A stretch of 27,025 nucleotides of DNA, taken from positions 1 through 27,025 of the IMG/VR virus record IMGVR_UViG_3300034120_001298; one strand, given 5' to 3'. The notes under the pieces are model-generated. The model saw only the letters and a program-made list of their open reading frames with translations, had not been told where the DNA came from and searched no databases. Of this stretch, positions 1 to 27,025 are shown piece by piece; position 1 is the first letter of the stretch; the number at the start of each line of letters is the position of its first letter. The DNA is from a virus. Both the position numbers and the translations under genes were made by a program.

Positions 1-110
1 ACAGTACAGGAGTGAATAAAAAAGATGAGGTAAATGCGCAGAATGATAGTTACATGATGGTTGATAGGGTTACATTTAAGAATAGGAAAGCTATAAACTT
101 TGGAATATAA
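1..110 (+). CDS. 3' end of an unidentified gene (partial)
   Basis: An open frame enters from the left edge (codons in phase from base 3) and runs 35 codons to TAA at 108-110. The last residues read RKAINFGI. The stop overlaps the next start as TAATG, so it is co-transcribed and probably translationally coupled with the glycosyltransferase at 110. In lambda-like head modules a portal or similar head gene often lies just upstream of the protease, so a virion gene is possible, but 35 residues are too few to identify the family. Confidence 0.6.
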   Translation, partial: STGVNKKDEVNAQNDSYMMVDRVTFKNRKAINFGI

Positions 111-655
111 TGTTACTAAGCATACTGATACCTACAATAGAAAAACGGCACGAAATGTTACAATCTTTATTATCTGATTTGCGTAAGCAGATAGGTGATA
201 ATGAGATTGAAATAATAGTATGTGATATTAAAAATGCAACTATAGGGGATAAGCGCAATAGATTGCTAAATGCTGCAAATGGTGAGTATCTTGTATTTAT
301 TGATGATGACGATACAATAAGCGATGACTACATTTATTGCATTACTCAGGCGTTATTAAGTAGCCCAGATTGTTGCAGTCTAAACGGTGTAATTACTACA
401 AACGGACATAACCCTAAACGGTTTATACATTCTATAAAATACAATAGTTATTTTGAAAAAGATAACGTGTATTATAGACCGCCAAACCACCTAAATGTAA
501 TTAGGTCAGTAATAGCTAAACAGTTTACTTTCCCTACTAAAAACTTTGGTGAAGATACTGATTGGGCTATGCAGATTTGCAAAAGCGGCATGTTAAAAAC
601 AGAAGTAGAAATAACCGATACACTTTACTATTACGTTTACCTTACTAATAAATGA
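110..655 (+). CDS. GT-A fold glycosyltransferase, family 2-like (first of a pair)
   Basis: A 181-residue protein with the start of a family 2 GT-A glycosyltransferase: a first beta strand SILIPTI near residues 4-10, the nucleotide-binding segment GDKRNRLLNAANGEY at about 46-60, and an acidic metal-binding run IDDDDT at 64-69 that supplies the DXD motif. Enzymes of this fold move a sugar from a nucleotide sugar to an acceptor, using a divalent metal bound by DXD. It is shorter than the usual 230-300 residue GT2 domain, so the acceptor half is minimal. It overlaps its neighbours at both ends (TAATG, ATGA). The following gene is a paralogue. The acceptor is unknown; virion protein, host surface glycan or DNA are all possible. 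Confidence 0.82.
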   Translation: MLLSILIPTIEKRHEMLQSLLSDLRKQIGDNEIEIIVCDIKNATIGDKRNRLLNAANGEYLVFIDDDDTISDDYIYCITQALLSSPDCCSLNGVITTNGHNPKRFIHSIKYNSYFEKDNVYYRPPNHLNVIRSVIAKQFTFPTKNFGEDTDWAMQICKSGMLKTEVEITDTLYYYVYLTNK

Positions 656-1230
656 CAGTATCAATAGTAACCCCTACTACGCAAGACAGGCAAGTATTTA
701 ATGAGCGTATTTTTACTATTGGAAAGTTGCAAGATTACCCATACATAGCAGAACATCTATTTAATTACTCAGATAGTATAATAGGAACTAAGCGAAATAA
801 ATTAGTATCTAAAGCTATTGGGGATATTATTGTTCACATGGATAGTGATGATGTGTATGCTACAGATTGGGTAAGTAAATGTGTACAGGAGTTGCAAGAC
901 AATCCCACAGCCGACATAGTAGGTCTATCGCAATTTTATGCTACAGGTGGGTATAAATACGTAGGTTCAAATACTAGCAAAATAGTATGGGGGGCTACAA
1001 TGGCATACCGAAAAGAATTTTGGAAGCGCAATAAATTTGCAGACATGCACATAGGAGAGGATTATATGTTTTGCAAAAAAGCAAATACACATATCAACCC
1101 ATATATTAACGGATTTTTAGCCACTATACATAGCGGAAATACAAGCCCAAAAAATACAACTAACAGCGCATGGGTTAGTCTTTGTCGCAAGGATATTCCC
1201 GATAGTCCTTTGGGTACTGCTGAATTATAA
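652..1230 (+). CDS. GT-A fold glycosyltransferase, family 2-like (second of a pair)
   Basis: A 192-residue paralogue of the preceding protein, with the same order of motifs: SIVTPT at 4-9, GTKRNKLVSKAIGD at about 45-58, and the metal-binding HMDSDD at 62-67. It additionally keeps an IGEDYMF segment in its second half, resembling the acidic ED motif where GT2 enzymes place their catalytic base, followed by HSGN near the end. It begins inside the stop of the first gene (ATGA at 652-655), which suggests translational coupling. Its last 56 bases are overlapped by the minus-strand regulator gene. The pair may act on different sugars or in sequence; the acceptor cannot be read from sequence. Confidence 0.82.
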   Translation: MTVSIVTPTTQDRQVFNERIFTIGKLQDYPYIAEHLFNYSDSIIGTKRNKLVSKAIGDIIVHMDSDDVYATDWVSKCVQELQDNPTADIVGLSQFYATGGYKYVGSNTSKIVWGATMAYRKEFWKRNKFADMHIGEDYMFCKKANTHINPYINGFLATIHSGNTSPKNTTNSAWVSLCRKDIPDSPLGTAEL

Positions 1231-1348
1231 CATGCAAATTCTTTTTTATCAATTCACCCATACTACAGCCTACATGAGATGCTATATTTTTAACCTCATT
1301 ATGCTGCTTAGTGCCTATGTTGTTTACTCTTACATCTTTCTTATCCAT
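1175..1348 (-). CDS. Small ribbon-helix-helix (Arc/MetJ-like) regulator
   Basis: A 57-residue protein on the minus strand. A short strand-like segment (VRVNNIG) is followed by two helices (HNEVKNIASHVGCS, then MGELIKKNLHVIIQQYP), the pattern of ribbon-helix-helix DNA-binding dimers. The Met at 1348 was chosen instead of the longer frame start at 1465 because the upstream extension overlaps the protease gene and looks non-coding, and because a TAATTTTG promoter box lies directly before 1348. It faces the protease gene, with a 13-base palindrome at 1368-1380 between them. It probably represses its own promoter and perhaps the head operon. The family assignment rests on pattern only. Confidence 0.6.
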   Translation of the reverse strand: MDKKDVRVNNIGTKQHNEVKNIASHVGCSMGELIKKNLHVIIQQYPKDYREYPCDKD

Positions 1349-1351
1349 ACG

Positions 1352-1384
1352 CAAAATTAATAATTTACCGACAATATCGGCAAA
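1352..1384 (-). promoter_or_regulatory. Promoter of the ribbon-helix-helix gene
   Basis: Read on the minus strand, TTTG (1381-1384) is followed 21 bases later by TAATTTTG (1352-1359). This fits the Bacteroidota TTTG/TAnnTTTG promoter with spacing two bases longer than the best matches in this window. The start codon follows after three bases, so the transcript would be almost leaderless. Confidence 0.4.
1368..1380. promoter_or_regulatory. Palindrome CCGA-N5-TCGG, candidate operator
   Basis: CCGACAATATCGG is a dyad with 4-base arms and a 5-base centre. It lies between the two boxes of the minus-strand promoter and upstream of the protease start at 1426. Dimeric ribbon-helix-helix proteins bind such dyads, so it is a reasonable autoregulatory site; this is inferred from position. 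Confidence 0.4.
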
Positions 1385-1425
1385 CCTTTGCAATGTTTTT
1401 TTTCGTAGCGTTATTTTACAAGCGA

Positions 1426-2400
1426 ATGAAAGAAATAATACTATATAATTACCTCTATGACGCATCGGCTGCTAACTTTATAGCGCAGCTAGAGGCGTAT
1501 AAAGATGAAGATGTAGTTATACGTATGAATACAGGCGGTGGCAGTCCTGAAAGTACATTTGGTATGATTGCCAAACTTTCAGAACGTACCAAAGCAACTA
1601 AAATAAAGGTTGACGGTAAGGCACATAGTATGGGTGCATTTATGTTAGCTTATACCCAAGATAACGAGGCGTTAGATGTATCGGAAATATTAGTACATCG
1701 GGCTGCTTATCCATCATGGGTAGAAAAAGACCCTAACATAATGACTGCTGAAATGTGGGCATCATTAAACAGGGTTAACGGTAAATTACGTGAGGCGTTA
1801 GAAGCTAAGGTTAATACTACTTTGTTTCAATCTATTACAGGCAAATCAATGGATGATGTGTTTTCTACTGATACCCGAATAGATGTATTGCTTACAGCTA
1901 AACAAGCGAAAGAAATAGGGCTAATTAACAAGGTGGTAAACATTACCCCTACAATGCAAGCGGAACTAAAAGGACATTACGCAATGGCAGCACAATCGGG
2001 ATATGAAGTAATGCCGTTTGCAATACCTGAAATAAAAGAGGCTAATACAACAATAACAATAAAAAACAATAAAATGACAGTAACAGAATTAAAGGCACAG
2101 CACCCAGAATTGGTAAATGCTATTCTTGCCAGCGAGCGTGATAGAGTTAATTCATTTATGGTATTTGCGCACCTTGATTTGGAGGCTTGCAAAAAAGGTA
2201 TTACAGAAGGTAGCGCACTATCTGCTACACAAATGGCAGAGTTTAGCCTAAAAGCAGCACAAGCACAGTTTATGCTTAATGCTGAAAATGGTAGCCCTGC
2301 AAGCGTAACACCTGCAAAGGTTGAAGCCCCAGCAACTACAGAGGCTAAACAAGAGGAAGATTTTTGGAAAGAGGCAATCGAAAACGTAAACTTAAAATAA
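1426..2400 (+). CDS. ClpP-like (S14) head maturation protease with C-terminal scaffold-like region
   Basis: The first 180 or so residues of this 324-residue protein are a ClpP fold. They include the glycine-rich loop NTGGGSPES at 35-43, the nucleophile in KAHSMG (Ser68), the catalytic His in LVHRA (His91), and an Asp (probably Asp153) just before LLTAKQAKEIGLINKV. Phage members of this family cleave scaffold and capsid proteins inside the prohead. The remaining residues, from about 200, are charged and helical (ERDRVNSFM, then alanine-rich stretches), as in scaffold domains fused to such proteases. The start at 1426 replaces an upstream in-frame ATG at 1393 because MKEIILYNYL matches the usual short N-terminus of the family. 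Decoration and capsid genes follow directly, which supports the role. Confidence 0.88.
   Translation: MKEIILYNYLYDASAANFIAQLEAYKDEDVVIRMNTGGGSPESTFGMIAKLSERTKATKIKVDGKAHSMGAFMLAYTQDNEALDVSEILVHRAAYPSWVEKDPNIMTAEMWASLNRVNGKLREALEAKVNTTLFQSITGKSMDDVFSTDTRIDVLLTAKQAKEIGLINKVVNITPTMQAELKGHYAMAAQSGYEVMPFAIPEIKEANTTITIKNNKMTVTELKAQHPELVNAILASERDRVNSFMVFAHLDLEACKKGITEGSALSATQMAEFSLKAAQAQFMLNAENGSPASVTPAKVEAPATTEAKQEEDFWKEAIENVNLK
2074..2400 (+). CDS. Possible nested scaffold protein from an internal in-frame start
   Basis: ATG at 2074 is in frame with the protease gene (its residue 217) and sits just after an A-rich, C-poor stretch of the kind that precedes starts in this genome. Translation from here would give 108 residues containing only the helical scaffold-like part, as lambda Nu3 is nested in the 3' part of gene C. 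The arrangement is seen in the sequence; use of the start is inferred. Confidence 0.35.
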   Translation: MTVTELKAQHPELVNAILASERDRVNSFMVFAHLDLEACKKGITEGSALSATQMAEFSLKAAQAQFMLNAENGSPASVTPAKVEAPATTEAKQEEDFWKEAIENVNLK

Positions 2401-2409
2401 TTTAATATC

Positions 2410-2874
2410 ATGGCAAATCCGCAAATAGCAAATTTTGATACCTCGAAATTATTTCTAGGTCGCAATTATTACGATACCGCTACATTCACTAATGCAAGTG
2501 GTAGCGAAGTTACAATAGCCGCAGGTCGTTTGCTCGGTCGTGTTGGTTCTAGTAACCTTATAGCACTACAGGATAAAGACAATACAAACGGTTCGCAAAT
2601 ACCACTAGGCGTATCTGCTGATACCTTTGTAGTAGCTAACGGTGCAAGTGCAACTATTACCTATTGCATAGCTGGTAGAGTAGCAAGCGAGTTGTTAGGT
2701 TTTGCGTCAGGCGAAACACTTGCAACAGTTGTAAACTATATCGGTACAGATGGTTCAAGCCCAGCAGGCGTAGCTACAGTGCCAGCAGGTACAATCAAAG
2801 ATGTAATGCAGCGTTCAGGGTTTCAGATAATCACTTCTACTGAATTAACAGCAATCGATAATCCACAATCTTAA
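2410..2874 (+). CDS. Head decoration protein (lambda gpD-like) candidate
   Basis: A 154-residue protein rich in Gly, Ala, Ser and Thr, with alternating hydrophobic residues expected of a beta-rich capsid-surface protein. Phrases such as SEVTIAAGRLLGRV and TYCIAGRVASELL, together with ASGETLATVV, resemble the head decoration protein D family, whose trimers cap the threefold positions of the mature capsid and stabilise it. It sits between protease and major capsid protein, exactly where lambda gpD lies. No catalytic motif is visible. Start at 2410 follows the protease stop by nine bases. Identification rests on composition and gene order more than on unique residues. Confidence 0.7.
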   Translation: MANPQIANFDTSKLFLGRNYYDTATFTNASGSEVTIAAGRLLGRVGSSNLIALQDKDNTNGSQIPLGVSADTFVVANGASATITYCIAGRVASELLGFASGETLATVVNYIGTDGSSPAGVATVPAGTIKDVMQRSGFQIITSTELTAIDNPQS

Positions 2875-2898
2875 TTAACAAAGTAAATAACTTATAAA

Positions 2899-3951
2899 AT
2901 GGCAATACCCAGTTCATTAATACGGTCAACAATAACAACCAAGTTTTTAGCATTGTGGAAAGAGCGCCTACGCCCTACTACGTTCCTTGCTACATGGTTT
3001 CCCGACACTACCCCAACTGCTACACGTTACGTAAGTATCGAAGTACAGAGAGGTAAAGAAAAGATTGCAGTCGATGTTTTGCGCAATGCAGAAGGCAATC
3101 ATAACAAGTTTGAAAAGTCTACACAAAAAGACTTCGACCCTACTTACTTTGATGAAAACTTTACAGTTGATTCATTGCGTATGTATGACCGTCTAATTGG
3201 TAGCGGTTCAGTTGATGCAGGTGTAGTAACTGCTATCCTTAATGAGGGTACAGAGAAAATGCAAATGCTTGCTGATAAGATTGAGCGTAGATATGAGTTG
3301 CAAAGAGCGCAAGCCCTACAAACAGGTATTGTAACTGCTACATCTACAGAGAACATAGATTTTCAGCGTAAAGCATCTATGATACTTGCTTACAATGCAG
3401 CGCACAACTTCGCAGACAATACAGTAAGCATATCATCATTCTTAGGCACATGGGGTAGCCTTATGCGTTCGGTTGGTAAAGTTGGTACAGGTACATTTGA
3501 TTTGTTGATGGGTTCATCTGCATATCAGGCAATGATAGCTAACACTAAGTTCCAAGCCGAAGCGGACATTCGCAGAATAGCACTTACAGACATTGTAAGC
3601 CCAGTTAAGAATACCGAAGGTGCTGATTACATGGGTATGTTTAGCGCAGGTACTTGCAACTACCGTATATGGGTTTATGACCAATATTATGAAGATGCAA
3701 GCGGTACATTACAGCCTTACATCGACCCAAAGAAAATAATCATACTACCACCTAACCCAGCCTTTATGATGGCTTATGCAGGTGTGCCACAGTTGATTGA
3801 TGAAGATAACCCAGTAGTACGTACAGGTAAATTCATTTACTATAGTTACACAGACGAGCGCAGACGTTCAAGAGTGTACGGTGTACAGTCAGCAGGTTTG
3901 CCAATACTACTAGAAGTAGACAAACTGTTTACAGCTACAGTACTAGCATAA
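2899..3951 (+). CDS. Major capsid protein, lambda gpE family (HK97 fold)
   Basis: At 350 residues it has the usual length of the gpE family. Family-like features are the early FLATWFPD segment (about 29-36), a lysine-rich extended-loop region around NKFEKSTQKDFDPTYFDENF (about 67-90), a long central helix with repeated acidic and basic residues (EKMQMLADKIERRYELQ), and a C-terminal segment with FIYYSYTDERRRSRVYG. The protein assembles into the icosahedral shell and is probably trimmed or reorganised with help from the protease encoded upstream. It follows the decoration gene after 24 bases. A strong hairpin directly downstream fits a need for high dosage of this transcript. No truncation is seen. 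Confidence 0.88.
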   Translation: MAIPSSLIRSTITTKFLALWKERLRPTTFLATWFPDTTPTATRYVSIEVQRGKEKIAVDVLRNAEGNHNKFEKSTQKDFDPTYFDENFTVDSLRMYDRLIGSGSVDAGVVTAILNEGTEKMQMLADKIERRYELQRAQALQTGIVTATSTENIDFQRKASMILAYNAAHNFADNTVSISSFLGTWGSLMRSVGKVGTGTFDLLMGSSAYQAMIANTKFQAEADIRRIALTDIVSPVKNTEGADYMGMFSAGTCNYRIWVYDQYYEDASGTLQPYIDPKKIIILPPNPAFMMAYAGVPQLIDEDNPVVRTGKFIYYSYTDERRRSRVYGVQSAGLPILLEVDKLFTATVLA

Positions 3952-3972
3952 TATAAATAAATACCTTAACTT

Positions 3973-4008
3973 TAATAGCCATGCCGTTAACAAATGGCAT
4001 GGCTATTA
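3973..4008 (+). terminator. Strong hairpin after the capsid gene
   Basis: A perfect 13-base-pair stem (TAATAGCCATGCC with GGCATGGCTATTA) closes a 10-base loop. It is not followed by a run of T, so it may be a partial terminator, a processing site or a stabiliser of the 3' end of the capsid mRNA. The gene that follows has no obvious promoter of its own, which favours partial read-through. Confidence 0.65.
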
Positions 4009-4023
4009 TAAATTTACACAAAC

Positions 4024-4221
4024 ATGCAAAAACAATACAAGGTTATACCAATCGCAATAACAGGTAGTGGAAATAAAATACATTATGCAGGCGATGTAGT
4101 TACTCAAGATATGTTAGCTACCGATGCTGCTATATTGGTTAAAGGTGGGTATCTTTGCGAATTAGCCCCTGAAATAGTAGAACCAATAAAAGATACCAAA
4201 CAGAAAAAACAAAGCAAATGA
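4024..4221 (+). CDS. Small head-tail region protein, unknown function
   Basis: A 65-residue protein that I do not recognise by family. A short beta-rich segment (KVIPIAITGSGNKIHYAGDVVT) is followed by a helix and a hydrophobic patch (AAILVKGGYLCELA), then a highly charged lysine-rich tail ending KQKKQSK. Small proteins with this pattern commonly sit between the capsid gene and the head-completion genes of siphovirus-like heads. Its stop overlaps the next start (ATGA at 4218-4221), so it is coupled to the putative head-completion gene. A role at the portal or neck is likely from position only. Confidence 0.65.
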   Translation: MQKQYKVIPIAITGSGNKIHYAGDVVTQDMLATDAAILVKGGYLCELAPEIVEPIKDTKQKKQSK

Positions 4222-4586
4222 GCCTACTAGAATTGGCAAGGCGTGATATTGCGAACATTAGCAGTAACGCTAGTGGGTTCGGGGTATCTATGTCTTTCAT
4301 TTCACCTGCCAGCCCACCCGAAACATGCACCGTTAACGGTTTATTTTCTAGGCATCACATTGATGTAAATAGGCAAGGGGTAGCGTTCAATAATAGAATG
4401 GCACACGTATCAGTATCGGAAGATGTATTTGATGACGCTAACTATACTATACGCAATGCAAACGGTGAGGTAGATTTTAAAGGGCATAAGGTAACGGTTG
4501 AGGCGGTGCAGTATGTTGTTAATCAGTGGTTTCCATCTGATACAGGTAGATTAATTACGTTAATATTGGGCAAGTATGGCACTTAA
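4218..4586 (+). CDS. Head-tail joining (head closure) protein candidate
   Basis: A 122-residue protein. An N-terminal helix (LLELARRDIANI) leads into beta-rich sequence with a distinctive VNGLFSRHHIDVNRQGVAFNN region and a later DANYTIRNANGEVDFKGHKV segment. That layout, the size and the place two genes after the capsid resemble the lambda gpFII-type attachment proteins that close the portal channel and receive the tail. It overlaps its upstream neighbour by four bases and its downstream neighbour by eleven. The family name is a judgement from size, beta pattern and gene order; no diagnostic motif is present. Confidence 0.55.
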   Translation: MSLLELARRDIANISSNASGFGVSMSFISPASPPETCTVNGLFSRHHIDVNRQGVAFNNRMAHVSVSEDVFDDANYTIRNANGEVDFKGHKVTVEAVQYVVNQWFPSDTGRLITLILGKYGT

Positions 4587-5232
4587 TGGAGTAATAGCAC
4601 CGCAGAAATATGAACTAATACGTGACCGTATCGGGGCTATACTATTTGCCGAATTTGCTAATCAATTTACACTTTCAGGCGGCACAACTCCAAACCCTGC
4701 ATTTTATTGTGAACGTATCATACAGTTTGACCATACCGAAGCACCAGCAGTAAATGTAACGCTACAACGTGCCGATTATGATAATCGTGATAGGCATCAA
4801 GTTAACGGCATATACTTGTTTACTATAGATGTTTATACGGCAGCACACGCCACTAATAACGTGCGTGGTGATTATCGTGGGGCGGTAGAAATGCACCGTA
4901 TATTAGGGATGATAAGGGCTATATTTGAAAGCCCCGAATATAGGGAACTTCTATACGGATTTGGCAATCTTTGCCGTACCGCTATTAAGTCAATATCTAT
5001 ACCCGAAGCACCCAACAATAATGAAAGTGTATTCGAGGCTACAGGGCGAATAGAGTATGAGGTAACAGTCCCTGAAACGGTTGAATTACAAGAGGGTGTA
5101 CCACTTGAATTAGCTACTACAGTAGTTAAACTTTACAATACTGATAAGGGCTATTTATGGGGGGCGGAAAGCGCACCACCACCAAACCTATTTATAGATG
5201 AGATTGCAATTAATTACTTCATAGCAGAATAG
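4576..5232 (+). CDS. Tail terminator/completion-like structural protein candidate
   Basis: A 218-residue protein. Its first third (QKYELIRDRIGAILFAEFANQF) is a helix, followed by a beta region with FTIDVYTAAHATNNVRGDYRGAVEMHRILGMIRAIFES. An alpha-beta arrangement with a beta strand ending in the I-D-V-Y type sequence and a helix listing residues near a bound edge is seen in gpU-like tail terminators and minor tail proteins. It follows the head-closure candidate, as gpU-like proteins do. The last part is proline-rich (APPPNLF). Assignment is tentative; a neck protein of a short-tailed phage would look similar. Confidence 0.5.
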   Translation: MALNGVIAPQKYELIRDRIGAILFAEFANQFTLSGGTTPNPAFYCERIIQFDHTEAPAVNVTLQRADYDNRDRHQVNGIYLFTIDVYTAAHATNNVRGDYRGAVEMHRILGMIRAIFESPEYRELLYGFGNLCRTAIKSISIPEAPNNNESVFEATGRIEYEVTVPETVELQEGVPLELATTVVKLYNTDKGYLWGAESAPPPNLFIDEIAINYFIAE

Positions 5233-5238
5233 AACGAT

Positions 5239-5583
5239 ATGCCAAATATTAAATTTTCAGAATTAAATACAGCTCCCGAATTTTCGGAGTTAGATTATAT
5301 TGTTGGTATTCGATACAATGAAGAAACGGAACTATACGAAAACTATATCTATTCAGCGGCAGATGTAAAGGAATACGTAAAGTCACAATTACGCAAAATA
5401 ATTACAGTTAGCGAAGATGGCAATTCAATCACTAATAATAACTTTACAGGCAATGAAGTACAGGCACTATTAACAGACAATCAAGTTTATATAAGAGATG
5501 TAGACTTTACGCAAGACGGAGATACAATTACAGGTATAATTATTTCATTTTACACATCACAAAAAATATTAGTATTGTTATGA
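5239..5583 (+). CDS. Small virion-associated protein upstream of the fibre gene
   Basis: A 114-residue protein beginning MPNIKFSELNTAPEFSELDY. Sequences of the form I-K-F-S-E-L followed by an Asp-rich stretch occur at the N-terminus of many phage tail and fibre proteins, where they probably bind the tail. The remainder is beta-rich and acidic, and it ends in a hydrophobic stretch SQKILVLL. The stop overlaps the start of the fibre gene (ATGA at 5580-5583), so the two are coupled. It may be an adaptor or baseplate-like piece for the fibre, but that is inferred from position. Confidence 0.55.
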   Translation: MPNIKFSELNTAPEFSELDYIVGIRYNEETELYENYIYSAADVKEYVKSQLRKIITVSEDGNSITNNNFTGNEVQALLTDNQVYIRDVDFTQDGDTITGIIISFYTSQKILVLL

Positions 5584-7961
5584 GGATTATTATAGTAGCA
5601 TTGTTGCTAGTTTTATCGGTAGGGGCTAATGCACAGAGAATAGTACCAATAGGTAACGGCAGAACTACAGATACAGGATTGATAGTTGGTAGTTTAAAGG
5701 TGGATAGTGTGCTAGTATTTCCAGCATACAGAACTACTAATACTAACATGGTACTAGGTTTTGATTCAAGAGGTAAGGCGGTATTAAGGATAAACAATGA
5801 TAGCCTTATTTGGGCTACTAATGCTTATGTAGATAGTGGATTGGCTAGCATATCAGCAGGGGCGGTAGATACCAATAACTACATATCATCTATTACCCGA
5901 CTTAACAGGGAAATTGACAGTGTTAGTAACATCATTGACAGCAACAATACAATTATATACGGTAGACTTGATACGGCAGAATTTAATATAAGCGAAGCGT
6001 TTATAGAGATAGGCAATTTGCAAAATGAATTTACTAATGTATATGATTCAATATTAGTATTAGATAGTGCTATTGGTGTAGCATTTGGGGCTATATCTAA
6101 TCTTTATGATACACTACCTAACTACGTAGATACAGCACAATTAAACGATAGTTTGCAGGCTATAAAAGCGGCTTATGTACCGTACACAGGGGCTACTACA
6201 GACGTTAATTTAGGCACACATAATATACTACCCAACAGCGTAAGGCTATCTACAACACCCACAGGCACACTTACAAACGTAGGTCAGTTATACTTCGATG
6301 CTACTAATGTTACACCCTCAATTCCACTAAATGCAAATGTAACACTACAGATAGGGCAAGAGGAGCATGTAAGGGCTAGGAATAATACAGGTGTGCAAAT
6401 TAATGACGGTCAAATAGTGTACATTAATTCAGCGCAAGGCAATAACCCTACTATTGCACTTGCCAACGCTGATAGCGTAAATACAAGTGAGGTAATAGGG
6501 GTAGCAACTGAAAATATCGCTGATAATGGTACAGGGTTTGTTACCACTTATGGCGTGGTAAATGGAGTAAATACGGCTAGTTTTACAAGTGGCGATGCGT
6601 TGTATTTATCTGCTACCAATGGCACAATTACTAATGTTATACCTTCACCACCACACAATGTAGTACGTATAGGGGTGGCATTGAATAGCACTAATAATGG
6701 CAAGATATTTGTAAAGCCTAGTCAGGCGTTAGGGCAAGATACAACTTTTGCAGCCCCCTATAACAGCAATAAGGTAGCACCTACACAAAGGGCAATCGGT
6801 ACGTATGCACGTAAGATTGTGAAAGATACGGCAAGTGCGTTGAGGACTGCAATTAATACTAAAGGTAGCGGTACGGTAACATCTATTCAATTAGTAGGCG
6901 GCACTAATGTAACTATCACACCTACAACAGCTATTACAACAAGTGGCACATATACTATATCTGCTACAGGTGGCAGTAGTACAATAGTAAAAGCCAATGA
7001 ATTTAACATGCTATATAAGGCTAATGGCGATACTACAATTCGGGGTACAACTAAGGTACGAGTTGATACAACCGATTTACGAATGGAGTTTGCATTTGAC
7101 ACAACTACTACAGCCGTAACCACCGACCCACATGGCGGTGTAAAGATATGGGGTAGTAATCGTATGGGTATGGGTGCGGTACGGATTAATGATACTGTAA
7201 GCATACCAGCAGCACTACAACGTGCTATAAATACACAGATTACAAGTACGCTTATGCCTAACACAACTCTTATAACAGGGGCAGGGGCTACAGGTAATTA
7301 TAGCATAGATGCGCCAGTAAGTATAATGACAGGAGCAAGTACCTTAAATGTTTTAGGGGCTTACAATAGCACTATACAGCACCTCAATTATACTAAGCTA
7401 GTAATTACCACATCTACAGCAGCAAATCAAACAGTAGGGATAAGAAACAACTCTACACTAAAACCTTTAGGGTTGATTTGTGGTAACACTAAATTTAGTG
7501 GTGGCGGTGGTAGAGGTACATTTACTGCATCATTTCCAACATATAACGTAGGGCAAAGAATATTCATAGGATATAATACAGTTGTTGGTGCGCCACTTAC
7601 AGACCCTACAACCTTTTTAGGAGCTAATAATGGGTTAGGCGTTGGTAAAGATGCAACCGACACAACACTACAATTTTTCAATAGCAACAGTGTAAACGTA
7701 CCAATAAAGGTTAATACAGGAGTTACACCGAATACAGAAGATGTTTATAGGGTAACAGTTTATGTTGCACCTAACAGCACATACTACATACAATTAGAAG
7801 TAATTAGTAAGTCAGCACCAATAAGAGTAATTACTTATAATCCCACTACATTTGTGCCACCTGTAAGCGCAAAAATATACCCAATGCAGTACATAAACAA
7901 CGCAGCCACAGGAGTAGCTATTCAGTACGGCTTTATTTACGCAACAGAAGAAATATACTAG
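5580..7961 (+). CDS. Tail fibre / receptor-binding-like protein with Sec signal peptide
   Basis: The largest product here, 793 residues. Residues 1-19 are a classic signal peptide with cleavage expected after GANAQ. Then come low-complexity Ser/Asn/Asp-rich helical repeats with heptad-like spacing (NREIDSVSNIIDSN, about 110-165), the fibre motif YVPYTGATTDVNLGTHNI (about 200-217), and a beta-structured domain (NNTGVQINDGQIVYINSA through ENIADNGTGFVTTYG, about 265-330) found in trimeric phage fibres. The distal half is Thr/Asn/Gly-rich and ends without further recognisable domains. Such proteins trimerise and contact host surface glycans. The signal peptide is unexpected for a virion protein assembled in the cytoplasm. 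Two small genes of unknown function and the lysis genes follow. Confidence 0.75.
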   Translation: MRIIIVALLLVLSVGANAQRIVPIGNGRTTDTGLIVGSLKVDSVLVFPAYRTTNTNMVLGFDSRGKAVLRINNDSLIWATNAYVDSGLASISAGAVDTNNYISSITRLNREIDSVSNIIDSNNTIIYGRLDTAEFNISEAFIEIGNLQNEFTNVYDSILVLDSAIGVAFGAISNLYDTLPNYVDTAQLNDSLQAIKAAYVPYTGATTDVNLGTHNILPNSVRLSTTPTGTLTNVGQLYFDATNVTPSIPLNANVTLQIGQEEHVRARNNTGVQINDGQIVYINSAQGNNPTIALANADSVNTSEVIGVATENIADNGTGFVTTYGVVNGVNTASFTSGDALYLSATNGTITNVIPSPPHNVVRIGVALNSTNNGKIFVKPSQALGQDTTFAAPYNSNKVAPTQRAIGTYARKIVKDTASALRTAINTKGSGTVTSIQLVGGTNVTITPTTAITTSGTYTISATGGSSTIVKANEFNMLYKANGDTTIRGTTKVRVDTTDLRMEFAFDTTTTAVTTDPHGGVKIWGSNRMGMGAVRINDTVSIPAALQRAINTQITSTLMPNTTLITGAGATGNYSIDAPVSIMTGASTLNVLGAYNSTIQHLNYTKLVITTSTAANQTVGIRNNSTLKPLGLICGNTKFSGGGGRGTFTASFPTYNVGQRIFIGYNTVVGAPLTDPTTFLGANNGLGVGKDATDTTLQFFNSNSVNVPIKVNTGVTPNTEDVYRVTVYVAPNSTYYIQLEVISKSAPIRVITYNPTTFVPPVSAKIYPMQYINNAATGVAIQYGFIYATEEIY

Positions 7962-7964
7962 ACT

Positions 7965-8198
7965 ATGATACAGATACAGCCAAGAGAATATACAACAGGG
8001 ATTGCCACACTATTGCACGTCACAGCCACTATTGCAGATGGTAGCGGCTCGATATGGTACAAGCTATTATCAGCAGATAATAAAATAGTGACTGAGGGTA
8101 ATTTGCCAGTAGATAGTGAATTTGCACTTGCGTACAATGGTAGCGAAATAATGGCAGGGAATTACATTGCTAATTATTTGGGGGTAACAATATTATAA
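7965..8198 (+). CDS. Small beta-rich protein after the fibre gene
   Basis: A 77-residue protein not assigned to a family. It is predicted to be entirely beta: TLLHVTATIADGSGSIWYKLLSA, then KIVTEGNLPV and MAGNYIANYLGVTIL. There are no membrane segments or catalytic motifs. It starts three bases after the fibre stop, so it belongs to the same transcript. Its place suggests a fibre accessory, chaperone or small tail-tip protein. The promoter of the lysis cassette begins inside its 3' end. Confidence 0.55.
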   Translation: MIQIQPREYTTGIATLLHVTATIADGSGSIWYKLLSADNKIVTEGNLPVDSEFALAYNGSEIMAGNYIANYLGVTIL

Positions 8199-8207
8199 GT
8201 ATATTTG
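8177..8207 (+). promoter_or_regulatory. Bacteroidota-type promoter for the lysis cassette
   Basis: TTTG at 8177-8180 and TATATTTG at 8200-8207 are separated by exactly 19 bases, a full match to the TTTG-N19-TAnnTTTG pattern. The upstream box lies in the end of the preceding gene and the start codon at 8230 follows after 22 bases. It would let the lysis genes be expressed separately from the virion genes. Confidence 0.75.
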
Positions 8208-8229
8208 TCAAAACTAATTTAAGTAGCAA

Positions 8230-8484
8230 ATGTCACCCAAGGAAGAAACGGTACTTACCAAAAAGATAACAGGCATTACATGGGGTGTAATTATTACCAT
8301 TACCACTATTACAGGCGGTGTGTTAACCATGGGAGTGAAGGGTTATACCAACATACTATATGCCATTGAGCGCAATAACAGCGATTATAGACAGGTACAG
8401 GAGCAAATAAAGTACATGGGTAATGATGTGAATAGGCACGAACAACAGATACAATATTTAATGACAAATAAAACTAAACAATGA
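8230..8484 (+). CDS. Small membrane protein with C-terminal coiled coil (lysis cassette)
   Basis: An 84-residue protein with one transmembrane helix near residues 17-37 (GVIITITTITGGVLTMGV) after a short positive N-terminus, followed by a soluble tail of about 45 residues with heptad spacing (RQVQEQIKYMGNDVNRHEQQIQYL). This plan, one membrane anchor plus coiled coil, is that of XhlA-like proteins that accompany holins. It is the first gene behind the promoter at 8177-8207 and its stop overlaps the start of the next membrane protein (ATGA). A lysis role is inferred from neighbours; the exact partner is unknown. Confidence 0.6.
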   Translation: MSPKEETVLTKKITGITWGVIITITTITGGVLTMGVKGYTNILYAIERNNSDYRQVQEQIKYMGNDVNRHEQQIQYLMTNKTKQ

Positions 8485-8726
8485 ACAACAAAATACTTAA
8501 ATTTGGCGTGCAAGGGTTTGGAGGTACTACACCACCTACCCTTAAAGTTATATACCGTTTCTTTATGGCTGCATTAGCTATATGGCAGCTAGTTAATATC
8601 ACATTTCCCGAAATTAACGATGTAGTTGCAAGCTATGTTAGTCGGGTTTTGGATATAGGTGTGCCTATCCTTTACGCTGTTAGTAATGCGTTTGGGTATG
8701 TGAATGACGATACTAAGAGTGAGTAA
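8481..8726 (+). CDS. Holin candidate
   Basis: An 81-residue protein with two hydrophobic stretches, about 24-43 (VIYRFFMAALAIWQLVNI) and about 55-70 (VLDIGVPILYAVSNAFGY), and a charged C-terminus ending DDTKSE. Small proteins with two membrane passes next to the endolysin are usually holins, which open the inner membrane at a set time. It is coupled to the previous membrane gene by a four-base overlap. A strong terminator follows at 8746-8782. Holins share little sequence, so this call rests on topology and context. Confidence 0.6.
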   Translation: MNNKILKFGVQGFGGTTPPTLKVIYRFFMAALAIWQLVNITFPEINDVVASYVSRVLDIGVPILYAVSNAFGYVNDDTKSE

Positions 8727-8745
8727 AGATGTGTGTTTAGTGTGT

Positions 8746-8782
8746 GCCCTCAACTGTGTGTGTTCGGTTGGGGGCTTTTTTT
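8746..8782 (+). terminator. Rho-independent terminator
   Basis: GCCCTCAAC (8746-8754) pairs with GTTGGGGGC (8767-8775), nine pairs with one T-G wobble, and is followed by seven T. It ends the holin transcript, and a new promoter follows at 8799. Confidence 0.85.
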
Positions 8783-8798
8783 ATTAAAAATAGTTTAC

Positions 8799-8806
8799 TA
8801 TCTTTG
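8799..8806 (+). promoter_or_regulatory. Promoter -7 element TATCTTTG
   Basis: TATCTTTG matches the TAnnTTTG box. Nineteen bases upstream is a run of T (part of the preceding terminator) in place of a clean TTTG. The start codon at 8825 follows behind the A/C-rich leader AAAACACACAAACAC. Confidence 0.6.
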
Positions 8807-8824
8807 TGCAAAACACACAAACAC

Positions 8825-9112
8825 ATGGGAGCAACTACCAAACAGCTACAAGACAAATTAAACATGGCTAATAAAACAGTAGCCGAATTGATGGAGCAAA
8901 ATGCCCTACTTACTGATGACTTACAAAATGCCAATCACGACATTGACAAGTTAATTAAATCGGTGAACGATGTAACAGCCGAAAACTACGCACTAAAAGC
9001 CGAGATTGAGCGCACTAATAGGCATATTAATTTAGCTGAAAATGTCATAAACGCTAAAGAGCAACAACCGTTAGTAGTCAACCATTATCATAATTGTACG
9101 ATAAACAAGTAA
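8825..9112 (+). CDS. Coiled-coil protein, unknown function
   Basis: A 95-residue, largely helical protein with a long heptad pattern (QLQDKLNMANKTVAEL, then LLTDDLQNANHDIDKLIK and LKAEIERTNRHINLAENV). It has no membrane segment and ends with a His/Asn-rich tail (VNHYHNCTINK). The Met at 8825 was chosen because the promoter box at 8799-8806 and terminator T-run lie inside the longer frame that starts at 8744. It is the only gene between its promoter and the next terminator-promoter pair. It could oligomerise with a lysis or tail protein, but nothing shows this directly. Confidence 0.6.
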   Translation: MGATTKQLQDKLNMANKTVAELMEQNALLTDDLQNANHDIDKLIKSVNDVTAENYALKAEIERTNRHINLAENVINAKEQQPLVVNHYHNCTINK

Positions 9113-9136
9113 AAATGTTTTAGGGTTAAAAATGGG

Positions 9137-9164
9137 GCTGACTTATTCTTAGGTTGGCTTTTTT
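9137..9164 (+). terminator. Weak rho-independent terminator
   Basis: GCTGAC (9137-9142) can pair with GTTGGC (9153-9158), six pairs with two wobbles, followed by six T. It lies directly upstream of a promoter box. The stem is short, so leakiness is likely. Confidence 0.45.
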
Positions 9165-9167
9165 GTT

Positions 9168-9175
9168 TATATTTG
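9168..9175 (+). promoter_or_regulatory. Promoter -7 element TATATTTG
   Basis: A full TAnnTTTG match with the start codon at 9181 only five bases downstream, so the transcript would be nearly leaderless. No clear TTTG is seen 19 bases upstream. Confidence 0.45.
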
Positions 9176-9180
9176 CACTC

Positions 9181-9771
9181 ATGACATTCACATCAAATAA
9201 TCACCCCAACGATAAGTTTTTTGCAGCACTGTTACTAGGCTGCATACTTTGCATAGCTGCTTTTTTTATATTACTTAGTAGCTGCAAAAGTGCCGAAAAG
9301 AAACAAGCTAAATTATACGGCAAGTTCGATAAACTGAAGCGCAAAGCAGATAGTGATAGTGTGCTAAAGGTAGTTCCGAGTAAATGGAGTTTGGCTAATT
9401 TCCCAGTAAAATTAAGCGGAACTAAAACCGTTTATTTGCCAAGTAAGAAAATAATAACACATGATACGGTAACTAAAATAAGTCAAGTTAATGACACCGT
9501 TTACTTGACAAAAACCATTACTAAGCATGTATATCAAGTTGACACACTACGCACAACCGACACAATACTAGATAATAGACCATTAACGCAATTACAGACC
9601 GATTACAGGGCTTTAGATGCTAAGTTGATACAATCTATCACTAAGGCGGAAATAGCTACAGAAACGAAAAATAAACAGCGTGGTAAATTGTTATGGTCAA
9701 TAGGATTGAACATACTTTTAATACTGCTGATAATTGCACACTTTTTGCGTAGATTTGGCATACTGGCATAG
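9181..9771 (+). CDS. Unimolecular spanin candidate (lipobox plus C-terminal membrane anchor)
   Basis: A 196-residue protein with a hydrophobic N-terminal stretch (about 13-33) ending in the lipobox LSSC (Cys35), a hydrophilic middle of about 130 residues rich in Lys, Thr and Asp, and a second membrane helix near the C-terminus (about 170-188, WSIGLNILLILLIIAHF) followed by Arg-Arg. A lipid anchor in the outer membrane with a transmembrane end in the inner membrane is the topology of u-spanins such as T1 gp11, which disrupt the outer membrane in the last step of lysis. The start at 9181 is chosen over 9154 because the promoter box overlaps the longer reading. Its TAG stop shares bases with the tRNA-like element. 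The role is inferred from topology and the lysis neighbourhood. Confidence 0.55.
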   Translation: MTFTSNNHPNDKFFAALLLGCILCIAAFFILLSSCKSAEKKQAKLYGKFDKLKRKADSDSVLKVVPSKWSLANFPVKLSGTKTVYLPSKKIITHDTVTKISQVNDTVYLTKTITKHVYQVDTLRTTDTILDNRPLTQLQTDYRALDAKLIQSITKAEIATETKNKQRGKLLWSIGLNILLILLIIAHFLRRFGILA

Positions 9772-9833
9772 TCAAGTCGTTTTAATGGTAAGACGGCACA
9801 TAGCTGATACGGGTTCAAATCCTGTCTTGACTA
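9770..9833 (+). tRNA. tRNA-like element with a shrunken anticodon arm
   Basis: The 64-base element has a perfect 7-pair acceptor stem (AGTCAAG 9770-9776 with CTTGACT 9826-9832), discriminator A, a D arm (GTTT 9779-9782 with AGAC 9791-9794, loop with GG), and a T arm (ACGGG 9809-9813, loop TTCAAAT, CCTGT 9821-9825). Only 14 bases (9795-9808) remain between D and T arms, where about 22-23 are normal. The best fold is four pairs (CGGC/GCTG, borrowing a D-stem base) around a 5-base ACATA loop, so no standard anticodon loop exists. CCA is not encoded. It is either a decayed tRNA or a tRNA mimic; I do not assign an amino acid. Confidence 0.6.
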
Positions 9834-9858
9834 ACGTTTTTTCATAAGGATTAATTTT

Positions 9859-9888
9859 CCCTGACCATGTCTATGGTTGGGGTTTTTT
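9859..9888 (+). terminator. Rho-independent terminator after the tRNA-like element
   Basis: CCCTGACCAT (9859-9868) pairs with ATGGTTGGGG (9873-9882), ten pairs with two wobbles around a 4-base loop, followed by six T. It ends the spanin/tRNA-like transcript before the endolysin promoter. Confidence 0.85.
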
Positions 9889-9916
9889 ATTTAAAGTTTA
9901 TTTTACTATCAATATT

Positions 9917-9931
9917 GGTACATTTAGTACC
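9917..9931. repeat. Short inverted repeat GGTAC-ATTTA-GTACC
   Basis: A perfect 5-base dyad with a 5-base centre, about 70 bases upstream of the endolysin start and inside the spacer between terminator and promoter. It could be an operator for late-gene control; no other evidence supports this. Confidence 0.35.
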
Positions 9932-9966
9932 TTTACCACCAATAAGTGTAAGCATATAATTTGACA

Positions 9967-9996
9967 TTGCAATTATTTAGTAATAATATACCTTTA
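9967..9996 (+). promoter_or_regulatory. Promoter upstream of the endolysin gene
   Basis: TTG (9967-9969) and TACCTTTA (9989-9996) are separated by 19 bases. The second box differs from TAnnTTTG only in its last base. The start codon follows at 10001, implying a very short or absent leader. Confidence 0.45.
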
Positions 9997-10000
9997 CAAC

Positions 10001-10441
10001 ATGAAAGACCCATTAAGCATACAGCGAATAGCAACTACACACCCATTAGTACGTGATACCTTTACAAAGTTCATAGATGCCGCAGAAAGCGAGTTAAATA
10101 TAACGCTAAGGGTAACACATGCACTCCGTACAATAGCCGAGCAAAACGCACTATATGCGCAAGGTCGTACAACATCAGGTAAGATAGTTACTAATGCTAA
10201 AGGTGGGCAATCGTTTCATAATGTAGGCACTGCCATAGATGTAGTGCAAATGGTAAACGGGAAGCCTAACTGGAATTTTGATTACTCAAAACTTGAAAAA
10301 TATTCTAAGCCATTAGGTATTGAGTGGGGTGGTAGGTTTAAATCAATTGTTGATAAGCCACACTTTCAAATAACGTTTGGTAAAAAAATGTCTGAAATAA
10401 TGAAGCTGCCATTTGACAAGAATGGTTATCCAATATTTTAA
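10001..10441 (+). CDS. Endolysin, peptidase M15 family (D-Ala-D-Ala carboxypeptidase/L,D-endopeptidase type)
   Basis: A 146-residue single-domain peptidase. The zinc site of the M15 family is clear: SFHNVGTAID (His73 and Asp80) and KPHFQ (His121), with the substrate-binding Arg in YAQGRT (Arg56). Such enzymes cut peptide cross-links or stems of peptidoglycan; phage versions serve as endolysins. There is no signal peptide, so release would depend on the holin candidate encoded at 8481. The gene has its own promoter, downstream of the spanin candidate, completing a holin-spanin-endolysin set. Its TAA overlaps the stop of the opposing HNH gene. Length is typical for the family. Confidence 0.88.
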   Translation: MKDPLSIQRIATTHPLVRDTFTKFIDAAESELNITLRVTHALRTIAEQNALYAQGRTTSGKIVTNAKGGQSFHNVGTAIDVVQMVNGKPNWNFDYSKLEKYSKPLGIEWGGRFKSIVDKPHFQITFGKKMSEIMKLPFDKNGYPIF

Positions 10442-10968
10442 ACGTGTTTCCAATTTTTTCTACACACAATAGAGGAAATGGTTTGAAATGTTACACCGTA
10501 TTTAACACAAAGTCTTCTTTGTACTGCACCGTTTTTTACGGCATTTCTTATATCTATTACATCTTGTTCGGTAAACTTTGACCATGAAGCGCTACTTCCT
10601 TTAATTGGAACTTTTAACCCAGTAGAAAATGAATGTCGAACATTGTGTTGTGCTGAACACCACTCAAGATTTTCGGCTCGGTTGTCTGTTTTAATTCCGT
10701 TGATGTGGTTTACTTGAGGTAGGTTGTCTTTGTTTTCATAAAATGCTTCACAAACCACCCTGTGCGCTCTATGTGTGGTTTGTTTGCCAAATTTAACAAA
10801 ACCTATAAATTGATAACCGTCTTTATCGTTTGATGTGGTCATTATTTTATGCTTACCTGACTTTCTGTAATTGCATATCCTAAACCTACCTAAATTGCTA
10901 ACTTCATAAATTAATTCATAACCCTTAACAGGTTTCCAAATCTCGATTTCTTTTTGTAAATTTGTCAT
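10438..10968 (-). CDS. HNH homing endonuclease (NUMOD4-HNH)
   Basis: A 176-residue protein with a NUMOD4 DNA-binding segment at about 9-28 (EIWKPVKGYELIYEVSNLGR), an HNH nuclease core at about 85-110 (VNHINGIKTDNRAENLEWC, with His88 and the following Asn), and a C-terminal helix-turn-helix-like region (SKFTEQDVIDIRNAVK). Free-standing genes of this type move into intron-free alleles of phage genomes by cutting them. The ATG at 10968 is preferred over an upstream GTG at 10989. It lies opposite to all its neighbours, sharing its stop bases with the endolysin stop, and separates that gene from the terminator at 11002. It looks like a late insertion. Confidence 0.88.
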   Translation of the reverse strand: MTNLQKEIEIWKPVKGYELIYEVSNLGRFRICNYRKSGKHKIMTTSNDKDGYQFIGFVKFGKQTTHRAHRVVCEAFYENKDNLPQVNHINGIKTDNRAENLEWCSAQHNVRHSFSTGLKVPIKGSSASWSKFTEQDVIDIRNAVKNGAVQRRLCVKYGVTFQTISSIVCRKNWKHV

Positions 10969-11001
10969 GTAAAAATAGTTTTTAGTCACTCTAAATTTAC
11001 G

Positions 11002-11039
11002 AAAAAAACCGCTAATATCAATGTATTTAGCGGTTTTTT
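11002..11039. terminator. Bidirectional terminator hairpin
   Basis: CCGCTAA (11009-11015) pairs with TTAGCGG (11027-11033). Seven A precede and six T follow, so it works in either direction and the stem can extend to 13 pairs. It probably served the endolysin before the HNH gene was inserted between them. Confidence 0.8.
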
Positions 11040-11107
11040 ATTGCTACCAAAAGATAGTAAAGGCTACCCAATAATAAAATAATAATTTTAACCTACTTAA
11101 ATTTGTG

Positions 11108-11115
11108 TAGTTTTG
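11108..11115 (+). promoter_or_regulatory. Promoter -7 element TAGTTTTG
   Basis: A TAnnTTTG match 27 bases upstream of the phosphoesterase start. The expected upstream TTTG is only approximate (ATTT). Confidence 0.5.
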
Positions 11116-11142
11116 CAAACATTATTCACATAATCACGTATA

Positions 11143-12282
11143 ATGGCTAATCAGCACACAAAAAGTAAGTATGAGTATTTGAATGATGAAATATTAGCCG
11201 AACTAAATAATGGCGGTTCAGCAGCAGGTACAGCCCGAAAAATAGTCGATAAACATAAGCTAGATGTAACCCCCGAAGCATTTAGGCTGCATATAAGGGC
11301 ATTGCAAAAGAAACAACAACACCCACTACTTTCAGATGAATGTGAACAATTAGGAATACCATTAGACGATGTTAAACACTACTGGCATAAAGGTAAATCA
11401 TTTAGCATATTTGTTAAGGGTGAACAAGTTAGTTATGAAGATATACGCAATTCTATCATAGCAGATATAACCAACTATGCACCGATATACCCCACAATAC
11501 AATACAATCAAGATACAGAAGGTTATCTGCTAGTAATAGACCCAGCCGATATACACCTAAACAAGTTATGCAGTGCATTTGAAACTAATGACGCATGTAA
11601 CCATGACATAATTTACAATCGAGTAATAGAGGGCGTAAAAGGTATTTTAGGGTATGTAAGGGGCTTTAAAATAGACCAAATACTATTTGTAGCAGGTAAT
11701 GACATACTCCACGTTGATAGCCCTAAAAACACCACTACAAGCGGTACGCCACAAGATGCTTCAATGATGTGGTATGATGCTTTTGTACTAGCTAGAAAAT
11801 TGCTTACCGAGTGCATAGAATTACTATTACCTATTGCACCAGTACATTTCCAGTATAACCCTAGTAACCATGATTTTACAAATGGTTTTTTCCTTGCCCA
11901 AACAATAAACGCATGGTTTGCGAAATGCGAAAACATTACTTTTGATACATCAATGGCACACCGTAAGTACTACACATACGGTCAGAACATAATCGGTACT
12001 ACACATGGCGATGGAGCAAAAGAAACGGATTTAGCATTATTAATGGCACATGAAGTTGGTGAAAATTGGCACAAATGCAAACATAGGTACTACTATACAC
12101 ACCACATTCACCATAAGAAAAGTAAAGAGTATATGAGTGTATGTGTGGAGAGTTTACGTTCGCCAAGTGGTACAGACGGTTGGCATCATCGCAATGGTTA
12201 TCAGCACAGCCCAAAGGCGATAGAGGGGTATATACATAGCAAGAATAACGGACAGATTAGTAGGCTTACGTACATATTCTAA
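11143..12282 (+). CDS. Calcineurin-like metallophosphoesterase with N-terminal HTH-like region
   Basis: A 379-residue protein. Residues about 10-55 are helical and resemble a helix-turn-helix (GTARKIVDKHKLDVTPEAFRL). The rest is a two-metal phosphoesterase: DIH (Asp136, His138), GND (Asp187), NHD (Asn242-Asp244), HGD (His288), and a HHIHH cluster at 320-324. Enzymes of this fold hydrolyse phosphodiesters in nucleic acids or nucleotides. It stands alone with its own promoter box and a strong hairpin at its end, between late and early regions. A nuclease or nucleotide-processing role in takeover or DNA handling is possible; the substrate cannot be read from sequence. Confidence 0.82.
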   Translation: MANQHTKSKYEYLNDEILAELNNGGSAAGTARKIVDKHKLDVTPEAFRLHIRALQKKQQHPLLSDECEQLGIPLDDVKHYWHKGKSFSIFVKGEQVSYEDIRNSIIADITNYAPIYPTIQYNQDTEGYLLVIDPADIHLNKLCSAFETNDACNHDIIYNRVIEGVKGILGYVRGFKIDQILFVAGNDILHVDSPKNTTTSGTPQDASMMWYDAFVLARKLLTECIELLLPIAPVHFQYNPSNHDFTNGFFLAQTINAWFAKCENITFDTSMAHRKYYTYGQNIIGTTHGDGAKETDLALLMAHEVGENWHKCKHRYYYTHHIHHKKSKEYMSVCVESLRSPSGTDGWHHRNGYQHSPKAIEGYIHSKNNGQISRLTYIF

Positions 12283-12286
12283 ATGA

Positions 12287-12317
12287 AATAGCCCACTATT
12301 TAAGGTAGTGGGCTATT
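12287..12317. terminator. Hairpin between convergent genes
   Basis: A perfect 12-pair stem (AATAGCCCACTA with TAGTGGGCTATT) around a 7-base loop, placed between the stops of the phosphoesterase (plus) and the DUF3310 gene (minus). Without strong T-runs it still likely ends both transcripts. It shares the AATAGCC/GGCTATT ends with the hairpin after the capsid gene. Confidence 0.7.
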
Positions 12318-12321
12318 AAAT

Positions 12322-12528
12322 TTATTTTGTGTTTATTTCCCTTTGCAAGTACCATAATGCTTTATTCAAATCTTGTTCTTTATTCCCTTTTCTTTCAGCA
12401 CGTAGCAAGTATTTCAATGCGTTTCCCATATTAAAATTTAGCTTAAAAGCGTCAATAATATCAATGACCTCATACCCTTCTACATTATAGTGTTTTGGGT
12501 GGTTTACCATGTCGGGCGTATTATTCAT
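12322..12528 (-). CDS. DUF3310 protein
   Basis: A 68-residue protein matching the DUF3310 pattern throughout: an early NHPKHYN segment, then GYEVIDIIDAF, the central FNMGNALKYLLRAERKG, and the end DLNKALWYLQREI. The family is frequent in phages and small; its function is not established, although some members are annotated as nucleotide-kinase-like. It is the last gene of the minus-strand operon and overlaps the preceding gene by eight bases. Length fits the family, so it is complete. Confidence 0.85.
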   Translation of the reverse strand: MNNTPDMVNHPKHYNVEGYEVIDIIDAFKLNFNMGNALKYLLRAERKGNKEQDLNKALWYLQREINTK

Positions 12529-12766
12529 GTGTTATGTTGTTTAAAAAGTTATCAAAGTCATATTCAGCAATCCCATCTTCCCAACCTGTTTTATACGCAT
12601 CTCTTATCAACTCATAAACCACACCAGCAAGCACCATTTTAGCCTCAATTTCGGCTTCAATTTCGCTTTGTGAGGTAATCTCTACAAATGGTTTGTTTTG
12701 GGCTTGTTTTAGCTTAGTAACAAGCAATTCGGCTATTTTAGTTTGTTGGGTTGTGGTCATCTTCAT
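12521..12766 (-). CDS. Small helical operon protein, unknown function
   Basis: An 81-residue protein, helical, with Gln/Lys-rich N-terminus and a distinctive end (VYELIRDAYKTGWEDGIAEYDFDNFL). The phrase AYKTGWEDG recurs in small phage proteins of Bacteroidota with no assigned role. Two starts are possible (12766 or 12760); both overlap the end of the preceding gene, by 29 or 23 bases. It is a member of the compact minus-strand operon and probably early-expressed from the promoter at 13813-13843. Confidence 0.65.
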   Translation of the reverse strand: MKMTTTQQTKIAELLVTKLKQAQNKPFVEITSQSEIEAEIEAKMVLAGVVYELIRDAYKTGWEDGIAEYDFDNFLNNITHE

Positions 12767-13052
12767 TTAGTTTAGTTAAAATAAAATCAATACCTGCCGA
12801 TAATGCAAGGTCGTGTGTGTTAAATGTATTTTCATCATCTGCCTTGCCGTAATGGTATTCAAACCCCTCGCAGTCTGTAACGATAAATAACCAAAACTTA
12901 TTTTTGTTAGTTGATATTACCGCTACATGCCAACCATGTACAGTACGTAGCCATGTTGCCACATCGGTAAGCCTATACAATTCTAAGCCAATACCGTTGT
13001 TTGTCTTTTTAAGTAGTGCGTCTTGTTCTTTTGTGGTTTCTGTGTGTTCCAT
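12738..13052 (-). CDS. Conserved-looking phage protein, unknown function
   Basis: A 104-residue alpha-beta protein. A helical N-terminal part (LYRLTDVATWLRTVHGWH) leads into strands (VAVISTNKNKFWLFIVTD) and then an acidic segment and a helix (LALSAGIDFILTKL). No catalytic or metal-binding motif is visible. It is packed in the minus-strand operon, with its start overlapping the upstream small membrane-protein stop. It resembles small uncharacterised proteins of Bacteroidota phages, and I cannot say more. Confidence 0.65.
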   Translation of the reverse strand: MEHTETTKEQDALLKKTNNGIGLELYRLTDVATWLRTVHGWHVAVISTNKNKFWLFIVTDCEGFEYHYGKADDENTFNTHDLALSAGIDFILTKLNEDDHNPTN

Positions 13053-13162
13053 TATTTTAGTTTTGATTGTTTAAGTATTTTCATTGCATCCCATAGCGTA
13101 CTAGCAGTCATAGCTAATACAACTACATTAAGGAATATTAAGCCTATTATTATTTGCTGCAT
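13052..13162 (-). CDS. Tiny single-span membrane protein
   Basis: A 36-residue peptide: MQQIIIGLIFLNVVVLAMTAS forms one hydrophobic helix, followed by a basic tail ending KQSKLK. The Met at 13162 was chosen because the longer frame to 13291 overlaps the gene upstream, whose stop lies two bases before this start. Orientation expected is N-out or in with a cytoplasmic basic tail. Such peptides in early phage regions may act on host membranes or exclusion, but function is unknown. Confidence 0.5.
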   Translation of the reverse strand: MQQIIIGLIFLNVVVLAMTASTLWDAMKILKQSKLK

Positions 13163-13163
13163 G

Positions 13164-13352
13164 TTAGTCAAGTAATTTAAATAAATGTGGATAATCGGGG
13201 CAAAATGTAACCCATCTTTGTGGATTAGTTTCATCATCATGACCCCAACATAAGTCACATAATGCGTGTTGTTTAGGGTACAAAATATCACCTTTAAATA
13301 AGTGCGTAAAATGTGGCATTGGGGCTATTACCTCGTATCTGTTATTGTTCAT
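13164..13352 (-). CDS. Small protein with Cys/His pairs, unknown function
   Basis: A 62-residue protein with MNNNRYEVIAPMPHFTHLFKGDILYPK followed by a cluster CDLCWGHDD and a later FCPDYPHLF. The two CxxC-like and His residues could bind zinc, though spacing is not that of a standard finger. It starts by overlapping the preceding gene by eleven bases and runs straight into the tiny membrane gene. A perfect DnaA-box sequence within its coding end is explained by its codons. Family not recognised. Confidence 0.6.
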   Translation of the reverse strand: MNNNRYEVIAPMPHFTHLFKGDILYPKQHALCDLCWGHDDETNPQRWVTFCPDYPHLFKLLD

Positions 13353-13551
13353 TATAGTTTGCTTTTAGCGTTTCCAAATGTTTAATAGCCTTATCGCTTT
13401 CGGCACGTATGACACGTATCATATCGTCTGCTAATGGTGGTGGTATCTGCTTAGTTTTACCCTTACAAATGTCATATACATATTGTGGGTGTACTTTTAG
13501 TACCATCTTATCCCATAGCTTGATTGCTTTAAATAGGTCGTTAATTCTCAT
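13342..13551 (-). CDS. Small basic helical protein, unknown function
   Basis: A 69-residue helical protein with many Lys residues: NDLFKAIKLWDKMVLKVH, a CKGKTKQIPPPLADD loop, and a C-terminal helix RVIRAESDKAIKHLETLKANY. There are no membrane or catalytic features. Its start overlaps the stop of the first operon gene by one base and its end overlaps the next gene by eleven. It looks like a cytoplasmic, possibly nucleic-acid or protein-binding early factor; this is a guess from charge only. Confidence 0.6.
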   Translation of the reverse strand: MRINDLFKAIKLWDKMVLKVHPQYVYDICKGKTKQIPPPLADDMIRVIRAESDKAIKHLETLKANYNEQ

Positions 13552-13796
13552 TAGTTTGTGTATGTTTTGGTGAAGTAATCTTGTGAATTTATATACTCTG
13601 AAATCCCATTAAATGACATTGATTTGCTTGCTGCATTACCATCATAATACGCCTTTTGTATAACCTCACGTTCGTATGGCAAAAGGTCGGTTAGTATCTG
13701 AATTGCTTTATCGCAAGCAGATTGATAGTGAATGTGTTTGTATTGACCATCTGCTTTGATTTGCTCAATAGCCCGTTGTAGTGCTGTCTGTGCCAT
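13551..13796 (-). CDS. First gene of the minus-strand early operon, unknown function
   Basis: An 81-residue helical protein (AQTALQRAIEQIKADG, ACDKAIQILTDLLPYEREVIQKAYYDGNAASKS) ending with a short aromatic tail. The LLPYEREVIQKAYYDG phrase resembles that of the protein encoded at 12521, and similar small proteins recur in Bacteroidota phages without known function. It is directly behind the best promoter on the minus strand, seventeen bases or so from the -7 box. Leader is A-rich without a Shine-Dalgarno. It opens the five- to seven-gene operon down to 12322. Confidence 0.65.
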   Translation of the reverse strand: MAQTALQRAIEQIKADGQYKHIHYQSACDKAIQILTDLLPYEREVIQKAYYDGNAASKSMSFNGISEYINSQDYFTKTYTN

Positions 13797-13812
13797 GTGT
13801 TATAATTTTTCA

Positions 13813-13843
13813 CAAAGATAGTCCATTCCCCCGAATAAACAAA
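13813..13843 (-). promoter_or_regulatory. Promoter of the minus-strand operon
   Basis: Read on the minus strand, TTTG (13840-13843) and TATCTTTG (13813-13820) are exactly 19 bases apart, a full match. It diverges from the promoter at 13866-13896; the two upstream boxes are only 22 bases apart, so one regulator could control both. Confidence 0.8.
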
Positions 13844-13865
13844 TAAAAATATTTTTTTACAAAAG

Positions 13866-13896
13866 TTTGTTGGTATCATTTATTGTTGTACATTTG
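13866..13896 (+). promoter_or_regulatory. Promoter of the plus-strand early block
   Basis: TTTG (13866-13869) and TACATTTG (13889-13896) are exactly 19 bases apart. It drives the small genes from 13919 on and lies back to back with the minus-strand promoter. Confidence 0.8.
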
Positions 13897-13918
13897 CTAA
13901 ACATTAAACGATAAAAAC

Positions 13919-14056
13919 ATGACAAAAGAAACACAAAACACAATAGTAGCGGAGATTATTCCGTACGATTTCAGACAGTCAGAACAATACGGCATGAAGC
14001 CACAGCCAAATGACGATGATAACGATTACGAAGACGAATACACAGATTCATATTAA
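13919..14056 (+). CDS. Short acidic protein, unknown function
   Basis: A 45-residue protein directly behind the early promoter. The first half (TKETQNTIVAEIIPYDFRQS) is neutral to slightly basic, the second half is strongly acidic (NDDDNDYEDEYTD). Short acidic early proteins in phages often mimic DNA or bind host proteins, but no motif supports that here. It is too short for most gene finders; the promoter match, the A-rich start context (AAAAACATG) and the balanced reading frame support it. Confidence 0.6.
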   Translation: MTKETQNTIVAEIIPYDFRQSEQYGMKPQPNDDDNDYEDEYTDSY

Positions 14057-14078
14057 TAACCAACTAAAACCAAACAAA

Positions 14079-14282
14079 ATGACAGCATTTAAAAAATTAG
14101 TAGAATTTAACAAACAACTACCCCACCATCAAGGGGTAGAATTGTTAAACTTAATACATGCTTATGTATTAGAAACAGAAGCGGAAAAATTAGCATTAAT
14201 GGAGCAATACGAAAGTATATTTAAAAATGCTACAAATAAAACCCCATTATCTAACCCCATTCAAACTATAGAAGGATGCTAG
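14079..14282 (+). CDS. Small helical protein, unknown function
   Basis: A 67-residue helical protein (FKKLVEFNKQLPHHQGVELLNLIHAYVLETEAEKLALMEQY). It has no membrane or catalytic features. The Met at 14079 was chosen over 14010 because the longer frame runs through the preceding gene. It overlaps the next small gene by seven bases. It is an early-block gene of unknown role. Confidence 0.55.
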   Translation: MTAFKKLVEFNKQLPHHQGVELLNLIHAYVLETEAEKLALMEQYESIFKNATNKTPLSNPIQTIEGC

Positions 14283-14431
14283 ACCCCAACAACCCAACAA
14301 CGGCAGACAGCGCAATTATTATCGCTGCAATAGTAGTAGTAATGGTATTTGTTATGATTGTACGTGAAAGCATAACAACTACCAAGCGCAAGAAACAACA
14401 CAATATTTTTGATGAAACAGATATATACTAA
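14276..14431 (+). CDS. Small single-span membrane protein
   Basis: A 51-residue protein with a 15-20 residue hydrophobic helix (SAIIIAAIVVVMVFVMIV, about 12-29), then Arg/Lys-rich residues (TKRKKQ) that would face the cytoplasm and an acidic end. The start overlaps the previous gene, and the next start follows one base after its stop. Early phage membrane peptides may alter host envelope or block superinfection; this is unproven. Confidence 0.55.
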   Translation: MLDPNNPTTADSAIIIAAIVVVMVFVMIVRESITTTKRKKQHNIFDETDIY

Positions 14432-14432
14432 C

Positions 14433-14519
14433 ATGATACCGCAACAAATAGAACTAATAGCCTACACCGTAATGGCACTAATCGGAATTATTTACCTACT
14501 AAAAAAAGCAACAACATGA
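14433..14519 (+). CDS. Tiny membrane peptide
   Basis: A 28-residue peptide, mostly one hydrophobic helix (LIAYTVMALIGIIYLL) with a short Lys-Lys end. It begins one base after the previous stop and overlaps the next start (ATGA). Its size makes it uncertain, but the tight packing and membrane composition support it. Confidence 0.4.
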   Translation: MIPQQIELIAYTVMALIGIIYLLKKATT

Positions 14520-14659
14520 CACGTAAACGCAAACACGAACTATTCGTTACCTTCCACTACCATACCGGAAGACGCAACAAACGCAAATACACTAATCTTT
14601 TAGCCAACTTTTTAAACAACCTCAAATGCACATTTTCAAAGCAATCGAAAACAAATTAA
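14516..14659 (+). CDS. Very basic small protein, unknown function
   Basis: A 47-residue protein of strongly positive charge (MTRKRKHELF, HYHTGRRNKRKYTN). It could bind nucleic acid. It overlaps the preceding peptide by four bases and the following gene by 34, which weakens confidence in its exact end, but the start is in a coupled ATGA. No family is recognised. Confidence 0.4.
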   Translation: MTRKRKHELFVTFHYHTGRRNKRKYTNLLANFLNNLKCTFSKQSKTN

Positions 14660-15003
14660 CAATCGTTACCACCAGCATAGAACAGCGCAATTTCTTAACG
14701 CAAGTACTTGATTACATGCAGCAAGAACCAGCGTTACCGTTTAATGCCGATAGTGAGTGTGTATGTGTATGGCTACAGGATAGTACGTATCTATTTTCGC
14801 TACAAAGCAAGGAAACTAACCCTATCAGTATTATTACCGACCTAGAATTAACATTCAACATCAAAGAGCTATCCGCAATATGGGGCAAACATAGCAGCAC
14901 CGTTCACCAACTATTAAAACGACCTAACAACTGGAAACACCACAACATAGCTAGTAAAAATAAATGTGGCAAAGAGATAGTAGTTACTTTGAAATTCCAA
15001 TAG
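14626..15003 (+). CDS. Protein with C-terminal HTH-like region
   Basis: A 125-residue protein. The first half is alpha-beta with a strikingly Cys/Val-rich segment (ECVCVWLQ). The second half contains LTFNIKELSAIWGKHSSTVHQLLKRP, a likely helix-turn-helix where SSTVHQLLKR is the recognition helix. It may be a transcription or replication regulator of the early block. It precedes the recombination operon, whose promoter overlaps its 3' end. Family not recognised. Confidence 0.55.
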   Translation: MHIFKAIENKLTIVTTSIEQRNFLTQVLDYMQQEPALPFNADSECVCVWLQDSTYLFSLQSKETNPISIITDLELTFNIKELSAIWGKHSSTVHQLLKRPNNWKHHNIASKNKCGKEIVVTLKFQ

Positions 15004-15018
15004 TATTTTGTACATTTG
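14988..15018 (+). promoter_or_regulatory. Promoter of the recombination/replication operon
   Basis: TTTG (14988-14991) and TACATTTG (15011-15018) are exactly 19 bases apart, a full match. The start codon at 15047 follows behind the leader AACTAAACACACAAA that also precedes the gene at 17676. Confidence 0.8.
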
Positions 15019-15046
15019 CACATCATTAATAACTAAACACACAAAC

Positions 15047-15694
15047 ATGGCAACAGAAACACAACAATTACAATTAGTCAATCCGCAAGACCTTTCATTT
15101 GTAGATGACAATATGCTATCAGCTAAACAGCTACAAAGCCTACTAAAGCACACCCCACCGCAATACGTACACACTAGACCTGCAAAGGGTGGTGGTACAT
15201 GGGAATACGTATCAGGTGGCTATGTACGTAAAGTGCTAAATCTTATGTTCGGTTGGAATTGGTCATTTGAGATAGTAGACGAAAAAATACTACATGGTGA
15301 AGTAGTGGTAAAGGGTAAGCTAACTTGTACCAGCAACGGCACATCGATAGTTAAAATGCAATTCGGCAATAAGGATATTATTTACAAAAAGTTGCAACAA
15401 GGCGAAACTGAAAGAGTACCGTTATCAATAGGCAATGACCTAAAGGCAGCAGCTACAGACGCATTAAAAAAGTGTGCAGCCGAAATAGGTATAGCAGCCG
15501 ACATTTACAATAAACAAGACTTTAAGGCGGTAATGGTTGATACATCTGTGACAGACATTCAAGACCTAAAAGAACTGTTTGAGTTAAAGCGTGATGCTAT
15601 GACAGCCGAGCAAATAAAAAACGCTGACCGCATAATCAACAACACCGAAACAAAATCATACAAAAAACTATTTGACCAACTAAAAGCACTATAA
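15047..15694 (+). CDS. Rad52-like single-strand annealing protein
   Basis: A 215-residue protein. The segment YVSGGYVRKVLNLMFGWNWSF (about 56-76), followed by strands (VVVKGKLTC), and the helix GNDLKAAATDALKKCAAEIGIA (about 125-146) is the Rad52/Rad22 fold, used by phage Sak-type annealing proteins. It coats and pairs single strands during recombination and replication. The Met at 15047 was chosen because the promoter overlaps the longer frame start at 15008. Its stop overlaps the exonuclease start (TAATG), so annealer and exonuclease form a two-gene recombination pair like lambda Red. Confidence 0.82.
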   Translation: MATETQQLQLVNPQDLSFVDDNMLSAKQLQSLLKHTPPQYVHTRPAKGGGTWEYVSGGYVRKVLNLMFGWNWSFEIVDEKILHGEVVVKGKLTCTSNGTSIVKMQFGNKDIIYKKLQQGETERVPLSIGNDLKAAATDALKKCAAEIGIAADIYNKQDFKAVMVDTSVTDIQDLKELFELKRDAMTAEQIKNADRIINNTETKSYKKLFDQLKAL

Positions 15695-16422
15695 TGAGTA
15701 TCATAACTAACACACAAAGATTAGGGAATTTCACCAGCAGTAATATATACAAACTGTTATCTAAAGCCAAAAACGGTAAAGACTTTGGCGCACCTGCATT
15801 GACTTATATTGAGGAGTGCAATATTGAGCGTGAAATGGGTATTTATTTAGGCAATGAAACAAGTGCACGCCCTTTAGACTGGGGCAAACACTGTGAGCAG
15901 TTCGCATTTGACCACATCAGCACCGAATACATAATCACATCAGACATTACCACTGTACACCCTACATTACCATTTTGGGTAGGTAGTGCAGACGGTTATA
16001 AAGAAGATACCGTATTCGACCTTAAATGTCCTATGACTAGAAAATCATTTTTCGGGCTGGTAGCTGGTGAAAATATAAGAAGTATGATAGATGGTTTTAC
16101 CCGCAACAACTTCAAATATAAGGCACATACAGACGCAGATAAGTACTATTGGCAGTTAGTATCCAACGCTATTATTTTGGGCAAAAAATACGCTGAATTG
16201 ATAGTATACATGCCATACCAAAGTGAACTGCTAACAATTAAAGAGGCTGCAAAGGATTTTTACAACTGGATACATTACAGCGCAGATATTGAACTACCAT
16301 ATTTACCAGATGGTGGCAAGTTTCAGAACATAAATATTATCCGTTTTGAAGTTCCACAAAGCGACATTGACCTACTAACCGAATGTGTAACAGAAGCATC
16401 TAAACACCTTGTTACACCATGA
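15694..16422 (+). CDS. YqaJ-like (lambda Exo type) exonuclease
   Basis: A 242-residue PD-(D/E)XK nuclease. Signature residues are the start-of-domain FTSSNIYKLL (about 13-22), GKHCEQFAF (Glu68), GSADG (Asp100) and FDLKCP (Asp109, Lys111), then a helix WQLVSNAIILGKKYAELIVY. YqaJ-like enzymes degrade one strand of double-stranded DNA to leave ends for the annealing protein encoded just upstream. It overlaps both neighbours, so the pair is translationally coupled. Length and motif spacing are normal, so it is probably active. Confidence 0.85.
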   Translation: MSIITNTQRLGNFTSSNIYKLLSKAKNGKDFGAPALTYIEECNIEREMGIYLGNETSARPLDWGKHCEQFAFDHISTEYIITSDITTVHPTLPFWVGSADGYKEDTVFDLKCPMTRKSFFGLVAGENIRSMIDGFTRNNFKYKAHTDADKYYWQLVSNAIILGKKYAELIVYMPYQSELLTIKEAAKDFYNWIHYSADIELPYLPDGGKFQNINIIRFEVPQSDIDLLTECVTEASKHLVTP

Positions 16423-16769
16423 TAATAACAGCAAAATACATAGAGGAACAGTTTTGGTTGGAGCGCAAATTTAAAGGAGTGCTAACAGTACAACGAATAG
16501 AGCAAGTAGTTTGCAGCCATTTTAAGGTGACTATTGAGCAAGTGAAGACAGGTAGCAGACGATACAATATTACAGAATGTAGGCACTTAATTTGGTACTA
16601 TTTGCGAAGTACAGGAATGACATTGCAAGCCATCACCAATATGTACAATAAAAAAGACCATACATCGGTAATACATGCACTAAACAAAGTTGAAAGGTTA
16701 CTGCAAAACGATGATGAAATGAAGTACAATGTATCAGCAATTAACACACAACTAAACTTACAAAAATGA
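16419..16769 (+). CDS. Free-standing DnaA C-terminal (origin-binding) domain
   Basis: A 116-residue protein that matches only domain IV of DnaA: a helix IEQVVCSHFKVTIEQVKTGSRRYNITECRH, then YLRSTGMTLQAITNMYNKKDHTSVIHALNKVERLL, where the DHTSVIHA segment is the DnaA signature contacting the box. The AAA+ domains are absent. A phage protein of this kind could bind DnaA boxes at its own origin or block host initiation. It is coupled to the exonuclease gene (ATGA) and to the next gene. Length shows it is not a truncated DnaA gene but a distinct small form. Confidence 0.82.
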   Translation: MIITAKYIEEQFWLERKFKGVLTVQRIEQVVCSHFKVTIEQVKTGSRRYNITECRHLIWYYLRSTGMTLQAITNMYNKKDHTSVIHALNKVERLLQNDDEMKYNVSAINTQLNLQK

Positions 16770-17125
16770 CCACTAACAGCCAATCAGAATTAAAAGGACT
16801 TGCAAAAGATTTGCGAAGGCTTTTGTATCTCAATCAAGCGCAAACGTTTACAATTCAATCAATACTTGCTAATCCGATTTGTCAACCTATTTTGAAAGAC
16901 ATAATCAAAAAACAGGTAAATGCAATGAACTATGTTAAGAATGAAATAAAAAGTAGGGATAAAGCAGATACATGGCAGACTATACAAGATGAATTGGATA
17001 GCGATAGGATGCACGACATAGCCCTACACATTGACTTTATAGCAGACATTGCCAACCTTGCAGAAATAACCGAGATATTACAGGAACATTATAACGAACA
17101 AATTAAAACCACTCAAAATGCCTAA
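16766..17125 (+). CDS. Helical operon protein, unknown function
   Basis: A 119-residue, almost entirely helical protein with moderately charged surface (LAKDLRRLLYLNQAQTF, KDIIKKQVNAMNYVKNEIKSRDK, IADIANLAEITEILQEHYNEQ). There are no zinc, ATP or membrane motifs. It overlaps the DnaA-domain gene by four bases and the following gene by eight, so it works in the same early transcript. It could be a small adaptor of replication, by position only. Confidence 0.6.
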   Translation: MTTNSQSELKGLAKDLRRLLYLNQAQTFTIQSILANPICQPILKDIIKKQVNAMNYVKNEIKSRDKADTWQTIQDELDSDRMHDIALHIDFIADIANLAEITEILQEHYNEQIKTTQNA

Positions 17126-17657
17126 AATAGGACATATAAAAGTAAAGGCGGCACGTAACGCATATCACGTAATGGAACACATCGGGGAAGGTAGTTACAA
17201 AAAGATTGCCACACTGTACAAGTTTGCAGATACTTTGCCATATCGCAATGCTAAGTGGATGACGCATAATGGAGCGTTAAAGTATCGAGATTTTGATGAC
17301 CCAAAAGAAAAAACAACAACACCAATTAAAAGCCGTACTATTGCACCACCAAAACCAAAACGCACAAAAGTAGTACAGACGATGGAATGTAGTTTGGCGG
17401 CTAAAGATAAAGCACTACAACGGATTGAAACAAAAGAAGGGATAGTGATAGCAGAACAAAATAGACCGCAAAAAGTACGAGTGATAGTAGATAGTAAGAC
17501 TAGCATAATGGTGTACCCTAATGAGGCGGAAAATGCCATAGCAAGGTTTAATAAACGTTATCAGCAATCACAAGAACAATCACATATCCACCAGCGCAAA
17601 CCGATACAAAAAGCAAAGGTTAAACAACAGCAGTCAGATTTAATATTTTATAACTAA
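17118..17657 (+). CDS. Basic protein, unknown function
   Basis: A 179-residue protein that is strongly basic. The N-terminal half is folded-looking (AARNAYHVMEHIGEGSYKK, LYKFADTLPYRNAKWMTH), then a Pro/Lys-rich linker (PIKSRTIAPPKPKRTK), a beta stretch (VRVIVDSKTSIMVYP) and a Gln/Lys-rich tail. No family is recognised. A nucleic-acid-binding role fits the charge and the place between DnaA-domain and methyltransferase genes. Confidence 0.55.
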   Translation: MPKIGHIKVKAARNAYHVMEHIGEGSYKKIATLYKFADTLPYRNAKWMTHNGALKYRDFDDPKEKTTTPIKSRTIAPPKPKRTKVVQTMECSLAAKDKALQRIETKEGIVIAEQNRPQKVRVIVDSKTSIMVYPNEAENAIARFNKRYQQSQEQSHIHQRKPIQKAKVKQQQSDLIFYN

Positions 17658-17675
17658 ACACACAAATAAACACAC

Positions 17676-19202
17676 ATGTTTAATGCAGACTTTTACCCTA
17701 CGCCAGCCAATGTAATTGAGCAAATGTGTATGGGTGTTACTATTGACGGCAGCATAGTACTAGAGCCTTCAGGTGGTGCAGGTCATATAGTTGACTACCT
17801 GAAAGCAAGTGGAGCAAAACAGGTTATATCATGTGAAAAACATAACGATTTACGTAGCATATTAATGCGTAAATGCAAGGTGATATCAGATGACTTTTTA
17901 ACCGTACAGTCAAGCGACATAAGCCACATTAATTTAATAATTGGAAACCCACCATTTAGCAGAGGCGATGAGCATATATTACACGCTTACAAAATAGCAC
18001 CAGCAGGTTGCACAATAGTAATGCTATGCAACTACGAAACGTACAACAACAGCTACAGTGCTACACGTAAGGAACTACGCACCATAATAGATACCTACGG
18101 TAGTTGCACCAATATAGGCGAAGCGTTCACCACAGCAGAGCGCACAACATATACTAAAGTTGGATTAATACGCATACATAAGCAAGGCGAAAGCAAAGCG
18201 GAATTTGAAGGGTTTTTTATGGAAGATGAGCCAGCAGAGGTGCAAGGCAATGGCATAATGCCTTACAACTTTGTACGTGATTTGGTTAATCGTTATGTAT
18301 CAGCAGTACAGTTATATGATAAGCAGTTACAGATAGGTGCAGAAATGAACGAGTTAACAAGTTCTTTTTTCACAAGTAAACTATCATTTACATGTCAAAA
18401 AGATAGCCTGCCAGTAATGCGCAATGATTTCAAAAAGGACTTACAGAAGTCGGCATGGCAATGGGTATTTACCAAAATGAACATGCAAAAATATTCTACT
18501 ACAGGGCTAAAAAGTGATATCAATAAGTTTGTGGAGCAGCAAAGTGAAGTACCCTTTTCTATGCGTAATATCTATAAGATGATAGAAATAGTGATAGGTA
18601 CTACAGGCAATAGAATGGATAGGGCTATTATTGAGGTGTTTGATAAGCTTACCGAGCATTACAGCGAAAACAGGTACAATGTAGAAGGATGGAAAACTAA
18701 CAGCCATTATCTAGTGAATGAAAAGTTCATCATGCCTTACGGAGTTAACAGGGGTTGGAGCGGTGAAATAGAATTTAGATGGGGTAGCAAAGGAACGGAG
18801 TTAATGGACGATTTGCAAAAGGCTTTATGCTTTATCACAGGTACGAACTATGATGACATGTATTCGCTACATAGTGCAGGTAGCCAACGCTACAAAATAG
18901 AGATTGATGGCAAGATACTGATGGATAACAGACACAGCCATTTACCCTACTTAGAAAGTATAGATATTGCGCAACCGTATGCAGACAGGTTAATTTCAGA
19001 GGGTAAAAAGAACGTAAAAGTAATACCACCGATGCAGTGGGGTGAGTGGACAAAATGGGGATTTTTCGAGATTAAATGTTACAAAAAAGGTACGGTACAT
19101 TGCAAGTTTATTGATAGGGATTTGTGGGCTACCTTTAACCAACATGTAGCAAGGATTAAAGGCTACCCATTACCCGAAGGAATGAAAAACAAAAAAAAGT
19201 AA
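17676..19202 (+). CDS. N6-adenine methyltransferase fused to a DUF4942 domain
   Basis: A 508-residue protein. The N-terminal third is a class I methyltransferase: FYPTPANVIEQM (6-17), the SAM-binding PSGGAGH (31-37), and the catalytic NPPF (91-94). The C-terminal portion (from about 210) fits DUF4942, a domain commonly joined to such methylases in phages. It likely methylates adenines in phage DNA, protecting it from host restriction. It is preceded by the same leader (AACTAAACACACAAA) as the recombination operon. It is large and intact, with no frameshift. Confidence 0.8.
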   Translation: MFNADFYPTPANVIEQMCMGVTIDGSIVLEPSGGAGHIVDYLKASGAKQVISCEKHNDLRSILMRKCKVISDDFLTVQSSDISHINLIIGNPPFSRGDEHILHAYKIAPAGCTIVMLCNYETYNNSYSATRKELRTIIDTYGSCTNIGEAFTTAERTTYTKVGLIRIHKQGESKAEFEGFFMEDEPAEVQGNGIMPYNFVRDLVNRYVSAVQLYDKQLQIGAEMNELTSSFFTSKLSFTCQKDSLPVMRNDFKKDLQKSAWQWVFTKMNMQKYSTTGLKSDINKFVEQQSEVPFSMRNIYKMIEIVIGTTGNRMDRAIIEVFDKLTEHYSENRYNVEGWKTNSHYLVNEKFIMPYGVNRGWSGEIEFRWGSKGTELMDDLQKALCFITGTNYDDMYSLHSAGSQRYKIEIDGKILMDNRHSHLPYLESIDIAQPYADRLISEGKKNVKVIPPMQWGEWTKWGFFEIKCYKKGTVHCKFIDRDLWATFNQHVARIKGYPLPEGMKNKKK

Positions 19203-19205
19203 GAC

Positions 19206-19373
19206 ATGAATTATCCCACACGCCTAACATACTATCTTGAAATGTACCTTCGCTATCTATCTGATGGCAACATTAAGAAAACCGAGCAGTACCGTAAGCG
19301 TGTGGAGTTGTTATTGAATAATCTACCCAAACAGATAAAAATAAAATATACACATGCTGACAATAACGAATGA
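19206..19373 (+). CDS. Small helical protein between two methyltransferases
   Basis: A 55-residue protein (YPTRLTYYLEMYLRYLSDG, EQYRKRVELLLNNLPKQIK) with helices and a basic end. It begins three bases after the first methyltransferase stop and overlaps the second methyltransferase start by 20 bases. It may be a small partner or regulator; the family is unknown. Confidence 0.5.
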   Translation: MNYPTRLTYYLEMYLRYLSDGNIKKTEQYRKRVELLLNNLPKQIKIKYTHADNNE

Positions 19374-19992
19374 GGACAACATGGCTTTAATGGCACGATA
19401 CCCTGATAAACACTTCGATTTGGCTATTGTAGACCCTCCGTATGGTATTGGTGAAAGCGGAGGTGATAAAAAAAGAACTCGTAAGGATAAGGGCTATAAT
19501 AAAATAGTGGTACACAGCAAAAAGTGTTGGGATAATGAGAGACCTAATATTAAATACTTTAATGAATTATTTAGGGTAAGTAAAAATCAAGTTGTATGGG
19601 GTGGTAATTATTTTGCTGATATGTTTAAGCCTACTATGGGGTGGATATTTTGGGATAAAAGAATTGGAGGCGATTTTTCAGACGGTGAATTAGCTTGGAC
19701 TTCTTTTAATAAGGCACTTAGAATGTTTTCATACTCATATCATGGTGACACTATGGGTGGACATACAAGAATACACCCTACCCAAAAGCCAATTGCCTTA
19801 TATAAGTTTGTCTTGAACCTTTACGCAAAACAAGGCGACAAAATCCTAGACACACATTTAGGTAGCGGCAGTATTGCAATAGCCTGCCATGATTACGGTT
19901 TTGACTTGACCGCTTGCGAACTGGATAAAGAGTACTTTGATGCAGCAATGAAAAGAATTAATAACCATACCAAACAGATAAAACTATTTTAA
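19354..19992 (+). CDS. N6-adenine/N4-cytosine methyltransferase (beta class)
   Basis: A 212-residue protein with the order of motifs of beta-class DNA methyltransferases. The catalytic DPPYG (27-31) comes first and the SAM-binding DTHLGSGSIAIA (166-177) comes last, with HPTQKP (141-146) preceding the latter. Such enzymes methylate adenine N6 or cytosine N4. It starts inside the small upstream gene and its stop touches the next start. No restriction endonuclease is seen beside it, so it is an orphan methyltransferase, most likely for protection of phage DNA. Confidence 0.88.
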   Translation: MLTITNEDNMALMARYPDKHFDLAIVDPPYGIGESGGDKKRTRKDKGYNKIVVHSKKCWDNERPNIKYFNELFRVSKNQVVWGGNYFADMFKPTMGWIFWDKRIGGDFSDGELAWTSFNKALRMFSYSYHGDTMGGHTRIHPTQKPIALYKFVLNLYAKQGDKILDTHLGSGSIAIACHDYGFDLTACELDKEYFDAAMKRINNHTKQIKLF

Positions 19993-20181
19993 ATGGAGAA
20001 TAACAGATATAGGCTAAAAGAAGATAAAGTATTAGGCAAAATTAAGGTAGCAAGTAAGGGGGATATAGTAACGGTAATATCTACCAATGAGGGAAACGAT
20101 GGCATAGTCTGCATTGTTAGTAGGGATAAAGACGATAACAGATTTTCAATATTAGCAAAACTTTTAACACCAATTTTATAA
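19993..20181 (+). CDS. Small beta-rich protein, unknown function
   Basis: A 62-residue protein with an SH3-like pattern: YRLKEDKVLGKIKVASKGDIVTVI then VCIVSRDKDDNRFSILAKLL. There are no membrane features. It starts directly behind the methyltransferase stop without a gap, so it is translated by reinitiation. It could bind nucleic acid or protein; no family is recognised. Confidence 0.55.
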   Translation: MENNRYRLKEDKVLGKIKVASKGDIVTVISTNEGNDGIVCIVSRDKDDNRFSILAKLLTPIL

Positions 20182-20205
20182 CCGCTTCGGCACAAAACAA
20201 ACAAC

Positions 20206-20511
20206 ATGATAGTAGTATCAATCGATGTAACCAAAATCGACAAAAGCAAATTAGTAGAAGGTAAAAACGGACAAAAATACTACTCATTAGTAGTAGATGA
20301 ATTGCGCACACCTGACAAGTATGATAACACACATACAGTGTACCAAAATCAGAGCAAAGATGAACGTACAGCTAAAGCACCGAAAGTTTACATCGGTAAC
20401 GGTAAGGAGTTTAAATTCAACCAACAGACCGCACCACAACAGCAGCAGGTAGCACCACAACAAGAAAACCAACAGGCTATACAACAGGCTATTGATAGTT
20501 TGCCGTTTTAA
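20206..20511 (+). CDS. SSB-like protein candidate
   Basis: A 101-residue protein. The N-terminal half is beta-rich (VVSIDVTKIDKSKLVEGKNGQKYY, SLVVDELRT) and could be a small OB fold. A Gln-rich disordered linker follows (about 72-95), and the last residues are DSLPF. An OB-like domain, flexible linker and a tip ending in an acidic/hydrophobic D-x-x-P-F motif is the layout of single-strand binding proteins, where the tip recruits partners. It is in the replication block between methyltransferase and resolvase genes. Evidence is architectural, not family-level. Confidence 0.55.
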   Translation: MIVVSIDVTKIDKSKLVEGKNGQKYYSLVVDELRTPDKYDNTHTVYQNQSKDERTAKAPKVYIGNGKEFKFNQQTAPQQQQVAPQQENQQAIQQAIDSLPF

Positions 20512-20523
20512 AATAAATTATAT

Positions 20524-20937
20524 ATGTACAGATACTACATAGGCATTGATACTGGTGTTAACACTGGATATGCAGTTTACGACAAACAACTAAAGCAACT
20601 TACAGTAGTATCTACAGTTATGATACATCAGGCAATGTTAGCATTGTTAGTAATACACAATGACGGCTACAGTAATGAATGTATGGTTATTGTTGAGGAT
20701 GCAAGGCAGGTAAGGTTTAACACTGATAAGGCTAAATTACAGGGCGCAGGTAGTGTTAAACGTGATGCTAAGATGTGGGAAGACTTTTTAACAGATTTTA
20801 AATTTCCTTTTCAAATGGTAAGACCTAAAAAGGCAATAACTAAATTTGATGCTGATAAATTTAAGGCTGTAACAGGTTGGGAAAGTAGAACTAATAGTCA
20901 TGGTAGAGATGCAGCAATGTTAGTATTTGGAAGATAA
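20524..20937 (+). CDS. RuvC-like Holliday junction resolvase
   Basis: A 137-residue protein with an RNase H fold: GIDTGVNTG (Asp9), VIVEDARQ (Glu58) and the C-terminal GRDAAMLV (Asp129), in the spacing of RuvC-type resolvases. GAGSVKRDAKMW fits the first helix after strand four. These enzymes cut four-way junctions, resolving the branched DNA produced by annealing-dependent recombination and by packaging concatemers. It ends the first part of the replication block and precedes the structured RNA region at 20990-21104. Confidence 0.75.
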   Translation: MYRYYIGIDTGVNTGYAVYDKQLKQLTVVSTVMIHQAMLALLVIHNDGYSNECMVIVEDARQVRFNTDKAKLQGAGSVKRDAKMWEDFLTDFKFPFQMVRPKKAITKFDADKFKAVTGWESRTNSHGRDAAMLVFGR

Positions 20938-20989
20938 AATAAGTTAGGTAATTTCAACAAAATACCCTATCTTAGCGGTACAATATTCA

Positions 20990-21104
20990 GAGGTAGTAGC
21001 CTGAGTATATGAAGACATTTTTAAAGCCCATAGGGGCTGAGGGAGGCAAGATTAACGCCCTGTTATTTGCCGCTACTACCCCTCAATCCCTATGGGTATT
21101 TTTT
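20990..21104 (+). ncRNA. Candidate pseudoknotted structured RNA with terminator-like 3' end
   Basis: Strand A (GGTAGTAGC, 20992-21000) pairs with A' (GCTACTACC, 21072-21080), nine pairs. Strand B (CCCATAGGG, 21027-21035, and GAGG, 21039-21042) pairs with B' (CCTC, 21081-21084, and CCCTATGGG, 21088-21096). B lies inside the A-A' loop and B' lies outside, so the fold is a pseudoknot, or the two are alternatives. A third hairpin (GGCAA 21045-21049 with TTGCC 21067-21071, inner TAAC/GTTA) sits directly against A'. B' is followed by six T at 21099-21104, so the B:B' form can terminate transcription. The gene at 21109 begins four bases later. It could be a riboswitch, attenuator or ribozyme; no known class is matched. 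Confidence 0.6.
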
Positions 21105-21108
21105 ATTT

Positions 21109-21348
21109 ATGACAGTTCACAACTGCTTACTAATTGACATTGAGCCACACCTTTACGGTTCATTCCTTTGCACCTTTTGCATAAAGCGTGATAAGTTTCA
21201 TTTACCAATACCTAGTAAAATGGCTGCTACATTAAGTACAGGGCAATACTATGATGTTGATTTTGACATGATGACCAACAACATAAACGGTATGCTTAGT
21301 TTGTCATTCAATTTCATTAACCCTACTAAAGATAATAGCCATGATTAA
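21109..21348 (+). CDS. Small protein behind the structured RNA, unknown function
   Basis: A 79-residue protein. The beginning TVHNCLLIDIEPHLYGSFLCTFC is followed by a beta-rich part (KFHLPIPSKMAATLSTGQYYDVDFD, GMLSLSFNF) and a short acidic end. The Met at 21109 is chosen because the longer frame to 21067 runs through the structured RNA and has no promoter or leader. Its start follows the T-run of the terminator-like stem by four bases, so its expression would depend on that structure. It overlaps the next gene by eight bases. No family is recognised. Confidence 0.55.
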   Translation: MTVHNCLLIDIEPHLYGSFLCTFCIKRDKFHLPIPSKMAATLSTGQYYDVDFDMMTNNINGMLSLSFNFINPTKDNSHD

Positions 21349-22042
21349 AGAATATTTTAGCCATGATTACGACCCTATTTCGGATATTAAAATGATGGTA
21401 ATGGTATCTGAATGGGGTGCAATTGGTTACGGCTTATATTGGCGTATAGTGGAACTTTTACACAAATCAGAAGATAATACTTTAGCATTTACACCTTTAA
21501 ACACTCTAGCAATTGCTAAGCAAATGAAAGTAGATGCTAAGCAAATCACATCATTTGTTGACGATTGTGTAAATGTTTTTGAGTTGTTTAAACGTGAAAA
21601 TGATAAGGTATTTTGTGAGCGTGTTTTTAGGAATATTGGCAAAAGAAAAGAAATATCAGAAGTCCGCAAAGCCGCTGGTAGCAAGGGCGGAGCAGCAAAA
21701 GCTAGCAACGTTGTAGCAATTGCTAAGCAAAATGTAGCAAAGGAAAAGAAAGTAAAGGAAATAAAAGAGAAAGAAAAGAAAGATATTATTATTGCCGATG
21801 CTGACGCATCTGAAAACTATAAAAGGTTTTTTGAATGGGCTTACACTAAAGGCAATGCACCTAGAGTGATGTCAATGGAAAAGCCAATAACAGCAGACGA
21901 ATACGATAAACTTTACACTGAGATTGGTGTAGATGCTATTTTTCAACAGGTACAGGCTATGGAAAATTATAAGGATTTGCACAAAAAAAACATATCTGCA
22001 TACTTGACCATTAAGAACTGGCACAACCGTAATAACAAATGA
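21341..22042 (+). CDS. DUF4373 (Lin1244/Lin1753-like) replication protein
   Basis: A 233-residue protein. The first 60 residues (YFSHDYDPISDIKMMVMV, GAIGYGLYWRIVELLHKS) match the N-terminal DUF4373 domain of phage replication proteins. A long charged linker follows (KEKKVKEIKEKEKK, about 140-152), then a DnaD-like helical end (EWAYTKGNAPR through ISAYLTIKNW). Members are thought to help load the helicase at the origin. The primase-helicase gene follows directly with an ATGA overlap, which fits that role. Confidence 0.78.
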   Translation: MIKEYFSHDYDPISDIKMMVMVSEWGAIGYGLYWRIVELLHKSEDNTLAFTPLNTLAIAKQMKVDAKQITSFVDDCVNVFELFKRENDKVFCERVFRNIGKRKEISEVRKAAGSKGGAAKASNVVAIAKQNVAKEKKVKEIKEKEKKDIIIADADASENYKRFFEWAYTKGNAPRVMSMEKPITADEYDKLYTEIGVDAIFQQVQAMENYKDLHKKNISAYLTIKNWHNRNNK

Positions 22043-23886
22043 TTTCAACATACACAATAGAGGCGATAAAACAGGCTGCAAACGTAGTAGAGGTGGTAGG
22101 AGATTATGTAAAGCTAAAAAAAAGCGGTACAGATTACGAAGCGTGCTGTCCTTTTCACAACGAAAAAAGCCCGTCATTTAAAGTTCACCCAGTAAAAGGA
22201 ATTTACAAATGTTTTGGATGTGGTACAAGTGGTGATGCAATCGAGTTTGTCATGAAGCACCAAAACAAAACTTACCCCGAGGCATTGGAAATTTTGGCAA
22301 AAAGGTACAATATTCCAATCGAGGAAGATAAGCCACAGCCCAAACGCACGTATAAACGCCCACAACAGCCCAAATTTGACCTTTCACCCCTTGCCCTTAC
22401 CTACTTTACCTCTCGTAAAATATCGGGGCAAATTTTGGCTGATTTTAAGGTATGCACAAAATTAGAGTGGATGCCTAAAACCAAATCAGAAGTTGAGGCG
22501 ATATGCTTTAACTATTTTCGTGAAGGTGAATTGATAAATGTAAAGTACAGGGCAAAGGATAAGGACTTTAAATTAGAAAAAGATGCGGAGTTGATTTTCT
22601 ACAACCTTGACAGCCTTAAAAGTGCAAAGTATGCGGTAATTGTTGAGGGTGAAATTGATGCTTTAAGCGTGGCGCAATCGGGGTTTAAAAATGCGGTGGT
22701 ATCAGTTCCAAACGGTGCAAATGTTACAGGGGCTATGAAATTGGAATACCTCGATAACTGCTACAAAGAATTTGAGAATATAAAGCAGATTGTTATTTTT
22801 ACCGATAATGATGAAGCAGGCAGACGCTTACGTGATGAATTAGGTAGACGGTTAGGGTATGACCGTTGCTACATGGTAACGGATTACAAAGGCTGCAAAG
22901 ATGCTAATGAGATACTTGTTAAACATGATGCAGATGCGGTACTAAATGCGATTACATCAGCTATAGAATTTCCAATAGAAGGTATAGTAAATGTAGATGA
23001 TATTTATAAAGATGTGCATAGCTTTTATGTGAACGGCTATCCAAACGGTTTTAAAAGTGGCATACCTAACTTTGACAACTTGCTACAGTTCATGTTAGGG
23101 CAATTTACAGTGATTACAGGAACGCCAGGAGCAGGGAAAAGCGAGTTTACAGACTACATAATTACTGAACTTGCTAGGGTACATGATTGGAGATTTGCGG
23201 TATGTAGTTTTGAAAATCAACCTGCAAGTCTACACGTTACTAAGCTAATGGAAAAACACGCTGGGAAGGCTTTTTCTAAAAGGTATAAAGAAACTGATAG
23301 GATAGATGTAACAGAGTATGAAGATGCTATTAACTTTGTATCTGATAGATTTAACTTTATTAACATAAACACCATAGATGTTACGCTTGATGGGATACTT
23401 GAAAAGTGTGCAGAATTGGTATTGAGGCGTGGCATAAGAGGCGTATTAATTGACCCTTGGAACTACATCGAATACAAGGCACAAAACGGACAAAGCGAAA
23501 CGAAATATGTAAGCGATGCACTTACCAAAATTAAAGCGTTTTGCATAAGATACAATGTACATTTATTTTTAATTGCCCACCCTACCAAGATGCCAAAGGT
23601 TAATGGTAAATATGAAGTTCCAAACCTTTACAGTATCTCAGGTAGTGCGCATTTCTACAACAAAGCAGATAACGGAATAGTAGTGTACAGAGATACCGAA
23701 ACCGTACAAATATATGTTCAAAAAGTGCGTTATAGTTGGTTGGGTAAAATAGGCATGGCAGAATTTAAGTATAACATTGATAGGCGCAAATATGAGGCAA
23801 TCGGAGAGCCTGACCCATTTATGAAGCAAATTCCCGATAACCCACATGCAGGTATAAATAAAAAAGTATCAGATATCCCATTTTAA
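22039..23886 (+). CDS. Bifunctional primase-helicase (CHC2 zinc finger, TOPRIM, DnaB-like ATPase)
   Basis: A 615-residue protein with three parts. A zinc-binding primase finger has Cys37, His40, Cys58 and Cys61 (CPFH and CFGC). A TOPRIM domain has Glu203 in VEGEIDAL and DND at 256-258. A RecA-like helicase domain has Walker A GTPGAGKS (361-368) and Walker B-like GVLIDPWN. It makes primers and unwinds DNA at the fork, as T7 gp4 does. It ends KKVSDIPF, resembling the tail of SSB, which is unusual for a helicase. It is coupled to the DUF4373 gene by ATGA. All motifs are intact. Confidence 0.9.
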   Translation: MISTYTIEAIKQAANVVEVVGDYVKLKKSGTDYEACCPFHNEKSPSFKVHPVKGIYKCFGCGTSGDAIEFVMKHQNKTYPEALEILAKRYNIPIEEDKPQPKRTYKRPQQPKFDLSPLALTYFTSRKISGQILADFKVCTKLEWMPKTKSEVEAICFNYFREGELINVKYRAKDKDFKLEKDAELIFYNLDSLKSAKYAVIVEGEIDALSVAQSGFKNAVVSVPNGANVTGAMKLEYLDNCYKEFENIKQIVIFTDNDEAGRRLRDELGRRLGYDRCYMVTDYKGCKDANEILVKHDADAVLNAITSAIEFPIEGIVNVDDIYKDVHSFYVNGYPNGFKSGIPNFDNLLQFMLGQFTVITGTPGAGKSEFTDYIITELARVHDWRFAVCSFENQPASLHVTKLMEKHAGKAFSKRYKETDRIDVTEYEDAINFVSDRFNFININTIDVTLDGILEKCAELVLRRGIRGVLIDPWNYIEYKAQNGQSETKYVSDALTKIKAFCIRYNVHLFLIAHPTKMPKVNGKYEVPNLYSISGSAHFYNKADNGIVVYRDTETVQIYVQKVRYSWLGKIGMAEFKYNIDRRKYEAIGEPDPFMKQIPDNPHAGINKKVSDIPF

Positions 23887-23895
23887 AATAAACAC

Positions 23896-24216
23896 ATGAA
23901 AACACAAATCAGAATACCACAATCGGAACGTCTTATAGTGTTGCAAAAGTATGGGTGTAAATGTGCGTACTGCGGTAATGAACTAACCCTAGCCACATTA
24001 AAACTAGACCCCACGCCCGATAGTATATACCCATCTTGCATGAGGTGTAAGAGGCGTAAGGGGAGTAAGAGTATTGAGCAGTTTAGGATACATATAGCGG
24101 TGGTACATAAGCAGCTACAATACCTTAACAGTAAATACAGTTTGTGTAAGGATTACGGTATGGTAGCAGATGTAACAAACGATGTAATTTTCCACTTTGA
24201 AAAATATAAAAAATGA
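23896..24216 (+). CDS. HNH-family protein lacking the core histidine
   Basis: A 106-residue protein with the zinc ribbon of HNH endonucleases (CAYCGNEL, residues about 23-30, and SCMRCKRRKGSKSIEQFR, about 47-64) and an end typical of a phage HNH subfamily (CKDYGMVAD, VIFHFEKYK). The DHxxP portion that carries the catalytic His is missing between the two Cys pairs; only LDPTPDSIYP is there. It probably cannot cut DNA and may have become a DNA-binding protein. It follows the helicase after nine bases and overlaps the next start. The call as HNH is supported by the ribbon; the loss is clear in the reading. Confidence 0.65.
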   Translation: MKTQIRIPQSERLIVLQKYGCKCAYCGNELTLATLKLDPTPDSIYPSCMRCKRRKGSKSIEQFRIHIAVVHKQLQYLNSKYSLCKDYGMVADVTNDVIFHFEKYKK

Positions 24217-24512
24217 CAACTAACGAGATAATAACGGAACTGGTATCTTATGATGGGTGGGATATAGCTCAAGAAAAACATACCCAACTATTTAATAACT
24301 ACCTAACCGACCTTAACATACTGCATCGGGTGGCGGTGAAGGTGTTTGATGAACTTATAAATAGCCAACATTGCGATGATAAACAAGAACTGATGAATAA
24401 AGCGTATAACATTCATTCTGCTATAATGAAACTACCAATCAACGGTGAATACATAACGCTCGCTACGGCTACTGCTGAGGCGATTGTTTACCTAAAAAAG
24501 TATAAAGCATGA
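24213..24512 (+). CDS. Helical protein, unknown function
   Basis: A 99-residue helical protein (NEIITELVSYDGWDIAQEKHTQLFNNYL, NILHRVAVKVFDELINSQ, KAYNIHSAIMKL, ATATAEAIVYLKKYKA). It lacks catalytic or membrane motifs. It overlaps both the HNH-like gene and the next methylase-like gene by four bases, so the three are translated together. Its function cannot be read from sequence. Confidence 0.6.
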   Translation: MTTNEIITELVSYDGWDIAQEKHTQLFNNYLTDLNILHRVAVKVFDELINSQHCDDKQELMNKAYNIHSAIMKLPINGEYITLATATAEAIVYLKKYKA

Positions 24513-25147
24513 AAGTATTAATAGGCTGCGAAGAAAGCCAAACAGTATGTAAAGCATTTAGAGATAAAGGGCATGAGGCATATAGTTGTGATTTGCAAGA
24601 TTGTAGCGGTGGACATCCCGAATGGCATATTAAAGGTGATGTAATAGAAGCTATTTTATCAGAGAGCTGGGATTTTATAGGACTTCACCCAATGTGTACA
24701 GCTATGACACTATCAGGTAATAGAACATATGCGCCAGGTAAAGAAAAGCATTATTTAAGACTTCAATCGGTAGAATGGACTATTAAGCTATGGAATTTAG
24801 CGACAAAGGTATGCGCTAAAGTCTATATGGAAAATCCTATGGGCGCAATGAATCCCGATAAAAGACTACCAAAACCACAAATAGTGCAACCTTATTATTT
24901 TGGCGATGAGGCGCAAAAAACTACTTGTTTGTGGCTATATGGATTACCACAATTAGTACACTACAAAAACGATGATTTGTTTAATAAAAAAACACACGTT
25001 TCACCTGGTGAAATGATAACCACTACAACAGGTAAAACATTTAATAAATGGTATTGGGATACAAGTAAAAGATGCACAGATAGGGCAAAAATTAGAAGTA
25101 AAACATTCCCGGGCATTGCAAAGGCTATGGCAGACCAGTGGGGATAA
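24509..25147 (+). CDS. DNA methylase-like phage protein
   Basis: A 212-residue protein with VLIGCEESQTVCKAFRDKGHEAYSCDLQ at the start, which resembles the SAM-binding entry of cytosine-5 methylases, then HPMCTAMTLSGNR (in place of the PCQ motif) and MENPMGAMN (in place of ENV). The family is frequent in phages and usually annotated as DNA methylase; the activity is uncertain because the catalytic Pro-Cys is not in the standard arrangement. A role in DNA modification fits the two methyltransferases upstream. It ends the early block before a strong hairpin. Confidence 0.65.
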   Translation: MKVLIGCEESQTVCKAFRDKGHEAYSCDLQDCSGGHPEWHIKGDVIEAILSESWDFIGLHPMCTAMTLSGNRTYAPGKEKHYLRLQSVEWTIKLWNLATKVCAKVYMENPMGAMNPDKRLPKPQIVQPYYFGDEAQKTTCLWLYGLPQLVHYKNDDLFNKKTHVSPGEMITTTTGKTFNKWYWDTSKRCTDRAKIRSKTFPGIAKAMADQWG

Positions 25148-25164
25148 CACCTACCTACAATAAA

Positions 25165-25196
25165 AAACCCCCTTAATCAAACGATTAGGGGGGTTT
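25165..25196. terminator. Strong terminator hairpin between convergent blocks
   Basis: AAACCCCCTTAATC (25165-25178) pairs with GATTAGGGGGGTTT (25183-25196), 14 pairs with one wobble, around an AAAC loop. On the minus strand it is followed by a run of six T, so it works best for the minus-strand operon, and it also ends the early plus-strand block. Confidence 0.85.
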
Positions 25197-25215
25197 AATG
25201 CTATATTGTGGCGAG

Positions 25216-25707
25216 CTATTCTACAAACCCGTCATTGAGGTGTCCGAGAAGGATTGCGCCTTTATTCCTATCATTCCCGTAGCAGTAAAATATATCTAAA
25301 CAGTCATTCAGTCCAATTCTAACTATTTCAATATTTTCAAAAGTGTTAGGTCTTGTGTCTGTTTTACTAATTTCCTGACCTGATACATCTGTATATAATA
25401 TTTTCACAAACTCAATCCCCTTACCTTTCTTGACTGGCACATCTTCGCCTAATACGGTGCAAACGGTTTCTTTGTTTGAGGTTGTGCCATCGTTCCAGTG
25501 ACCGAGGTAAGGAATACCTATACGGCTATTTAAGTCATAGCAAATAATCAAATCCATTCCGTCTTTTGCGTTTAGTTTTGCTAATTCGCAAAATAACCAA
25601 TAATCGGAAGCCTCACTTAATTTAGCGTCTGATGCGTAATACTTTACAAGTTCAATATGTTTACTCTCCTTTGTAGGCTCATTGCCTATAAATTTTACTT
25701 TAGTCAT
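25216..25707 (-). CDS. Protein with two copies of a GHxNDG-type repeat, unknown function
   Basis: A 163-residue protein. Two stretches share a pattern: DLIICYDLNSRIGIPYLGHW followed by NDG in the middle, and LDIFYCYGNDRNKGAILLGH followed by LNDGFVE at the end. This suggests a duplicated module of about 20-25 residues, possibly a binding repeat. The remainder is alpha-beta with an acidic patch. It is the last gene of the minus-strand operon before the hairpin at 25165, and begins twelve bases downstream of the preceding gene. No family is recognised. Confidence 0.6.
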   Translation of the reverse strand: MTKVKFIGNEPTKESKHIELVKYYASDAKLSEASDYWLFCELAKLNAKDGMDLIICYDLNSRIGIPYLGHWNDGTTSNKETVCTVLGEDVPVKKGKGIEFVKILYTDVSGQEISKTDTRPNTFENIEIVRIGLNDCLDIFYCYGNDRNKGAILLGHLNDGFVE

Positions 25708-25719
25708 TTTCTGTTATAT

Positions 25720-26040
25720 TTATTTGGTTAAAAAATCCTGTGTCATACTATCAACCCACTTTTGAACGCTACCATGTTTACTGATTATAGCGGCTTTTAC
25801 AGTGGGTTTTATTCGAACGGTGGTAATCTCTTTTGGTGCGTTACCTTGTTTCTTTCGTTGTTCAGCTCGGATAATCTGCCAAGCGTTTGCCCATGCTTTA
25901 GGTTCGGAGGTTTGCAAATATGGTATTATAAAATTGGGTATTTTTATATAAAAATGACCTTCAAAACGAGTGCTTTCTTTACACTCCGCATCAGGATAAA
26001 CCTGTAAAACTTTGACCTTACTTATGATTGTTCTAGGCAT
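25720..26040 (-). CDS. Protein with C-terminal DNA-binding-like helix pair, unknown function
   Basis: A 106-residue protein. The N-terminal half is beta-rich (KVKVLQVYPDAECKES, FEGHFYIKIPNFIIP) followed by a helix (AWANAWQIIRAEQRKK). The last 30 residues (TTVRIKPTVKAAIISKHGSV then QKWVDSMTQDFL) look like a ribbon-helix-helix or similar small DNA-binding unit, where a strand with VRIKP is followed by two helices. It could be a regulator of the accessory operon. Assignment is from pattern only. Confidence 0.6.
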   Translation of the reverse strand: MPRTIISKVKVLQVYPDAECKESTRFEGHFYIKIPNFIIPYLQTSEPKAWANAWQIIRAEQRKKQGNAPKEITTVRIKPTVKAAIISKHGSVQKWVDSMTQDFLTK

Positions 26041-26041
26041 G

Positions 26042-26107
26042 TTAGTAATTTTGAATTAGTGCCGCAAGTAGCAGCAGAGTTAGGAATATTATTATTTTGC
26101 GTATCAT
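26042..26107 (-). CDS. Tiny membrane peptide (21 residues)
   Basis: MIRKIIIFLTLLLLAALIQNY is one hydrophobic helix with a positive start. It begins four bases after the stop of the upstream gene and its stop is followed one base later by the next start (TAACATG), so it is tightly packed in the operon. Peptides this short are uncertain without expression data. Confidence 0.4.
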   Translation of the reverse strand: MIRKIIIFLTLLLLAALIQNY

Positions 26108-26111
26108 GTGG

Positions 26112-26537
26112 TTATGGTTGAATAGGTAAATTAATCAGGTCGCTTAATGCAATGTAGTGGGTTAAATTTGACAAGTATTGACCGTTACCAATATAAATAG
26201 TTATATCATCATACCTATTCAATTCCAATGTACCTGTAAACATTTGTGTAGGTTCATCAATGTGCATAGCAACAACAGTATCTATAGGTAGGTTGTTTGC
26301 GTCAATTTTACGCCACATTACGGGCTGTTTAGTATCAGCCCCTAGTATCTCTACATTCAGCGTAATTCCGTCATCAGAAAAGCAATATAATAGTGGGTAA
26401 TTCTCAAATCTGATACCTATAAAGTTATCTGATTGAACTTCTATAATCTCACCTATCCAACCGCTAACATTCAAATCAGTTCCTGTACTTGCGGTAATCA
26501 CTTTTACTTTTTGCCCTATTTTAAATTGTGTGTTCAT
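26112..26537 (-). CDS. Beta-rich (SH3/KOW-like) phage protein, unknown function
   Basis: A 141-residue protein. The N-terminal part (FKIGQKVKVITASTGTDL, GWIGEIIEVQ) has the beat of an SH3-like or KOW barrel. A second part (LPIDTVVAMHIDEP, MFTGTLELN, YLSNLTHYIALSDLINLPI) is typical of small uncharacterised phage proteins. The Met at 26537 was chosen over 26564, because FKIGQKV usually sits near the start. It is preceded by the leader AACTAAACACA that also precedes two plus-strand genes. Confidence 0.65.
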   Translation of the reverse strand: MNTQFKIGQKVKVITASTGTDLNVSGWIGEIIEVQSDNFIGIRFENYPLLYCFSDDGITLNVEILGADTKQPVMWRKIDANNLPIDTVVAMHIDEPTQMFTGTLELNRYDDITIYIGNGQYLSNLTHYIALSDLINLPIQP

Positions 26538-26543
26538 AAAATA

Positions 26544-26554
26544 TGTGTTTAGTT
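26544..26554 (-). promoter_or_regulatory. Recurring translation leader AACTAAACACA
   Basis: The eleven bases read on the minus strand match the leaders of the genes at 15047 and 17676 (both AACTAAACACACAAA). All lie shortly before a start codon and none has a Shine-Dalgarno. Confidence 0.5.
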
Positions 26555-26557
26555 TTG

Positions 26558-26596
26558 CCACCAATAGCCGCCTGAATTAACAGTGCGGCTCGGTGG
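26558..26596. repeat. GC-rich long hairpin in the 5' leader region
   Basis: CCACC (26558-26562), AGCCGC (26566-26571) and CTG (26572-26574) pair with CAG (26581-26583), GCGGCT (26585-26590) and GGTGG (26592-26596), with a one-base bulge and a small internal loop around AATTAA. It lies between two minus-strand genes in an AT-rich genome. It could be a terminator, leader regulator or processing site. Confidence 0.5.
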
Positions 26597-26687
26597 GTGG
26601 AGTAATGTTTAAATTAAGAATTATAATGAGCATCAAATGAACAACTAGAATAATCTGTATTGTCAAGTACTTTATTAAAGTTTTCAT
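26577..26687 (-). CDS. Possible small membrane protein overlapping the gene upstream
   Basis: A 36-residue reading (MKTLIKYLTIQIILVVHLML, then IIILNLNITPPTEPHC) with one strongly hydrophobic helix. It overlaps the 74-residue gene at 26614-26838 in another frame by 74 bases. The membrane pattern is like other tiny peptides in this window, but the overlap makes it uncertain. Confidence 0.25.
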   Translation of the reverse strand: MKTLIKYLTIQIILVVHLMLIIILNLNITPPTEPHC

Positions 26688-26838
26688 GTGCAATTTTCTT
26701 TGTTTTGCAAAACATTGCTGTAGTGCCGTTTGTAATAACAAAGCCTGATTTGCGAAGAGAACCATCTGCTGCTTGGAATTTAACATTTAATCCAATGTTA
26801 CGGCTATTCCATTCTGATACTGTTGTTAGTGTGTTCAT
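26614..26838 (-). CDS. Small protein, unknown function
   Basis: A 74-residue protein: an early helix (VSEWNSRNIGLNVKF), a beta region (GFVITNGTTAMFCKTKK) and an acidic C-terminus with two Cys-rich or Ser/Cys pairs (SSCSFDAHYNS). It is preceded by an A/C-rich leader (ACAAACAAAAACACACAG) without Shine-Dalgarno and, further upstream on the minus strand, by TACCTTTA, a near-match to the -7 box. It may be the first gene of its transcript. Family unknown. Confidence 0.5.
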   Translation of the reverse strand: MNTLTTVSEWNSRNIGLNVKFQAADGSLRKSGFVITNGTTAMFCKTKKIAHENFNKVLDNTDYSSCSFDAHYNS

Positions 26839-26868
26839 AACTGTGTGTTTTTGTTTGTGTTTTTGTAA

Positions 26869-26876
26869 AGGTAATA
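26869..26876 (-). promoter_or_regulatory. Weak promoter -7 element upstream of 26838
   Basis: Read on the minus strand, TACCTTTA precedes the leader of the gene at 26614-26838, differing from TAnnTTTG in its last base. No good TTTG box is seen 19 bases upstream, so confidence is low. Confidence 0.3.
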
Positions 26877-26915
26877 CGTTTTAAATTACTAACCTAATTT
26901 TATTTTGAAAAGTTT

Positions 26916-26936
26916 TGCAGTTGGTCGGATACTGCA
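26916..26936. repeat. Inverted repeat TGCAGT-N9-ACTGCA
   Basis: A perfect six-base dyad with a 9-base centre, a few bases after the stop of the gene that enters from the right edge. On the minus strand it may end that gene's transcript, although the T-run is poor, or serve as an operator. Confidence 0.4.
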
Positions 26937-26947
26937 CCCCGAATGAG

Positions 26948-27025
26948 TTAGGCTATTACCCAACTTTTAAGAGATAAAAGCGTATTATGTTGCTCGTTTG
27001 CTCTTTCGCTTATCCACTCATTTAG
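26948..27025 (-). CDS. 3' end of an unidentified minus-strand gene (partial)
   Basis: A minus-strand frame open from the right edge gives 25 residues (LNEWISERANEQHNTLLSLK then SWVIA) and a TAA at 26948-26950. The helix-like amphipathic pattern looks coding, but the length is too short to identify a family. Confidence 0.45.
   Translation of the reverse strand, partial: LNEWISERANEQHNTLLSLKSWVIA

Follow-up and report, generated by a model that had tools for sequence, protein, structure and literature searches.

A pseudoknotted leader RNA with an embedded terminator precedes replication genes in flavophages: a predicted transcription attenuator

The window analysed here, a virus record of 27,025 bases taken over its whole length, encodes a capsid protein closest to those of Flavobacterium columnare phages. 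On its plus strand, a 79-aa gene of no known family (21109-21348, +) overlaps the gene of a replication initiation protein (Lin1244_N; PHROG 2562; 21341-22042, +), which is followed by a DNA primase/helicase gene (22039-23886, +). The 79-aa protein has no match in Pfam, PHROGs or PADLOC, toxin families included; its PDB matches have E values of 0.26 or worse, and its AlphaFold2 model is poor (mean pLDDT 54). Directly upstream lies a predicted leader RNA of about 125 nt (20980-21104, +), delimited from its inferred start to the end of a T-run by promoter spacing, the T-run itself and the matches of a covariance model, R1. The start codon of the 79-aa gene follows 4 nt past the T-run. Elsewhere in the window, a 64-nt tRNA-like element (9770-9833, +) scores 35.8 bits against the Rfam tRNA model (gathering threshold 29) and receives no call from ARAGORN. 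Its acceptor, D and T arms are full, its anticodon arm is shrunk to about GC-ACAUA-GC, and it was not found in related contigs.

The promoter of the leader (20944-20975, +) is composed of a -33 box, TTAG (20944-20947), a 20-nt spacer and a -7 box, TATCTTAG (20968-20975). It is of the Flavobacterium type. Relatives carry TTTG-N20-TAATTTTG; the published consensus is TTTG/TANNTTTG (PMC6847099). The pattern TTnG-N20-TAnnTTnG stands directly 5′ of the first hairpin, P0, in every member of the window clade (described below) that has upstream sequence. Taken alone the motif is not rare, with five found in the window versus 2.2 expected, and the window promoter is supported because its place is fixed and two sequence versions are present. 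Judging from the -12 to -5 box placement in F. psychrophilum (PMC9723704), transcription would start at about 20980, and the RNA would therefore begin with P0. A competitor of the terminator stem suggested by the earlier sequence-only reading, CCCTAT at 20965-20970, has to be abandoned: it lies upstream of this predicted start, overlaps the -7 box and is not conserved in relatives.

P0 pairs TATTCAG (20984-20990, +) with CTGAGTA (21001-21007) around a 10-nt loop, a plan shared with other phages. Inside this loop sits the 5′ strand of helix P1, GGTAGTAGC (20992-21000, +), whose partner strand, GCTACTACC, is found at 21072-21080 (+). A single-stranded linker covers 21010-21024 (+); its motif is ACATTT(TT)A, and other members have a AAAATATTATA-like form of it. 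The terminator stem P2 is formed by 21026-21042 (+; lower part 21026-21035, upper part 21038-21042) and 21081-21097 (+; upper part 21081-21085, lower part 21088-21097), with a core that pairs CCCATAGGG (21027-21035) with CCCTATGGG (21088-21096) and GAGG (21039-21042) with CCTC (21081-21084). Its competitor is Pa, an alternative local hairpin (AGCCC-ATAG-GGGCT, 21025-21038, +) that is present in the window clade and many other members and absent from L094, L099, L103 and L111. A further hairpin, P3 (GGCAA/TTGCC, 21045-21071, +), is missing from most members outside the window clade, and the T-run of the intrinsic terminator (21099-21104, +) is present in all aligned relatives. When the 115-nt core was dinucleotide-shuffled 3000 times, two interleaved perfect 9-mer pairs never arose. 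The single-strand fold has a z-score of -3.7, and its nested part is more stable than 200 of 200 shuffles. A candidate leader peptide, a 42-codon ORF (21009-21137, +), crosses the RNA in the window only and is lost in relatives.

The window clade comprises eight IMG/VR contigs (seven distinct sequences; L002 is identical to the window) with the 79-aa gene, and the RNA precedes this gene in all eight. The alignment and compensation test proposed in the sequence-only reading was carried out on these contigs. With P0, P1, P2 and P3 it yields 41 pairs and 94.8% of cells paired; 17 of the 41 pairs have changed on both sides, compared with 2-6 for slid structures, in which fewer than 48% of cells are paired. 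Compensating changes occur in P1 (5 of 9 pairs changed on both sides), in P2 (6 of 15, with 99% of cells paired) and in P3. A model-free listing of the helices permitted by the alignment returns P2, P1, upper P2, P0 and Pa. That reading had placed the interleaved stems (20992-21000/21072-21080 and 21027-21042/21081-21096), the hairpin at 21045-21071 and the six-T run correctly, and the helices covary, P3 within the clade; it had overlooked P0 and the promoter as well as the existence of a wider class. One exception is L008, with two P1 mismatches. At L008:322-445 the 5′ strand of P1 looks like that of one haplotype and the 3′ strand like that of another, as in a recombinant phage or an assembly chimera.

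Matches of R1 are confined to the window clade. Those on the opposite strand are mirror images of the same hairpins, and the matches in genome contigs L034 and L035 were rejected because they lie antisense to a cas9-like gene. Pattern searches with the 5′ and core motifs of the clade returned the same contigs and chance matches only, and DNA and protein searches of named phages found neither the window RNA nor the 79-aa gene. The Rfam covariance search that had also been proposed matched no family: the window and the members scanned gave nothing for the RNA at gathering or permissive E-values, nor with the riboswitch models. A match to the DUF805b RNA of Rfam (RF02914, 52 bits) occurs in Flavobacterium phage morran9-1 at L083:499-533, shortly before a gene at 554; it is located elsewhere and is not the leader.

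The order of the strands (P1, P2, P3, P1′, P2′) is that of HDV-like ribozymes, as the sequence-only reading had observed. This likeness of topology holds, but kinship with a self-cleaving ribozyme is scarcely credible. In HDV-like and theta ribozymes the catalytic C is the first position of J4/2 (PMC10879173). In all eight clade members P1′ adjoins the upper P2 strand with zero linker, leaving no J4/2 and no such C; P4 is likewise absent, and the Rfam HDV-like models do not match the window RNA. Moreover, a strand of the conserved P0 helix sits 5′ of the would-be cut, and most members do without P3.

The wider class was reached by tracing gene order (primase/helicase) to Flavobacterium phage sniff9-2, in which an intergenic region precedes a small gene, a replication-type gene and a primase gene. 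This region contains a promoter (TTTG...TATATTTG), a P0 of TAATG/CATTA with a 10-nt loop, P1 as GTGAGACG/CGTCTCAC, P2 as AATCCTATTCA/TGAATGGGATT and seven T. P1 shows matched changes in morran (GTGAGAAG/CTTCTCAC) and in mumin and snusmum (GTGGAACG/CGTTCCAC), and a one-base deletion in P2 between sniff9-2 and morran9-1 is matched in both strands. Cellulophaga phages phi19:1 and phi10:1 carry GTACGAC/GTCGTAC. The common plan is a promoter, P0, a loop-to-strand P1, a knotted terminator P2 and a start codon, without overall sequence similarity; the purine strand of P1 lies in the loop in some members and downstream in others. Carriers include Flavobacterium phages (Lillamyvirus, Muminvirus, FCV-1), Cellulophaga phi19:1 and phi10:1, Olleya Harreka_1 and about 20 more IMG/VR contigs. 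A promoter of the Bacteroidota consensus is found directly upstream in nearly all of them. Through a motif conserved in the interval from terminator to small gene, 25 IMG/VR contigs were collected, some being records of the same named phages; the plan is present in all but L092, and the 5′ end is cut off in L096. A conserved hairpin, GGTAATCTTnAAACC, lies in this interval (L081:4085-4123, L087:2500-2542 and the 25 IMG/VR loci) and has matched changes of its own (CGGT/ACCG and AGGT/ACCT).

Several comparisons support this plan. In one wider group of 10 sequences P1 is 100% paired, with 6 of 8 pairs changed on both sides, and P2 has 6 of 11; another group of 9 sequences gives 48 two-sided cells versus 6-18 for slid structures. 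Models R2 and R3, built from the two wider groups with the window clade left out, each have a single window match at E ≤ 1, and both fall on the leader (R2, 20982-21108, +, E 0.17; R3, 20992-21106, +, E 0.14), each weak singly. R2 also matches FCV-1 at 35875-35978 (E 1.9e-12). Of 31 sequences, 25 pass an automatic descriptor, scoring 51-66, compared with 3 of 150 shuffles, none above 48. A genome-wide descriptor scan of both strands (promoter, P0, P1, P2 and T-run) marks one site in the 27-kb window, 20983-21097, with a score of 64.5. When flavophage and control sequence was shuffled and 1.16 Mb of it scanned on both strands, one match reached 50, the best score being 53.5. The best descriptor matches in FCV-1, phi19:1, mumin9-1 and Harreka lie before replication genes. 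A minus-strand match in mumin9-1 (28501-28374, score 53) looks like chance, and a stretch of Bacteroides crAss001 has no match at 50. Across 395 Bacteroidota genomes the RNA models gave one borderline match (E 0.0099), without good P0, P1 or P2.

The usual site of the leader is before the replication operon, and some genomes (sniff9-2, mumin, FCV-1, L099) have further copies before HNH endonuclease genes. In every named member a start codon follows the knotted terminator in the same direction within 6-46 nt. This constant position weighs against a stand-alone phage small RNA that base-pairs with host or phage mRNAs and for which the place before genes would be secondary. Such an RNA would have its own promoter and terminator and both ends folded, as seen here, yet the reading is quite unlikely: within the window the linker has no second complement that might serve as an antisense target, and P1 has none except its own partner.

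The genes behind the leader bear on another proposal, namely that the RNA is an abundant partner of the downstream small protein, in the style of AbiF or type III toxin-antitoxin systems, with the terminator setting the RNA:protein ratio. The layout resembles that of RCd22-abiF, in which one promoter is followed by a structured RNA of about 130 nt, a terminator and a gene expressed by read-through (PMC12373285). Within the window clade the RNA and the first small gene are conserved, and the replication gene behind them is divergent (33-79% identity). The same 79-aa gene stands behind the RNA in all eight contigs, though most of these were found through that gene. Across the class, however, the first downstream gene is not always homologous and the genes belong to unlike families. 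The small gene is non-homologous in Muminvirus, in Harreka an ORF intervenes between it and the leader, and HNH endonuclease genes stand behind some other copies. By the family searches described above, the 79-aa protein is not of the ToxN, CptN, TenpN or Abi_2 type, and the RNA is a single copy without tandem repeats and without a match to RF03085. A role as protein partner is therefore very unlikely. In Harreka a hairpin similar to GGTAATCTTnAAACC remains beside the small gene despite the intervening ORF.

The additional copies deserve mention in their own right. Second leaders at L081:2945-3033, L085:815-903, L082:40364-40455 and L099:7994-8087 lie directly before HNH (NUMOD4-type) endonuclease genes, and the P1 sequence is distinct in each. 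Copies at L108:11577-11669 and L099:5878-5973 precede other genes of unknown function, so that some phages have two or three leaders.

Another reading is action in trans, in the manner of P4 CI RNA or the C4 RNA of P1 and P7, whereby the P0 loop of a released RNA would pair with P1′ of another transcript, enforce termination and limit replication of the phage itself or of a relative. In P4, replication genes are stopped through pairing of CI RNA with a complementary leader segment (PMC4825925). The flavophage leader likewise stands ahead of replication genes, the loop of one of its hairpins has its complement farther downstream in the leader, and P1 varies among near relatives (Lillamy GTGAGACG, morran GTGAGAAG, mumin GTGGAACG). 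On the other hand, P1 evolves no faster than P2 (0.17 versus 0.19 differences per site in 18 chosen pairs), pairing in cis is expected to beat pairing in trans, no member scanned matches RF01695, and Mumin-type phages are without lysogeny genes (PMC7077304). Trans action is thus unlikely. A form of it in which the knotted terminators make up an RNA-only control circuit of flavophages is quite unlikely: a genome would have several leaders that differ in P1, and the RNA released from each would pair in trans with its counterpart leader on sister genomes, time or limit replication and set which phages can share a cell, as a strictly lytic counterpart of P4 CI RNA.

The reading favored here, and a probable one, is that the promoter-proximal leader RNA acts in cis as a transcription attenuator of the phage replication operon. 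By sequence and conservation, the layout runs from promoter through structure and intrinsic terminator to the coding start. RNA synthesis would begin at about 20980 and P0 would fold. Its loop would then pair with a strand made 70-80 nt later to give P1, an H-type pseudoknot; the next strand would pair back to form the terminator P2 beside P1, the T-run would release the RNA, and most RNA polymerase would stop at about 21104. Limited read-through would supply the small gene, the replication initiator and the primase/helicase. Stepwise folding predicts P0 and Pa first; once the RNA reaches 21080, the best nested fold is P1 with Pa and P3 (-30.0 kcal/mol), and when the last strand is added P2 takes over (-31.7 to -43.4 kcal/mol). 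In other members the linkers measure 6-10 nt from the P2 5′ strand to P1′ and 6-13 nt from P1′ to P2′, and H-type pseudoknots with linkers of this size are long enough for both helices to coexist. P1 and P2 are presumed to form together rather than in turn, though they could be alternatives.

Comparison among phages establishes the helices P0, P1 and P2 and the T-run, and likewise the constant position ahead of a start codon and the occurrence in many flavophages. Covariation demonstrates the existence of the helices, not regulated termination; actual termination at the T-run, and a signal that shifts the balance between termination and read-through, are inferred. Pa is the obvious candidate antiterminator and would fit the window clade, but it does not occur in all members. 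Because the 6-46 nt before the start codons leave no room for another promoter, downstream expression from the leader promoter would depend on read-through; the downstream genes can also be reached by transcripts that begin at genes farther upstream. The released RNA may itself be an active product. The earlier suggestion that an attenuator or small regulatory RNA controls the gene at 21109 is supported by the covarying pairings and by the recurrence in many phages of a promoter, knotted RNA, terminator and gene in this order.

Flavobacteriia phages abound in water and have fish pathogens among their hosts, and the control of their early genes is little known. The leader recurs before replication genes of unrelated flavophages, cultured ones included (FCV-1, lillamy, mumin, phi19:1, Harreka), and the proposed mechanism is testable at once in existing phage-host pairs. 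To our knowledge no shared RNA control element of flavophages was known earlier, and this leader would be the first. A terminator embedded in a pseudoknot and a loop helix that is freely exchangeable would also make a useful design for RNA switches.

Because no Rfam family matches and no description of this RNA was found in the open-access literature, the leader appears to constitute a new structural class of leader RNA, within the known kind of the transcription attenuator. Its likeness to HDV-like and theta ribozymes is limited to the interleaved strand order; the flavophage RNA is devoid of the catalytic core and ends in an intrinsic terminator. RCd22-abiF of Clostridioides difficile (RF03085) and type III toxin-antitoxin systems share with it the succession of promoter, structured RNA, terminator and read-through gene, whereas the flavophage RNA has another structure and precedes genes of many unrelated families, none of them a toxin family. 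The C4 antisense RNA of P1 and P7 is a phage RNA encoded in the leader it controls; its family (RF01695) has no match in any flavophage member scanned. The leader of the P4 alpha (replication) operon, with its CI RNA, likewise combines a structured leader, replication genes, complementary leader segments and premature termination, the last being predicted here. CI RNA arises by processing of the leader transcript and acts in trans in lysogeny, while the flavophage RNA carries an intrinsic terminator inside the knot, flavophages of known lifestyle are lytic, and neither sequence nor Rfam models link the two. Compared with pseudoknotted riboswitches and attenuators such as the preQ1 class, the flavophage RNA has a P1 that is free to vary and no known conserved core resembling a binding site, and it is so far confined to phages; what it shares with them is a 5′ leader in which a pseudoknot and a terminator are coupled.
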